Shown here in pieces: positions 1-64,000 of a stretch of DNA of 64,000 nucleotides. Within the stretch, counting starts at the first letter, position 1; the number at the start of each line of letters is the position of its first letter. The stretch is from NCBI GenBank assembly GCA_022771625.1, contig JALFCW010000120.1, positions 34,891-98,890 on the forward strand, given 5' to 3'. This DNA comes from Prevotella sp. (lineage in GTDB: Bacteria; Bacteroidota; Bacteroidia; Bacteroidales; Bacteroidaceae). Made by a program: the position numbers and the translations under genes. The notes beneath the pieces were generated by a model. It was given only the letters and a program-made list of their open reading frames with translations, was not told the DNA's origin and searched no databases.

Positions 1-958
1 GAGCACGGTCGAGTGCATCGGCACGAACAAGTTCCGAGAAGAGGTTACGAGTATTGTCGTCGAAGAGTGTGACATGATCAGAGTCCCAGTGCATCGGGCG
101 AGACACATGAAGCATCAGTTCGGGAACAAACAACAGAAGTGACGATACTGCATCCGACACATTCTCAGTCTGCTCATAGTGACCTGTATCGAGGGTGTAC
201 ATTACATTGTTCTTTGAGCAATAGCCTGCGTAGAAATCGTGCGAACCTACAGTGTAAGCCTCAAGACCAATACCAAACAGCTTTGCCTCCAGACATGGCT
301 TCATATCGGGCAATTCCTCTGCAAGAATCTCATCGAGGCTATCCTTAAGAATCTGGCGATAGCGAAGCTTTTCAACGGTGTAGTCCTTCGAACCGTCATG
401 CACCCATATATTCATGATACTTGGATCTCCCTGGTACTTACCCATAGCATCGGCAATGCGACGGCAACGTTTGGTGTGCTCAATCCAGAATTCACGGATT
501 GCCTTGTCAGGATTCGACAATGTGAGGTCACCACTCTTTGGGTGAGAGAATGATGTAGAGTTGAAGTCAAGACACATATTGCGCTCCTTTGCCCACTGCA
601 TCCAACCCATAAAATGTTCTACGCCGACCTCATTACGATCAACAAATTTATCGCCAAACTCTCCGTAGGTCTCGTGGAGATTGAGACGCAATGTACCAGC
701 TAACAAGGAGGTTACCTTGTCAATATCCTGACGCAACTCATCAATATTTCGAGCTTTACCAGGGTAATTACCTGTGGTCTGAATACCACCCGAAGCTGCA
801 ACATTACGCTCAAAGCCAACAACATCGTCTGCCTGCCAACAATGTAGCGATATTGGAGTCTTCTCCAGTAAATCTATTGCCTTGTCTGTATCAACACCGA
901 GCGCTGCATAGCGCTCCTTGGCAATCTCGTAATTTTTCTTAACCAATTCTTCTTTCAT
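1..958 (-). CDS. rhaA: L-rhamnose isomerase, partial (runs off the left edge)
   Basis: Open minus frame from CAT at 956-958 to the window edge; translation starts MKEELVKKNYEIAKERYAALGVDTDKAIDLLEKTPISLHCWQADDVVGFE..., characteristic of RhaA; adjacent to rhaB. Confidence 0.93.
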   Translation of the reverse strand, partial: MKEELVKKNYEIAKERYAALGVDTDKAIDLLEKTPISLHCWQADDVVGFERNVAASGGIQTTGNYPGKARNIDELRQDIDKVTSLLAGTLRLNLHETYGEFGDKFVDRNEVGVEHFMGWMQWAKERNMCLDFNSTSFSHPKSGDLTLSNPDKAIREFWIEHTKRCRRIADAMGKYQGDPSIMNIWVHDGSKDYTVEKLRYRQILKDSLDEILAEELPDMKPCLEAKLFGIGLEAYTVGSHDFYAGYCSKNNVMYTLDTGHYEQTENVSDAVSSLLLFVPELMLHVSRPMHWDSDHVTLFDDNTRNLFSELVRADALDRA

Positions 959-985
959 AATTTCTTAATTTTTTATTTTATTACT

Positions 986-2461
986 TTATTTATTAATTAC
1001 TCTCAAAAAATTCTCATAAGCCTCATTCCACAATTCCTTATCTTGTGGTTCAAAGACTCTTTGTTCCACTGTATTAGAGATAATCCGCCTCATCTCCCAA
1101 ATGTCATTCACAATACCGGCAGCCTTGGCTTGAAGCATGATATTACCGATCGCAGTAGCCTCCTGAGGACCTGCCTTCACTGTCACACCGCAACTATTTG
1201 AGGTCATCTGGTTGAGATAGTTATTGAGCGAACCTCCTCCAATAATATATAATGTATCCAGACTGAAATCAGCAAACTCCTTCAACCATGTGAACACCTG
1301 GCGATAGCGAAGTGCAAGGCTATCAAATACACAACGTATAATCTCAGCATATCCTTGGGGCACCATTTGCCCTGTAGTGCGGCAATAATCCTGTATAGCC
1401 ACAATCATAGACGGAGGATTGGCAAAGGCAGCATCGTCGGGATTTATAAGACTTCTAAACGGCTGCTGATCCATTGCTGCAGCCTGAAGTTCGGCATGTG
1501 TCTTAGGGGCATCGACAAACTCATTTCGACAGCGCTCATAAATCCACATTCCGCAAATATTCTTCAAGAAACGAGTAGTACCATCAATGCCACCTTCGTT
1601 GGTGAAGTTCAACTCACTGCTGCGTTCGTTGATAATGGCATTGCGGGTCTCGATTCCCATAAGGCTCCATGTGCCCGAACTGAGATATGCAAAATTCTCG
1701 TTGTCTGCCGGAACAGCTGCAACTGCACTGGCTGTGTCATGACCTGCCACAGCAACAACTGGGATAGCTCCATAACCGGTTATCTTCTGCACCTCTGAAG
1801 TAAGAGTACCGATGACCGTTCCTGGCATAGTCATCTTACCAAATTTACCTCTCTCGATACCAAGACTGGCAAGCAAGTCGGTATCAAGGTCCTTGGTTAT
1901 CGGATTGAGAATCTGGGACGTTGATGCCACAGTATATTCACATACGGCATTGCCAGTGAGCATATAACTGAGGGCATCTGGAATAAATAGGATCTTGTCG
2001 GCATTGGCAAGGGCTGAATCATCATTCTCACGCATGGCATAGAGTTGGAAAAGCGAGTTGAAGTTCATAAACTGTATTCCTGTCTTCGAATATACAGTCT
2101 GCTTATCAATCACTTTGTCGAAATACTTATCCATGATGCCCACTGTATGTTGGTCACGATAAGCCAGTGGATTGCGAAGCACTGCTCCATCTGGTGCAAC
2201 ACACAGGAAGTCGCAACCCCATGTATCGATACCAATACTAATAATATTTATTTCACGCTTTGCGGCAACCTTCAATCCGTTGACAATCTCCAAGTAGAGG
2301 GCAAATATATCCCAATACACATGTCCTCCTGTCTCGATTAGGTTATTGTTAAAGCGAGTGAGTTCTTCCTGCTCAATCTTGCCATCAGAAGTTGACCCTA
2401 TTATGGTACGTCCACTGGTGGCACCAAGATCGACAGCAAAGAAATATTCCTTATTGTTCAT
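986..2461 (-). CDS. rhaB: Rhamnulokinase (FGGY family)
   Basis: 491 aa; FAVDLGATSGRTIIG, GIDTWGCDF, AGHDTASAVAAVP, YLSSGTWSLMG, IIGGGSLNNYLNQM motifs. Confidence 0.95.
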   Translation of the reverse strand: MNNKEYFFAVDLGATSGRTIIGSTSDGKIEQEELTRFNNNLIETGGHVYWDIFALYLEIVNGLKVAAKREINIISIGIDTWGCDFLCVAPDGAVLRNPLAYRDQHTVGIMDKYFDKVIDKQTVYSKTGIQFMNFNSLFQLYAMRENDDSALANADKILFIPDALSYMLTGNAVCEYTVASTSQILNPITKDLDTDLLASLGIERGKFGKMTMPGTVIGTLTSEVQKITGYGAIPVVAVAGHDTASAVAAVPADNENFAYLSSGTWSLMGIETRNAIINERSSELNFTNEGGIDGTTRFLKNICGMWIYERCRNEFVDAPKTHAELQAAAMDQQPFRSLINPDDAAFANPPSMIVAIQDYCRTTGQMVPQGYAEIIRCVFDSLALRYRQVFTWLKEFADFSLDTLYIIGGGSLNNYLNQMTSNSCGVTVKAGPQEATAIGNIMLQAKAAGIVNDIWEMRRIISNTVEQRVFEPQDKELWNEAYENFLRVINK

Positions 2462-2507
2462 TAGTAATAAAAGTTTTTAAATTATTGGATGTTTTAAATT
2501 TCGGTTG

Positions 2508-2571
2508 CAAAGTTATGGGTAAAAAACATAATTGAACAACAATTTTTGACTTTATAGCATTGTTTTTTGAC
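2508..2571 (-). promoter_or_regulatory. rhaBA promoter: -7 box CAAAGTTA (TAACTTTG on minus) at 2508-2515 and direct-repeat operator TTTGAC-N15-TTTGAC at 2545-2571
   Basis: Operator half-sites 21 bp apart; 29 nt between -7 box and proximal half-site; same layout as five other promoters in this window. Confidence 0.6.
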
Positions 2572-2576
2572 TATAG

Positions 2577-2608
2577 TTTGGTCTTTTCATTATTTGTTAG
2601 TATCTTTG
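2577..2608 (+). promoter_or_regulatory. Bacteroidetes-type promoter for the 2635 gene: TTTG (2577-2580) - N20 - TATCTTTG (2601-2608)
   Basis: Matches TTTG-N19-21-TAnnTTTG; ATG follows at 2635. Confidence 0.65.
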
Positions 2609-2634
2609 CACAAAATCAAACAAACATTATTAGT

Positions 2635-4788
2635 ATGAAGAAACAATTTACTAAGACGTTGGCAACATTATTACTTGGAATAACAGTTGTCGGCAATGCT
2701 ATCGCATCTGAAAAGATTGACAGACGTAAGGTAGTGACACGGCATAACCCACATGTCACTCATTTGGACTCTCTGTCTTCGCTTACAGTGGGAAACGGCA
2801 GATTTGCTTTTACCGTGGATGCCACAGGTCTGCAGACTTTCCCTCAAGAATATTCCCTTGGTGTTCCGCTCGGAACAATGAGCGAATGGGGATGGCACTC
2901 GTTTGCAAACCACGATGGATTCGAAGCTAAAGATGCATTGGCAAACCACGATTTCCACCGCGGTCATCCCGAATATTATTCTCTACAGATCAAACAACCA
3001 GAAAGAACACGCAAGGCAGTAGATTATTTGAGAGCTAATCCTCATAGACTTCATCTCGGAACAATAGGCCTTGACCTGTCTGACGCTTCGAAGATGAATG
3101 ACATAGACCAACATCTTGACCTTTGGACAGGAAAGATTGACAGTAAGTTCACGTATGACAAACAGACATATCATATAGAGACTGTCTGCGATCCTGGTTT
3201 AGATTGTATTGCAACCAATATTACATCTGACGGGAATATCGGAGTCGTATTCAGTTTTGCCTATCCCACAGGAGGACATTGTGACGATGCCTGTAGATGG
3301 GATGCCGACAAACTGCATAATACTACATTAAAAAGCGAGAAGAACTCTGCAGTAATCACCAGGACAATAGACAACACCTTATATTATATATATGTATCAT
3401 GGAAAGGCAATGCCGAGATTATACAAACAGGACGTAACAAGATATTGCTAAAATCCAAAGGCAAAAACCTCTCATTCTCAGCCTTATTCCAAAGTAATTC
3501 TGACGAATTCGGTATTTCCGAGAAATCCGGCATAACTACGAAAATCCCCCAAATACCAGACTATCCATTATGCGCCAAGGCCTCGTCTGAGAGATGGTAT
3601 TCATATTGGACAGAAGGAGGATTTATCGACCTTGGCAATGTGAAAGACAAAAGGGCAACCGAATTGGAACGACGTATCATTCTCAGCCAGTATCTCATGG
3701 GGGCACAAGAAGCAGGAAACATTCCTCCGCAGGAAACAGGACTCACATACAACTCGTGGTTTGGAAAATTCCACCTTGAAATGACATGGTGGCACCTTGT
3801 TCATTATGGACTATGGAACAAGTCCGAGCTACTCGACAGACAGATTTCGTGGTATGCCTCGGCAGAGGGTAAGGCGCGAGAAATAGCGCGACGCCAAGGA
3901 TTCAAGGGAGTGAGATGGATGAAGATGACCGACCCCTCAGCCGAGGAAGCACCTTCCAATGTCGGTTCGTTTCTGATATGGCAGCAGCCTCATCTTATAT
4001 ATTTGGCAGAACTGACATATCGTGCGGCAAAATCGGAAGAAGAGCGCACAAAGGCATTGGAGAAATACGGCAAACTTGTGGATGAGACAGCACTATTCAT
4101 GTGCGACTTCGCCGAATATGATTCAGTCAATGACCGATACATACTTCGCGGCTGCATACCAGCACAAGAAACCTTAAAAGCCGACTCTACGGTGAATCCC
4201 CCATTTGAACTGTCATATTGGCTGACTGCACTCGACATGGCACAGAAATGGAGAATAAGACGAGGACTCACTCCAATGAAAGACGCACAAATGGTGATAG
4301 ACAAACTGTCGCCATTGGCATTCAATGCCGACAGTATGTATCTAGCAGCTGAAAGTGCCACAGACACATATTCCAACATAAGAATGACAAGCGATCATCC
4401 CGCATTGCTTGGAGCATTAGGTATGATGCCCGACAACAAACTGCTGGATAAAACCATAATGTCAAATACACTGCGTTGGATATGGGAAAACTGGAACTGG
4501 GACAAGACCTGGGGCTGGGACTATCCAATGACTGCAATGACCTGTGCACGACTTGGAGAGGCCGACATGGCTATTGATGCATTGCTAATGCCCAAGCGCA
4601 CAAATACATACCTCATAAATGGACATAATTATCAAGATCAAAGACTCAGGGTATATATGCCAGGCAATGGCGGACTGCTCACCGCCGTGGCAATGATGTG
4701 TGCCGGATGGGACGGATGCGAGACATCTACGCCAGGATTCCCCAAAGACTGGGATGTGAGATGGGAAGGTCTATTGCCAATGCCATAA
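2635..4788 (+). CDS. Secreted glycoside hydrolase-like protein, probable (alpha/alpha)6 six-hairpin fold, family not assigned
   Basis: Signal peptide MKKQFTKTLATLLLGITVVGNAIAS; motifs QETGLTYNSWFGKFHLEMTWWH and WNWDKTWGWDYPMTAM are six-hairpin-glycosidase-like. Start at 2635 preferred because the -7 box lies at 2601-2608. Confidence 0.7.
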   Translation: MKKQFTKTLATLLLGITVVGNAIASEKIDRRKVVTRHNPHVTHLDSLSSLTVGNGRFAFTVDATGLQTFPQEYSLGVPLGTMSEWGWHSFANHDGFEAKDALANHDFHRGHPEYYSLQIKQPERTRKAVDYLRANPHRLHLGTIGLDLSDASKMNDIDQHLDLWTGKIDSKFTYDKQTYHIETVCDPGLDCIATNITSDGNIGVVFSFAYPTGGHCDDACRWDADKLHNTTLKSEKNSAVITRTIDNTLYYIYVSWKGNAEIIQTGRNKILLKSKGKNLSFSALFQSNSDEFGISEKSGITTKIPQIPDYPLCAKASSERWYSYWTEGGFIDLGNVKDKRATELERRIILSQYLMGAQEAGNIPPQETGLTYNSWFGKFHLEMTWWHLVHYGLWNKSELLDRQISWYASAEGKAREIARRQGFKGVRWMKMTDPSAEEAPSNVGSFLIWQQPHLIYLAELTYRAAKSEEERTKALEKYGKLVDETALFMCDFAEYDSVNDRYILRGCIPAQETLKADSTVNPPFELSYWLTALDMAQKWRIRRGLTPMKDAQMVIDKLSPLAFNADSMYLAAESATDTYSNIRMTSDHPALLGALGMMPDNKLLDKTIMSNTLRWIWENWNWDKTWGWDYPMTAMTCARLGEADMAIDALLMPKRTNTYLINGHNYQDQRLRVYMPGNGGLLTAVAMMCAGWDGCETSTPGFPKDWDVRWEGLLPMP

Positions 4789-4800
4789 GATAAAGGATAT

Positions 4801-7800
4801 ATGAGGGTAGTAATTATCATATTAATGCTTCTTTTTGCCATCTCAGAGGTTGAGGCTGGCAGAAAATACAATTACCGTCCTGACGGTAGGGAGATTGTTT
4901 GTCATAATGGCGTAAACAAATATACCAGGGCATTATACGGGACCCACGGTCCATTCCGCCTTGAAACATCCGACCGCCCGTTGTTTGCTACATTCAAGAA
5001 AGGCGAGTGCCGCAATCTTCGGTTATATGCCATTATTGGCAATCAACGGATTGCACTCGACTCCATCCTTTTTGACTGTGAGGCAAGCTATCTTGGTGGA
5101 AGGAGAACATATCGTCTGACCCATGATGACATCAGAATCGACATTTATGCGATGGCTTCTTTTCTTCACGATGAAGATGCCGTGTGGAAGTTCAATACAT
5201 GGGTAATTGGAAAAGGAAAGACAATAGTTCCATACAAAAAGAAGATTCATTTCGAGGCCGTTCTCACTAATTCTCGAAGCAGCAAATTTCAGCGTAATGG
5301 CGACCTCGGTGTTGATGACCTGTCAAAATTTGATGCAGCTCCCAATTCACCACCCGTCTCTACCGCCACATGGGACGGACGTGGGGAGACGTTTCTTCTG
5401 TTGAAAGAAAACAAAGAGTTAGAGGCTCAATCCGCCAACACCACCAACCGGGGAGCAGGATGGCTTCAGGCCAGATTTGACTCAGAGGAATCCCATCGTC
5501 AAGCTATCATGTCGAGGGTAGAGATAAATACCCCCGACCCATTGTTCAATACACTCGGCAGCATACTTATGGCGGCCGCTGACGGACTTTGGGACGGTGA
5601 GACATGGCAGCATGGATGCATCGGTTGGCGAATGCCTTTGGCCGGTTGGCGAGGGTGTTATGTTGGAGATGCCGTAGGATGGACCGACCGCTCTTACCAG
5701 CATTTTCAGGCATACGCCCGCAGTCAGGTGAGGGATGTGCCCGCCACAATGCCCCATCCCTGTCAGGACAGTGCACTGAATCTGGCAAGATCCAAGAAAC
5801 AATGGGGAACACAAATGTATAGCAATGGATATATATGCCGCTATCCCAACCGCACTGACGTGATGCACCACTACGACATGAACCTCAATTATATCGACGG
5901 ACTTCTGTGGCACCTATCCTATGATGCCGACGAGAGAAAACTCAGGGAATTTTGGCCGATATTGAAAAGTCATCTTGAATGGGAGAAACGCAATTTCGAC
6001 CCCGACGGTGACCATCTCTATGATGCCTATTGCTGTATCTGGGCATCAGATGCCTTGTATTATAATGGTGGAGCTGTAACCCATTCCTCCGCATACAACT
6101 ATCGTGATAATAGGCTTGCTGCACGCATAGCCCAACTAATAGGCGAGGACGACACGAAATACCGGTTGGAGGCAGAGTCTATCCTCAAGGCTATGAATGA
6201 ACGACTGTGGATGGACGACCGTGGGCACTGGGCTGAATACCAAGACCTCATGGGACTTAAACGGCTACACAAGAGTGCTGCACTTTGGACCATTTACACG
6301 CCGATAGACTGTGGTGCCAGCTCTCCCGAACAAGCATATCGAGCTACAAAATACGTGGATCGCGATATACCGCATATACCAATTGTTGTCAACAAAGTGG
6401 ACACCATAGGATATACAATCTCTACCACCGACTGGATGCCATACGCATGGAGTACAAACAACGTAGCACACGAGGAGGTGGCAAATATGGCATTGGCATA
6501 TTTCCAAGCAGGAAGAAACAATGAGGGATTCCAGCTTTTGAAAAGCGACCTTACCGACGAGATGCTCCTCGGGAAATCTCCCGGCAACTTTGGACAGATT
6601 AGCCACTACGACCGTGAGCGAAACGAGGCATACCGTGACTTCGGCGACAATGTGGGCATCACAAGCAGAGCAATAATCAATGGTCTCTTCGGAATAACAC
6701 CCGATGCCCTCTACGGGCAATGTATCATTAAGCAAGCCTTTCCCGACGAATGGAATGAGGCTAACATACAAACACCCTTCCTGAGTTATTCCTACAAGCG
6801 CGAAGGTAATCGGGACATTTATCATATAGAACAGCATTTCGCACAACCACTGAAAATAATAGTCAAGACAAATGCGGGAAACGGTGCTTTTATGGAAACG
6901 GTAGGAACTACAGATGAAAGACAGACAATCATCGTTGACCGAACTCGTCTGCCCATGCCGCAAACTTATCCAGAAAGACCTTCTGTAAGAAAGAATATCC
7001 ATTCCAAGGAATACATACGCAGGATGGGACTTGAGGAAATCAGTGACAATGCTACTAACAAGCACGAGATGATTGATCTCTCAGATATATACAATGCCAA
7101 TCTCACCGATATATTCCGAAACAGATACGAAAGCCCACGCCCACCCTACACCACGTTGCAAATTCCCACACAAGGCATAGGCGAATGGTGCCATCCAAAA
7201 CTTACTGCAAACATCGACGACACAGGACTAAGAATGTGCACCCAACCACTTAGCAACAATGACAGTCTTGGCATATATGACACTGGCAAGGGATTGAACT
7301 TTCTCATTCCTCGCAAAGGCAAAAACATCGTTTTCTCCTCGCTATGGAACAATTACCCCGACGAGGTAAGTATTCCAATAGCCCCGAAAGCAAAATCTTA
7401 TAATTCTGCTTATCTGATGTTGGCAGGTACAACCAACAATATGCAGAGTCGTATAGATAATGCCCTGATAATGGCGGAATATGAGGACGGCAGTATAGAC
7501 ACCCTTCACCTCGAAAATCCCATCAACTGGCCAACGATCAACGAGGCGTATGTATTTGATGACTATGCTTTCTGGTCGGCACCGATAATGCCCCTCCGCT
7601 TCCGTCTTGACAACGGCAAAGTAGGACGCCACATTAATGCCAAGGAACTTCTGTCCACCATTCCATCGAATCACGACGACAAGGAGAAGAAGATAGGCGA
7701 AGACAACCACTATGCCATTGAAAAGGGAGCCGGAGTGATACTTAAGATGCCACTGAATCCCACCAGTAGGATTAGGGGAATCCGTATCAAGACTCTCTCC

Positions 7801-7845
7801 AATGACATAGTTGTAGGACTTATGGCAGTGACATTAGAAAGATAA
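4801..7845 (+). CDS. DUF4450-like secreted protein, probable six-hairpin glycosidase
   Basis: 1014 aa; RKYNYRPDGREIVCHNGVNKYTRALYGTHGPFRLETSDRPLFATFKKGE is typical of DUF4450; 12 bp after the upstream stop. Confidence 0.75.
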   Translation: MRVVIIILMLLFAISEVEAGRKYNYRPDGREIVCHNGVNKYTRALYGTHGPFRLETSDRPLFATFKKGECRNLRLYAIIGNQRIALDSILFDCEASYLGGRRTYRLTHDDIRIDIYAMASFLHDEDAVWKFNTWVIGKGKTIVPYKKKIHFEAVLTNSRSSKFQRNGDLGVDDLSKFDAAPNSPPVSTATWDGRGETFLLLKENKELEAQSANTTNRGAGWLQARFDSEESHRQAIMSRVEINTPDPLFNTLGSILMAAADGLWDGETWQHGCIGWRMPLAGWRGCYVGDAVGWTDRSYQHFQAYARSQVRDVPATMPHPCQDSALNLARSKKQWGTQMYSNGYICRYPNRTDVMHHYDMNLNYIDGLLWHLSYDADERKLREFWPILKSHLEWEKRNFDPDGDHLYDAYCCIWASDALYYNGGAVTHSSAYNYRDNRLAARIAQLIGEDDTKYRLEAESILKAMNERLWMDDRGHWAEYQDLMGLKRLHKSAALWTIYTPIDCGASSPEQAYRATKYVDRDIPHIPIVVNKVDTIGYTISTTDWMPYAWSTNNVAHEEVANMALAYFQAGRNNEGFQLLKSDLTDEMLLGKSPGNFGQISHYDRERNEAYRDFGDNVGITSRAIINGLFGITPDALYGQCIIKQAFPDEWNEANIQTPFLSYSYKREGNRDIYHIEQHFAQPLKIIVKTNAGNGAFMETVGTTDERQTIIVDRTRLPMPQTYPERPSVRKNIHSKEYIRRMGLEEISDNATNKHEMIDLSDIYNANLTDIFRNRYESPRPPYTTLQIPTQGIGEWCHPKLTANIDDTGLRMCTQPLSNNDSLGIYDTGKGLNFLIPRKGKNIVFSSLWNNYPDEVSIPIAPKAKSYNSAYLMLAGTTNNMQSRIDNALIMAEYEDGSIDTLHLENPINWPTINEAYVFDDYAFWSAPIMPLRFRLDNGKVGRHINAKELLSTIPSNHDDKEKKIGEDNHYAIEKGAGVILKMPLNPTSRIRGIRIKTLSNDIVVGLMAVTLER

Positions 7846-7855
7846 TAACCCCTTA

Positions 7856-10261
7856 CTACAATGTATTGAGTTTTATTCTTTGTGTCTTGTATTTGTCACT
7901 TGCCACTTCGAGGATGATGTTGGATGCAGACGCTCCGGCACGGAGGATGACGAGGGCACTGCCCATAAAGAGACTGCGCTCTGTACCTACGGCAAGTTCG
8001 TCGGAAGATATGTTTCCGTTGTCAACAGCAACTATCTCAGCATTTCCTGTCACAGAGAAACGGAGATTCTCGCCAGCTGACAACACTCGCCTACCCTTCT
8101 TGTCAACTGCAATCACCCTGACGTGCAGCAAGTCTTTGCCGTCGGCATGCCATGTCTGCACGTCGGGAATCAGTTTGAGGGCAACAGCCTCGCCTGTTGT
8201 CTCAAGCGAGTGGCGTGCCACCTCCTTACCGCCATTGCGTGCAATAGCAGTGAGCTTACCCGACTTATACTCGATATTATCCCATTTAATACGATTGCGT
8301 TCCTTAGGATTGCCACTGTTCTTTTTTACTCCCAAAGACTTGCCATTGAGTTTGAGTTCCACCTCCTCAGCATTTGTATAAGTATATAGCGAGAGTTTCT
8401 CACCATCCTTTCTGTTCCAATTTTCCGAATAGCTTCCTATAGCGACATTAATGCCATTCCACATCTGCTCACCCTTCTTTCCCTTTTCGATGACAGCGAG
8501 ATGAACAGACGGAGTGTCAGAGAACATACTCTTTAGGAAATATGCGTCCGGTTTGGGTTGGAGTGAGATGTCAAACACACCCTGGTTCCATCCCTTTATA
8601 GGCCATCCCATACTCTCGCCGAGATAGTCGATTGCGCCCCAATATGCAAGACCTACAACCTTGTCGAGATCCATCTCAAAGAAGTTTGGTCCCATGGCTC
8701 CCGTACTTGCCTCGCTCTGATAGAATATCTTCTCGGGATAGCGTCGGCTGTCACCAGGGAAGTACATGTACCGATAGTTATATGAGTTCACCTCAGTGGC
8801 AATAGCCAATGGGGCAGGTATTGAGTCGGTGTCAATATCCCTATAGCGCGGATGCATAGCCACTGTTGTAAGACGTGTATTGTCATATCTATGCAACAGT
8901 TCGCGCTGCAGTTTGTATGCCGTCACTCCCCAGTCGTTGAACGGAAGATTAGGATATTGCTGTAATTCATTGCCAAGACTCCACAACACAACGCATGGAT
9001 GATTGCGGTCGCGCTTAACCCATTCAGGCACGTCGCGCTGCCAAAGAGCCTCCCACTCTACACGTCCGCCGGCATATTGCGTTAGCCATTTGTCGTATAG
9101 TTCATCTACGACAAGAATACCATATCGGTCGCAAAGGCGCATAAAGTCCTCACTATATGGATTATGTGAAGTGCGAATATGATTATATCCGAATGACTTC
9201 ATCAGTTGTATGCGTTTCTCTATAGCACGGGGATAGGCAGCAGCTCCGAGAGCTCCTAATGTGTGATGGTTGGCATAACCCTTAAGAAGTACCTTCTTGC
9301 CGTTGAGCTTAAATCCAAAGTCGGGGGAGAACTCAATGGTGCGCACACCAAACTGCTCGCGAATCTGGTCAACGGCATTGCCTTGATTGTCAAACAGAGT
9401 CACCTCTGCCGTATAGAGATAAGGCGACTCACACGACCAAAGGTTGGCATTGTCAATTTCTATCGGTTGCAGTTCATACTCGCGTGTACGCCATTTTCCG
9501 TTGAATACGATATTCTGCTTCTTCTGGGCAACTACCTCACCATTGGCATCGTAGATTTTCACTTCAGCGGGTATATTATCCACCTTGTTGAAACATGCAA
9601 TCTCAGCCTGAATCTTTACCTTCTTGTTATTTTCAGTGCGGATGAAAAGCGGATGACGGGGGAAATATAGTTTCTTGTCTGTAACGATGATGTTGACATC
9701 ACGATAGAGTCCACCTCCTGTGTACCAACGCGAGTTATTGGGTTGTTGGGTATTGGCCTTCACAATAATTTCGTTGTCTCCATCATATTTTATCATCGAA
9801 GAGATATCAGTGTCAAAACCAAGATAACCATAGTCGGTTTTGCCTATGTGCTTGCCGTTGAGCCATACATCACCCACGAGCATAATGCCCTGAAAGTCGA
9901 GCACTACCCTTCTGCCCTTCCATTCTTGCTTTGGGGTAAGCACATATCTATACCAACCCACGTTCATTTCCTTGAAACCACGTGGACTGAGTCGGCTGCG
10001 CACATTACTTCCAGCATCACTATTGTCAGGACGCTCAGAGGCATCTGGTTCCACCCACGGCTGTCCGATAAGGAAGTCATGCGGAAGGTTCACCCTCTCG
10101 CTCTTAGCATTTTTCACTGCCTCAATACCCGACAGTTCCCCAAAGTGAAACTGCCATCCTTCATTCAGGCTTATCGTATCTCTCACTGCGGCCGACGCTC
10201 CACCTACGAGCATTGCCATAGCCGCCAATATCATTATCTTTTTCATAGTGTCATTCTTCAA
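7856..10261 (-). CDS. Glycoside hydrolase family 2 (beta-galactosidase/beta-glucuronidase type)
   Basis: 801 aa; GWYRYVLTPKQEWKGRRVVLDFQGIM, IRTSHNPYSEDFMRLCDRYGILVVDE, RNHPCVVLWSLGNE (acid/base), FYQSEASTG (nucleophile). Confidence 0.92.
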   Translation of the reverse strand: MKNDTMKKIMILAAMAMLVGGASAAVRDTISLNEGWQFHFGELSGIEAVKNAKSERVNLPHDFLIGQPWVEPDASERPDNSDAGSNVRSRLSPRGFKEMNVGWYRYVLTPKQEWKGRRVVLDFQGIMLVGDVWLNGKHIGKTDYGYLGFDTDISSMIKYDGDNEIIVKANTQQPNNSRWYTGGGLYRDVNIIVTDKKLYFPRHPLFIRTENNKKVKIQAEIACFNKVDNIPAEVKIYDANGEVVAQKKQNIVFNGKWRTREYELQPIEIDNANLWSCESPYLYTAEVTLFDNQGNAVDQIREQFGVRTIEFSPDFGFKLNGKKVLLKGYANHHTLGALGAAAYPRAIEKRIQLMKSFGYNHIRTSHNPYSEDFMRLCDRYGILVVDELYDKWLTQYAGGRVEWEALWQRDVPEWVKRDRNHPCVVLWSLGNELQQYPNLPFNDWGVTAYKLQRELLHRYDNTRLTTVAMHPRYRDIDTDSIPAPLAIATEVNSYNYRYMYFPGDSRRYPEKIFYQSEASTGAMGPNFFEMDLDKVVGLAYWGAIDYLGESMGWPIKGWNQGVFDISLQPKPDAYFLKSMFSDTPSVHLAVIEKGKKGEQMWNGINVAIGSYSENWNRKDGEKLSLYTYTNAEEVELKLNGKSLGVKKNSGNPKERNRIKWDNIEYKSGKLTAIARNGGKEVARHSLETTGEAVALKLIPDVQTWHADGKDLLHVRVIAVDKKGRRVLSAGENLRFSVTGNAEIVAVDNGNISSDELAVGTERSLFMGSALVILRAGASASNIILEVASDKYKTQRIKLNTL

Positions 10262-10290
10262 TCTTCAATTTTCAATCTTCAATCTAAAAA
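10262..10290 (-). repeat. GATTGAA heptanucleotide tandem repeat directly 5' of the GH2 start
   Basis: Minus strand reads AGATTGAAGATTGAAAATTGAAGATTGAAGAATG: four 7-bp units. Confidence 0.8.
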
Positions 10291-13047
10291 TCAGTTTCCC
10301 GCCGGCTTAGTCACATCCACGTCATTAGCCGGACGCCATTTGAATGTCTTCACATCATCAGGCTGTGCGGGGTCGTAGTCTTTCCATTCTGCACGAAGCG
10401 ATTTGACTACTGGCAGATTCAGCTGTTTCATTCCCATAATCACCATCTTAGCCACCTCATAAGCGCCATAGGGGTTAAAGTGGGTATTGTCGGCAAGAGC
10501 CTTTGTCTGGTCGGGGAAGGTGTTTGCTGGGTAGTGGACAAGCGATTCCTTACTGCCCTCATAACCGAGAGTTTCGAAGAAAGTGCGTGTCATGTCATGC
10601 AATTCTATCACCGGCACATTTTCCCTACGTGCCACAGCGCGCATGGCATCGGGATAATCACCATGGGTTTCCTGTATTTTTGTATGAGTTGCCTCATCAA
10701 AGGCACGTCGTTGTGTGGGAGTTACGAAGATGATGTTGCCACCCTTAGCTCTCACTCTGTCGATAAACACCTTGAGATTCTGCGAGAAATTATACCATGC
10801 ACCACTTCCTGCACTGCGCTCCTTCTGGTCATTATGTCCAAACTCACACAACACATAGTCACCCTTCTTCATCTGGGCAATCACCTGATCAAGACGCCCC
10901 TGAGCAATAAACGAACTTGTAGCAAGTCCGCTCTCAGCATGATTGGCAATCACCACGTCGGGACCAAACCATACTGGTGCCATTTGTCCCCAACTTGCAT
11001 ACGGTTCACTGGGTTGGTCGGTCACTGTGGAATTACCACACAGGAATATCTGTGTAGCCACAGTGTCGCGCTCAATCTTCAGTTCCTTTACAGCGGGAGC
11101 TTCACCCGTAAACTCAAGTGTGAGGAAGTCATCCCAAGTGGGATAGTTCTTCTCGCGGTCCTTTATCTTCACGTATTTAAGGTCGGAGATAAACGTAGTT
11201 CGCTTGTTAACAGTAAACTCTACCGTTTTAAACTCACCTTTCTTAGTAGCTACCTCATCCACCATCAGTCTTCTGTTTTCAGTCCTTACTACAGTTTTTC
11301 CCGCCTTTTTCTTAGAACCGAAAACAACAGTCACCTTATAGTTGCCATCGGGCAGTTCTGCAGAATAATAGAAGGGCTCGTTATTCTTCGGGTCACGCTT
11401 GCTCATATCCTCTACAATCGTTGTAGATGAAATAAGATACTTGGCAAGCGATGAATTATTGCGCATAAGTCCCTTTGCCACACTCTTTGCATTCATCTTG
11501 GCACCAGTGAGCGAAGTATGGGTATGGTCGTGGTTGTAGTATGCCTTAGCCTTCTCCCTACCAATCCTGTCAAGGAAGTCGGCCGAGATATTATGCACAT
11601 CCACCAATTCCACTCCTGTTTCCTTCACAACCTCGCGATACCACTTGCCATAAGAGTCATTACGACGCTCTATCTTTCCTCCCGGCCATTCGTTGCGTGG
11701 TGTAAGTGACACGAGAATTGGTGTTGCCCCCTTTTCCCTCACATCCTGTATAAACTTCTTGAGATACCATCCGAAGGAATACACTACTTCATATTTCCCG
11801 CTGTCTGCAAGCTTATACACATGACTTGTGTCCTTGGCGCATGCTATTGTTCCGCGCTGCTTCTGATTGTCAATCGGACCAATATCATTATGTCCGAACT
11901 GAATCAAGACATAGTCACCCGGTTGGAGACTGTTATACACTTTGTCCCAACGTCCCTCGTTGAGGAAGGTACGAGTACTGCGTCCAGCCTTTGCACAGTT
12001 TACACATGTAATCTTATTTTGGTCGAACACGGTGTAAGCCTGTGAACCCCAGCCCCACATACCGTTTTCTTCCTTGTCCTCATTCTTAACAGTACTGTCG
12101 CCTGTGATGAAAACCACCGGTTTGCCCTTCTCGCGCTTCACCTCCTCGGTGGGCAGCTCTACGCCCCGCATCATTGCCTGCAGCGGAGCCAACTTCGGGT
12201 CTTTACTCTCTGCGATACCCTCGGCAGCCGACCTTGCGTTCATCATTGCTCCGAATCGGCTGGTGTGTATATGGTCGGTGTAGAAATGATATTTCTCCTT
12301 CCACGGGCCGTATTTGTCGAGTTTGGATGCAGATATCTCGTTGAGATCGACAAAAGGCACATTTTCCTGTTCAGCCACTTGTCTTGCCCACAAACCAAAA
12401 GTCTTGTTCACTCTTACAATCTTCCCGTTTTCGTCGTATGCGTCACGCGGTGTGAGCGACATAAGTATAGGATTAGCACCCACGGCACGGCAGTCGTTGA
12501 TGTATTTCCTCAGATATTCTCCATAGGTATATACAGTCTCCTTCACTCCTGTCTCCTTGATAGTAACTTTGAGTGTATCCTTGCCTATTCCGGGGATGCT
12601 GGCGCGAGCGCGTCCGCTGTCATATGGTCCATTGTCGTTATGACCTATGGATATGATTACCCAGTCGCCCTTCTGTATTCCCTTGCGCACATCCGGCCAT
12701 AGGCGAGTATAGAAGGTGCGGCTGCTCATTCCTCCTAGAGCCTGGTTTTCCACTGTTATCTTGTTCTCGTCGAAGAAGTCCTGTGCATAATATCCCCATC
12801 CCCACTGTCCGTTGTTGCCATTACCCAACGTACCGTTGCGCATTGTGGAATTGCCAACGAGGAAGAGCACAGGGTTGTTTCCCTTGCGGCTCGTTCCCGC
12901 GGGTATTCGTGCAGTCTTGGCCTTGTTAAGGCTGTCGAGGGTATTATCCACCACCTTGTTGACATCCTCCATAGGTTTTGCCACCTGAGCGATCGTCATT
13001 GATGTAGAGAGCGATATTATTGCTCCCATAAGTATTCTTTTTTTCAT
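10291..13047 (-). CDS. Triple-domain SGNH/GDSL rhamnogalacturonan acetylesterase (CE12-like)
   Basis: 918 aa with three domains: Ser blocks GNSTM, GDSTV, GNSTV; GHND blocks SIGHND, QFGHND, EFGHND; DxxH blocks DHIH, DHTH, DNTH. Confidence 0.93.
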   Translation of the reverse strand: MKKRILMGAIISLSTSMTIAQVAKPMEDVNKVVDNTLDSLNKAKTARIPAGTSRKGNNPVLFLVGNSTMRNGTLGNGNNGQWGWGYYAQDFFDENKITVENQALGGMSSRTFYTRLWPDVRKGIQKGDWVIISIGHNDNGPYDSGRARASIPGIGKDTLKVTIKETGVKETVYTYGEYLRKYINDCRAVGANPILMSLTPRDAYDENGKIVRVNKTFGLWARQVAEQENVPFVDLNEISASKLDKYGPWKEKYHFYTDHIHTSRFGAMMNARSAAEGIAESKDPKLAPLQAMMRGVELPTEEVKREKGKPVVFITGDSTVKNEDKEENGMWGWGSQAYTVFDQNKITCVNCAKAGRSTRTFLNEGRWDKVYNSLQPGDYVLIQFGHNDIGPIDNQKQRGTIACAKDTSHVYKLADSGKYEVVYSFGWYLKKFIQDVREKGATPILVSLTPRNEWPGGKIERRNDSYGKWYREVVKETGVELVDVHNISADFLDRIGREKAKAYYNHDHTHTSLTGAKMNAKSVAKGLMRNNSSLAKYLISSTTIVEDMSKRDPKNNEPFYYSAELPDGNYKVTVVFGSKKKAGKTVVRTENRRLMVDEVATKKGEFKTVEFTVNKRTTFISDLKYVKIKDREKNYPTWDDFLTLEFTGEAPAVKELKIERDTVATQIFLCGNSTVTDQPSEPYASWGQMAPVWFGPDVVIANHAESGLATSSFIAQGRLDQVIAQMKKGDYVLCEFGHNDQKERSAGSGAWYNFSQNLKVFIDRVRAKGGNIIFVTPTQRRAFDEATHTKIQETHGDYPDAMRAVARRENVPVIELHDMTRTFFETLGYEGSKESLVHYPANTFPDQTKALADNTHFNPYGAYEVAKMVIMGMKQLNLPVVKSLRAEWKDYDPAQPDDVKTFKWRPANDVDVTKPAGN

Positions 13048-13087
13048 TTTGTTTATTTAGGTTGTTTCATTATTTCAAAAGTCGATG

Positions 13088-13152
13088 CAAAATTACATAT
13101 TTATATTATACGTACGACAACAATATTTGATTTTTAACGTTTAATATTTGGT
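13088..13152 (-). promoter_or_regulatory. RGAE-GH2 promoter: -7 box CAAAATTA at 13088-13095, operator TTTGAT-N15-TTTGGT at 13126-13152
   Basis: 21-bp half-site period; 30 nt between -7 box and proximal half-site. Confidence 0.6.
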
Positions 13153-15111
13153 TTGTTCCCCAAAAAATATCGTGGGCAGATAGTACCCGAGATGCGGGGG
13201 CTGGTTGTAGCTCACGTTCTGCCATGCCACGGACATTCGGTAGGTGTGGTCGTGCATCAGAGTTGTGACACGGTACTTGGTAGTACAGTTGGTAGTGAAG
13301 ATGTTCAGATGGGAGGCATCGGTGGTATCCCAGAAAATAAGCTCCTCGCGCCAGTCGCCCATAAGGTCTGCCTGCAGATTAGGTGTAGCCTTTGACCAGT
13401 TGCATGACCCCGAATTACCCATCTCGTACAGCATCTTCCCGTTGCCAAGTGGCAGAGGCACAGCCTCCTTTCCGTTCCACTTCATGAGACAAGGGGCAAA
13501 GTGCTGACGCTTTCTGAGATTTCCGAGCAGTTCCTCCTGCAAGTCTCCGTCCCAATAGATGCGGAAGTTCATCGGTAGCATAGTATTAGCAATCACATTG
13601 CCATGTATGTCCTTCACCTCCCTGTTACATATATGCCACATCTCGCAACCGCGGTGATTGGCATCTATGTCAGCACACATGCCACGTCCGGTGTCCTCAT
13701 CACCATGTTCGTGGAATATCAGTTCGCCTGTTCGGGCATCGCGCAGGTCGGCACCGTATGGTCTCGACTCATGCACCATATAAAACTCAAGTCCGGGGCG
13801 ATCGGGGTCGAGGTCGGAGAGATGAAAGGCATCACCATGTCCAAGACCGGTGGAATATAACAGACTTCCATCATTATCGATAGCAGCCGAACCATAGGTT
13901 ATCTCGTCGCATCCGTCACCATCCACATCCGCCACGGCAATGCCATGTGCACCCTGTCCGTATGCCGTAGCTTTCAGTCCAGAAGCGGATTTCACCACCT
14001 TTCCTTCGGCATTAATGAGATTCCATTCCTCAGGGCTGACAGAAGCGTGCAACCATTTCGTGTTGAGCCGCTTACCGTCAAAATCCACCGCCCATAGATA
14101 AGAGCGAGTATAATATCCGCGGCACATCACGGCGCTCGCATTTCTGTTCATACCATCGAGATGAGCCACGCAAGCCAGATATCTCTCGCCACGATTGCCC
14201 TGACATTTCGAGTCGCCCCATCCGGCATATTCCGCCTTACCCCCAACACCATAAGCACGGTTGGGGTTATACCATACGGTGTGCAGAGCCTCGCCTGTCA
14301 TACCGCTGAACACCGTCAGCAATTCCTCGCCTTCGAGTATTCGTCCAAGTTGGTTGCGATAGTCGGCAGAGTTGTCAATCTGGCGTATTGCGGCATCCGT
14401 GGCAGACAGAGTGACAAACTTTCCCTTACCGTCGGTAGAGCCGGGAGCCGTCTTACATATCATCTCAGCCTTACCGTCGCCATCGAAGTCATACACGAGG
14501 AATTGTGTGTAGTGGGCACCGGCACGTATGTTCCGTCCGAGATTGATGCGCCACAGACGCTTGCCAGTCAACTTATAGCAATCTAAGATGACATCACCCG
14601 TATATCCGTCGTGCGAGTTGTCGTGGGCATTCGACGGGTCCCACTTTAAAATCAGTTCGTACTCGCCGTCACCGTCAACATCCCCCACCGAGCAATCGTT
14701 GGGCGAATAGGTATATGAACTTCCGTCGGGAGTGTTTCCGCCGTCGGGGCGTTCAATAGGCATACGATAGAAAAGGTCTCCCCAAGGTGTGATTTCCTTG
14801 GATGTGTTCTCCTTGCCGCCTTGCCTTGCAATGATGCAATATGTGGATGTCACCGTTCCTTCAATATCAGTGAAGTTGGTAGAGTTGATGCCCTTGGCGA
14901 TTGTCTTTCCGTTGCGCACAACATCGAACGTAACATCCTTGGCATCGTCACCGAGAAGTCGCCAGCTGATGAATATACCTTTGTCTTGTGCGGGCAGTGC
15001 CACTACGCCGCGGTCAAGTCGTTCATGAACTGTAGGGGAGATACTTGTCTTCTGTCCCCAAGCCATGCAGATTGTCATGGCAAGTAATACGGTTGCAAAT
15101 GTCTTTTTCAT
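13141..15111 (-). CDS. Rhamnogalacturonan lyase, PL11 (YesW/YesX-like)
   Basis: 656 aa; HERLDRGVVALPAQDKGIFISWRLLGDD, DVDGDGEYELILKWDPSNAHDNS, GLGHGDAFHLSDLDPDRPGLEF, GDWREELIFWD, YNQPPHLGYYLP. Confidence 0.95.
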   Translation of the reverse strand: MKKTFATVLLAMTICMAWGQKTSISPTVHERLDRGVVALPAQDKGIFISWRLLGDDAKDVTFDVVRNGKTIAKGINSTNFTDIEGTVTSTYCIIARQGGKENTSKEITPWGDLFYRMPIERPDGGNTPDGSSYTYSPNDCSVGDVDGDGEYELILKWDPSNAHDNSHDGYTGDVILDCYKLTGKRLWRINLGRNIRAGAHYTQFLVYDFDGDGKAEMICKTAPGSTDGKGKFVTLSATDAAIRQIDNSADYRNQLGRILEGEELLTVFSGMTGEALHTVWYNPNRAYGVGGKAEYAGWGDSKCQGNRGERYLACVAHLDGMNRNASAVMCRGYYTRSYLWAVDFDGKRLNTKWLHASVSPEEWNLINAEGKVVKSASGLKATAYGQGAHGIAVADVDGDGCDEITYGSAAIDNDGSLLYSTGLGHGDAFHLSDLDPDRPGLEFYMVHESRPYGADLRDARTGELIFHEHGDEDTGRGMCADIDANHRGCEMWHICNREVKDIHGNVIANTMLPMNFRIYWDGDLQEELLGNLRKRQHFAPCLMKWNGKEAVPLPLGNGKMLYEMGNSGSCNWSKATPNLQADLMGDWREELIFWDTTDASHLNIFTTNCTTKYRVTTLMHDHTYRMSVAWQNVSYNQPPHLGYYLPTIFFGEQTKY

Positions 15112-15118
15112 AATATCT

Positions 15119-17530
15119 TTATTTAAATAAATACCTCCTTCGGTTTTTATTGAAATCCACGTTCCATTGATCCACGATGATATGATTGTCTATAGCCTTT
15201 ATTTTCAGTGTGTGTCTTCCGGCTGCCAAACCATTCAGTTCAATCTCCCTCACGGTCTGTCCCCTTAGGACATTCAGTTTCCAACGTTCCGAGCGGAATG
15301 GTTCCTTTATTGAGAATACACGCTCCTCACCTCCATCGATACATACCGAGAAACGAATGTCTCCATTGTCGTTTGGTTGTGTGGAGATAAGGGCAATCTT
15401 CATTACGGCATCACCGTTTGTTGACGTGTCGAAATCATATTCGAGAGAACCGCCCTTGGGTATGCTGACGGCATTCATACTGTGCCCGAGCATCTGTATA
15501 GCCTTACAGCCTTCAGATGTTGACAAACACTCATTGGCGTTGCGCGAGATATATTCATACTCATCCATCACAACACTTACATTTAATGAGTCATGCACGT
15601 ATGCAGTGTCAGGCATACCGAAGACTGGCAGGTTGCGGGGATTCATCGACATGAGATGCCTCCATTTTCCACCTGCGAGGTCGTTGTTATAACGTTCTGT
15701 CAGCGTCTTTATCTCTTTGTATGCCTCCAAACTTTGCTCTGCGGCAACAGCATCTCCTGTCTGTCTTGCCTTCTGTGCTAGAAGCAGTTTGCGCGCGTGG
15801 GCATCAGCGGCAAGCACGGGATATACTATTGCAGCAAAATAGGCATCCTTCAATCTTGCGGGGATAATATCTTCCACCTTCTTTACAGTGGCTGAAATAG
15901 AAGCATAACGCCCAAGGTATTCACTGATTTCATGTATAGAAAACTCCGTGTCTTGGATAGGACTAAGTCCGCGGTTGTATTTCTTCTTGTCGAGTTCCAC
16001 CTGTGTCCATCCCATAAACTCAGGGCGACGTTGTGCGCACAGTTTGTAATACTCCTTCATGGCAGGGAAAAGCAACTTGCCCGCGTCATCACCAAACTGG
16101 CGGCAGAGCCAACGCAAGTAATGCTTCTCGACACTCGACTCGTTCACACAGTTGATATCCCATGCCATATCGAGAAAGAGTTCGAGTTGATATCCTGCAA
16201 CCTTCGGGTCGTGCACATTCACTATCCACAGTTTTCGGGCATTGTGGTCGTATGCCGTGCGCATCTCATTGTATATCAGTCCTGGTTGTGTAGTTGTCAG
16301 CCATAGATAATCGTGCGGACGTCCCCAATAGCTTAGGTGGTAGTATATTCCCGCTCCGCCGATACGCTTCTGTTCCTCGTCGTTTGACAGTCTCGTGATA
16401 TAACCGTAGTTGTCGTCACACCACATCAGCGTGACATATTCCGGCACCTTCAGCCCTTTCTCGTATATCTGCAGCACCTCCTTGTAAGGGATGAAGATCT
16501 GCGTTTGCTTTTCAGGCTTGCCTATGTGCTTGGCAATCAGTTCCTGCTGGTCGTTGATTACGCATTGCAGTCCGTCAAACTTCTCTTTCATCGTCTTCGC
16601 TCCTTCCATCGAACCGTCGTGAATGCCACGCATACCGATGGTGAACAGGTTGCCTCCGGCTGAGTATTTCACTTCATTGAGACGCTCCGTCCAATACTTT
16701 TGCACGTTCTCTCTGTTAGTGAAATAGTTGAACGCCCCGCGTTCCCTCACGTTCCACTCACCCGTATTGCTTCTTAACAATGGTTCGCAGTGAGACGAGC
16801 CCACGGCAATGCCGCAACTGTCAGCCACATCCTTAGCACCAGGAGTCTTGAAGAACGACACCGTTCCCTCGTGCATGGCGGGCCAAACGGCATTGGCACG
16901 CAGTCGCATCAGCAGTTGGAACACCTTCTTATAAGTGTCCCTTCCAATAAGCCCCTTTTGTCCTTTCTCGCTCCATGGGCGGATGCTCCAGTCCTCGTCG
17001 TTGATGAATATGCCCCTATATTCCACCGATGCCCCCTGGGTGAAAGAGGTATTGCGATTGATTGAAAGACACGATTTCTTTTCCGGCACCACGTCCCCCC
17101 ACCATATCCAAGGACTCACTCCCGCCATCCTCGACATTTCAAGAATACCGTAAGCAGTGCCTCTACCGTTCTTTCCAACAATGAACACATTTCCGTCGTA
17201 CACCGAAATGGTGAATCCGTCGTATGAGGACATAACCTCATCCACGGGCACATTCTTTCGCGCGAGTTTCTTTCTTAGTTTCTCACTTGCCTTGTCAAGT
17301 TCCACTATCATCAAGACTGCATTATTCGTATGCACAGCTTTCCTGCCCGTGACAGCCGACATATCGTCGGAAAACATGCTGAGGGCCACCTTCACAACGG
17401 GTTCCACATCCGTCAGCACGTTGTATGCCACTGCGTTCTCACCGTCATACCATACAAATTCATCTGTTTTTGCCATTATGGATGACATGGCAAACATCAT
17501 CAGACAGCATATAATACATCTCTTAATCAT
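15119..17530 (-). CDS. GH115 alpha-glucuronidase-like protein
   Basis: YKKVFQLLMRLRANAVWPAMHEG, GIAVGSSHCEPLLRSN, VTLMWCDDNYGYITRLS, YYHLSYWGRPHDYLWL. Start at MIKRCIICC (17530) avoids overlap with the upstream stop. Confidence 0.92.
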   Translation of the reverse strand: MIKRCIICCLMMFAMSSIMAKTDEFVWYDGENAVAYNVLTDVEPVVKVALSMFSDDMSAVTGRKAVHTNNAVLMIVELDKASEKLRKKLARKNVPVDEVMSSYDGFTISVYDGNVFIVGKNGRGTAYGILEMSRMAGVSPWIWWGDVVPEKKSCLSINRNTSFTQGASVEYRGIFINDEDWSIRPWSEKGQKGLIGRDTYKKVFQLLMRLRANAVWPAMHEGTVSFFKTPGAKDVADSCGIAVGSSHCEPLLRSNTGEWNVRERGAFNYFTNRENVQKYWTERLNEVKYSAGGNLFTIGMRGIHDGSMEGAKTMKEKFDGLQCVINDQQELIAKHIGKPEKQTQIFIPYKEVLQIYEKGLKVPEYVTLMWCDDNYGYITRLSNDEEQKRIGGAGIYYHLSYWGRPHDYLWLTTTQPGLIYNEMRTAYDHNARKLWIVNVHDPKVAGYQLELFLDMAWDINCVNESSVEKHYLRWLCRQFGDDAGKLLFPAMKEYYKLCAQRRPEFMGWTQVELDKKKYNRGLSPIQDTEFSIHEISEYLGRYASISATVKKVEDIIPARLKDAYFAAIVYPVLAADAHARKLLLAQKARQTGDAVAAEQSLEAYKEIKTLTERYNNDLAGGKWRHLMSMNPRNLPVFGMPDTAYVHDSLNVSVVMDEYEYISRNANECLSTSEGCKAIQMLGHSMNAVSIPKGGSLEYDFDTSTNGDAVMKIALISTQPNDNGDIRFSVCIDGGEERVFSIKEPFRSERWKLNVLRGQTVREIELNGLAAGRHTLKIKAIDNHIIVDQWNVDFNKNRRRYLFK

Positions 17531-17532
17531 AG

Positions 17533-20403
17533 TTATTTCCAATTTCTTATTGTTTCCTGCATGAAAATGGCATCCATTGTCCATGTGGCACAGTCATTTG
17601 TCCATATAGAAGCCTTTTGTGACAGCGGAAGATTATTGACAAGACTATCCCATGCGGCCTTAGCTGTAGGAGCATTGCCTTGCCATGCGGCATAAGCCTG
17701 CAGACGTGGTATTCTGAACTTATTGTGCTTTATTTCCCATGCTTTCTCCTTATATTGACTACAGAACAATCTCCATAAATAGAAGAATTTAGGATCATCT
17801 ATTGACAATTGAAGTTCGTTGAGAAGTTCAAATCCACCCATTATCGGCATAAGATGGTTGGTAGTCTGCTCATCAGGCATATCAGTAGATATTACACCTG
17901 TTGCCGGGTCATATCCTAAAGCCAATGGTCCCTGGAAGAAATGGTGAGGCAATCCGATTATTGATTTCATGCCTGCCAACAATTTGTCGCGATACTTTGT
18001 ATTACCAAATCGTTCCCATTCAGCGAGCCAGTTGGAGGCATAGCCAACCCAGTCGGGCCCGATCCTAAGTCTGGCAGGAGCTAAACAAGGATATTTGTCC
18101 CTTGGTTGGGCAAGGCGCATAGGGTCGAGGGTATAAAGCAGGGTATCTGCATCCGCCACCTCGTGGATGATGTCACCAAGCCGGTCGTCTGCTGTTAGAT
18201 AAAAGAGGAATCTGTTCCACCAAGCCTCGCTAATTCTTGACTCCTTGGCTCCACATCCCCAATGCACAACATTATGGCGACTGCCCAGTCCTGAATGTGG
18301 ACCGAAGTGATAGGTGTCAACCTCTGAGCAATGTCGGGTCATAGCCTCAGCCATACGCCATACCCTGCTGTCGGCAGTGCGCAGAAACTGATACCAGAAC
18401 ATCGTGGGTGAAGCCAGTTCGGTATTGTCCCAGGCATAGCCTCCCACGTCATAACGCCACTCGTCGCGACTTGTGTCGTAGCCGTGCATCACGTCTCCAT
18501 AGTTGAAGAACCCATACCATCCATGTCGCTCTATTTCCCTTTCATAAAAGTCCATGATACCGCCAAGCGTGCCTTCTATGAGTGAGTCACGACTATTCTC
18601 CATTATTGGAAGACTCCATATACCGAATGCCCTCTTGCGGTGAAGATAGTCGGGTGTTGGCAGTAATACACAATCATCGTAATAGTCGGGATTAATATAT
18701 ATTATACTTGTGCGAGCTATTCCCCATGCAGTGCTCATACCTGGCTGCACGTCCTCGTAGGCATATTCCAACGAATGGGGAATGGTGTCGTAATGAACGA
18801 AACAGAAAGGCTCTGCCTCTGGAGAATAAAGACTGACGATGACGGATGCCGAGTCGCCCCTTGCTCCGTCAACCTGCAGTGTGGACGGATAACTCTGCCA
18901 GAAATCCTTCAGTCGAAATACAGTTGAAGAAACACTGTCACCAATCTCTACCCTACCTCCACTTCTATTGCCTTCGATAGTTCCAATCCATGGACTGATG
19001 CTTGTAGCGCGCTTTCTTATAGAGTAGCCATTTGGAGACAGTTGACTAAGTCTAAAGCCATCCCACTTGGCGATTTGCCGGAGAGTTTCAAGTGTCTTGT
19101 TGTCTTTCTTCTCCATATCTATCGGCCGGCGGGAAATAAGTGGTTGCACAGACATTCTGCTGCGGTCGTCAAACTTTACATATCTTTCGAAAGCCTCACC
19201 ATGCATTGGCACCTTGAAACGGATTGAAAGTTCTTTGAGTCCCTCTTTATTTAGTATGCTGTCAACCAATAAGGTATGCACAAATTTCACCTGTTTGCTT
19301 CCTTTATAAGTGTAAGCCCTAATGACAAAGTTGTCACCCGTGAACTTATGTACAGTAGAAATATTGCCCTTTCTTTCTACAATATGTTCCACTATGGGGC
19401 ACTCCTTATTATTGAGCGTCACTGTAAATGGAGGTATTACGCCTTCAGTCAATGACACTTCGCCATACCCCTTCGTTTTTCTATTCTTGGAATTCTTTTT
19501 GATGCCCTCCTTTGAAAGAATACAGGAATCCACCCCTTGTGGTATGACAGCCGTAAAGGCTTGCCATTTTGCACTTCCGTCACTCCACGATGCAAGTCTT
19601 CGGGTTTCCAATCCGATGTTTTCACCCTTGTCTGTCTTTAGGACAAAAGCGTAATCGTTTTCTTTCACCTCACCCTGGTCGAAAGGAACCCCAAAGGTAA
19701 CAGCACCTTGTCCCTTACCTCCAATCCATTTCAGCACTATGCCGTCATGGTCAGGATCTGTACAAGAATATCTGAAATTTTTCATTTCAGCATGGGCTAG
19801 CGTCGTCCTAAAACCAAAATAACCGCTCTTTAATGGTTTAGGGTCAACGTAATCCACCAAACATTCGCCGTCAATAATATATCTCACCCTACCGTCAATA
19901 GCCTCAAGTCGGATATGATACCAATGGTTGGCCTTTATTAGATGTTCTTTATCGGTATATTCCCTGAGAATAATAGGTTTCAGCCACTCTTCTTCAACTG
20001 ACGGGGCATAGCCAGTATAACGTCGAAAACGTGTCGTAGTGTTCCAGTTGCCACCATAACCCAGATAATACATTTTCAGCGCATAGTTATTAGCAAACTT
20101 TCCTCCATAGCCTCCACATTTGTCAGCCATCCAGAAACAGTTGAGGTCACTGACACGGATGTTTCCCTTGTCATCACGGAATTGAGGATCGGAGACGATA
20201 CGGGCGTCATATTCAATGATGGTGTTGCCCGTCATTCTGTTGGTATTCCAAAGTGTAAGACCTTTTGGCGCAATAATCGTAGTCACGCCATCTTGTGTGG
20301 TGACTGATGACGAGGCATCCTCTGCCTCTATCCACCAATCGCCATTAGCATTTGCCGAAATGCCAATTGCCGAAAGAAGAATAATAATAAGCAGTCTTCC
20401 CAT
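17533..20403 (-). CDS. PcRGLX/YetA-like (PL26-like) exo-rhamnogalacturonan lyase family protein with N-terminal DUF6250-like domain
   Basis: 956 aa; N-terminal GLTLWNTNRMTGNTIIEYDARIV..., then KWIGGKGQGAVTFGVPFDQGEVKENDYAFVLKTDKGENIGLETRRLASWSDGSAKWQAF. Confidence 0.7.
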   Translation of the reverse strand: MGRLLIIILLSAIGISANANGDWWIEAEDASSSVTTQDGVTTIIAPKGLTLWNTNRMTGNTIIEYDARIVSDPQFRDDKGNIRVSDLNCFWMADKCGGYGGKFANNYALKMYYLGYGGNWNTTTRFRRYTGYAPSVEEEWLKPIILREYTDKEHLIKANHWYHIRLEAIDGRVRYIIDGECLVDYVDPKPLKSGYFGFRTTLAHAEMKNFRYSCTDPDHDGIVLKWIGGKGQGAVTFGVPFDQGEVKENDYAFVLKTDKGENIGLETRRLASWSDGSAKWQAFTAVIPQGVDSCILSKEGIKKNSKNRKTKGYGEVSLTEGVIPPFTVTLNNKECPIVEHIVERKGNISTVHKFTGDNFVIRAYTYKGSKQVKFVHTLLVDSILNKEGLKELSIRFKVPMHGEAFERYVKFDDRSRMSVQPLISRRPIDMEKKDNKTLETLRQIAKWDGFRLSQLSPNGYSIRKRATSISPWIGTIEGNRSGGRVEIGDSVSSTVFRLKDFWQSYPSTLQVDGARGDSASVIVSLYSPEAEPFCFVHYDTIPHSLEYAYEDVQPGMSTAWGIARTSIIYINPDYYDDCVLLPTPDYLHRKRAFGIWSLPIMENSRDSLIEGTLGGIMDFYEREIERHGWYGFFNYGDVMHGYDTSRDEWRYDVGGYAWDNTELASPTMFWYQFLRTADSRVWRMAEAMTRHCSEVDTYHFGPHSGLGSRHNVVHWGCGAKESRISEAWWNRFLFYLTADDRLGDIIHEVADADTLLYTLDPMRLAQPRDKYPCLAPARLRIGPDWVGYASNWLAEWERFGNTKYRDKLLAGMKSIIGLPHHFFQGPLALGYDPATGVISTDMPDEQTTNHLMPIMGGFELLNELQLSIDDPKFFYLWRLFCSQYKEKAWEIKHNKFRIPRLQAYAAWQGNAPTAKAAWDSLVNNLPLSQKASIWTNDCATWTMDAIFMQETIRNWK

Positions 20404-20450
20404 ACTGATTATTTCAATGTTGTATATACTTGTTAAATCACGAATGACAA

Positions 20451-21758
20451 TTATTCAACGTAGAATATCGGTTTGTCGGTCTTTGGGTCAACAGGATAAT
20501 AGTGCACTGCACTGTCGTTGGTTTTAATGCAGTGTGTGGATAGAATGGCATAAATCTCTGCTCCTGCCCATATCACGGGTCCATAGCCATGAGCTGCATA
20601 GTTATTGACAGGACGATAAGCATAGAAAGCCGGATCGAACGCAAGTCCTGTACCTACACAAGTGCCCTCCACCTGACCACTATTTGTGATATGCGCAGCG
20701 ACATAGTTCCAGGCAAGAAGCGTCTGTCCGATATATGGCTCAGCCTCTATCCACCCTTTATTTATGGCATGCGCTAGACAATAGGCGTATATCGCCGTAC
20801 ACGATGTCTCAAGATATGTGTCGTTGCGGTCGAGCAACTGATGCCAAGCCCCATCAGAGGATTGGAGTGCCATCAGTCCGTTGAGGTGCTGCTTGAAACA
20901 ATCAAGGATATACGGGTCCTCTTTCACATCGAGCAATTCGCAGGCAGTGAGCAATGCCCAGCCGTTTGCTCTTCCCCAGAAGAACGACGGGTGATATCCC
21001 GACTCTGTAGGAGTCCATCCATGTCGGTATAGCGATTTCTCCTTCACCCACATCTTCTCACGGAAAAGACGGAACTGACGTAGTGCCTCGTCATAGTCTC
21101 CGTGAAGTGCAAGAGCAGGTATTCCCATAAACATGTCGTCAAGCCAAACAGTGTTCTTGACCGGGCGCAAGCGTGCAAACTGACCGTCTGAATAACGAAA
21201 CTCCTTGTGGGCAATAAAGTCATAATATCTGTCTATTTGCTCCTGCCAAAGTTTATCATTTTTATTTCCCTTTATTCCCTTTGCCTTTATCATGGCGCAG
21301 CAGATGGCACCACAGTCATCAAGTGCATCAGGAGAAACCACCTGCTCCATCAATACATCAATGTCCTCACCTTCATTCTTCATTTTTATAAAGCGTGGAG
21401 CTTGCTTGCACAGAAAGTCCATACGGTCGATTGCATACTTTGTGTAGCGTGCATCACCGGTCACCTCGCCTGCTCTTAACATTGCCGAATAGGTCACTCC
21501 CCACTCGTATGATGTCAGTCGGAAGTCACCTTTTCTAAGGTGCTTTCCCGTCTCGTCAAGTTCGGCAAATGTGGTCTTGTCAAGATAGTCTAATATACGG
21601 TCGATAGATGACTTCACATCTTTCCTGTCCATCACTCCATAATTGTATTTATAGGCAGGTTTCATCAGGTGGAGAGGTGTCGTTGCATCATTTACTACAT
21701 TCTGCGACATGCATGATAAGGGTAAGAATGCCATTAAGGCAGCGAAAGTTAATTTCAT
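20451..21758 (-). CDS. GH105 unsaturated rhamnogalacturonyl hydrolase (YteR/YesR-like)
   Basis: 435 aa; WLDDMFMGIPALALHGDYD, HGWTPTESGYHPSFFWGRANGWALLTACELLD, DGAWHQLLDRNDTYLETSCTAIYAYCLAHAI. Confidence 0.93.
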   Translation of the reverse strand: MKLTFAALMAFLPLSCMSQNVVNDATTPLHLMKPAYKYNYGVMDRKDVKSSIDRILDYLDKTTFAELDETGKHLRKGDFRLTSYEWGVTYSAMLRAGEVTGDARYTKYAIDRMDFLCKQAPRFIKMKNEGEDIDVLMEQVVSPDALDDCGAICCAMIKAKGIKGNKNDKLWQEQIDRYYDFIAHKEFRYSDGQFARLRPVKNTVWLDDMFMGIPALALHGDYDEALRQFRLFREKMWVKEKSLYRHGWTPTESGYHPSFFWGRANGWALLTACELLDVKEDPYILDCFKQHLNGLMALQSSDGAWHQLLDRNDTYLETSCTAIYAYCLAHAINKGWIEAEPYIGQTLLAWNYVAAHITNSGQVEGTCVGTGLAFDPAFYAYRPVNNYAAHGYGPVIWAGAEIYAILSTHCIKTNDSAVHYYPVDPKTDKPIFYVE

Positions 21759-21802
21759 TATCGTAGTGCTGAGTTAAAAGGTTATTAATCTTTATTTCGC
21801 TG

Positions 21803-21866
21803 CAAAAATACGAATATTTTATCATTTTGAACTATAATATTTGACTTTTACCATTACTTTTTATTA
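21803..21866 (-). promoter_or_regulatory. GH105-PL26-GH115-PL11 operon promoter: -7 box CAAAAATA at 21803-21810, operator TTTGAC-N15-TTATTA at 21840-21866
   Basis: 29 nt between -7 box and proximal half-site; distal half-site degenerate; spacer TTTTACCATTACTTT nearly identical to the 47.46 kb site. Confidence 0.55.
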
Positions 21867-21931
21867 TTTTTATCAACTTTACAACTAAGGGAATGTGCCC
21901 AACCCCAAAAAAGTTAATGAAGACGAGCTTT

Positions 21932-22099
21932 CACCTGTCAACTGAATACCCTATTCACTTGACAACTGAATACCCTATTCTTATCACATTAGAATACCCT
22001 ATTCTTATCACATTAGAACACCCTATTCTTATCACATTAGAACACCCTATTCTTGTCACATTAGAACACCCTATCCACTTGTCAACTGAATAACCCAAT
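21932..22099. repeat. 24-bp tandem repeat, seven units, A-A-B-B-B-B'-A
   Basis: A = CAC(C/T)TG(T/A)CAACTGAATACCCTATT at 21932, 21956 and 22076 (last degenerate); B = CTTATCACATTAGAA(T/C)ACCCTATT at 21980, 22004, 22028, 22052. Confidence 0.9.
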
Positions 22100-22370
22100 A
22101 ACTCCTTAACCCAATAACCCCTTACTAAACTAACAATTGATTTTACTGCCACTACTGCCACCTTTGCGTCTATCGACCTTATTTTCATATAGTTAAGTGG
22201 TGGCAGAAAAGGTGGCAGAAGAAGGCTTTTTTGAGCCAAAAATTTGCATATTTCGAGATTTTTTAGTAACTTTACAGCGAAAAAACATCAATTTATAATA
22301 TAATTAGAAAAACATTTGGCAATGTCGATTTTTATTGTTACTTTTGCGGCAAAATTAATATATTAGCACA

Positions 22371-24122
22371 ATGGACGGAATAAGACAAATACCTTACGGA
22401 GTGTCAGACTTCGTGTCGATTAGAAGCAGAAATCTCTATTATATCGACAAGACAATGTATCTGGCTGAACTGGAAAGTCAGCCAGACACATTGATATTCA
22501 TACGCCCACGCCGATTTGGTAAAAGCCTATTCATAAGTATGATGCAGGCATACTACGACAAGGCAATGGCAGGGCGGTTCGACAAGCTGTTTGGCGACCT
22601 TTGGGTGGGCAAACATCCGACACCGCTGCGCAACAGGTATCAGGTGATGTATTTCGACTATTCAAGGGCTGGAGGAACAATCGAGCGACTTGAGGAGAAT
22701 TTCAATGAATACAGTTGTGGATGTATCGACTCATTTATTGACAGATACAAGGATGAATATCCCGAAAGAATTGTCGAGAAGGTATTACAGACCAATTCCA
22801 CCCGCGCCAAGCTCAATCTTATCAACAATGCCGCACATGAGCTGCGAATACCTCTGTATCTCATCATCGACGAATACGACAACTTCACCAATATCGTGCT
22901 TAATGAGGAGGGCGAGGCAGTATATCATGCCATAACACATGCCAATGGTTTCTATCGAGACTTCTTCAAACTGTTTAAGGGCATGTTTGAGCGTATATTC
23001 CTGACAGGAGTAAGTCCTGTTACACTCGACGACCTCACCAGCGGCTTTAACATCGGTTGGAACGTGTCGATGAACCCTGAACTCGACAAAATGCTCGGAT
23101 TCTCGACAGAGGATGTGAGGGAGATGTTCTCATATTATAAAAAGGTGGAATTATTGTCTGCTGATTGCGATATTGAGGCTATGATCGAAGAAATGAAGCC
23201 GTGGTATGATAACTACTGCTTTGCCAAGGAATGTCTTGAAAGCGACATAAGGGTATTTAACTGCGACATGGTGATGTATTATCTCAGAAGCTATGTCTCT
23301 CGTGGTCATGCGCCCGAGATTATGCTCGACCCTAACACCAAGACCGACTATAACAAACTGAAGGGACTCATAAAACTCGACAAACTCGACGGCGACCGCA
23401 AGGGAGTGATGCTCGAGATAATTGAAAAGGGAGAGATAAAGGCAACACTCGTCCCATCGTTCTCTGCCATGGAGATGACCAAGCCTGAGATATTCCCAAG
23501 CTTGCTGTTCTATTATGGGATGTTGACTATTACCGGTACAAGGGGCAGTAGGGTTATACTTGGCATACCAAACAACAACGTTAGAAAACAGTATTACAAC
23601 TATATTCTTGAGGTGTATGACAAACTTGGCAACCATGTGAATATCCTAAAGTTAAAAGACTTTTTCGACATAATGGCATTTGACGGCAACTGGCGCGAAT
23701 GTCTCCAATATATGGCCGACTGCTACAAAAACCTTTCTTCTGTGCGCGACAGTATAGAGGGAGAACGCAACATACAGGGATTCTTCCTTGCATATCTCAA
23801 TCTCAACGACTACTATTACACAGCCCCGGAGGTAGAGGTGGCACACGGCTATTGCGACTTCTTCCTTCTGCCCAACCTCACCCATTACCAAGCTAATCAC
23901 AGCTATATCCTCGAACTGAAATACATGCCGAAGAAAGACTATACCGAGGAGGCAGCCGAAAAGCAATGGCAGGAGGCTGTTGAGCAGATAAACGGCTATG
24001 CCGTGGCACCACGCGTTGAAACCCTCCGCCAAGGCACGCAGATGCACAAAATTGTGATGCAGTTTGTGGGATGGGAACTACATAGGATGGAGGAAGTATC
24101 AGTCTTCAAACATAAGGCGTGA
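22371..24122 (+). CDS. AAA-ATPase-like / PD-(D/E)XK nuclease-superfamily protein (PF09820 + PF08011 type)
   Basis: 583 aa; IRQIPYGVSDFVSIRSRNLYYIDKTMYLAELE, FIRPRRFGKSLFISMM (P-loop-like), LIIDEYDNFTN, C-terminal YCDFFLLPN...YILELKYMPKKD. Confidence 0.9.
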   Translation: MDGIRQIPYGVSDFVSIRSRNLYYIDKTMYLAELESQPDTLIFIRPRRFGKSLFISMMQAYYDKAMAGRFDKLFGDLWVGKHPTPLRNRYQVMYFDYSRAGGTIERLEENFNEYSCGCIDSFIDRYKDEYPERIVEKVLQTNSTRAKLNLINNAAHELRIPLYLIIDEYDNFTNIVLNEEGEAVYHAITHANGFYRDFFKLFKGMFERIFLTGVSPVTLDDLTSGFNIGWNVSMNPELDKMLGFSTEDVREMFSYYKKVELLSADCDIEAMIEEMKPWYDNYCFAKECLESDIRVFNCDMVMYYLRSYVSRGHAPEIMLDPNTKTDYNKLKGLIKLDKLDGDRKGVMLEIIEKGEIKATLVPSFSAMEMTKPEIFPSLLFYYGMLTITGTRGSRVILGIPNNNVRKQYYNYILEVYDKLGNHVNILKLKDFFDIMAFDGNWRECLQYMADCYKNLSSVRDSIEGERNIQGFFLAYLNLNDYYYTAPEVEVAHGYCDFFLLPNLTHYQANHSYILELKYMPKKDYTEEAAEKQWQEAVEQINGYAVAPRVETLRQGTQMHKIVMQFVGWELHRMEEVSVFKHKA

Positions 24123-24154
24123 GTCAATTCGGGTTACCACCCTGATGGCAATAA

Positions 24155-26951
24155 TTAATTTGGCTTAATCCATTGCAGTAAGTCACACTCCACTATTCGC
24201 AGTTCGCTGCGAACCTTGTCGCCATCCTTTGCCTTGAAGAGGTCAAGCTCGTTGGCCACGGGGGCGGCAAGCTCCTTGATATTGCCAAACTTGTCGGAGT
24301 CGGAGGCTGAGCCTTGCAGTTTGATGGTTATGCTGCCCGCAGGTTGGGATGCGGCAAGGGGAAGATGAACGTAACCCAATGACACGGGAGTCTTGCCCTC
24401 CCAAACGAGGGTATCGTCGGCAAAGATCTGCAAGGGATACTCCCTCTTGCGCCATCCCGTAAGTTTGAGCACCACCTCATCCACGCGCGCCTTCTCCGCA
24501 AGTTCATATTTTATCCATGCCGTTGACATCCTGCCGTCGTTCTTCCATTCTGTGTCCTCACTGTCATCGTAAGAGAGGATGGCATCCTGCTGGTTGCATC
24601 CCGCAGTGGCCGACTTGCACTGTATGGTGCGCTTGATGTCCTTATAGGAAGGAGTGGCGGGAGTCTCTGACCTGACAAACTCGAATGGAGCGTTTGCTGC
24701 ATCCTTCTTGGCATCAAGGGTGATGGACGATGCGGGCATACCGTCGCAGGTGACGTTAACACGCACAACACCCTCTTCGCCGGTGCTTCTCAGTAGAACA
24801 CGGTTTACGCCACATTCAAGGGGCAGTGACTTGGAACGGATGCAGTTGGTGTCATGGCTATCCTTGCCGATACCGCCTATCCATTCCGCTGGACCCTCCA
24901 CTGAGAAGTGCAGCATGTTGGTGGCTAGAGGATTGCGGCGACCCTTGTCGTCAAGAGCCTCTATCTCCAAGAGCACCATGTCGGCAACGAGCTGGTGGTT
25001 CTTTATATTGCTGATGCGAAGCGAGGTGGCCTTGCCTGTGGTCTCTATGCAATGCTCGGAGAGAGCCTTGCCGTCGGCACTGTATGAAATAGCCTTGATG
25101 TTTCCCTGCTCGAAGGCTATGTTCTCAAAGACATGCAGGAAATGGTAGGCCACGGAGTCGCGTCCCGTCTCCTTACCATTGACAAAGAGCCTTACCACTG
25201 GAGCGTCGCTCACTACATATACCGTCTTCTTGAAATCCATGTTGCCATTGTTCCTGTCACGGCAGTATTCCTCATAGTTCCAGTGTCCCACGATATGCGT
25301 CATCGACTTGTCGGGGGTAACCCATCCATTCCACATTACCTGGTGTGCATAGAAAGCATCCTTGGGCAGACGCATGGCATCCACCACGCCCGATGTACGG
25401 TAGTTTGACTCGCCACGGTTGTGGGTGTTGGTGTCGGAGAAGATAATCTTCGTGCCACCGTTGGATACTCGCAGTCCCGTTCCAGGACGTTCCATCCAGT
25501 AGTCATACCACCGGCGCACCATCTCCACGGCAAACTGGTCGTTGTTCTGATTGTATGCCGAGGCGTCGGCATCTCTGTAGAGAGGACCGTCGCCGTGCTT
25601 GTGATATGGATACGACCAGTCGTCCCAATAGCGGCGCAGAGCCTCGTCGCGGCAGTATTCCATTGCCCATACGGGCTTGCCAACCGACTTGTTGATATAC
25701 AGCATCTCACCGCCATATTCGGCACATGTCGCCTTGTTGAGCATCTCGCGGCATCCTATGGCACGGCCTCCGAGCGGGTCGTACTTGTCGCGCAGTTGTT
25801 TCATCTCCATCTGGTGTTCCTCGCTGATGCCCTTGTTGCCACATTCGTAGAAGAGGATGGAAGGGTTGTTGCGGTTGTATATGATGGCGTCCCTCATCAG
25901 TTCCACCCTCTGTTCCCTGTGTCTTCCCTTCACGTCCTTCTCGACGTCTCCCGCGGGCATAGCCTGTATAAGTCCCACACGGTCGCACGACTCGATGTCC
26001 TGCTTCCATGGACATACGTGCATCCATCTCACGAGATTACCGCCCGAGAGTACCATCAGCTCATTGCTGTAGTCGCTCAGCCATGCCGGCACCGACATAC
26101 CCACTCCAGGCCATTCGTTGGATGTGCGCTGAGCATATCCGTGCATCATCATGACACGGTCGTTCAGGTAGGTCATTCCGTCGCGGAAGGCGGTCTTGCG
26201 GAATCCTGTCGTGGTGGTCTGTCGGTCTATTACCTTTCCCTTGACAGTGATACTGGTGTTCACATCATACAGATAGCCATATCCCCACGACCAGAAATGC
26301 AGTCCTTCCACCATCTTCTCAGCACTGACAGTGCGTGTCTCGCCCTTGTCCAAGTTGACTGGAGCAGAGGAGAAGGCAGACAGCTTGGAACCGTCGCGGT
26401 CGATGATTTCCACATTATACACAAAAGTCTGTTTCTTGCCCGTCTCGTTTCTCACCTCCGACTCGGCATGTATGATAGCCTTGCCGCCCTTCACGTCGTG
26501 ATTCTTGGCATAGACGTAAGTACCCGTTGTTCCGAGAGCGGAATAAAGTGGGAGTGTCTGATAGGGGCGGTCTGTCACGTGCAACTTCACGTTCTTGGGC
26601 AGTCCACCGTAGTTGGCGTTGAAGTTCTTGTTATTCCATTGAAATGAAGCCGGACTGAGGGTGTTGTTCGGAAGGTTGTTGTCTGTTTTCACCTCGAGGA
26701 CATTCTCTTTCCCAATGCAACACCTTCTTACCCTTCCAAGTCTTGGGGGCAAGGAATGTCTTGGTGTAAGTCACCTCCGCGTCCGGCAGTTTTTCTATCG
26801 GCACCTTGAAAGCATACTCCTCGTTCCATGCCCGTGGCAGGGTAACCGATTTGTCGCCTATCTTCCATTCGGCGTTAAAGTTCTGCGAACGCTGTGCATA
26901 CGCCGCCGCGATGTTTAGGGCGGCAATTGCTATTATCGAAAGTTTCCTCAT
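24155..26951 (-). pseudogene. Frame-disrupted glycoside hydrolase family 2 (DUF4982-type)
   Basis: N-terminus in frame 26631-26951 (MRKLSIIAIAALNIAAAYAQ...AEVTYTKTFLAPKTWKGKKVL); remainder in frame 24155-26752 resuming at GKENVLEVKTDNN. About 40 aa of the sugar-binding domain expected between KKV and GKENVLEVKT is absent. Confidence 0.8.
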
Positions 26952-27131
26952 TTACTACCAAGATTAATATACTCCTTCTTTCATGGCATTCAACCTGCGT
27001 CTGAATGTCATCATAATGTTTTCTCCTTTTTGTTGGCAAAAATACAGAATTATTCTTGAATGACCAAACTTTTACTGAAAATTCTATTAAAATCTAATTT
27101 TAAAAGCTACATAACGAAGAAAAGAATACAG

Positions 27132-28136
27132 TTAATGATTAAACAAAGAATAGCTTGTGCATGAAATCCTACGGGCTATTATACTCCTTATGTTTTCTGT
27201 ACCGGAATCCCTAATTGTTACGGTCTTACGTGGCCAGCCTACAAAATAATATTCCCTTGACTCGTATCCTTTTATGTCCACATCTCCATCCAATTCCTTA
27301 TTGAAAAATTCGCCTATAGAGCCTTCTATTTTCTTCTCTTTTCCAAAGCCAACATTTGACAATCCTCTTGCCAACAGGCCGGAAAACCGCTCTTTAGGAA
27401 TAACGGTTTCACTAAGTGCCATGGTGAAACACCCTGCATACGTGCCGTCTTCCTCATAGTCATTATAGGCAATATACTTATATGTAACAGGTATTTCGCT
27501 CGATACTGAATCAACGAAATTGTTTTGTCCCTCTTTGACTTGTATGCCATGACTTCCGAAAAGCAAGTCAAGCTCTGGAAACATTCCCATCATGCCTTGC
27601 TCGCTATTGATGGTGTGGTCAAGCATTCCTTTTAAGCCTTTAAATGTTTCCTTATCCATGGTGTTTGCTTCATCATTCAACAAGGACTTAGCCTTGTCGT
27701 ACAGCATTTTCCAGTTAGATATACCTTGAAGTGCGCCATACTCATCTAGTTTTACAATAACTTTTTCTCCTTTGATGGTTTCAAAGAATTTCTTCTCAAA
27801 AAACGCTTTCTTGATGTTATCATCAGCCTTAATATCATTACTTATCATTTCAAGCGTGTAGCCATTACCTGTTGTATCAGCAACAACTATCGATATGTTA
27901 CGTGACAGTGTCTGAACAGATACAGTATCCTCGCCGACAACTCTCATATCTTGGTAATCGTACACATACGTCAGTGTATCATTCTTGCCGAAATATGCGA
28001 TAATATTTACTACGGAGTCCTCACTGAGTTCGGCTTCGTCATTGGTTTCATTGCTCTGAGCCAGAACCTGTGAAACTGACAATGGCATCAAAGCCAAACA
28101 CCATACAATAATACGAATAAATACGTTTTTCATCAT
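27132..28136 (-). CDS. Secreted protein of unknown function
   Basis: 334 aa; signal peptide MMKNVFIRIIVWCLALMPLSVSQVLAQ; no recognised domain. Confidence 0.65.
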   Translation of the reverse strand: MMKNVFIRIIVWCLALMPLSVSQVLAQSNETNDEAELSEDSVVNIIAYFGKNDTLTYVYDYQDMRVVGEDTVSVQTLSRNISIVVADTTGNGYTLEMISNDIKADDNIKKAFFEKKFFETIKGEKVIVKLDEYGALQGISNWKMLYDKAKSLLNDEANTMDKETFKGLKGMLDHTINSEQGMMGMFPELDLLFGSHGIQVKEGQNNFVDSVSSEIPVTYKYIAYNDYEEDGTYAGCFTMALSETVIPKERFSGLLARGLSNVGFGKEKKIEGSIGEFFNKELDGDVDIKGYESREYYFVGWPRKTVTIRDSGTENIRSIIARRISCTSYSLFNH

Positions 28137-28276
28137 TTTTTAATTTTTTTCAAAGTTAGTTCTTATTTTTCAAATACCCAAATATTTTCTAATGTTATTA
28201 TACAAAGTTAATAAGAAAAATCAAACAATAAACATAAATTTCTGATTTTCACCTATATTTTTTGACGCAAGGCATA

Positions 28277-29698
28277 TTAAAACAAGTCATCAAGACATAC
28301 CTCGGAGTTTACAATGCTATGATAATGACTGTTGCGTACCATACCGAATGTTGTCACCATGGTTATATGAATGCCACATCGTGTGTGAGTCTGATTGACA
28401 AACAAGCCCATACGCTCACGAAGCCTCATCTCGTAGTCCTTGACGATAGAATATGGTGATGAAGAGAACTTCATCTCACAGAGATTTATGATTCTGTCTC
28501 CACGTTGTATCACAAGGTCTATCTGTGCAGGATTGTTTGGATCAGACGAACGCCACGAACTGCTGTAGTTGCTTATAACATCTATGTGCAACTTATTCTT
28601 TATCTGATCCAAATGCAACAGACACAGTAGTTCAAAACTGAATCCCTGCCATATCCTCACCTGCTGGCTTTGCAGTATATGTGACCATCGGCAATTGTCC
28701 TTACCATCATCTTTTTCCACAAACTTATAATAAAACAATGTATAGAAGTCCTTTATACGATAGAGTGTGTTTTTTGTCTTATTGCCAAATTGCGAATATC
28801 CGAAAATAAAGTCGCAGCGTTCAAGGTCTGACAAGACTTTGGTTATGGATGAACCTCCAAACCCACATTGTTCTATCAGTTCATTTCTTGTCATTCCATC
28901 ACGTTTGGCGGAAAGTGCCTTTACTATGGTCATATATTTCTCCGGGTCCTTGAAAAGGGCAGAGTACAATTCTGAATATTCCATTCTTAGAGGGGCATTT
29001 TCAGAAGAGAAAAACAGCCGGTCGATATTTTGGCTGAGGCTTTCACTGCGGTTAAGCAATGTCAGGTAGAATGGCACTCCGCCTAATGCCATATAGCATT
29101 GGGCTATCTGGTATCTGTCCCATTGAATACCCTGGCTATGCAGAAGTTTCTCCACTTCGTTAAGAGTGAAAGGCTTAAGATATAGATGTCGAGTAATACG
29201 GTTGAACAGGCCGCCTCGGTTATGAAACACCTTATCCACCATCCACGACGTTGCCGAACCACAGGCAATCAGCACAATGTCATCACGCATGTTTGCCCAT
29301 CCGTTCCAAAAGAGTTCGAGAGCAGGGACGAAGTCCGACTTGGGGGAGTCCATCCATGGCATCTCGTCGATAAAGACAACACGCTTCCCCTTTGTGCGCT
29401 TTTTCGTCAGAAGGTCTTCAAGCAGATGGAAAGCGTCAAACCAGTTTTGCAGTGCTGGTTTGAAGTCAATTGCGAATTGTCTTTGCAAGGCAAGGGCAAA
29501 GTTGTCGAGCTGAGTTGCCTTGCTGATGCCTCTTGTTCCGACAAACAGGAATGAAAACTTATTATTGAAGTATTCTTTTATAAGAAAAGTCTTACCTATT
29601 CGTCGCCTTCCATATACAGCAACGAATTCCGAACGCTCTGATTTCATGGCCTCTGCCAGTGTCTGAATCTCTTTCTCTCTTCCGATAATCTTAGCCAT
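28277..29698 (-). CDS. AAA ATPase with C-terminal DUF234 (PD-(D/E)XK-like) domain
   Basis: MAKIIGREKEIQTL, AVYGRRRIGKTFLI (P-loop), RVVFIDEMPWMD (Walker B), C-terminal QIDLVIQRGDRIINLCEMKFS. Start at internal Met (29698) preferred. Confidence 0.9.
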   Translation of the reverse strand: MAKIIGREKEIQTLAEAMKSERSEFVAVYGRRRIGKTFLIKEYFNNKFSFLFVGTRGISKATQLDNFALALQRQFAIDFKPALQNWFDAFHLLEDLLTKKRTKGKRVVFIDEMPWMDSPKSDFVPALELFWNGWANMRDDIVLIACGSATSWMVDKVFHNRGGLFNRITRHLYLKPFTLNEVEKLLHSQGIQWDRYQIAQCYMALGGVPFYLTLLNRSESLSQNIDRLFFSSENAPLRMEYSELYSALFKDPEKYMTIVKALSAKRDGMTRNELIEQCGFGGSSITKVLSDLERCDFIFGYSQFGNKTKNTLYRIKDFYTLFYYKFVEKDDGKDNCRWSHILQSQQVRIWQGFSFELLCLLHLDQIKNKLHIDVISNYSSSWRSSDPNNPAQIDLVIQRGDRIINLCEMKFSSSPYSIVKDYEMRLRERMGLFVNQTHTRCGIHITMVTTFGMVRNSHYHSIVNSEVCLDDLF

Positions 29699-29808
29699 AT
29701 CTGATATTATTTTTCGCCAAAAGTACAAAAAAAAATAAGATTTGGCAAATTATTTAATTTTATTTTTCACCAAATCTCACTATTTTCACTTCTTTTGGCT
29801 GATTTAAA

Positions 29809-29853
29809 ACAAAAACGACCGGGACTGTCGCCTCATTAGCGTTGTCCCGGTCG
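29809..29853 (-). terminator. Intrinsic terminator downstream of the SusC/D operon
   Basis: Minus strand: CGACCGGGAC-loop-GTCCCGGTCG then TTTTTG; 10-bp perfect stem (29816-29825 / 29844-29853). Confidence 0.8.
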
Positions 29854-29879
29854 AAATATTTAGTATCTAATGTATGAAA

Positions 29880-31988
29880 TTACTTCATACGAGCACCTGT
29901 AGCGCTGAATACCTTGTCACCATTAACGATGAGGACACCGTTCTTGGTAACAACCTTCTTAATGGCAGGAGCAGCTGTCTTGCTGTCATTTACAGAAGAG
30001 ATGCCAGTGCCAAGCTGGAAGCCCTTGTAAGTCATGATGCGAACATCGCAGATAGCGGTGTCGTAACGATAGAGACTGAAGTTCTCGCCAGCTACACATA
30101 CGGTAGTCGAGTTGCAGTCACCCTTGTCAGGACGGTCGTAGCCACCACGTGTGTGAACGATGAAGAAGTTTGGCTTTGCTGCATCGTCAGATACATACTG
30201 AGGATCGATACCAAGATTCAGGTTAGCGATGTTGGTAGAATAGTAAACAACACCTTCAAGTGGGAATATTGCCCAAGCGTTCTCGGCGTATGTTCTTTCT
30301 TCTGGAATCAACGGAGAGAATCCATTGTAGATATCGTCAGGAACCTGTACATTCCACTTGGCATCGTCAGTACCGATAGATGTTCCAGGATAGAAGCCGA
30401 AGCCTTCCTTAACCCATACATATTCAGTGCCATCTGCCCATACAGAAGCATTGCCAAGGTCGTCATAACCATACTTCTGGTCAGAGTAGATACGATCCCA
30501 GTGAGACTTGTTAGCATTATCAACAATCTCTGTTACAGTGTAGCCAGCCTTTGCTGCATCACACTCTTCCTTTGTCCAAGCATAGTTAGTTATGTTGGCC
30601 TCTACGTATTCAACATTGTTGTTGACAGTAACAACATCTGACGGAGAATACCAAGGAGTGGGGTGAGTTCCGTCGTAAGAATAAAGTTCGATAGTGCCAG
30701 CATCAGAAAGAGAAACCTTTTCGCCTGACTTCATTGACTTTTCCAAAACAATATTGCCAGATGCATCCTTTACAACACAGTTGATATCAACTTCAGGCTT
30801 AAGAAGTGTTTCCGAGTTGTCAGCAATGATAGTGTATTCCTTGCCATAACCAACTGACACATTTGTGATTTTTGCTACAGGAATAGGCATGTAAACTGGT
30901 TCACATACAACAGGAACGATAACCTCGTCAGAAACATTAGACTCATCATCTTCCAGTGTTGTCCAAACTTTCAAGTCACCTGAATTAGAGCAGTAGATAA
31001 TCTTACTTCCGAAATATTCATCAGCATTGGCTTCAAAAGCACGAGTATCATTAGATTCCCAGTAACCTGCTGTGTATTCTTCGCCATCAGAGTATGAATT
31101 ACCTGTTACGGCGTCATCAGCGTCACCAAGCTGAATCCAGTGAAGAACTTCACCTTCAGCAAAGTTTACATAGTACGCACGCTGTGTGTCGATAACTGCC
31201 AATGGGTCAATAGCAGGAGTACCTGCGAATGGACCTTCCTGCTGATAAGACAGACCGATGTTAGAGAGCAGGTGTGTAGAAGTACCGTTCATAGAGAAGA
31301 TGAAGATACCAGCGCGGTTCTCTTCGCAAACATAGTTGTGAACGCCTGTTTTGAGAACAGTACCTTCCTCGTCAGCGATAGTGTAAGTAGCGGTCTTGTT
31401 GACTACGTTTATAACACAAGCAAACTTGTAGGTCTTCTGGCTTGATAGAACGAGAGTTTCCTCGGTTGTCTGAGTCCAATCATTATTTGCTGTAGGATTC
31501 TCGTTAATCCAAATTGTGAAGTCACCATTGGCAGCAGCCGGCTTCTCACCTACTCTCCAACGGAAGAAATAGTCCTCGCCCTCGTTGTTAATCCAACGAT
31601 AGTTGTGGGTTGATACTCGTTTATCGGTGGCAGAACAAGCACCAACAGGCAGAAGCACAAATTCCATATCGCTACGTGCAGCCATATTAGACATGTTCAA
31701 GTCCATAGTAAACTTGTACTCGTTGTTAGGAAGTGTGCTTAAATCAGGAACCTTTGTCCACGCATCCTCATTCCAGAAATAGTTGAGCATACGTCCACCA
31801 TTTTTGTTGTTCTTTGCTTCAAAATAGTCCTTTCCGGGAGTTCCTACGAAGTTGCCTGCGTCTTGGATAACCCATCCTTCATCCATCTTGTCAGTCGGAA
31901 TCTTGAAGAAGTACCTGTCCAACAACTCTGCTTTTGCCATCGTGCAACAGATAAGCATAAGCAACGAAATTAAAGTAAACTTTTTCAT
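29880..31988 (-). CDS. Secreted protein with T9SS-like C-terminal segment, last gene of the SusC/D operon; candidate glycan-binding protein
   Basis: 702 aa; N-terminal signal MKKFTLISLLMLICCTMAKA; C-terminal AIKKVVTKNGVLIVNGDKVFSATGARMK. Confidence 0.65.
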   Translation of the reverse strand: MKKFTLISLLMLICCTMAKAELLDRYFFKIPTDKMDEGWVIQDAGNFVGTPGKDYFEAKNNKNGGRMLNYFWNEDAWTKVPDLSTLPNNEYKFTMDLNMSNMAARSDMEFVLLPVGACSATDKRVSTHNYRWINNEGEDYFFRWRVGEKPAAANGDFTIWINENPTANNDWTQTTEETLVLSSQKTYKFACVINVVNKTATYTIADEEGTVLKTGVHNYVCEENRAGIFIFSMNGTSTHLLSNIGLSYQQEGPFAGTPAIDPLAVIDTQRAYYVNFAEGEVLHWIQLGDADDAVTGNSYSDGEEYTAGYWESNDTRAFEANADEYFGSKIIYCSNSGDLKVWTTLEDDESNVSDEVIVPVVCEPVYMPIPVAKITNVSVGYGKEYTIIADNSETLLKPEVDINCVVKDASGNIVLEKSMKSGEKVSLSDAGTIELYSYDGTHPTPWYSPSDVVTVNNNVEYVEANITNYAWTKEECDAAKAGYTVTEIVDNANKSHWDRIYSDQKYGYDDLGNASVWADGTEYVWVKEGFGFYPGTSIGTDDAKWNVQVPDDIYNGFSPLIPEERTYAENAWAIFPLEGVVYYSTNIANLNLGIDPQYVSDDAAKPNFFIVHTRGGYDRPDKGDCNSTTVCVAGENFSLYRYDTAICDVRIMTYKGFQLGTGISSVNDSKTAAPAIKKVVTKNGVLIVNGDKVFSATGARMK

Positions 31989-32093
31989 TGTTTTAAAATT
32001 TTAGTTAATATTAAATGATTTATTAATTATTTCGTTCCAGTCTCCGACAGTGTGCTTGCGCAACACTGTCTTCAACTGGATTTGCCGAATACA

Positions 32094-33938
32094 TTATTTG
32101 TTCCAACCTTCGTTCTGAACAATGGCATTGCCCGACTTCATAATCTCGGTCTGTGAGAAGGGGAAGAGATTCCACTTCGTCTGCCACTGACCATCACCAC
32201 GGGTCACAGCCACCTTATTATAAGTGAATGTACCATCCTCGTTCTTGGTAATCTCCATGCGGTGGATGTTCATGAACTTGTCACCATCCTCCATCCATCG
32301 ACGCACGTCATAGAAACGATGTCCCTCAAAGGCGAGCTCAACCCTGCGCTCGTTCTTATACTTTGCCCAGAACTCGTCGTTGGTCATACCTGTAGCGAAC
32401 TCAGGCATGCCGGAACGTGTGCGGGTCATGCTTGCCATCTTGGCTGCGGTCTGTGAAGCAGGGATAGAGATGGTCTTCTCTGTTCCGTCGGTCTCCTTAT
32501 ATGTCACGCTTCCGCTTGCATCGGCAGCATTGGCATTGCCAGAAGCCTTGAAATACTGGTAGAGAGCCTCAGCATAGTTAAGGTACATGGCACCCATGCG
32601 GAATGTGAGCCATCCATGAGGTGATGTTGTGACAGCAACACCAGAGCGGGCTTTCAGTATCTGGTTGGGGTTGCAGAATTTCTTAAGATAGTAGCTCGTG
32701 GTTGTTGCGTATGACTTACCTGCTGCATTACCGGTGCGCGAGTGATAACCACCGATATAAGTCTCGATTACAGGGTGCTCGCTATTATAAGCCTCAAGGT
32801 CGTTAGGCCAAGCTTCACCATTTGTTACGACTGTCTTTGCAAGACGTGCGTCGCGGTTAGCGTATGGATTAGCAGCATCATAAAGGTCACTCTCGGCAAT
32901 ACTCTTGCCATCCGTGCACTCAAAGGCATCCACTAGATCCTGTGTAGGACAGTTGCCGCCCTGGCCGGATGAATAACCCACGGGGAAGTTGTAGCCCTCG
33001 AAGGTGTTTGCAGATGCGGTACGACGGGCGAAGATTATCTCCTTGCTGCTCTCGGCATTTGAGTAATACTCAGTGTCCCAAAGCAATGCTATATCTGAAG
33101 CCAATCCCATACCCTTTGCCTCAGCTGCATCGATAAGTTCCTTGTGAGCAGCCACGGCTGCAGCCCAAAGAGCCTTCTTCTCGTCAGCACTCTTGCCCTG
33201 AGAGAAGAGTGGAGAGGCATGATAGAGAGCGGCCTGAGCCTTCAGTGCAAGCACTGCATACTTGTTGGCACGACCAGTCTCTGCCTTTGCAAGAATGTGC
33301 TCCTTATCGGCTGAGTAATCCTCAATAATCTTATCCTTGATGCTGTCGCACTCGTTGGCGATAAAGTCAAAGATCTCGTCCGCACTTGTGCGTGGGAGGG
33401 CTGTCTCCTCTGTACCAGTGGTGTTGTGAGTCTTGAAAGGCACACCGCCATACTGGCGAACCAAAGTGAAGTAGAAATATGCGCGAGCCCAGCGAGCTTC
33501 ATACACATAGTTCTTGTAGAGATACATCTGCTTCTCGTAGTCGAGGTTGAGCTTAAACTGCTCAAAGTCGAGGTTCGACCAGTTGTCTATAATCTCATTA
33601 CAATAAGTTATACCCTCGTAAGCCGATGACCAGATAGTCTGGTGGGGATTGGCTGCACTCCAGTTGCCATTGTAGAAATCCTCGATGGAATTGCCGTCGT
33701 GGCTATACTCCGACTCGTCGGTAGCTGACGACAACATAGCACCCGAAAGGTTACCCCAGTCACTGTCAATATCATTGTATATCGTAGTCATCAGACCTCC
33801 AACGTATGCGAAGGAACGCTCGATATACTCCTTGTCATAGGCTGTGTACTCATTGTAGTCCATATTGCAAGATGACAACGCCATCGCAGCCATTGCAAAG
33901 CCTAATATATTCTTATTCAATTTCATAATCGTAATCAT
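32094..33938 (-). CDS. SusD-like outer-membrane lipoprotein (RagB/SusD)
   Basis: 614 aa; lipobox LSSC; NYVYEARWARAYFYFTLVRQYGGVPF, NKYAVLALKAQAALYHASPLF, NERRVELAFEGHRFYDVRRW. Confidence 0.95.
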   Translation of the reverse strand: MITIMKLNKNILGFAMAAMALSSCNMDYNEYTAYDKEYIERSFAYVGGLMTTIYNDIDSDWGNLSGAMLSSATDESEYSHDGNSIEDFYNGNWSAANPHQTIWSSAYEGITYCNEIIDNWSNLDFEQFKLNLDYEKQMYLYKNYVYEARWARAYFYFTLVRQYGGVPFKTHNTTGTEETALPRTSADEIFDFIANECDSIKDKIIEDYSADKEHILAKAETGRANKYAVLALKAQAALYHASPLFSQGKSADEKKALWAAAVAAHKELIDAAEAKGMGLASDIALLWDTEYYSNAESSKEIIFARRTASANTFEGYNFPVGYSSGQGGNCPTQDLVDAFECTDGKSIAESDLYDAANPYANRDARLAKTVVTNGEAWPNDLEAYNSEHPVIETYIGGYHSRTGNAAGKSYATTTSYYLKKFCNPNQILKARSGVAVTTSPHGWLTFRMGAMYLNYAEALYQYFKASGNANAADASGSVTYKETDGTEKTISIPASQTAAKMASMTRTRSGMPEFATGMTNDEFWAKYKNERRVELAFEGHRFYDVRRWMEDGDKFMNIHRMEITKNEDGTFTYNKVAVTRGDGQWQTKWNLFPFSQTEIMKSGNAIVQNEGWNK

Positions 33939-33946
33939 TATTAAGT

Positions 33947-36823
33947 TTAGAATGTAAGGGCAGCACCGAGTTGAACACTTCTTGTCAGAGGCTGTGCCAC
34001 ACCATATGAGGCGGCGTCAGCCTTGTCGAGATGGTCTGCTGTGAAGAGGTCTGTGCCACGAACATAGAGCTTGATGTTGTTGATAACGCTGAGTTTGTTG
34101 AGCAACGACTTCGGCAGATGATAGTAGAGTTCTACATAGCGGAGCTTGATATAGCTGCGGTCGAACATGTTCAGAGTGCTGTTCAAGTCGTTGTTGGCAT
34201 TGCTTGTCGTAGAGAGACGCGGGAAGAGCGCACTCTCTGTATTGCCTCGCTCTGCCGACCAAGAGTTCTCATAGAGATACTGTGAGAGGGTGTTGGTGGC
34301 AACAGCTGAGCGGTAGAGACCGTTGGTTGTCATAAATCCAGTCCAACGACCCACGCCCTGGAACATTGCGTCGAGACCAAGTCCCTTGTACTCTGCTCCG
34401 AGATGGAAGTTGTAGTAGATGTCAGGAGCTGTAGTGCTGTAGCCGATAGCCTTGCGGTCATTGGCATCGATGATATTTTCGCCTGTTAGGTCAACATACT
34501 TCACGTCACCGGGATAAACCGTTGTGAATGACTGCACGGGATAACCCTTCTCCGTCATTTCTGACGTTGAGATGATACCGTCGCCATTGATGTCATCGCT
34601 CTTCTGGAAGAAACCATTGGCAACATAGCCGAAGGCCTGTCCGTAGCAGTGACCAGTGGATGCTGTATTGGCGTAGAGCTGAGGAGCCTCAGCCTGCTCT
34701 TTGATGGTGTTCTTGTTGAATGTGAACGATGCACCGACATTGATGGTGAGGTCGGAATTAATCTTCTTGCTGTAGTCGGCAGAGATTTCAAAACCTTGTG
34801 AGTTGACAACGCCCACATTCTCGTATGGAGCACCAAGACCGAACACGCTGTTGTAGCTTCCGGCTGTAGAGCACCAGATGTCGTAGCGATGCTGATAGAA
34901 GTAATCCAAAGATACATTCAGACTGCCGAAGAGGGTTGCGTCGATACCGACGTTGAACTTGGTGGAACGCTCATGACCCAGCGACTGAGTGCGGGCTGTT
35001 GACAAATAGGTGTTGCCCCACTGTGTTCCTGTGTAGGTGGCATCGAACGGATAAGATGTTCCGTTCATCAGATAGAACTGGTCGTAATAGGTCCACACGT
35101 TGCTTCCGGGAAGCACATCGAGCGACTGGTTACCAAATGAAGCGCGGAGCTTGAGGAAGTCAACCCATTTCACATCCTTCATGAACGACTCGTTGGAGAT
35201 GTTCCATGCGGCAGATACATTGGGAGAGAAAGCCCACTTGCTGCCAGGAGCCAAACGGCTTGAACCCGACTCTACGAGGGCAACGTCGAGAAGATACTTG
35301 TTGGCAAAACCGTAATGAGCGAAGAGTGAGATATTATGACGATAGACGGTGGTGTTTGTACCAGTCTGGTCGTTATACTCATAGTCATACTTCAGCTGTC
35401 CATATACATTATGCTTCTCGGCAAATGTCCTGTCATAATTAATAGAACCATTGAAGATGCAACGGCGAATCCAAGAGTTGTTGCCAGATGCTTTGCCCAT
35501 ATTAGAGTCAGTACCTTGAACGGAAGACAATGAAGCATTGCCGTCGGATATCACATCGCCAGCGTTTGACACCTCATAGTAGCTATAGCGATAGGTCTTA
35601 GAGTGATCCTCATATACATTCGACCATGTGTCATAACCAATCTGACCCTGGGCACTCAGTCCTTCGGTGATGGCCGAAAGATCCTGCACAAGCTGTACGT
35701 CGGCATAGAGGGCGCGCTGGTGATTCTTATAGTAAGCGGCAGCCTGACTCTGTGCCACGGGGTTGTTTGTTGTATAAACAGTGTTACCACCCCATACTGC
35801 ATCGTTTACCTTCACGGGGAAGGCATTTGCGGGCACCTGATAAATCATCGACCAAAGGTTGGCCTGTGAACCAGGCTGCGACTGTTCGGTGAGCAAACCG
35901 TAGAGATGGGTGTGCAACTTTGTCTTGGGGCTGAGGTCGATATCCATATTAGAACGGAGTGTACCACGGGTGTATTTATCCTGTGTTGAATAACCGTCGT
36001 TCTGGAAGTTCTTGATGAATCCCTTGTTGGTAAGCAACTGTACGTTGGTATAGTAGCGGAAGTTCTTAGTACCACCCTTGAACTCCAGGTTAAAGCGGTC
36101 GTTATTGGAGACATTGCGGAATGTCTCGTCTGCCCAGTTCACATTAGGATAGTAAAGAGGGTTGGTGCCGTTCTTATAGGCATTGATAACAGCATCGCTA
36201 TATGCCACATTGCCTGTACTTCCCTGATTGCGGTAAGCCTCATTGACAGCCGATGCATATGTTGCAGCGTCAGCCATCTCGGGTTTGTTGGTAAGGAATG
36301 AGAACACGTGGTCGTATGTGAATGTGAACGACTTGGTGTTATACTGTCCGTGCTTGGTAGTGATGAGCACTACGCCATTAGCACCCTTGTAGCCATAAAG
36401 TGCTGTGGCAGCGGCATCCTTAAGAATCTGCACGCTTTCCACATCCTCTGCAACCACATTCTCAATGGCACGCTCCACACCATCAACAAGAATGAGTGGT
36501 GTGTTACCGTTAAGCGACTGAAGGCCTCGGAGATAGAATGTAGGATTCTGGGATGCATAAATACCAGAACCGTCAAGGCTGACGAGTCCATTACCTTGTC
36601 CCAGTATGTTATTGCCGATATTGCGTGCTCCACGCTTGTTGACATCCTTTGTAGAGATGACACTGACGGCAGCTGTTGACTGCTCACGAGTGAACAGGCG
36701 GTTGGCACCAATGTCAACGGTCTGATCCTTGTAAGCCACGGAATCAATGATGTCTGACTGTGCCATTGCCGGCAGGCATGAGCCTGCGAGCAATGTCAGC
36801 ATTATGATATTCTTTGTTTTCAT
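33947..36823 (-). CDS. SusC-like TonB-dependent receptor lacking the N-terminal carboxypeptidase-regulatory-like domain
   Basis: Plug motif ILVDGVERAIENVVAEDVESVQILKDAAATALYGYKGANGVVLITTKHG; no N-terminal GxVxDxxxxPxxGAxV domain. Confidence 0.95.
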   Translation of the reverse strand: MKTKNIIMLTLLAGSCLPAMAQSDIIDSVAYKDQTVDIGANRLFTREQSTAAVSVISTKDVNKRGARNIGNNILGQGNGLVSLDGSGIYASQNPTFYLRGLQSLNGNTPLILVDGVERAIENVVAEDVESVQILKDAAATALYGYKGANGVVLITTKHGQYNTKSFTFTYDHVFSFLTNKPEMADAATYASAVNEAYRNQGSTGNVAYSDAVINAYKNGTNPLYYPNVNWADETFRNVSNNDRFNLEFKGGTKNFRYYTNVQLLTNKGFIKNFQNDGYSTQDKYTRGTLRSNMDIDLSPKTKLHTHLYGLLTEQSQPGSQANLWSMIYQVPANAFPVKVNDAVWGGNTVYTTNNPVAQSQAAAYYKNHQRALYADVQLVQDLSAITEGLSAQGQIGYDTWSNVYEDHSKTYRYSYYEVSNAGDVISDGNASLSSVQGTDSNMGKASGNNSWIRRCIFNGSINYDRTFAEKHNVYGQLKYDYEYNDQTGTNTTVYRHNISLFAHYGFANKYLLDVALVESGSSRLAPGSKWAFSPNVSAAWNISNESFMKDVKWVDFLKLRASFGNQSLDVLPGSNVWTYYDQFYLMNGTSYPFDATYTGTQWGNTYLSTARTQSLGHERSTKFNVGIDATLFGSLNVSLDYFYQHRYDIWCSTAGSYNSVFGLGAPYENVGVVNSQGFEISADYSKKINSDLTINVGASFTFNKNTIKEQAEAPQLYANTASTGHCYGQAFGYVANGFFQKSDDINGDGIISTSEMTEKGYPVQSFTTVYPGDVKYVDLTGENIIDANDRKAIGYSTTAPDIYYNFHLGAEYKGLGLDAMFQGVGRWTGFMTTNGLYRSAVATNTLSQYLYENSWSAERGNTESALFPRLSTTSNANNDLNSTLNMFDRSYIKLRYVELYYHLPKSLLNKLSVINNIKLYVRGTDLFTADHLDKADAASYGVAQPLTRSVQLGAALTF

Positions 36824-36844
36824 ATTCGAGTTCATTTATTGTTA

Positions 36845-39139
36845 TTATTCCCAACCTGGGTTTTGAACAAGACCATATTGCTTATTGATTTCTGCCTGTG
36901 GCAGCGGTGCGAGCAACCACTTCTTTACCTCGTCGCTCTTCGGGTCCTTGTTCCAAAGATAGCGGCTGTTGCCTGTAATTGGCTTGATAGAATTGAGGAA
37001 GAACAGAGGCTGTGTGGATGAGGCATCGTTTTCGCGGTCGGAACCTACCCATGCCACATGGCGACTCTCGAAGACAGTACCCTTCTGTATCATACGGTAC
37101 TGCATGATGCCGTGAAGCTGCTTGGTCATCCAGTCGGTGCGCTTCAGGCGTACCATGTCAAACCAGCGTGCGTTGGTAAGACCAAGTTCGCGAACACGCT
37201 CGTCGAGCAGTTCCTCCATAAATTCAGTTGATGTCTCGCCGTTGTCAAGGGTGACTACTGTCGTAGCGGCACCAGCTGCAGTAGTAGCTGTATAGCCTTT
37301 TGCTGCACGCCAAGTAGAACTTGTCCAAATCTTTGCCATTGTAGGCAGTCCGACGCGTGAGCGTACGATGTCAACCATCTGCACTGCCTTTGCAACATCT
37401 GGATTAGAACGCATCACGAGAGCCTCGGCATACTGGAGATAGAACTCTGGCAAAGAGAGAGCCACCCACTGTGTCGGGAAACGATAAGAGTCGGCACTCT
37501 GGTCGTTGTTATATACTCCAGTACCAAGATAGTACTTGTTGAATCCATATCCCGAACCAAACATGGTGTTCTGCTGGGTGAGTACACCTGTACCTCCGTC
37601 ATTACCATTATACCACAACTCCCAAGGATAACCGGTCATGGAAGCGGTAGTCCAGTCGAGGTTCATGTTCTGACCATTCACAATGCACTCCTCATAGAGA
37701 CGCGGATCACGGGTCAGTGATGTGTTAATCTGACGACCTCCGCCTGGAACGTCACCACTTACAAACATGGTATGCAGAGACTTTGCATTACGCGTAATGG
37801 CACCAGTAAGTTTATTAGTCACGAAATTGCTTACGATATATTTCGTTGAACCATCTGACTGCACTTCTTCTGTCAACTCTGGTTCTGTCGCATTGTCATT
37901 GTATGTCTTCTTTGCGGCATTCTCCCAGTTGAACGGCTCACCGTCATACCAAGAGAACTTCTCCACATACTCATGTGTAGGACAATAAGAGTTACGTGGA
38001 ACGTCCTTGGAATACCACTCATGCCATCCATAGCGAGCAGTTGACATAGGGTCGTTGCCATACACGCGTACTGAATGAAGAATCTCAGTAGATGCATTCA
38101 GGAAATATCCCTGACGGTAAGCAAGACGATAGTAAGGCAGCTTTGAGGTTGGAGTCTTGGCAGTGCTAGGGATAACAGCCTCAACCATCTTGTACTCTCC
38201 ATTGCTCTGAAGTGCGTTATAGAAATCGTCGCAAGCCTTGGCAAACTTGTCCCAACGCTCCTGATATTTGGAGGCATCAGTGTACATAATATAAGGTCTT
38301 ACCTCCTCTGATGCGCCAGAGTAATAAGGCTGTCCATCCTTAGGATTGAGTAATGGAGAAGCAGCAAACTGCAACAGCTTGCATTTCAGAGCCATAGCTC
38401 CTGCCTTTGTCCAACGACCGTTCATTGTAGCTGGATTGGAGGTAATCCAAGGGAATGCACTCTCGTTGATGGCACTGTCGAGCTGACACTCCATCCAGTC
38501 AACACATTCCTCTACGGTATTGCGGGGGAACTGATTTGTTACCTCACCAGTCTCCAGAGCATGATCCATGATTGGAATACCACCAAAATGCTGGAAAGTG
38601 TTGAAGAAAGCATCAACCATCAGACAACGTGCTTCAGCCTTCAGGCGGTTCTTCTCTTCCTGAGACATGTCAGCCTCGGGTGCACGATCAACGTTTTGAA
38701 GGAAGATGTGAGAGGCACGAATCATATACCACTGAAACTCCTTGTCGTAGGAGTAGAGAGGACCGTCGAGTCCGTCGGAACGGTTGGTGGTGGCTGTCAT
38801 GGCACCAGTATAATACTGTCCATAAACAGCGGCACCGTTCCAGAACAGATGCCAGCAGTCGGTAAGACCGTCAAACTTACCAGTGTATGGATTACCTGAG
38901 TGGGGCATATTGGCGCCACCATTGGCGTATGGCAGTCCGTAGTACTGCTTGGAATATATACCTACAAGAAACTGTCGGGTATATTCTGCATTATTGAATA
39001 CAGTATCAATAGTGGCAGTGGAGCTGGTGGCTTTGTCGAGGGCTGCATTACCCACGGCGATATTGTCGGTACAAGCCATGAAGGTTGCACTTGCCGCAAG
39101 CATTGCCACTGCACTACGTAATAATATATTGTGTTTCAT
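36845..39139 (-). CDS. SusD-like outer-membrane lipoprotein
   Basis: 764 aa; lipobox FMAC; EEKNRLKAEARCLMVDAFFNTFQHFGGIPIMDH, LPEFYLQYAEALVMRSN, ELLDERVRELGLTNARWFDMVRLKRTDW. Confidence 0.93.
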   Translation of the reverse strand: MKHNILLRSAVAMLAASATFMACTDNIAVGNAALDKATSSTATIDTVFNNAEYTRQFLVGIYSKQYYGLPYANGGANMPHSGNPYTGKFDGLTDCWHLFWNGAAVYGQYYTGAMTATTNRSDGLDGPLYSYDKEFQWYMIRASHIFLQNVDRAPEADMSQEEKNRLKAEARCLMVDAFFNTFQHFGGIPIMDHALETGEVTNQFPRNTVEECVDWMECQLDSAINESAFPWITSNPATMNGRWTKAGAMALKCKLLQFAASPLLNPKDGQPYYSGASEEVRPYIMYTDASKYQERWDKFAKACDDFYNALQSNGEYKMVEAVIPSTAKTPTSKLPYYRLAYRQGYFLNASTEILHSVRVYGNDPMSTARYGWHEWYSKDVPRNSYCPTHEYVEKFSWYDGEPFNWENAAKKTYNDNATEPELTEEVQSDGSTKYIVSNFVTNKLTGAITRNAKSLHTMFVSGDVPGGGRQINTSLTRDPRLYEECIVNGQNMNLDWTTASMTGYPWELWYNGNDGGTGVLTQQNTMFGSGYGFNKYYLGTGVYNNDQSADSYRFPTQWVALSLPEFYLQYAEALVMRSNPDVAKAVQMVDIVRSRVGLPTMAKIWTSSTWRAAKGYTATTAAGAATTVVTLDNGETSTEFMEELLDERVRELGLTNARWFDMVRLKRTDWMTKQLHGIMQYRMIQKGTVFESRHVAWVGSDRENDASSTQPLFFLNSIKPITGNSRYLWNKDPKSDEVKKWLLAPLPQAEINKQYGLVQNPGWE

Positions 39140-39172
39140 TTTGTTTGCTTTTAAATGTGTTACCTTTATATA

Positions 39173-42100
39173 TTAGAAGCCGACGTTCAGACTGATTGTA
39201 TATGTGCGCTGAAGCGGGTAAGAAGGCGAATTGGATGCTCTTGTCTCAGGATCACCCCACTTGTAGGGAGTAAGAGTAAAGAGGTTGTAACCTGAGAGTG
39301 TCACCTCGCACTTGGTCATACCAATCTTCTTAAAGGCGGGATTGATAAAATCGTATGATAATGAAATAGTCTTCAGACGAAGATACTTTGCATCCTTCTC
39401 CCAAAGGTCTGAACCAGCATAGTTCTGCACTGCGTTGCTCCATGTGGCACGTGGGTAAAGGGCATTGGGATCTTCGTTACTACCAGGTGTCCATGTGTCG
39501 TTCACGTGGTAAGAAAGCAGACCTCCCTGTGTGGTATTGGAAGAACAGAAGAACGGCTGGCGGAACACATCGGTAATATAACGTGACACGTTCCATGCAC
39601 CAGTAAACTGAGCATTGAAGGTAAGACGCTTCCAGCTGAATCCAAAGGTAAGACCTGCCATGTATTCGGGGTCATCTGTGAATCCATTGTCGCGCGTCAT
39701 GTCGTTTTGGTCAATCTTTCCATCCTGGTCAAGGTCAACATATACACAGTCACCAGGCTGCAGGTTGGCTACGAGCTGGGTCGGGAACGGAGTACCGAAG
39801 GTCTGTTCGTATTCAGCCTTGGTCTGTTCACCCTCATAGTACTTCCAGAACTGATACATTGAACGTGCACCAATACGATGGCCACGGCTCAACATGTATT
39901 CATTCTTCTGAGGAGTCTCTTTCATCTCAATAATCTCGTTCTGGTTGTAAGACAGGATGAGCTTACTCCAGAAACGGAAATCCTTGCCAATCTTGTCGTT
40001 GTAGCTGAGAGACACTTCCCAACCCCAAGACTTTGTCTCACCGGCATTGGTGTAAGGCATTGTGAAACCAATAGTGGAAGGAACAGTGTAATCGCGTACA
40101 AGAATGTCTGTACGGTGCTCACGATAGTAGTCGAATGTCGCCCTAATCTTGTCATCGAAGAAGTTGATGTCGAATCCATAGTCCTGCTTGAAGGCCTTCT
40201 CCCAACTGATGTTGGGGTTGTTCTTGGCAGACTCATAGGCTCCTGCGATACCAGAAGTTCCAGAAACTGTTCCCGACTGCGCATTACCGAAGAGGTAGCC
40301 GTAAGTGTCGGTGTAAGGCAACGTCAGACAGTTTGTGATAAGTCCATAGGAACCTGTGATATACGGGTCGGCAAGATACATGAAGCGGATTGCATCAATG
40401 GTTTTGTCATTACCTACGAGACCCCATGATGCACGCAACTTGAAGAAGCTGACTACCTTGGAGATTGGCTTCCAGAATTTCTCTTCGCTGGCAATCCATC
40501 CGATAGAACCTGCGGGGAAGGTACCGAATCGGCGACCTGGGGCGAAGTTCTCCGAACCATTATATCCGACATTGAACTCTGCAAGATACTTGTTGGCATA
40601 GTCGTATGTCACACGGCCTACGAGTCCAACGTAAGAACGTGGTACATCGGGATAAGAATCTCTAGAGTAGTAATACTGCTTTGACTGGTTGTAGAGCAAG
40701 AGTCCATTTACGGTGTGCTTGCCGAATGTGCGGGAATAATTAATACTTCCCTCAAGATACCAGTCGCGTGACTTACCCTGCCCATAACTGTAAGAGGGGT
40801 CGGTGTCGTTTCCGTTCTGTCTATATACTATATAAGGTGTACCGTCGGGATTTAGGATTACTTTGCCTGCCTCGTCATACTGCACGAGTGGGTTGTATGT
40901 CGCAACGCCGCAATTACCCTGCTTGTTAACGGTAAATGCAGAGTTGTAAGAACCCTTAATCTTTGCCGAGAGTCCCTTGGTGATGAAGTCGAGTTTCTGG
41001 TCAAGAACGAGGTCCATCTGCAGCTTGTTGACGTTGGTCTGCATAAAACCATTACCATAGTATGCCATACCGGAGCCTCCAAGGAACGGCAAGTTAAGGC
41101 CGTCGGTATAATCGGTGGTACAATATACCATCTTGCCGTCAACAATACCTGGGCTTGAGAACGGTGTGGCATAATAGATGTTCTTGATCATACCGCCAGA
41201 ACCCTGACCAGTGTATGGTTTGTCAGCATCGTTCACATTACCTGCCACGTTGAACGAAAGTGTGGTAGTCTTCGTGGCCTTAAGATCGAGGTTACCACGG
41301 TAGTTGAAACGCTGATACTGATAACCGTAGTTATATCCGCGGTCGAACTCTTTGAACAGACCGTCCTGTGAGTAGTAACCAGCTGAAATAAAGTATTTTA
41401 CGCGGTCGGTACCACCCGAAATATTGAGGTTATGCTGCTGCTGGAGCGTAATGTCCTTCATGATGTAATCAGCCCATCTCGTATTGGGGAAACGAATTGG
41501 GTCAGAACCATCCTTGAACTTCTGGATGATAGCATCTGAGAAGCTGGGGGCGAAAGCATTTTCCGCCATATATGCGTCAACGCTTCCGTATGTACCATTG
41601 GCTACAGCCACATTTGCTCGCTGCAGATAGTCGTTGTAGGACATCTGGTTGTAGAAGTTGGCATACTCGTAAGAACTTGCCTGCTCTACCATCTTTGTTG
41701 GCGAGAGTGCTGTCCAAGATGTTGAAACGCTAATCTTTGCCTTACCCTCAGAACCGCGCTTTGTGGTGATGAGTACAACACCGTTAGCACCGCGCACACC
41801 GAACACGGCAGTGGCGGAAGCATCCTTAAGAACTGTAACACTCTCGATTTCATTCGGGTCGATGTCTGCCATCGAACGCTCTACACCATCCACCTGGATG
41901 AGAGGAGCTGAGTCACCCCATGTGGCTTTACCACGCACGAAAATCTCGGCGGCGTCGGAACCCGGCTCACCTGAATACTGCACTGTAGTGACACCCGAGA
42001 GCTGACCACCAAGCACGTTGTTGACTGAACCGACAGATGTGCGGACGAGGTCTTCGCTTTTTACACTGGAGATGGCACCCGTCACGGTCACCTTCTTCTG

Positions 42101-42499
42101 CACGCCATATGCCACAATCTCAATACCCTGAAGTTCAACGCCGGCAGACACCTTCAACTGAACTTTCATACCTTGCTTCGCCACGACGATTGCCTCATCG
42201 TAGCCAATGTAGGTGATCTTGAGCTTTTGGCCTGGTTTAACATTAATACTAAAGTTACCGTCAAAATCGGTCACTGTTCCTTGTGTGTTTTGGCCACCCA
42301 TTACAAGAACGGTCGCACCGATGACAGGTTCGTTGTTTTCATCTACAACGTTACCCTTAATAGCCTTAGATTGCTGGACATTGAGCACTTCCGCCCTTAG
42401 ACTTTGACCTCCCCAATATTGGGGAACAAACGTCATTGCGGCACATGCTACTGCAAACTGCATAACAGGCTTTACAATTAACTTGTTTTGTTTTATCAT
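39173..42499 (-). CDS. SusC-like TonB-dependent receptor with N-terminal carboxypeptidase-regulatory-like domain
   Basis: 1108 aa; KGNVVDENNEPVIGATVLVMGG, PLIQVDGVERSMADIDPNEIESVTVLKDASATAVFGVRGANGVVLITTKRG. Confidence 0.97.
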   Translation of the reverse strand: MIKQNKLIVKPVMQFAVACAAMTFVPQYWGGQSLRAEVLNVQQSKAIKGNVVDENNEPVIGATVLVMGGQNTQGTVTDFDGNFSINVKPGQKLKITYIGYDEAIVVAKQGMKVQLKVSAGVELQGIEIVAYGVQKKVTVTGAISSVKSEDLVRTSVGSVNNVLGGQLSGVTTVQYSGEPGSDAAEIFVRGKATWGDSAPLIQVDGVERSMADIDPNEIESVTVLKDASATAVFGVRGANGVVLITTKRGSEGKAKISVSTSWTALSPTKMVEQASSYEYANFYNQMSYNDYLQRANVAVANGTYGSVDAYMAENAFAPSFSDAIIQKFKDGSDPIRFPNTRWADYIMKDITLQQQHNLNISGGTDRVKYFISAGYYSQDGLFKEFDRGYNYGYQYQRFNYRGNLDLKATKTTTLSFNVAGNVNDADKPYTGQGSGGMIKNIYYATPFSSPGIVDGKMVYCTTDYTDGLNLPFLGGSGMAYYGNGFMQTNVNKLQMDLVLDQKLDFITKGLSAKIKGSYNSAFTVNKQGNCGVATYNPLVQYDEAGKVILNPDGTPYIVYRQNGNDTDPSYSYGQGKSRDWYLEGSINYSRTFGKHTVNGLLLYNQSKQYYYSRDSYPDVPRSYVGLVGRVTYDYANKYLAEFNVGYNGSENFAPGRRFGTFPAGSIGWIASEEKFWKPISKVVSFFKLRASWGLVGNDKTIDAIRFMYLADPYITGSYGLITNCLTLPYTDTYGYLFGNAQSGTVSGTSGIAGAYESAKNNPNISWEKAFKQDYGFDINFFDDKIRATFDYYREHRTDILVRDYTVPSTIGFTMPYTNAGETKSWGWEVSLSYNDKIGKDFRFWSKLILSYNQNEIIEMKETPQKNEYMLSRGHRIGARSMYQFWKYYEGEQTKAEYEQTFGTPFPTQLVANLQPGDCVYVDLDQDGKIDQNDMTRDNGFTDDPEYMAGLTFGFSWKRLTFNAQFTGAWNVSRYITDVFRQPFFCSSNTTQGGLLSYHVNDTWTPGSNEDPNALYPRATWSNAVQNYAGSDLWEKDAKYLRLKTISLSYDFINPAFKKIGMTKCEVTLSGYNLFTLTPYKWGDPETRASNSPSYPLQRTYTISLNVGF

Positions 42500-42560
42500 A
42501 TCTATTATCTATAGGTTTCTAATCTAGACTGTTTACATCATAAATTTAGATTTTCGACTG

Positions 42561-42624
42561 CAAAATTATATAAATTTATATGGTAAATACTATGTTATTT
42601 GACAATTTACCACCATAATTTGAT
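42561..42624 (-). promoter_or_regulatory. SusC/D operon promoter: -7 box CAAAATTA at 42561-42568, operator TTTGAC-N15-TTTGAT at 42598-42624
   Basis: 21-bp period; 29 nt between -7 box and proximal half-site. Confidence 0.65.
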
Positions 42625-42708
42625 AATATACCCAAATTCCTGTTGTTTGCCTACAAAAAATAAGAAAACACTCCCTCGTATGGATGTTTTACCTCTAAAA
42701 AATGCAGA

Positions 42709-42757
42709 GAGACACAAAGGTACAAAGATATTAATTACTCTGTGCCTCTGTGTCTCA
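42709..42757 (-). terminator. Imperfect hairpin downstream of the modular PL11 gene
   Basis: GAGACACAAAGGTACAAAG / CTCTGTGCCTCTGTGTCTC inverted repeat; three differences, two becoming G-U pairs on the minus-strand RNA. Confidence 0.4.
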
Positions 42758-42788
42758 GTGTTTTATATTGAATAGTGAAAGTGCAGTA

Positions 42789-45700
42789 TTAGAATGAAAT
42801 CTTGATACTGCTCTTTCCTGAGCGCACAATGTATGTTCCTGATACAAGACCTCTACTCTTAAGGTCATTTCTCAATGAAGGCATTGTAGTACTTATTCCA
42901 TCAACAACCTTTACTCCTGAGATGGTATAGACATCAGCAATAAACTCTGATGTGGCATCAATACCCTTAATGCCTGTAGAGGAGCTGACCTTGATGATAC
43001 CTTGCGAGAGCAATTCGGATGTATCCCATACCAAACCCTCGGGAAGTTCCTGTATGTCGAATGTTGGAGTGCCGCTTATTGTGCCTTCACAGTCGAAGAC
43101 TCTCACGTAGTCACCTTCGGCAGGTTTCCATGTCGTAGCGTATGTCACATGGATTGTTCCGTTGACAGTGGCATTTCCACCTACTTTCAGGAATGCCCAT
43201 GCCTGTGACTCAGCTCCAGTGATGGAGTTCACGGATATTGAGTCCGTCTTGGTCTTGTTCACATAGATATGTGATCCAGTTTCCGCATTGAGGTTTCTTT
43301 CAATACTAATGATTCCGGTGTTCTTTGTCTGTGATGTCGCTGCATTACTACCTGGACGGAGAGTTCCTCCGTTGAGAAGGTTGATGCCATAGCTATAACC
43401 TACTCCACGCAGTTCACCGTTGTCCTGTACATAGGTGATGGTAGGAGCTGTCATTGATGATGTTGCTGCTGCCTTGTTCAGCTTCACTGCACCGTCAATA
43501 ATCTTCAGCGACTTAGCTTTGGCAAGAACATTCTCTGAAGCAATTGTCCATACACCCGTACCGTTCTTCACCATGTGGCTGCCATTGATAGTGCCCGAGA
43601 ATGTGAAGTTGGTGTTGTTGCCACCAACAGTCAGGGTATTTGTTGCCGAACCGTAATAACCGCCATTGCTGATATATCCAGAGCCAGTGAGCGCTCCAAT
43701 GGCAAAGCTCTTGCCGCTCGTGTTGAACGGTGTGGATTCTGTGAAGGCAGCGTCAACATTGAGGGTTGCGAGAGGAATGCCGTAGGTGTTATTGAAGTCA
43801 AACACTGGTTCATAGGCGTTCTTAGATCCGCGTTTTGCATTGATTGTACCTGCAAATTCGCTCCAGTTGCCCTTAAACGGACAACGCACCCATGTGGCAT
43901 ATATGTTGATGGTGCCCTCACCAGTCAGCTTACCAGTATAGTCGCAGCGTCCGTCAGGATACCATATACCGGTCTTTCCCTTTGGCACAACGATGTTTAC
44001 GTTGTCATTGTTAGTGCTATAGATACTGTTGTTAGCCTGTAGTGTAACCTTGCTTCCGTTGAGCACAATGGTCTTGCCCGTGAAGTGTGCATCCTGGAAG
44101 TCATATACCGTACCTGAGTTAATGTACAATGTGTCAAAGTCGGCAGCGCAGTTAAGCTGGAGAGTACCGGTTCCTGCCTTGTAAAGATTCCTACGCTTGG
44201 CAGAGTTGGCTTTCTTTATGCTTCCATTCAGGATAAGCGTTCCTGTCGCACTGATTGTACCGCCATTTTCGTCAATGACGATAGGATGAGAGGCAGTCAT
44301 GGAGGTAGCAGTCTTCAGCGTACCGTTATTCTTCAGCGTTATGCCGTTGCTGGCATCTCCGAGCGATCCATATTGTGAACCGTCATTGTTGGCGAGCGAT
44401 GCAGGAGTAAGAATACCGTTGCTGATTATCGTACCGCCATTATATTTATTGATGTTATTAATCTTCACTTCGCCCTTGCCCTCTACAGAGAGTGTACCTT
44501 CTCCAGAAATAGTGCCATCACCTGTGATAGAATAGGTCTTGGTGTCGTTCTTGAAGATGATGTTTCCCGGGGTTACATCCTCTGCCACTGTGATAGCGGT
44601 ATTCACTGCACTGTCGTCAAACGTTACCTCGTCGCCAGTGACAAACGTCTTGTCTGAAGAAGAGAAGTTCTCTGAGTTCATAAGATCCCAAGTGCCATCT
44701 GTTGCACCTGTCCACACTACATCCTCACTGCCACGACCGTCATATACGTTAAGTGTAATCTTGCCGTCGGCGTATGCCAAGTCATACTTTACTCCCATGA
44801 GACCTTCTATTGTGATGTCAGAAAGATTGCCAGTCAATCCACTTGCCTCTGCGAGAATATATGTTCCTGCAACAGGTTGGGATGTGAACACGAATACGGG
44901 GGCACTGTATTCCGGACCGTTAGTCCAGTCCTTCTTCTCTATGCTAATCTTGTCGGCAACAAGACGGTCGGTCTCGTTTCCATTTACATCAATGATAACG
45001 CGCGCACCGAAACCGAGTTCTATTGAGGAGGCGGTAATAGTGCCAACCTTATTCTCTCCACCAGGCATGATTTCAGAACCATAGTCAGCCTTGATGCCTG
45101 CCTGGAACTTACCTCCGTTAGAACTGAGTCGGGCAAAGCGGTTGAGCCAAACAGGGCTCTTTTCCATTGTGCCGTCAAACTGCAGTGTTCCTGCCCATAC
45201 GTCGGTATTGCCTGTGTATGTCTCTGTGACATTAGGAAGGATGAGCGTTCCGTCGCCTTGCTTCACAAGACGCAGCGCTCCTATGAAAGCGCCGCCGGTC
45301 AGAGTATGCGTATAATAGGAATATTTAATCTCAGTGTCCTTGGTTGTACACTCGCTTTGGGCTGTTCCCTGCACCCACGACGGGGCATTGTCGGTGAAGA
45401 TAGCGGGAGAGGCTCCCTCTGTCACTGCCACTGTGGCGTCGCCATCAACATCAAGCAGCGCATGCTTGCCATTGAGCGATGCGTCAATAGAAGATGATAT
45501 TATCTCGCGACCCGTAGTTGTGAGAGGAGGAGGAGCAATGGTTATACCTTCCAGTTCGCCAAGGAAATAAGAAGCATGAGGTGGCTGGTTATATCCACAA
45601 GGCTGCCATACCATGGCATTGCGATACTGGTGGTCGTACCACAATGAGTAGTTGCGCCACTCCGTCGGTATAGTTGAGGTATATATCCTTATATTATTGT

Positions 45701-47393
45701 CGGCGGTGCGCTCTATCACCTCCTCGCGCCAGTCGCCGAAGATGTCGCCCTGATAGCAAGGTGTGGCCTTGGTGCTATTGTTGGAATAACATCCTGAGAA
45801 TGTCGCGAGAGTGCCGACGCCTGGTTTTGACACTGTGATATTGTCGAAACATTCCTCCTGCAAGTCACCGTCCCAATAGATACGGAAGTTCATGCCGAGA
45901 CCGGAAGTGTTTACTGTCACATGGTCATTCACAACTGTTGAGATTGGTGTGTCATGTGCGCCGTATCCTATAGAACCGGGAATAGTGTTATAGAAATTTC
46001 CGGCAATAGCACGACCTGCATCGTTGGTATCTGTCATACGATAGTATATCTTGCTCGTTGTGGCATCACGGTAGTTGTTGGCAGGATTGTCCTCGTTGCA
46101 GGCAAACATTTCCTGACCATGTATATAAGGATTAAGGTCGCTCACGTGCTGGGCGTCGCCATGACCGAGACCTGTGGTGGACAGTCCCAGACCATTGTCG
46201 TCAATCACCATCGAACCCCATACTATCTCGTCGCGTCCGTCCCAGTCGACGTCGGCGATAGAGTAGTTGTGGTAGCCCTGTCCATACCAAGGCGAACCAG
46301 GCTTGTTGTTAGTCCATCGCCATCTCACGTTGAGAGCATGTGTGGCAGGGTCAACGTCGTAGGCAATAAACTTGTGACGAGTGTAGATGCCTCGTCCCAA
46401 AAAGATGCTCGGATGCTTACCATCGAGATATGGCGCACCAAAGAAGTTCTTGCTGCTTCGGTGTCCGTAGCCGTCACCCCATGCAGCCTTAAGGTCGGTT
46501 TCGCCGCTCTCGTATCTTTTCAGCGGATACTCAATACACTGGTATGGTTTGCCCGTAGCTCCTTCGCAATAATAAAGGAATTCATTGCCGTAGTATGTAA
46601 ACCACTCCACTGAACTCGCGCCTTTGGGTATGCGATAGTTTGTCCACGACGTGCCGTTCTTGCCATCTGCACCGATGGTGTATGTCGTTCCGTCGGCCAT
46701 GTGTACGGTTGAACCCTCTTCGAGTCGCATCACAACCTCTGCCTTGCCATCCATGTCCCAGTCATATCCCACGATGTTCTGCTCGTTGTTCTGGAAGTCA
46801 CCCATGTTTGGACCGCAGTTCACCCACCACAATATTGTTCCGTCCTGCTTGAGGCATGCGAGCAAGGAGTATTCCTTTGTCTCCACACCATTAATTGTAG
46901 GTCCATTCTTGGGATAGAGCTGTTCGCCTTCCTCCTTGTTGTCAAACTTCAAGAGTATCTCCACCTCACCATCGCCATCCACATCGGCGCAGCATGCGTC
47001 GTTGGGGATATATGTTGACTTGAGAGAGGCGTCGTGCTTGATGGTTATCGACTTGTAGTTGTTGACGAGTACAGAGGCTGCCTTCGAAGCCTCCTGCTCC
47101 ACTCCGTTTACAACTGCCTTGACGGTGTAGGTGCTGCCTTGCGAACCAGATGCGTCAGTATAGTTTGACACATTAAGCGGTTCGGCGTTCACCTTGGTGC
47201 CGTCACGATACAGGTTATACTTCACGTCGTAGTATTCGTCGGCCTGAATACGCCACGAACAATACACGCCGCCTGTTGTTTGTACGGCAACAAGACCACG
47301 GTCAAGTTTGTCTGTGAATCTCTGTGCCTTTGCCACGTTACAACAAGTTAACACAGCAATAGCGAGTGCTATAAATTTCTTGTTCATAAACAA
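42789..47393 (-). CDS. Modular PL11 rhamnogalacturonan lyase + autotransporter-associated beta-strand (PATR-like) region + T9SS-like C-terminal domain
   Basis: 1534 aa; residues ~20-620 PL11-like (DKLDRGLVAVQTTGGVYCSWRI, DVDGDGEVEILLKFDNKEEG, GLGHGDAQHVSDLNPY, GDWREEVIERTADNN); then repeats such as GALRLVKQGDGTLILPNVTETYTGNTDVWAGTLQFDG and KAGTGTLQLNCAADFDTLYINSGTV; C-terminal DVYTISGVKVVDG...GTYIVRSGKSSIKISF. Confidence 0.9.
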   Translation of the reverse strand: MFMNKKFIALAIAVLTCCNVAKAQRFTDKLDRGLVAVQTTGGVYCSWRIQADEYYDVKYNLYRDGTKVNAEPLNVSNYTDASGSQGSTYTVKAVVNGVEQEASKAASVLVNNYKSITIKHDASLKSTYIPNDACCADVDGDGEVEILLKFDNKEEGEQLYPKNGPTINGVETKEYSLLACLKQDGTILWWVNCGPNMGDFQNNEQNIVGYDWDMDGKAEVVMRLEEGSTVHMADGTTYTIGADGKNGTSWTNYRIPKGASSVEWFTYYGNEFLYYCEGATGKPYQCIEYPLKRYESGETDLKAAWGDGYGHRSSKNFFGAPYLDGKHPSIFLGRGIYTRHKFIAYDVDPATHALNVRWRWTNNKPGSPWYGQGYHNYSIADVDWDGRDEIVWGSMVIDDNGLGLSTTGLGHGDAQHVSDLNPYIHGQEMFACNEDNPANNYRDATTSKIYYRMTDTNDAGRAIAGNFYNTIPGSIGYGAHDTPISTVVNDHVTVNTSGLGMNFRIYWDGDLQEECFDNITVSKPGVGTLATFSGCYSNNSTKATPCYQGDIFGDWREEVIERTADNNIRIYTSTIPTEWRNYSLWYDHQYRNAMVWQPCGYNQPPHASYFLGELEGITIAPPPLTTTGREIISSSIDASLNGKHALLDVDGDATVAVTEGASPAIFTDNAPSWVQGTAQSECTTKDTEIKYSYYTHTLTGGAFIGALRLVKQGDGTLILPNVTETYTGNTDVWAGTLQFDGTMEKSPVWLNRFARLSSNGGKFQAGIKADYGSEIMPGGENKVGTITASSIELGFGARVIIDVNGNETDRLVADKISIEKKDWTNGPEYSAPVFVFTSQPVAGTYILAEASGLTGNLSDITIEGLMGVKYDLAYADGKITLNVYDGRGSEDVVWTGATDGTWDLMNSENFSSSDKTFVTGDEVTFDDSAVNTAITVAEDVTPGNIIFKNDTKTYSITGDGTISGEGTLSVEGKGEVKINNINKYNGGTIISNGILTPASLANNDGSQYGSLGDASNGITLKNNGTLKTATSMTASHPIVIDENGGTISATGTLILNGSIKKANSAKRRNLYKAGTGTLQLNCAADFDTLYINSGTVYDFQDAHFTGKTIVLNGSKVTLQANNSIYSTNNDNVNIVVPKGKTGIWYPDGRCDYTGKLTGEGTINIYATWVRCPFKGNWSEFAGTINAKRGSKNAYEPVFDFNNTYGIPLATLNVDAAFTESTPFNTSGKSFAIGALTGSGYISNGGYYGSATNTLTVGGNNTNFTFSGTINGSHMVKNGTGVWTIASENVLAKAKSLKIIDGAVKLNKAAATSSMTAPTITYVQDNGELRGVGYSYGINLLNGGTLRPGSNAATSQTKNTGIISIERNLNAETGSHIYVNKTKTDSISVNSITGAESQAWAFLKVGGNATVNGTIHVTYATTWKPAEGDYVRVFDCEGTISGTPTFDIQELPEGLVWDTSELLSQGIIKVSSSTGIKGIDATSEFIADVYTISGVKVVDGISTTMPSLRNDLKSRGLVSGTYIVRSGKSSIKISF

Positions 47394-47421
47394 TCATCTT
47401 TAGGTTTTCAAAAATCTGGTG

Positions 47422-47486
47422 CAAAATTACGAATAATTATCAAATAAGGAACCCTAAATAATGATTTTTACCCATTACTTTTTGAT
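47422..47486 (-). promoter_or_regulatory. Modular PL11 promoter: -7 box CAAAATTA at 47422-47429, operator AATGAT-N15-TTTGAT at 47460-47486
   Basis: 21-bp period; 30 nt between -7 box and proximal half-site; spacer TTTTACCCATTACTT. Confidence 0.6.
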
Positions 47487-47554
47487 AAACACTATATTTA
47501 TCGCAAGCGTCCACCCTGTTTTAGAAGAAAAAAATTGCATAAAAATACAGTTTT

Positions 47555-47618
47555 ATCAAAAATTATGGTTTTATTATCAAATTTCCGCGTGTTCTTTATA
47601 TATTTACTCATAATTTTG
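47555..47618 (+). promoter_or_regulatory. AraC-regulator promoter: operator ATCAAA-N15-ATCAAA (TTTGAT-N15-TTTGAT on minus) at 47555-47581, -7 box TAATTTTG at 47611-47618
   Basis: Same operator in opposite orientation; 21-bp period and 29 nt to the -7 box; ATG at 47661. Confidence 0.65.
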
Positions 47619-47660
47619 CGCCAAAAATCTAATTAATGTAATTATTGACATAAAATTGTT

Positions 47661-48539
47661 ATGCAAAAAAGCAAATACTTGTTGGCATCCGAGAGAGATG
47701 CGGAATGGGGGCTTACAATCAGTACAGTGGGCTATGAAAAGATAGATCCATGGGAACCCTACCCCACAAAAGGTCATGCATACGGCTATTTCTTTAATAC
47801 AAACAAAGGTAGGGTTTTGGATGAATACCAGATACTATACCAGTCGGAGGGAGAGGGTGTGTTTGAATCGACTCACCAAAAGGAGATACGCGTAAAAGCA
47901 GGAGACATTTTTCTACTCTTCCCCGGCGAATGGCATACCTACAGACCTCTCTCCAACAAGGGTTGGACTTCCTATTGGATAGGATTCAAGGGAAAGAATA
48001 TCGACGACAGAGTGAAAGCGGGATTCCTTTCGCCCGAAAAGCCTATATACCATGTAGGATTCAGCACCGACATCATCGCCATCTTCGACAAGGCACTGAA
48101 TATCGCCGACAACGAATACCCGTATTACCAGCAGACTCTGGCGGGGATGGTGAACTACTTGATTGGAATGATGTATTCTCTTGAAAGAAATCTTGAACTT
48201 AACAAGAATTCGCAGCAGGTAGATATCATAGGCAAAGCCAAGATAATGATTAGGGAATCGCTTGAGACTTGCCTTACTATACAGGAAATCGCTAGGACTC
48301 TCGGAGTAAGCTACTCGAGCTTCAGAAAATTATTTAAAGAGCACACCGGAATAGCACCGGCAATGTATCAGCACAACCTTCGCCTGCAACTTGCCAAGGA
48401 ACTGCTGACATCTACCGACGAAAGTATAAAGGAGATTGCATACAGGCTGAACTTTGGCTCGCCCGACTATTTTTCATCCAAATTCAAGGCCAAGACGGGA
48501 ATGAAACCTTCCGACTACAGAACTGCGAACAAGGAATAG
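47661..48539 (+). CDS. AraC-family transcriptional regulator (cupin-like sensor + HTH_18); candidate RhaR-like regulator of the locus
   Basis: 292 aa; VKAGDIFLLFPGEWHTYRP cupin-like block; TIQEIARTLGVSYSSFRKLFKEHTGIAPAMYQHNLRLQLAKELL...IKEIAYRLNFGSPDYFSSKFKAKTGMKPSDYR. Confidence 0.93.
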   Translation: MQKSKYLLASERDAEWGLTISTVGYEKIDPWEPYPTKGHAYGYFFNTNKGRVLDEYQILYQSEGEGVFESTHQKEIRVKAGDIFLLFPGEWHTYRPLSNKGWTSYWIGFKGKNIDDRVKAGFLSPEKPIYHVGFSTDIIAIFDKALNIADNEYPYYQQTLAGMVNYLIGMMYSLERNLELNKNSQQVDIIGKAKIMIRESLETCLTIQEIARTLGVSYSSFRKLFKEHTGIAPAMYQHNLRLQLAKELLTSTDESIKEIAYRLNFGSPDYFSSKFKAKTGMKPSDYRTANKE

Positions 48540-48576
48540 AAGAGAAAATGCGAAAATAAATAAAAAGATATATTTT

Positions 48577-49548
48577 ATGACTGAGGAGATTTATAAAGCG
48601 GACAGTTGTCGATACGACAATGGGATGAAATACAGGCGTTGCGGTCGCAGTGGTGTGATGTTGCCCGAGGTGAGCCTTGGCTTTTGGCATAACTTCGGTG
48701 CTATAGATCCCTTGCAGCGCAGTCGCGACATCATGCGATATGCCTTCGACCACGGAGTGACTCACTTTGACCTTGCCAACAACTACGGTCCTCCTTACGG
48801 CAGTGCGGAGGAAACATTCGGCAAGTTGATGAAGGATGACTTCCTACCCTATCGCGACGAGATGTTTATCAGCACCAAGGCGGGATATGACATGTGGCCT
48901 GGCCCCTACGGCAACTGGGGCTCGCGCAAGTATCTCATGGCAAGTCTCGACCAGAGTCTTAAGCGCATGAACCTCAATTATGTTGACTTGTTCTACAGTC
49001 ACCGTTATGACCCAGAGACACCACTTGAGGAGACTCTGCAGGCGATGGTGGATATAGTGAAGCGCGGCAAGGCTCTCTATCTTGGCATCTCTCGCTGGCC
49101 GCTCGAAGCCACACGGTTCGCCATCGACTATCTTGCCGCACGCGACACACCTCTACTTATATATCAGGGACGACTGAACATGCTCGACCGCGCACCGATC
49201 GACGAGGGCATCATCGACCTATGCAATGAGAGTGGCGTTGGCTTCATCTCATTCTCGCCTCTTGCCCAGGGACTGCTCACCAACCGCTATCTCAATGGCA
49301 TTCCCGAGGACAGCCGTATGTCGAAGGAGAAATTCCTAAAAAAATCGATGCTCACCGAGGAGCTCCTCGACCAGCTACGCCAATGGAACACGGAGGCGCA
49401 ATCCTCGAGAATGACTCTTGCAGAGAAGGCTCTCAAGTGGATTCTCGACACGCGAGGAGTTACATCCGTGCTCATCGGGGCGAGTAGCGTGGCACAGTTG
49501 CAGACCAATCTCGGGGTGATAGAAAAACAGGAAAGTACTCATTCCTGA
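48577..49548 (+). CDS. Aldo/keto reductase (YghZ-like)
   Basis: 323 aa; MKYRRCGRSGVMLPEVSLGFWHNFG, THFDLANNYGPPYGSAEETFG, MNLNYVDLFYSHRYDPETPLEETL, KWILDTRGVTSVLIGAS. Confidence 0.95.
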   Translation: MTEEIYKADSCRYDNGMKYRRCGRSGVMLPEVSLGFWHNFGAIDPLQRSRDIMRYAFDHGVTHFDLANNYGPPYGSAEETFGKLMKDDFLPYRDEMFISTKAGYDMWPGPYGNWGSRKYLMASLDQSLKRMNLNYVDLFYSHRYDPETPLEETLQAMVDIVKRGKALYLGISRWPLEATRFAIDYLAARDTPLLIYQGRLNMLDRAPIDEGIIDLCNESGVGFISFSPLAQGLLTNRYLNGIPEDSRMSKEKFLKKSMLTEELLDQLRQWNTEAQSSRMTLAEKALKWILDTRGVTSVLIGASSVAQLQTNLGVIEKQESTHS

Positions 49549-49553
49549 TTAAT

Positions 49554-50744
49554 TTAGGAATTTTGCCGCGTCAACAAATAAGCCTTCTTGCTGAGAGAAA
49601 CATGCGTTGCCCTCGCCCAAAGTTCCTCTAATGGCCCTCGGCGGAATCTGCTTGTCCAGAAACGGCAGAAGTAATAGAGGCAGATGCAGAACAAGATGCC
49701 AAGAACGAAACTCATTCTATGGTGGCTGACCGTATAAAGACCAAGTCCCCAATTATAGAAGAGGAAACCGCCGATGATGCTCTGCAGGAGATAGTCGGTA
49801 AGACTCATCTTGCCTATGCACTCTAGGTGCGAGATGGCTTTACGCATCCGTGTGGTGTAATATAGCAGTGTGATGCCGCCAACATAGAATAGCATCATAG
49901 AGAAATTGCGCCAAGCAGTGAGTTGAATTTCTAGACTCTTGCCAATACAAACCGGCAATTCGTCAATAGATATGGTGAGTAGCAGCACTTGTGTTACAGC
50001 AAATACCAACAAGGCAACCATCATCGCCTTCTTCCAAAAACCGAGATTGTCAGCCTCGTTGATAAAGAGGCGTTTGCGTCCCAACAGCATACCTACGACA
50101 AATAGCATAAGAGTCTGAGTGAGGCGACCATTTTCTATTGCCCAACCGAAATTGATAGGCAGACCCGTAGTCACACCTGCCTTTGCCACATCGAGGAAAG
50201 AGCCATTGGCACATGCCTCATAGCACACTCCCCACAAATGTCCATAACCAAGATCCATCGGATTTGCATCAGGAACAATGATACCCTTTATGATATAATA
50301 GATCTCTATGGGTTGCAGAAACAGTATGGCAGCCACCACAATCAGCACCTTGTCGGAAGCCTTGACCAAAGGTATTAACAACAGTCCGAGAACGGCATAG
50401 GTGCAAAGTATGTCACCATTAAAGAACACAAGGTCGAGCATTCCCCAACCGAAAAGTAACAGCATACGCCATGCAAAGCGCAAGCGGAAGTCCTCACCAA
50501 GTTTTTCCGCATTATGGTGCTGGATATAGCAACTCAATCCAAACAACAATGCGAAGATAGCATACATCTTGCTCGCTCCAATGTAGAACACAGTATCCCA
50601 CAATCCCTGGTCAAAAGCCGTTGGTTCGGGGAAGGCATAGAAATTCAGGTGTTCGAGGAAGTGTATGATAATTATGCCTACCACGGCAAATCCTCGAAGA
50701 CTGTCAACAACATTAATACGCTGTTGTTTGATGTTTTGTTCCAT
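49554..50744 (-). CDS. DUF418 family membrane protein
   Basis: 396 aa; RINVVDSLRGFAVVGIIIIHFLEH; C-terminal GKMSLTDYLLQSIIGGFLFYNWGLGLY...GPLEELWARAT. Confidence 0.88.
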   Translation of the reverse strand: MEQNIKQQRINVVDSLRGFAVVGIIIIHFLEHLNFYAFPEPTAFDQGLWDTVFYIGASKMYAIFALLFGLSCYIQHHNAEKLGEDFRLRFAWRMLLLFGWGMLDLVFFNGDILCTYAVLGLLLIPLVKASDKVLIVVAAILFLQPIEIYYIIKGIIVPDANPMDLGYGHLWGVCYEACANGSFLDVAKAGVTTGLPINFGWAIENGRLTQTLMLFVVGMLLGRKRLFINEADNLGFWKKAMMVALLVFAVTQVLLLTISIDELPVCIGKSLEIQLTAWRNFSMMLFYVGGITLLYYTTRMRKAISHLECIGKMSLTDYLLQSIIGGFLFYNWGLGLYTVSHHRMSFVLGILFCICLYYFCRFWTSRFRRGPLEELWARATHVSLSKKAYLLTRQNS

Positions 50745-50756
50745 TGAATTATATTT

Positions 50757-51641
50757 TTATTGTTCATCCTTTCCCTCCGCCAAACGGTAGTTCTTGGGCG
50801 AACGACCCGTCTGCTTCTTAAAGAAGGTGCCGAAGGCGGAGGCATTGGGGAAATGGAGTTCGTCGGAGATTTCCTGTATGGTCTTGCTCGTGCTCGTCAT
50901 GAGGAAGATGGCACGACGGATGATTGCCTTGAAGACAAGATCCTGGACGGTATAACCGCAAATGCCCTTAACCATGGATGAGAGATATTTGGGAGAGAGA
51001 CACAAGCGGTCGGCATAGAACGCCACACTGCGCTCCTTATGATAGTGCTCGCTTATTAGCGATATTAATCTCACGAAGATGTCAATCTTATGACCCGAGG
51101 CCTCACCACCTTGCACCACCTTGCGGTTGAATATAGAACATAGCCGATATGTGAGACTGAGCATGAGGAGTTTGCGCTCATGAGAGTCGAACATTGTAGT
51201 TTCCTCATAACTTGAGCATGGCAGCAATTGCACATAGTCGGCTATGGCGTATTCCTCGCCAGTAGCCAAGATGCTGAACGGACGGGGATTGAGAGTGGAA
51301 TAAAGACGCATCATCATCACCGTATTACCTAGTATGTCACGGATAGGGCCTATACGATAGAATAGCAGATAATACTTGAGATTATCCGATGCCACCTTAA
51401 TTTGAAAATGCACATTCTCGGTGAGAAAAATTGTTTCGCCCGCCTTGACTACCCCTTGCTCTTCATTTACCTCAAAAATGAAAGAACCGTCAACACATAC
51501 GATAATACCGACATAATCCACGAGAAATGAAGACATAATCGACTGGGGAAATACCTTGAGTGGTCCTTCCGAACTGCATATATCAAGACGGTTATCGAGC
51601 GCGTCTTCGAGTACTGCCAATCTCTTTGCTTCTGGTTCCAT
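50757..51641 (-). CDS. AraC-family transcriptional regulator
   Basis: C-terminal HTH: AFYADRLCLSPKYLSSMVKGICGYTVQDLVFKAIIRRAIFLMTSTSKTIQEISDELHFPNASAFGTFFKKQTGRSPKNYR; start at internal Met (51641). Confidence 0.9.
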   Translation of the reverse strand: MEPEAKRLAVLEDALDNRLDICSSEGPLKVFPQSIMSSFLVDYVGIIVCVDGSFIFEVNEEQGVVKAGETIFLTENVHFQIKVASDNLKYYLLFYRIGPIRDILGNTVMMMRLYSTLNPRPFSILATGEEYAIADYVQLLPCSSYEETTMFDSHERKLLMLSLTYRLCSIFNRKVVQGGEASGHKIDIFVRLISLISEHYHKERSVAFYADRLCLSPKYLSSMVKGICGYTVQDLVFKAIIRRAIFLMTSTSKTIQEISDELHFPNASAFGTFFKKQTGRSPKNYRLAEGKDEQ

Positions 51642-51758
51642 AATGTGGGTAATATACGAATAACGCTGCGAAGATACAACTTTTTTCGCAATTACCACAC
51701 TATTTTTCTCTTTTTTGTGCATTTTCTTGTCTAATATTGAACACAGAGGCACAAAATA

Positions 51759-53429
51759 TCACCTGAACCTAAACTTTACATCCCTCGGTATGCGCTCCCA
51801 ATCCTGAAGTTTGCGCTTGGGCCATGGTACAAAGAGAATGATTCCTGCACAAATGATACATCCATAAAACGTCCATCCCGCCATCTCCTTGATGGTAGTG
51901 AGAGTAGCCTGAACCGTCACCTTGCCCTTCAATTGCAATGCAGCCATCTGCTGGGCCTCGGCATCGGTCTTTCCTTGCATCTTCATGCCTTGCACCGTCA
52001 TGTCGTAGGTCTTTGCCGTCTCTGCATCCATACGGTCGAAGTCCTGGGCATAACGAGTGACATAATACTGCTGTCGATGTTGCAACACATTACTATAGAG
52101 CGCACTACCTATACCCGGTCCGATAATCATACGCACAGTGAGCATGATGCACACCCATGTTGACATCAGCTTATATGGCATACGCTGGTTGGCATAAACA
52201 GCGGTACATGCGTAGAGCAACATCATTCCCGCCGCACGGATGATGATAGGCCATTTCATTCGCTCCATCATTCCCGCAGTCTGCACCTCAAAGTACATAT
52301 ACACGGCAGAGAGTCCGATGAAGATAAATCCCCAAAAGAAGAGCCACTTGAAATGAATCTTCTTGGAACTGCAGAAGATAGCCATGACAAGTCCTATGAA
52401 ATATCCCAGCAGAACCCAGTTGCCCACCTCGGCAATCTGAAGGTTGTCCATCTTCATACCCACACTCATAAACACATTGACGAACATTGCACTGGAGTTG
52501 AATATCATGAGTCCGAGGAAGAGAAGAATACCGCCCTGGATGCTGCGCGACTTCAATGCCGTGATGAGGAAATAGGCCGAACGACGTGTCCTTTCGAGGA
52601 ATATGAACAGGAGCACTGACACAATACATATCAACGTAGCCAACTGTATTCGCTGGTCGTCATACCAATCGAGCACCTTGCCATATACCATTATATATAT
52701 AAAGGAGAGGCATGCGATAGAAAAGACCGTGAAATCCCCAAACTTGGAGAAGTTGATAGGAATACGGTTGTTGGGGAAGGGATTATATGGCATCGTGAGC
52801 CATACGATGATCACAGCCACTCCCAACACGGCAATCATGGCATAATAGACATACTGCCATTCGTAGTTATATGCAAACCATGCTGTGAGCCATGTACCTA
52901 TCTGACCAAGCACCATGAAGAAGTAATAGATAATTGGCATTGACGCCGTCTTCTCATAGTCGAGTTTGTCCCATCCCTCCTCGGTGGTAGGTTCGTTGCC
53001 TGGAGTGAGATTATGGGTAGCCTCGATGTGGAAACCGTAGGTGATGAGCGTAAAGAGGTTGCACATCAACAAAGCCTGACGCACGAATCCCATCACGAGC
53101 GAACACAGGGCAAGGACATACACACTGTCGGTGCGGGCACATACGAAGCTCAGCACAATGAGTATGCCGAATCCCCACATGAGCATTATCTTCTCGCGAC
53201 GAATGCATACGAGGTCGTAGAAGAATGGCGAGAAAGCCGCCATACCCACCGACGTGGCAAAGCCAACAAAGGATATATGTTCCGAAATGATGCCCAAACC
53301 ACCAACCATCTCACTGCTGTTGGCGGAATAGACACCACCAACTGTCATTATAGGTATGAATAGGAAAATCAGAAAGATGATTCCCAATGGTTTAGGCACC
53401 CAATCGTAGAACGGGAAATTTTTATTCAC
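51759..53429 (-). CDS. MFS drug-efflux-type transporter (EmrB/DHA2-like)
   Basis: 556 aa, many hydrophobic helices; operonic with HlyD-family and TolC-family genes. Confidence 0.85.
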   Translation of the reverse strand: MNKNFPFYDWVPKPLGIIFLIFLFIPIMTVGGVYSANSSEMVGGLGIISEHISFVGFATSVGMAAFSPFFYDLVCIRREKIMLMWGFGILIVLSFVCARTDSVYVLALCSLVMGFVRQALLMCNLFTLITYGFHIEATHNLTPGNEPTTEEGWDKLDYEKTASMPIIYYFFMVLGQIGTWLTAWFAYNYEWQYVYYAMIAVLGVAVIIVWLTMPYNPFPNNRIPINFSKFGDFTVFSIACLSFIYIMVYGKVLDWYDDQRIQLATLICIVSVLLFIFLERTRRSAYFLITALKSRSIQGGILLFLGLMIFNSSAMFVNVFMSVGMKMDNLQIAEVGNWVLLGYFIGLVMAIFCSSKKIHFKWLFFWGFIFIGLSAVYMYFEVQTAGMMERMKWPIIIRAAGMMLLYACTAVYANQRMPYKLMSTWVCIMLTVRMIIGPGIGSALYSNVLQHRQQYYVTRYAQDFDRMDAETAKTYDMTVQGMKMQGKTDAEAQQMAALQLKGKVTVQATLTTIKEMAGWTFYGCIICAGIILFVPWPKRKLQDWERIPRDVKFRFR

Positions 53430-53445
53430 AACGATACAATTTAAA

Positions 53446-54561
53446 TTATTTCACTTCAGCCTTCACAATCACCATCATACCAGCTGCCAGGCGGTCGTTA
53501 TCCTCCTTGCTGAGGTTGGTGAAGTCGATGCGCACTGGTACGCGTTGTTGTATCTTTACGAAGTTTCCTGCAGAGTTGTCGGTAGGAGTAAGCGAGAACT
53601 TAGAACCTGTAGCTCCAGATATTGCTGTAACCTTGCCGGTAAACTCCTTGTCGCTGATGGCATCAACAGTCATGCGTACTTTCTGGCCAATATAGAGATT
53701 CTCCACCTGTGTTTCCTTGTAGTTGGCAATCACCCACTTCTGTGTCTCAGGAATGATATATGTGATCGTCTGTCCGGCATTAACCATCTGTCCCTCTTCG
53801 AGAGAACGGCGACCCAACTTGCCGTCGCACGGAGCTACAACCACACAATAAGAGAGATTGAGCTTTGCCATCTCCAAGGCAGCAGTGGCACGCTCAATGG
53901 CTGCGGCAGTGTTGCCCTTGCGAGTTTGCACTTCATTGACTCCCGAGAGGGCGGCCTTCTTCTGTTTGAGGGTAGCGTCGAGCTTCTTCTTTGTAGCCTT
54001 GTATTCTGTCTCATACTGTTCGAGCTGGATAGGTGTTGCAGCATCACGCGCCACGAGGTTGCGATAGCGCTCCACATCCTTGGCCAATTTGCTAAGACGA
54101 ATCTCTATCTCTGATATTGACGCATCATACACCGAAGCCGTAGTCTCGGTGGTGTTGAGTGTGGCATTGATAACATTGGCACCAGCCTGTGCATCCTTCA
54201 ATGCAGCCTCTGCCTCCATTACACGTATGCGATATTCACGATCGTCGAGTATGAGCAGGGTATCTCCCTTCTTGACGTTCTGATGCTCTTGGAAGCAAAT
54301 CTTCTTGATATATCCCGAAGCACGCAGATTGACCGGTGAGAGATACTGCTCAACCTGAGCATCATTACTAGACTCATTCGACCTGTAGTCGATGAACATG
54401 CATACCACCTCATATACACCCCACGCGATGAGTGCAAGTCCGATGAGACTTACTATCATCTGACGCACCTTCTGTTTCTTCAATTGTTCAGCTGTCTTCT
54501 CGTGGCTTTCAGACACTGTCGTTTCCTGGCTTTCCACAGCCTTGTTTTCCTTATTTTCCAT
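53446..54561 (-). CDS. HlyD/EmrA-family membrane fusion protein
   Basis: 371 aa; LSPVNLRASGYIKKICFQEHQNVKKGDTLLILDDREYRIRVMEAEAAL, VVAPCDGKLGRRSLEEGQMVNAGQTITYIIPE. Confidence 0.93.
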   Translation of the reverse strand: MENKENKAVESQETTVSESHEKTAEQLKKQKVRQMIVSLIGLALIAWGVYEVVCMFIDYRSNESSNDAQVEQYLSPVNLRASGYIKKICFQEHQNVKKGDTLLILDDREYRIRVMEAEAALKDAQAGANVINATLNTTETTASVYDASISEIEIRLSKLAKDVERYRNLVARDAATPIQLEQYETEYKATKKKLDATLKQKKAALSGVNEVQTRKGNTAAAIERATAALEMAKLNLSYCVVVAPCDGKLGRRSLEEGQMVNAGQTITYIIPETQKWVIANYKETQVENLYIGQKVRMTVDAISDKEFTGKVTAISGATGSKFSLTPTDNSAGNFVKIQQRVPVRIDFTNLSKEDNDRLAAGMMVIVKAEVK

Positions 54562-54603
54562 TATCGTATTATATTTTCAATTTATGTTTCGCATAATAAA
54601 ATC

Positions 54604-55929
54604 CTAATTTTCCACAAGGGAATTAAGTCCGCCCGTGAGTTTGAGTACGGCGAGATTCGATACCTCGTAGTTGTAATGAGCGGTGAGATAGTTGTTCTGT
54701 GCCTCCGACATGCTCATCTCATCCTGCAATACCTCTACCATCGAGGTAACACCCTCACGATAGCGATCCATAGTCACCTTATATATATCCTCGGCAAGAC
54801 GGTAGTTGTCGCGCTGTTTGCGGTAGTTTCGCTCGTTGTTCAGTTGGTCGTTCACTGCATTCGAGTATTGCGTCTGCAAGTTCTTCAGCGTGTTCTCGTA
54901 TGCAATGCGCGCATTGTCGGCATCAATCTTGGCCTTGCGAATCTTGGATCGCTTCTCAAACCCGTCGAAGACAGGTACTCGAAGGGAAATACCGAGACCA
55001 TTGGAGTCATACCAATGATTGCTCTCTCCCGAATGAAACCAGTTCTTAAACTTATCTGTATATGCCGAGAAACTGAAGTTGCCAGTGAGGGCAATAGTAG
55101 GCAGATAGGCATCCTTGGCCAGTTTCACCTGTTGTTCAGTGAGTTTCTCCTGGGTGCGCATGAGTTGCAATTCATATAGATTGGCGTTAAGTCCCGACTG
55201 TGTCGCCATATTAATATCATCCACATGCTTCACCTCAACAAGAATCTCCTCGTCGGCAGGATAGTCCATGACATATTTGAGCATGTTATATTGCTCGCGA
55301 AGCATTGCCTTGGCATTTGCGAGCGACACGTCGGTACTCTCTATCCTGACATTGATACGCTTTAGGTCAACCCCCAAAGCCATCTGATTGTCATAGAATG
55401 CCTGGGCGAATTTTTTCAGTTCCTCAAATCTCTTGAGGTTATCTCCAATAATGGCTATCTGCTCGGTAGTATTCTGAATGAGATAGTAGAGTTTGGCTAT
55501 CTGCATGATAATGTCCTCACGAGCCTTCTCATAGGACAATTGGTTGAGATTGTCAAGGGTCTTTGCAATCTCTACGGCAGTAAGGGCCGTCTGACTATAG
55601 AGCGGCATCTGCAACTGCAGACTAGCCGACGAGTTATACTGCAAGGTCTTTGTCACGTTGTACAACTTACCGTATGCCGTACCATCGGTAACTGATACTG
55701 GAGGAGTAAAGTTGTCATTGAATCCTGCCGCGAAGTTAATCTGCGGCAGCAACCTTGCACGGTTCTCACTGATGTTGTGCTTGCCCTTAGTCACCTCGTT
55801 GCGACTTGACTTGAGCGAGAGATTATTCTCGATGCCTATCTTCAAGCAATCCTTGAGCGACAATACCTTTTGGGCACTTGCTGATGACATTGTCAGGAGC
55901 AAGGAAAAAGTGAACAGTAATTTCTTCAT
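54604..55929 (-). CDS. TolC-family outer membrane efflux protein
   Basis: 441 aa; KVLSLKDCLKIGIENNLSLKSSRNEV, NGLGISLRVPVFDGFEKRSKIRKAKIDADNARIAYENTLKNLQTQYSNAVND. Confidence 0.93.
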   Translation of the reverse strand: MKKLLFTFSLLLTMSSASAQKVLSLKDCLKIGIENNLSLKSSRNEVTKGKHNISENRARLLPQINFAAGFNDNFTPPVSVTDGTAYGKLYNVTKTLQYNSSASLQLQMPLYSQTALTAVEIAKTLDNLNQLSYEKAREDIIMQIAKLYYLIQNTTEQIAIIGDNLKRFEELKKFAQAFYDNQMALGVDLKRINVRIESTDVSLANAKAMLREQYNMLKYVMDYPADEEILVEVKHVDDINMATQSGLNANLYELQLMRTQEKLTEQQVKLAKDAYLPTIALTGNFSFSAYTDKFKNWFHSGESNHWYDSNGLGISLRVPVFDGFEKRSKIRKAKIDADNARIAYENTLKNLQTQYSNAVNDQLNNERNYRKQRDNYRLAEDIYKVTMDRYREGVTSMVEVLQDEMSMSEAQNNYLTAHYNYEVSNLAVLKLTGGLNSLVEN

Positions 55930-56156
55930 TCTTTGCTAACGTCTAAATTCGGCTGCAAAGGTACTACTTTTAGTTTGAATACTACTATTCACATATAAAT
56001 TGAATATGTTCAAAAAGTCGGTTTTATTTTAAAACGATAAATATAATTAGGGAGTGTCGTTAAATTTTAAGATTATTTATAACCACCTATTTCTCAATGT
56101 GATAGAAATTTTGTATCTTTGTATATGATAAGAATCGACATAACCTAGCGCAGCCA

Positions 56157-56360
56157 AGCCCTGAAAGGGCGACATAACATAGCACAGGGTATAAACCCTG
56201 TGTAATGGTATATCCCCCCCAAAAAACTCCTCCCCCGCACGCCGACGGCGTGCGAGGGAGGAGAAAATAAATGCCCCCAAATGATAGGGCTCACGCCCTA
56301 TCCTATGTTATGTCGCCCTTTCAGGGCTATCCTCCGTTATGCCGCCCTTCCAGGGCTAAC
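56157..56360. repeat. Composite palindromic intergenic element
   Basis: 26-bp perfect inverted arms (56157-56182 AGCCCTGAAAGGGCGACATAACATAG; 56303-56328 reverse complement), internal hairpins CACAGGGT..ACCCTGTG, CTCCTCCC-CGCACGCCG/CGGCGTGCG-GGGAGGAG (56227-56263), ATAGGGCtcacGCCCTAT, plus a degenerate third arm at ~56330-56358. Confidence 0.9.
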
Positions 56361-56386
56361 TGAAAGAATTAAACGACAATCCCTAA

Positions 56387-57541
56387 TTAGAGCAATGCGG
56401 CAATGGCTGCCTCTACGTCTTTAATCTGTGAAGAGCGGTTGACGAGAGAGTTACTCTTGTCGATGAGGAAGAACTCTGGCACTGACTGCACATTGTAGAG
56501 GTTGACATATTTTGATGCAGTACCATCAGCATCCCTCACACATATCCACGGTAATGCAGCTGTCTGCTGCTTCCAGAAATGCTCGTCAGGGTCGAGAGAC
56601 ACTTGATAAATCTCTAGTCCTTGCGCATGATACTTATTATATAATTCGCGCAACATGAGAATACGCTTTGGCGAATCCTCAAGAGCAAAGAGATGGAAAT
56701 CGAGAAGCACCACCTTACCCTTCAACTCAGAAAGAGCACGGGCAGTTCCCTTGTTATCAATCAGTTTGATGTCGATTATTCCCGTCTCAGTCACCTTGTC
56801 TGCATCAATCTCCATTGCCTTCTGGTCGGCAGCCACAATGCGGGCAGTCTTCATTCCCTCGATAGCGATGTTATGCAGATTCTCGCCACGCAAAGCACCG
56901 GGATAGAATGTATCCCAACTGGTAGCTACTGCAGCAAACACCTTTATGTCGTCACGATTACTGCGTGGATTAAAAATCAAATACGGACCAATAGCCTGGA
57001 AGAGAGCAAAATAAGAAGATGCTGCCTTCGGCTCCTTGAAGATATAATTAGCCTTGACATCATTCTTGTAAGCATCAATCATCTTTGTAATACTGTCGGC
57101 AATGACATCGCTGCCGAGAGAGGTATTCTTCTCCAAATCGATAACAGTATTCTGAAGTGCAATCTGCTTAAGGGCGAGAGTGCGGATCTTTGAACATTCC
57201 TCGGAACCGCTCACCTCATAGTTAGCAGCCATTTCAGGCATTTTTGCCTTTACAGAGACAGTCTCGGTAGAGTCGATGGAGATATTAATTATCTGTCCTG
57301 CAATACGCAGGCGATAGAACTCGGGAGCCTCTGGGCACTTGTCACTAAAGTCAAAGTTGCCGTCGGCATCAAGTTTCACTGAATCCACTACCACAGGTCC
57401 CTCAAGACTGATATTCTCAAAATAGAGCAGAGAGTCCTTGGCATTCTCAATGCTACCTTCCACGTGGAACTTTTTCTCGCTACATGCCACAAAGGCGAAC
57501 GCAGCCATCACCAAGGCGGCTGCCGAAAACATTTTCTTCAT
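56387..57541 (-). CDS. DUF4369/TlpA-like thioredoxin-fold lipoprotein lacking the CXXC motif
   Basis: Lipobox FVAC; N-terminal KKFHVEGSIENAKDSLLYFENIS; thioredoxin-fold region LSELKGKVVLLDFHLFALEDSPKRILMLRELYNKYHAQGLEIYQVSLDPDE...NVQSVPEFFLIDKSN. Confidence 0.88.
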   Translation of the reverse strand: MKKMFSAAALVMAAFAFVACSEKKFHVEGSIENAKDSLLYFENISLEGPVVVDSVKLDADGNFDFSDKCPEAPEFYRLRIAGQIINISIDSTETVSVKAKMPEMAANYEVSGSEECSKIRTLALKQIALQNTVIDLEKNTSLGSDVIADSITKMIDAYKNDVKANYIFKEPKAASSYFALFQAIGPYLIFNPRSNRDDIKVFAAVATSWDTFYPGALRGENLHNIAIEGMKTARIVAADQKAMEIDADKVTETGIIDIKLIDNKGTARALSELKGKVVLLDFHLFALEDSPKRILMLRELYNKYHAQGLEIYQVSLDPDEHFWKQQTAALPWICVRDADGTASKYVNLYNVQSVPEFFLIDKSNSLVNRSSQIKDVEAAIAALL

Positions 57542-57549
57542 ATAATAAT

Positions 57550-57610
57550 TCAATCTTTCAATTTTCAACATTCAATCTTCAATCTTTAATTTTCAATCTT
57601 CAATCTTCCG
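57550..57610 (-). repeat. GATTGAA heptanucleotide tandem repeat 5' of the TlpA-like gene
   Basis: Minus strand: GATTGAA GATTGAA AATTAAA GATTGAA GATTGAA TGTTGAA AATTGAA A GATTGAA. Confidence 0.8.
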
Positions 57611-57763
57611 ATTTTGGCTGCAAAGTTAGTGCAAGTTAGTCGAAATACAAAATAAAATCATAAAAAAATGAAAATATCAGCAGATATTTGGTATTTTTCT
57701 CGTTCATTTGTATAATTATGAGTAACTTTGCCCGATTTTTGATGTAAACAAACAAAATTTTAG

Positions 57764-60085
57764 ATGAACGTAATTACGAAAACAGTATCGTTGCCTGATG
57801 GAAGAACCATCAGCATCGAGACCGGGAAAGTGGCAAAACAGTGCGACGGTTCATGTATGCTCCGTATGGGCAACACCGTTCTTTTGGCCACCGTTTGTGC
57901 CGCAAAGGATGCAGTTCCCGGAACAGATTTCATGCCTCTGCAGGTTGACTACAGAGAGCAGTATGCAGCAGCAGGCCGCTTCCCCGGCGGTTTCACCAAG
58001 CGCGAAGGCAAAGCCAGCGACAACGAGATTCTGACATCTCGCCTTGTTGACCGTGTTCTCCGCCCGTTGTTCCCCTCCAACTATCATGCGGAGGTGTATG
58101 TAAATGTAATGCTTTTCTCTGCCGATGGTGTTGACCAGCCCGACGCTCTTGCCGGATTTGCAGCATCAACAGCATTGGCTTGTTCCGACATTCCCTTTGA
58201 ATGTCCAATCAGTGAAGTTCGCGTAGCCCGTATAAACGGCGAATACGTTATCAACCCCACTTTCGACCAGATGAAGGATGCCGACATGGACATCATGGTT
58301 GGTGCATCTGCCGATAACATCATGATGGTGGAAGGCGAGATGAAGGAAGTGAGCGAGCAGGACATGATTGGCGCATTAAAGGCCGCTATGGACGCTATCA
58401 AGCCCATGTGCGAGATGCAGGTAGAGCTCTCTAAGGAACTTGGCAAGGATGTAAAGCGTGAGTATGACCATGAGGTCAACGACGAAGAGCTCCGTGAGCA
58501 GATGAACAAGGAACTCTATCAGAAAGCTTACGACGTGACCAAGCAGGCTCTTGAGAAGCAGGCCCGTCAGGAGGCTTTCGAAAATATCCTCACCGAATTC
58601 AAGGAGGCATACAATACAGCCCATGCAGATCTCTCAGAGGATGAACTTGAGGAGAAGGCTGCCATGATGGACCGCTATTATCACGATGTGATGCGCGATG
58701 CAATGCGTCGTTGTATCCTCGATGAGGGTATCCGTCTTGATGGTCGTAAGACTGACGAGATCCGTCCCATCTGGTGCGAGGTCAGCCCACTGCCAATGCC
58801 TCACGGAAGTTCAATCTTCACCCGTGGCGAGACTCAGTCGCTCACCACATGTACACTTGGTACTAAGCTCGACGAGAAGATGGTTGACGATGTGCTCGAC
58901 AAGAGCTACATGCGCTTCCTTCTCCACTATAACTTCCCCCCATTCTGTACTGGCGAGGCCAAAGCTCAGCGTGGCGTAGGTCGCCGTGAGATTGGTCACG
59001 GTCACCTGGCATGGCGCGGTCTGAAGGGTCAGATACCCGAGGACTTCCCCTACACAGTACGTCTCGTAAGCCAGATCCTCGAATCTAACGGTTCTTCGTC
59101 AATGGCTACTGTATGTGCCGGAACTCTTGCTCTTATGGATGCCGGTGTTCCAATGAAGAAGCCTGTGAGCGGTATTGCCATGGGACTTATTAAGAATCCA
59201 GGCGAGGAGAAGTATGCCGTACTTAGCGACATTCTTGGTGACGAGGACCACTTGGGAGATATGGACTTCAAGACCACCGGTACACGCGATGGTCTGACAG
59301 CCACCCAGATGGATATCAAGTGCGACGGTCTGTCATTCGAGATTCTCGAGAAGGCTCTCATGCAGGCAAAGGCAGGTCGCGAGCACATCCTAAACTGCAT
59401 CACCGACACTATTGCCGAACCACGTGCCGAGATGAAGCCACAGGTACCACGTATCGTACAGATTGAGATACCTAAGGAGTTCATCGGTGCTGTTATCGGT
59501 CCGGGTGGAAAGATTATCCAGCAGATGCAGGAGGACACAGGTGCCACCATCACCATCGACGAGATTGACGGAGTTGGCAAGGTGCAGGTTAGTGCTCCCA
59601 ACAAGGAAAGCATCGACGCAGCCCTTGGCAAGATCAAGGCCATCGTTGCCATCCCTGAGGTTGGTGAGGTTTATGACGGAACAGTACGCTCTATCATGCC
59701 TTACGGATGCTTCGTAGAGATTCTCCCTGGCAAGGACGGTCTGCTCCACATCAGCGAGATTGACTGGAAGCGCCTTGAGACAGTTGAAGAGGCAGGTATC
59801 AAGGAAGGCGACAAGATAAAGGTGAAGTTGCTTGAGATTGACCCGAAGACAGGCAAGTACAAGCTCTCTCACCGAGTTCTTATCGAGAAGCCAGCCGACT
59901 ATCAGGAGCGTCCCGCACGTCGTGAGCGTCCTGAGCGTGGTGAGCGTCGTCCTCGTCCCGAAAGAGGCGAGCGTCGTCCTCGTCCCGAAAGAGGTGAGCG
60001 TCGTCCTCGTCCCGAGCAGGAGGAAATCCACGAGCCACATGAGCCCAAAGATTTCAATGATTCTCTCGACAAGATGGATTTTTAA
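57764..60085 (+). CDS. pnp: Polyribonucleotide nucleotidyltransferase (PNPase)
   Basis: 773 aa; [50 protein letters not shown] motif [27 protein letters not shown]1 motif [28 protein letters not shown]. Confidence 0.98.
59942..60020 (+). repeat. 27-bp tandem repeat (about 3 units) in the 3' end of pnp encoding (ERRPRPERG)n
   Basis: GAGCGTCGTCCTCGTCCCGAAAGAGG(C/T) at 59942, 59969 and (partial) 59996. Confidence 0.92.
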
Positions 60086-60096
60086 AATACTAAAAC

Positions 60097-60137
60097 AAAA
60101 TCCCGCAATCGCCTTTATGACGATTGCGGGATTTTTT
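60097..60137 (+). terminator. Intrinsic terminator after pnp
   Basis: AAAATCCCGCAATCG-cctttatga-CGATTGCGGGATTTTTT. Confidence 0.93.
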
Positions 60138-60342
60138 CACACAAATAAAAAGGGCGTTTTGGGCAACCTAATTCTTGTCAATACGTATATTTTTGGTCAA
60201 TACGGAAAAAATATCGATTCCAACGGAATTTTTTGGTAAATAAAGTACGAGAATTAAAATTTTTATATTAATTTTGCACACCGAAACAAGCAACAACACC
60301 TAAATGGGTGTATCTAATTAACAATATTAATATATAGCAATT

Positions 60343-61839
60343 ATGAAGAAAAGTATTAATTTATTTTTTCTGCTTTTGGCCATGTTCTTATGGTCATGCA
60401 GTGACGACGACGGGAACAACGGCGGCACAAGCACTACCGATTCCAAGGTGTACGTAATGTGCTACAACGATTTCCTCGACCCATCGGACGTTCTAATAAC
60501 CGCACAGGACACAAGCGTCATCACAGTGAGCAAGCCCTATGCCACAACAAAGGGACTCACAATGAAGAAGGGCGACAAGATTGTAGTGTGGCGCTCAGTA
60601 AACGAACTGCCATTCTGCAAGACTGTTGAGAACGCCAACTATGACAACAACAACCGTGTTGTGCTCAATCTCTCGGCCTGCACCTATGACGAGATAATAC
60701 CCGACGGGCATTTCATCCTGTCATCCGACATCTACACCGACAAGAACCAACCGGCGCGCACCAACGACGGCTCTATCAATGAGATGCATTACGTGGAAAA
60801 GACCGACTCAGGCAATGTATATCACCCCGCTGCCATCATCATTAACAACGACGGCAAGGACAACGACGGCGAAGCACCTCATGTGGCCACTGCCGTGGAT
60901 TCCATTCCCGGAACAGTGAGCGGAATAGGCACCTCAGGCGTACTTGTTGAGGACCTTGAGAAAAAGAACTGGGGCGGCAGTTTTAGCTTCACCCCGGTGA
61001 ACATCAATATTGCCTTGAAAGATTTGACTTTCAAAAAAAAGCAAACCGAAAAAGACAGTGTATTCTATATGGAGATAGGCGCTGAGAGACTTGCATTTTC
61101 GGCTCTTGCCGGTTTCAATGTGGAATGGAAGGGCGAGTGGTTCACCCTTAAGGAATTCAGTTATGGCATCAAATACGAGCTTGGCGCCTCGGCAAAACTG
61201 AAAGCAGTTGCAGGCCGCGCATTTAAGGTGCCCGAGGAATACGGCGAGATGGAACTTGCCACCATCACGTCGCTCTCATATATCTTCTGGTGTGGAGTGA
61301 TACCCGTTTACGTGACCACCACTCCCAAGATCTGTCATGGATTCAAAGGCGGTTTCGATGCCTCATTAGGTTATAGACAGGAATTCAGCTATAAGTATTC
61401 AGGAGGAACAACCAGTAAATGGAAAAAAGACATAGGCTGGCGTGATTATAAAACCAAGAAAGAAGAAAGGAAAGTGGGCGACCCCGAAATTTCCTTAATA
61501 GGCAAGCTGAGCCTGGAATATTCAGTGTTCCTCAAATGTGATCTCAGTCTATTCGGATTTATTTCGCCGAAATCCACAATGGGCCCGTATTTCAAGGGCG
61601 AGGTTACCGGCACTTTTGGTGCAAACTTAGCCGAAGGCAAACCAATAAAAGAAATCAAGGCAAAAGTGTCGGCAGGCTTAAAATGGGGACTGGGTATCGA
61701 CATAAAGGCCGGAAAATGGAAACTGGAGGGAGTAACATGGGATTGGCCAATAGTCGAGGCTGTCATTTACGAAAACAAATGGAACTTCGCCGATGAGGAC
61801 AACAAAGCCATTGAAATCCCCTATGCACCCGCAATATAA
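60343..61839 (+). CDS. Lipoprotein of unknown function, predicted surface-exposed
   Basis: 498 aa; MKKSINLFFLLLAMFLWSC|SDDDGNNGG lipobox with an acidic run after Cys; 9 bp upstream of the C13-like gene. Confidence 0.75.
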   Translation: MKKSINLFFLLLAMFLWSCSDDDGNNGGTSTTDSKVYVMCYNDFLDPSDVLITAQDTSVITVSKPYATTKGLTMKKGDKIVVWRSVNELPFCKTVENANYDNNNRVVLNLSACTYDEIIPDGHFILSSDIYTDKNQPARTNDGSINEMHYVEKTDSGNVYHPAAIIINNDGKDNDGEAPHVATAVDSIPGTVSGIGTSGVLVEDLEKKNWGGSFSFTPVNINIALKDLTFKKKQTEKDSVFYMEIGAERLAFSALAGFNVEWKGEWFTLKEFSYGIKYELGASAKLKAVAGRAFKVPEEYGEMELATITSLSYIFWCGVIPVYVTTTPKICHGFKGGFDASLGYRQEFSYKYSGGTTSKWKKDIGWRDYKTKKEERKVGDPEISLIGKLSLEYSVFLKCDLSLFGFISPKSTMGPYFKGEVTGTFGANLAEGKPIKEIKAKVSAGLKWGLGIDIKAGKWKLEGVTWDWPIVEAVIYENKWNFADEDNKAIEIPYAPAI

Positions 61840-61848
61840 TTATAAATA

Positions 61849-63999
61849 ATGTATAAAGGAAAAATATTCAGCTTCATTGCTGTATTATTGTTGCTCGGCT
61901 TGTCGTCATGCCATGACGACGAGCCGGGCAATAACCGTTTTGACCCTGAAGTGGGTTATGACTATTATGTCGCAGTGTTCTACAACTCGGAAGACTCCTT
62001 GGCCAAGAAGAACATGGCAGAGTGGGCGGCTGCCGACTTTGCCGATGCACAGAAGTCGATGTCAAAACAACTAAGTGTCGGGATCAGATGGTATAATTGC
62101 GACAACAACGACTGGATATTGGATGTGGAAAATGCAGTGTTGGACAATCAATGCACTGCCATCATAGGGCCCGAAGGCTCCACAAAATGCCAGACGCTGA
62201 TTTCAGTGGCAAAAAAAACGGCAAAGTTAGGGAAAATCGCCGACAAGCCAATCATTCTGCCCACTGCCACCTCGGTTGACCTGCAGAGACAGTGCATGCA
62301 ATACGGCAACACGTGGTTTATGTCGGAGAACGACCTTTGCCAGGGAGAAATGATGTTGCGCGTTTGCCAACTGATGGAATCAAAGTCGATAATGGTGATT
62401 TCATCCAACGATGCCTACGGACTGTCCTTCCACGACAAGATGCCGTTTATGGCAAACGAATGGGGCATAGACATCGGGTTCAACGAACTGGTATCGCCCA
62501 ATGCCACCAACGCCGAGATTGAGGATATGCTCTCCAGGGCATATCAGTATGCCAAGGACAAGGGATTTGACACATTGGATGACGTAATTGTGTTGGTTGC
62601 CTCAAGCAATTACCGCCACTATAAAGCCGCCAACCAATGGGACATGAACCATCGTGATGACATGTGCATCATCTTCACCGACAATGCCGGCACATTCAAC
62701 AACCAGGAAGCCTATTCCGACGCCTCCGGCATTGCCCTTGCACCGAACATAGAGAGCACCTTCATCAAGCGTTTCAAGAGCAAGTTTCCCAATGTCAACC
62801 AAGGCAACGCCCTGTGTGGCGAGGCGTTTATATACGATGCCGTCATGATGGCGCTGCTTTCCACTTATGCCCACTGGACCAACGGCACCGACGCCAACGA
62901 GGCTATCAAGCGGATGACTACCGACGAACACGCCGTGGCCAACTACGACACCAACGGCATTCAACCTGTGCTGCAAATGATTGGCGGAGGCAATATTCCC
63001 CAGATTTACGGAATGGCGGGCGAATGGGATTTTTATAAAGGCATCAACCTGCATCCATGTTATTACCTATGGGAACAGGAAGACGGGAAGATTAACATTT
63101 ATTTTCATATTGACTCCGAAACATTCACACTGCGCGAAAATGACGATGAGACACTGACCGAGTGGACACCCACAAAGCTTGCGCCTGAATTGTTCGAGTC
63201 AATTGCCGACCCGAAAAACTATGGCGCGCTCGGCAACAAATGGGCTGTGATTGTGGCAAGCAGCATTGGATTTGAAAACTACCGCCACAATGCCGACGCA
63301 CTCGCTATCTACCAGACACTCAAGCGCAACGGATATGACGACAACCACATCCTGCTCATCATCAACGACGCAGTGGCCAACGACACGCACAATCCCTTCC
63401 GTGGGGTCATCAAGAGCACCTCGGATGGAGTCAATCTCATGGATGGAGCCGTCGTTGACTATCACACTCCCGACCTCACTCCCGGCCAATTGCAGGATTT
63501 GCTCACCTCAGGTGATGTGTTCGCCCCTCAGCCCGACGACAATGTATTCATCTTCTGGAGCGGCCACGGCACCACGAAAGGCGAGCTATGCTGGCGTGGA
63601 AACAACAGCGAGAACATCTCAACCGAGCAGTTCTGCGGATGGCTCCAGGCAATGTCAACACTGCAACGCTACCGCAAGCTGATGCTATGCATTGAGGCGT
63701 GCTACAGCGGAGCCATTGCCAAGAGCCAGCTCCCCACCGGAGTGTTATGCATGACGGCAGCCAACAGCAATGAGACCTCAATAGTGCATGGCGACAGTCC
63801 CGACGCGGTTATGGGCACATATCTATGCGATGAGTTCAGCTATATAATGAACGAGAAAATCAAGGACAACCCCTCCATTCTCGTCAGCGACTTGTATAAA
63901 TACATGTATCTCAATACAGCCACGTCCCACGTCACGCTGTCGGACATAAGGCAATTCGGCGCCATCACCAAATGCAAAATGGACGAGTTTATAAAATAA
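61849..63999 (+). CDS. Lipoprotein with type-I periplasmic-binding-like N-terminal domain and C13 (legumain-like) cysteine peptidase C-terminal domain
   Basis: 716 aa; lipobox LSSC|HDDEPGNN; N-terminal AIIGPEGSTKCQTLISVAKK...PIILPTATSVDLQ...MVISSNDAYGLSF...; C-terminal WAVIVASSIGFENYRHNADALAIYQTLKRNGYDDNHILLIINDAVANDTHNPFRG, FIFWSGHGTTKGEL (His), MLCIEACYSGAIA (Cys), TAANSNETS. Confidence 0.85.
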   Translation: MYKGKIFSFIAVLLLLGLSSCHDDEPGNNRFDPEVGYDYYVAVFYNSEDSLAKKNMAEWAAADFADAQKSMSKQLSVGIRWYNCDNNDWILDVENAVLDNQCTAIIGPEGSTKCQTLISVAKKTAKLGKIADKPIILPTATSVDLQRQCMQYGNTWFMSENDLCQGEMMLRVCQLMESKSIMVISSNDAYGLSFHDKMPFMANEWGIDIGFNELVSPNATNAEIEDMLSRAYQYAKDKGFDTLDDVIVLVASSNYRHYKAANQWDMNHRDDMCIIFTDNAGTFNNQEAYSDASGIALAPNIESTFIKRFKSKFPNVNQGNALCGEAFIYDAVMMALLSTYAHWTNGTDANEAIKRMTTDEHAVANYDTNGIQPVLQMIGGGNIPQIYGMAGEWDFYKGINLHPCYYLWEQEDGKINIYFHIDSETFTLRENDDETLTEWTPTKLAPELFESIADPKNYGALGNKWAVIVASSIGFENYRHNADALAIYQTLKRNGYDDNHILLIINDAVANDTHNPFRGVIKSTSDGVNLMDGAVVDYHTPDLTPGQLQDLLTSGDVFAPQPDDNVFIFWSGHGTTKGELCWRGNNSENISTEQFCGWLQAMSTLQRYRKLMLCIEACYSGAIAKSQLPTGVLCMTAANSNETSIVHGDSPDAVMGTYLCDEFSYIMNEKIKDNPSILVSDLYKYMYLNTATSHVTLSDIRQFGAITKCKMDEFIK

Positions 64000-64000
64000 C

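What the first reader, a model, noticed from the sequence alone, without database searches (positions are those of the whole stretch)
61849..63999. Surface lipoprotein apparently fusing a type-I periplasmic-binding sensor domain to a legumain-like (C13) peptidase
The C-terminal ~260 aa retain the C13/legumain pattern: WAVIVASSIGFENYRHNADALAIYQTLKRNG, catalytic-His block FWSGHGTT, catalytic-Cys block CIEACYSG and the downstream TAANSNETS block. The N-terminal ~400 aa resemble branched-amino-acid-type binding/receptor domains (AIIGPEGS, PIILPTAT, MVISSNDAYG). A ligand-binding receptor domain covalently linked to an Asn-type endopeptidase on a lipoprotein suggests a ligand-gated protease. I am not aware of a characterised bacterial example.
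Basis: partly seen in the sequence, partly recalled or inferred. Interest (0 to 1): 0.83.

Follow-up and report, generated by a model that had tools for sequence, protein, structure and literature searches.

The report
Sensor–legumain fusion lipoprotein of Bacteroidales
This bacterium encodes a probable surface lipoprotein that joins a glutamate-receptor-like amino-acid-binding domain to a legumain protease; the fusion recurs across one order of bacteria and in many relatives sits in an operon with perforin-like proteins, which hints at a sensor-controlled, protease-activated perforin system.

Summary
ORF 61849-63999 (716 aa) is a lipoprotein with a type-1 periplasmic-binding (Venus-flytrap, VFT) half and a C-terminal C13/legumain domain (Pfam 3.8e-44). 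It is a recurrent family: about 40 of 300 Bacteroidaceae genomes in 12 of 22 genera, three other Bacteroidales families, and no full-length member in the phylum-wide sample outside the order. Catalytic Cys and His and the S1-pocket Arg and Ser are invariant in 60 of 60 full-length members. The VFT half of this copy carries all five residues of the class-C-receptor amino-acid motif, so an alpha-amino-acid-like ligand is the best guess. In 53 of 61 relatives a Bmp-like binding lipoprotein is directly upstream, and 15 loci also carry MACPF (perforin) lipoproteins. The window's copy branches with these but has a different partner, a 498-aa lipoprotein. Mammalian legumain processes perforin-2, and Bacteroidota surface clan-CD proteases activate pore-forming toxins. 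My best model is therefore a surface receptor–protease that processes operon partners under control of its VFT. Architecture, conservation and linkage are shown; gating, ligand, activity and substrate are inferred.

The parts
61849..63999 (+). Complete fusion gene (716 aa): lipoprotein signal, VFT/type-1 PBP domain, C13 legumain domain
   Evidence: architecture repeated in 60 full-length ORFs
61849..61926 (+). Signal peptide with lipobox LSSC (lipidated Cys21, 61909-61911) followed by acidic CHDDE, resembling the Bacteroidota lipoprotein export signal
   Evidence: Cys21 in 59 of 60 aligned members; mean 2.4 acidic residues in the 6 positions after Cys against 0.8 background; LES motif from PMC6222051
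61960..63183 (+). Venus-flytrap / type-1 periplasmic-binding domain (aa 38-445)
   Evidence: ANF_receptor above cut-off; profile match to 4gnr, T1R3, mGluR1; fold search hits mGluR/T1R/GABA-B ectodomains, low-confidence model
62179..62682 (+). Five amino-acid-binding signature residues: S111 (62179-62181), T141 (62269-62271), D162 (62332-62334), Y190 (62416-62418), D278 (62680-62682)
   Evidence: equivalent to mGlu1 S165/T188/D208/Y236/D318 (alignments; motif from PMC2680970); family counts S 46, T/S 57, D 58, Y 53, D 41 of 60
63238..63936 (+). Peptidase C13 (legumain) domain, aa 464-696; no C-terminal LSAM prodomain follows
   Evidence: PF01650 3.8e-44; legumain PDB hits
63565..63702 (+). Catalytic dyad His573 (63565-63567) and Cys618 (63700-63702); Asn477 at 63277-63279
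   Evidence: 60/60, 60/60 and 58/60 conserved; aligned to the legumain NYRH, DHG and EAC motifs
63283..63831 (+). S1-pocket equivalents of legumain Arg44, His45, Ser216, Asp231: R479 (63283-63285), H480, S644 (63778-63780), D661 (63829-63831)
   Evidence: R 60/60, H 54/60, S 60/60, D 16 and N 43 of 60; legumain pocket from PMC4357240
60343..61839 (+). Co-directional 498-aa lipoprotein ending 9 nt before the fusion gene; beta-rich-looking family without Pfam or PDB relative; adjacent to the fusion gene in at least 5 genomes

Best explanation
The gene encodes an outer-membrane, probably surface-exposed lipoprotein that is a receptor-protease. The N-terminal VFT domain binds a small ligand carrying an alpha-amino-acid group. 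The C-terminal domain is a legumain-type cysteine endopeptidase that cleaves after Asn (possibly Asp). It lacks legumain's C-terminal inhibitory LSAM prodomain, so the VFT domain, alone or with the Bmp-like partner lipoprotein found in most relatives, probably takes over control of activity. Its physiological substrates are most likely surface lipoproteins encoded next to it: MACPF pore-formers in the clade to which this copy belongs, and the 498-aa lipoprotein in this genome. Shown: domain identity, intact catalytic, S1 and ligand-motif residues, family-wide conservation, operon linkage. Inferred: surface location, ligand class, gating, substrate.
For: C13 and VFT domains. Catalytic Cys/His and S1 Arg/Ser invariant in 60 of 60, so the protease is under selection. 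All five mGlu1-type amino-acid-binding residues are present in this copy, and four or five are present in 44 of 60 members. Lipobox plus acidic export-like signal. Bmp-like lipoprotein directly upstream in 53 of 61 loci, mostly with overlapping ORFs. MACPF lipoproteins in the same locus in 15 loci; in the 300-genome sample 24 MACPF genes of 10 genomes lie within 8 kb of a fusion gene. MACPF-linked members all lie in one of the two halves of the tree, with the window's copy among them (95/81). Precedents: asparagine endopeptidase (legumain) processes the MACPF protein perforin-2 (PMC7614779); surface clan-CD lipoproteases fragipain/DpnB activate Bacteroidota pore-forming CDCL toxins (PMC11169675).
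Against: No MACPF gene is detectable in the window's own genome, so MACPF cannot be its substrate here unless too divergent for Pfam. About half of the family has no MACPF neighbour. Coupling of ligand binding to proteolysis is not tested by any result. The structural models have low confidence (mean pLDDT 56-57). S1 Asp231 is Asn in 43 of 60 members, so specificity may differ across the family.
Confidence: 0.45

Rival explanations
1. Nutrient scavenging: a surface endopeptidase nicks proteins, and the VFT domain captures released amino acids or peptides and hands them to a transporter. The two domains work side by side without gating.
For: VFT relatives include amino-acid uptake proteins (4gnr, 3td9); Bacteroidota surface lipoproteins commonly combine binding and hydrolysis (established knowledge).
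Against: No transporter stands out as a conserved operon member; the constant partner is a second binding lipoprotein, and MACPF lipoproteins recur.
Confidence: 0.2
2. Toxin processing without sensing: the legumain domain matures MACPF or other partner lipoproteins, and the VFT fold has become a docking module for the Bmp-like partner or the substrate rather than a ligand sensor.
For: Operon linkage to MACPF; 16 of 60 members keep only two or three of the five amino-acid residues, and the D278 column is the least conserved of the five.
Against: The window's copy and 33 others keep all five ligand residues, more than docking alone needs.
Confidence: 0.2
3. Transpeptidase/ligase role: like GPI8 or plant peptide asparaginyl ligases, the C13 domain joins substrates or attaches them to the surface instead of hydrolysing.
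For: GPI transamidase and asparaginyl ligases belong to C13 and also match.
Against: Better sequence match to mammalian legumain (101 bits) than to GPI8 (about 81) or plant ligases (about 86); nothing in the locus suggests an acceptor.
Confidence: 0.07
4. Accidental or decaying fusion without function.
For: Only a minority of genomes carry it.
Against: 60 full-length members with invariant active site, 12 genera, paralogue expansion in G032.
Confidence: 0.02

Closest known systems
Legumain / asparaginyl endopeptidase (MEROPS C13, mammalian and plant)
   Same: Fold, Cys-His dyad, NYRH and EAC motifs, S1 Arg44/His45/Ser216/Asp231 equivalents
   Different: Bacterial lipoprotein; N-terminal VFT instead of a C-terminal activation peptide plus LSAM domain
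Class C receptor ectodomains and LivJ-type binding proteins (ANF_receptor / Peripla_BP_6)
   Same: Family match, fold match and the five-residue amino-acid-binding motif
   Different: Output is a protease domain rather than a GPCR, kinase or ABC permease
Venus kinase receptors (VFT plus tyrosine kinase)
   Same: Logic of an amino-acid-binding VFT fused to a catalytic output (PMC2680970)
   Different: Animal transmembrane kinase; here a lipid-anchored protease in one extracytoplasmic chain
Fragipain / DpnB (C11 surface lipoproteases of Bacteroidota)
   Same: Clan-CD cysteine protease displayed as lipoprotein; activates pore-forming toxins (PMC11169675)
   Different: Family C11, Arg/Lys-specific; no VFT domain known to me
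BSAP antimicrobial MACPF lipoproteins
   Same: MACPF lipoproteins, some with BACON (PMC12853789), as in the relatives' operons
   Different: Not reported with a legumain: no paper in the open-licence library holds Bacteroidales together with legumain in the MACPF search results

Membership tests
Peptidase C13 (legumain) | C13 sequence family / caspase-haemoglobinase fold | tested here: met
   PF01650 151.6 bits against cut-off 22.8; Foldseek to 4awb E 3e-15
Peptidase C13 (legumain) | Catalytic His and Cys in HG and EAC motifs | tested here: met
   H573 and C618, 60/60 in family
Peptidase C13 (legumain) | S1 pocket Arg44, His45, Ser216, Asp231 | tested here: met
   R479, H480, S644, D661 in the window copy; the Asp is Asn in 43 of 60 members
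Peptidase C13 (legumain) | C-terminal activation peptide and LSAM prodomain (animal/plant legumain subfamily) | tested here: not met
   Protein ends about 20 aa after the C13 match and has no prodomain Pfam hit; so it is a C13 peptidase but not a legumain zymogen of the eukaryotic type
Peptidase C13 (legumain) | Asn-specific endopeptidase activity | not testable with these tools
   needs enzyme assay
Type-1 PBP / ANF_receptor VFT | Family profile match | tested here: met
   30.8 bits against cut-off 25.4; 29 of 32 family members match at E<=0.01
Type-1 PBP / ANF_receptor VFT | Two-lobe VFT fold | tested here: inconclusive
   All listed fold hits are VFT-bearing receptors, but the model has pLDDT 57 and TM about 0.33
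Amino-acid-binding VFT | Five-residue motif S/T/D/Y/D | tested here: met
   S111, T141, D162, Y190, D278; placement of D278 rests on the 3td9 alignment and the family alignment
Surface-exposed Bacteroidota lipoprotein | Lipobox Cys and acidic export signal | tested here: met
   LSSC-HDDE, family enrichment
Surface-exposed Bacteroidota lipoprotein | Actual surface exposure | not testable with these tools
   needs proteinase K accessibility or surface labelling
MACPF/BSAP-type toxin locus | MACPF gene in the locus | tested here: not met
   None in the whole genome of the window by PF01823; met in 15 relatives' loci

The most novel reading that the evidence does not exclude
A bacterial legumain–perforin module: an amino-acid-sensing VFT–legumain lipoprotein matures co-encoded MACPF lipoproteins on the cell surface, parallel to legumain processing of perforin-2 in dendritic cells, with exchangeable partners (MACPF trio, 498-aa protein, BACON 770-aa protein) in different lineages.
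Probability: 0.22. Interest if true: 0.9.

Novelty: new variant of a known kind. Interest (0 to 1): 0.7.

Why it matters
It is a natural prokaryotic fusion of an mGluR-like amino-acid receptor domain to a legumain protease, which would be a simple ligand-gated protease and a different regulatory solution for C13 enzymes that lack the LSAM prodomain. Its repeated linkage to MACPF lipoproteins ties legumain and perforin together in bacteria, a pairing also seen in mammalian immunity. It gives directly testable candidates for how perforin-like proteins of gut and rumen Bacteroidales are switched on.

Tried and rejected
Assembly chimera rejected: 60 full-length members. Caspase C14 or defence-system membership rejected: NCBIfam caspase_w_EACC1 22 bits against cut-off 140, PADLOC caspase 17 bits. 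MACPF in the own genome: none. Identity of the 498-aa partner: no Pfam, no PDB match with a 14-row profile, no convincing profile-profile match to MACPF or the other partners. Plasmid carriage: no tblastn match. The other conserved partner (about 770 aa, 8 loci) is not MACPF by Pfam or by a profile made here; it shares only an N-terminal BACON-like part with the big MACPF proteins. Literature searches for bacterial legumain or VFT–protease fusions found nothing relevant, but the library holds only openly licensed papers. The full profile could not be run beyond Bacteroidota; the one scan of 85,488 species genomes with short peptide patterns returned only Bacteroidaceae/Bacteroidales records, a close-relative search that says little about distant fusions.

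Full report
Observation. The ORF at 61849-63999 (+) is real and complete: 716 aa, ATG start. Pfam finds Peptidase_C13 at aa 464-696 (E 3.8e-44) and ANF_receptor at aa 101-334 (E 2.1e-7), both above the curated cut-offs. By sequence alone the C13 half matches mammalian legumain structures at E 6e-28, better than GPI8. The window ends at the end of contig C52; contig C11 shares exactly 141 bp with that end and continues with a convergent gene that looks like a GH94-type phosphorylase, then a ZIP-type transporter (functional names by inspection). The fusion gene is therefore the last gene of a short operon whose first gene is the 498-aa lipoprotein 60343-61839, 9 nt upstream.

Is it a family? Yes. 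Among 60 genomes of a relatives search eight (own genome included) carry it, one genome (G032) in about nine copies, some clustered. In a sample of 300 Bacteroidaceae genomes 40 match, in 12 of 22 genera (two of the 40 are weak, E about 1e-5). In the order, three further families have full-length members. In a 300-genome sample of the phylum only the own genome has the full fusion; the two other matches cover only part of the PBP half, and other Bacteroidota C13 proteins score only 26-48 bits. Sixty full-length sequences were aligned: catalytic Cys618 and His573, Arg479 and Ser644 are invariant, Asn477 58 of 60, His480 54 of 60, Glu616 54 Glu and 6 Asp, Asp661 16 Asp and 43 Asn.

Protease half. 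The residues correspond by alignment to human legumain Asn42, Arg44, His45, His148, Cys189, Ser216 and Asp231 (numbering partly from my own knowledge). The S1 role of Arg44, His45, Ser216 and Asp231 is from PMC4357240. This predicts Asn-directed cleavage for the window's copy. In most relatives Asp231 is replaced by Asn, so their pocket charge differs; the consequence is unknown. The protein ends about 20 residues after the C13 match, so the activation peptide and LSAM domain that block legumain are missing. Foldseek with the full-length model finds legumain first (4awb, E 3e-15), although the model has low confidence (mean pLDDT 55.6).

Receptor half. A profile of 32 VFT halves finds the LivJ-type protein 4gnr (1.3e-15), T1R3, 3td9 and mGluR1 in the PDB. 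A separate model of this half (pLDDT 57) finds class C receptor and related VFT ectodomains at the top (E 3e-12, but TM about 0.33). The five mGlu1 residues that hold the amino-acid backbone (S165, T188, D208, Y236, D318; PMC2680970) correspond to S111, T141, D162, Y190 and D278. The first four follow from the printed mGluR1 alignment and D278 from the 3td9 alignment. All five are present in the window and in 34 of 60 members in total; ten more keep four. An alpha-amino-acid-like ligand is therefore the leading prediction. A ligand with the same backbone groups, such as a small peptide, is not excluded.

Location. The lipobox LSSC is followed by HDDE; the family has on average 2.4 acidic residues in the six positions after the Cys against 0.8 by composition. 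This resembles the export signal of surface-exposed Bacteroidota lipoproteins (PMC6222051).

Neighbourhood. In 53 of 61 loci the gene directly upstream, usually with an overlapping reading frame, is a 300-430 aa lipoprotein of the Bmp/PnrA-like binding-protein type (PF02608 where detected). In 15 loci the operon also holds one to three lipoproteins with MACPF domains, often with BACON domains, in a repeated order: MACPF proteins, a lipoprotein of about 400 aa of unknown family, the Bmp-like protein, then the fusion. In the family-wide sample 24 MACPF genes in ten genomes lie within 8 kb of a fusion gene (distances read from the coordinates). A tree puts all 17 MACPF-linked fusion proteins in one half of the family and none in the other; the window's copy and its nearest relative belong to that half and join a largely MACPF-linked clade (95/81), but both have the 498-aa protein instead of Bmp and MACPF. 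The own genome has no MACPF gene by Pfam. The 498-aa family occurs in 28 of 250 genomes of the genus, often in longer and multiple versions, and is next to a fusion gene in at least five. It has no Pfam or PDB relative. A third kind of partner is a BACON-like protein of about 770 aa in eight loci.

Mechanism. Three facts have to be explained together: an intact protease, an intact amino-acid site, and co-inherited lipoproteins including pore-former relatives. Legumain is known to process the MACPF protein perforin-2 in dendritic cells (PMC7614779; the paper says the cut is not needed for pore formation in vitro and may add flexibility or inactivate the pores). Bacteroidota CDCL pore-formers need cleavage by surface clan-CD lipoproteases (PMC11169675), and another antibacterial toxin, Fab1, is activated by fragipain (PMC8406203). 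BSAPs are MACPF lipoproteins (PMC12853789). By analogy the fusion is most likely a sensor-controlled processing protease for its operon partners. The gating step and the substrate are inference, and for the window's copy the substrate would be the 498-aa protein or something encoded elsewhere.

Novelty. Each domain is known; the fusion, its spread and the link to Bmp-like and MACPF lipoproteins were not found in the literature that could be searched. It is filed as a new variant of a known kind: a clan-CD surface lipoprotease with a receptor domain.

Noticed in passing
60343-61839: 498-aa lipoprotein of an undescribed family (invariant Cys19, H161-P162, GP motifs), multi-copy in the genus and with longer 690-780 aa versions that add a C-terminal part.
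   Followed up: partly
L033 1-17514, L034, L036, L040-L042 (genome G032): About nine paralogues of the fusion in one genome, with Bmp-like proteins and with expanded 430-960 aa lipoproteins of the unknown family that elsewhere sits between MACPF and Bmp genes.
   Followed up: partly
L036:1-5596, L090:1-5621, L091:12387-17981: Operons with three different MACPF lipoproteins in tandem (about 490, 590 and 790 aa), reminiscent of multi-component pore-formers.
   Followed up: partly
L026:203-2851 and 3536-4393: C10 (streptopain-like) protease with BspA-type leucine-rich repeats, and a second LRR protein, upstream of a Bmp-fusion pair.
   Followed up: no
57764-60085: Polynucleotide phosphorylase with an Arg/Glu/Pro-rich repeated tail (RRPRPERGE repeats) after the S1 domain; name by inspection.
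   Followed up: no
51759-55929 (-): TolC-, HlyD/EmrA- and MFS-like genes in one efflux operon; names by inspection of the translations.
   Followed up: no
63860-64000: The last 141 bases are identical to the end of contig C11 of the same genome, an assembly overlap that gives the downstream continuation.
   Followed up: yes
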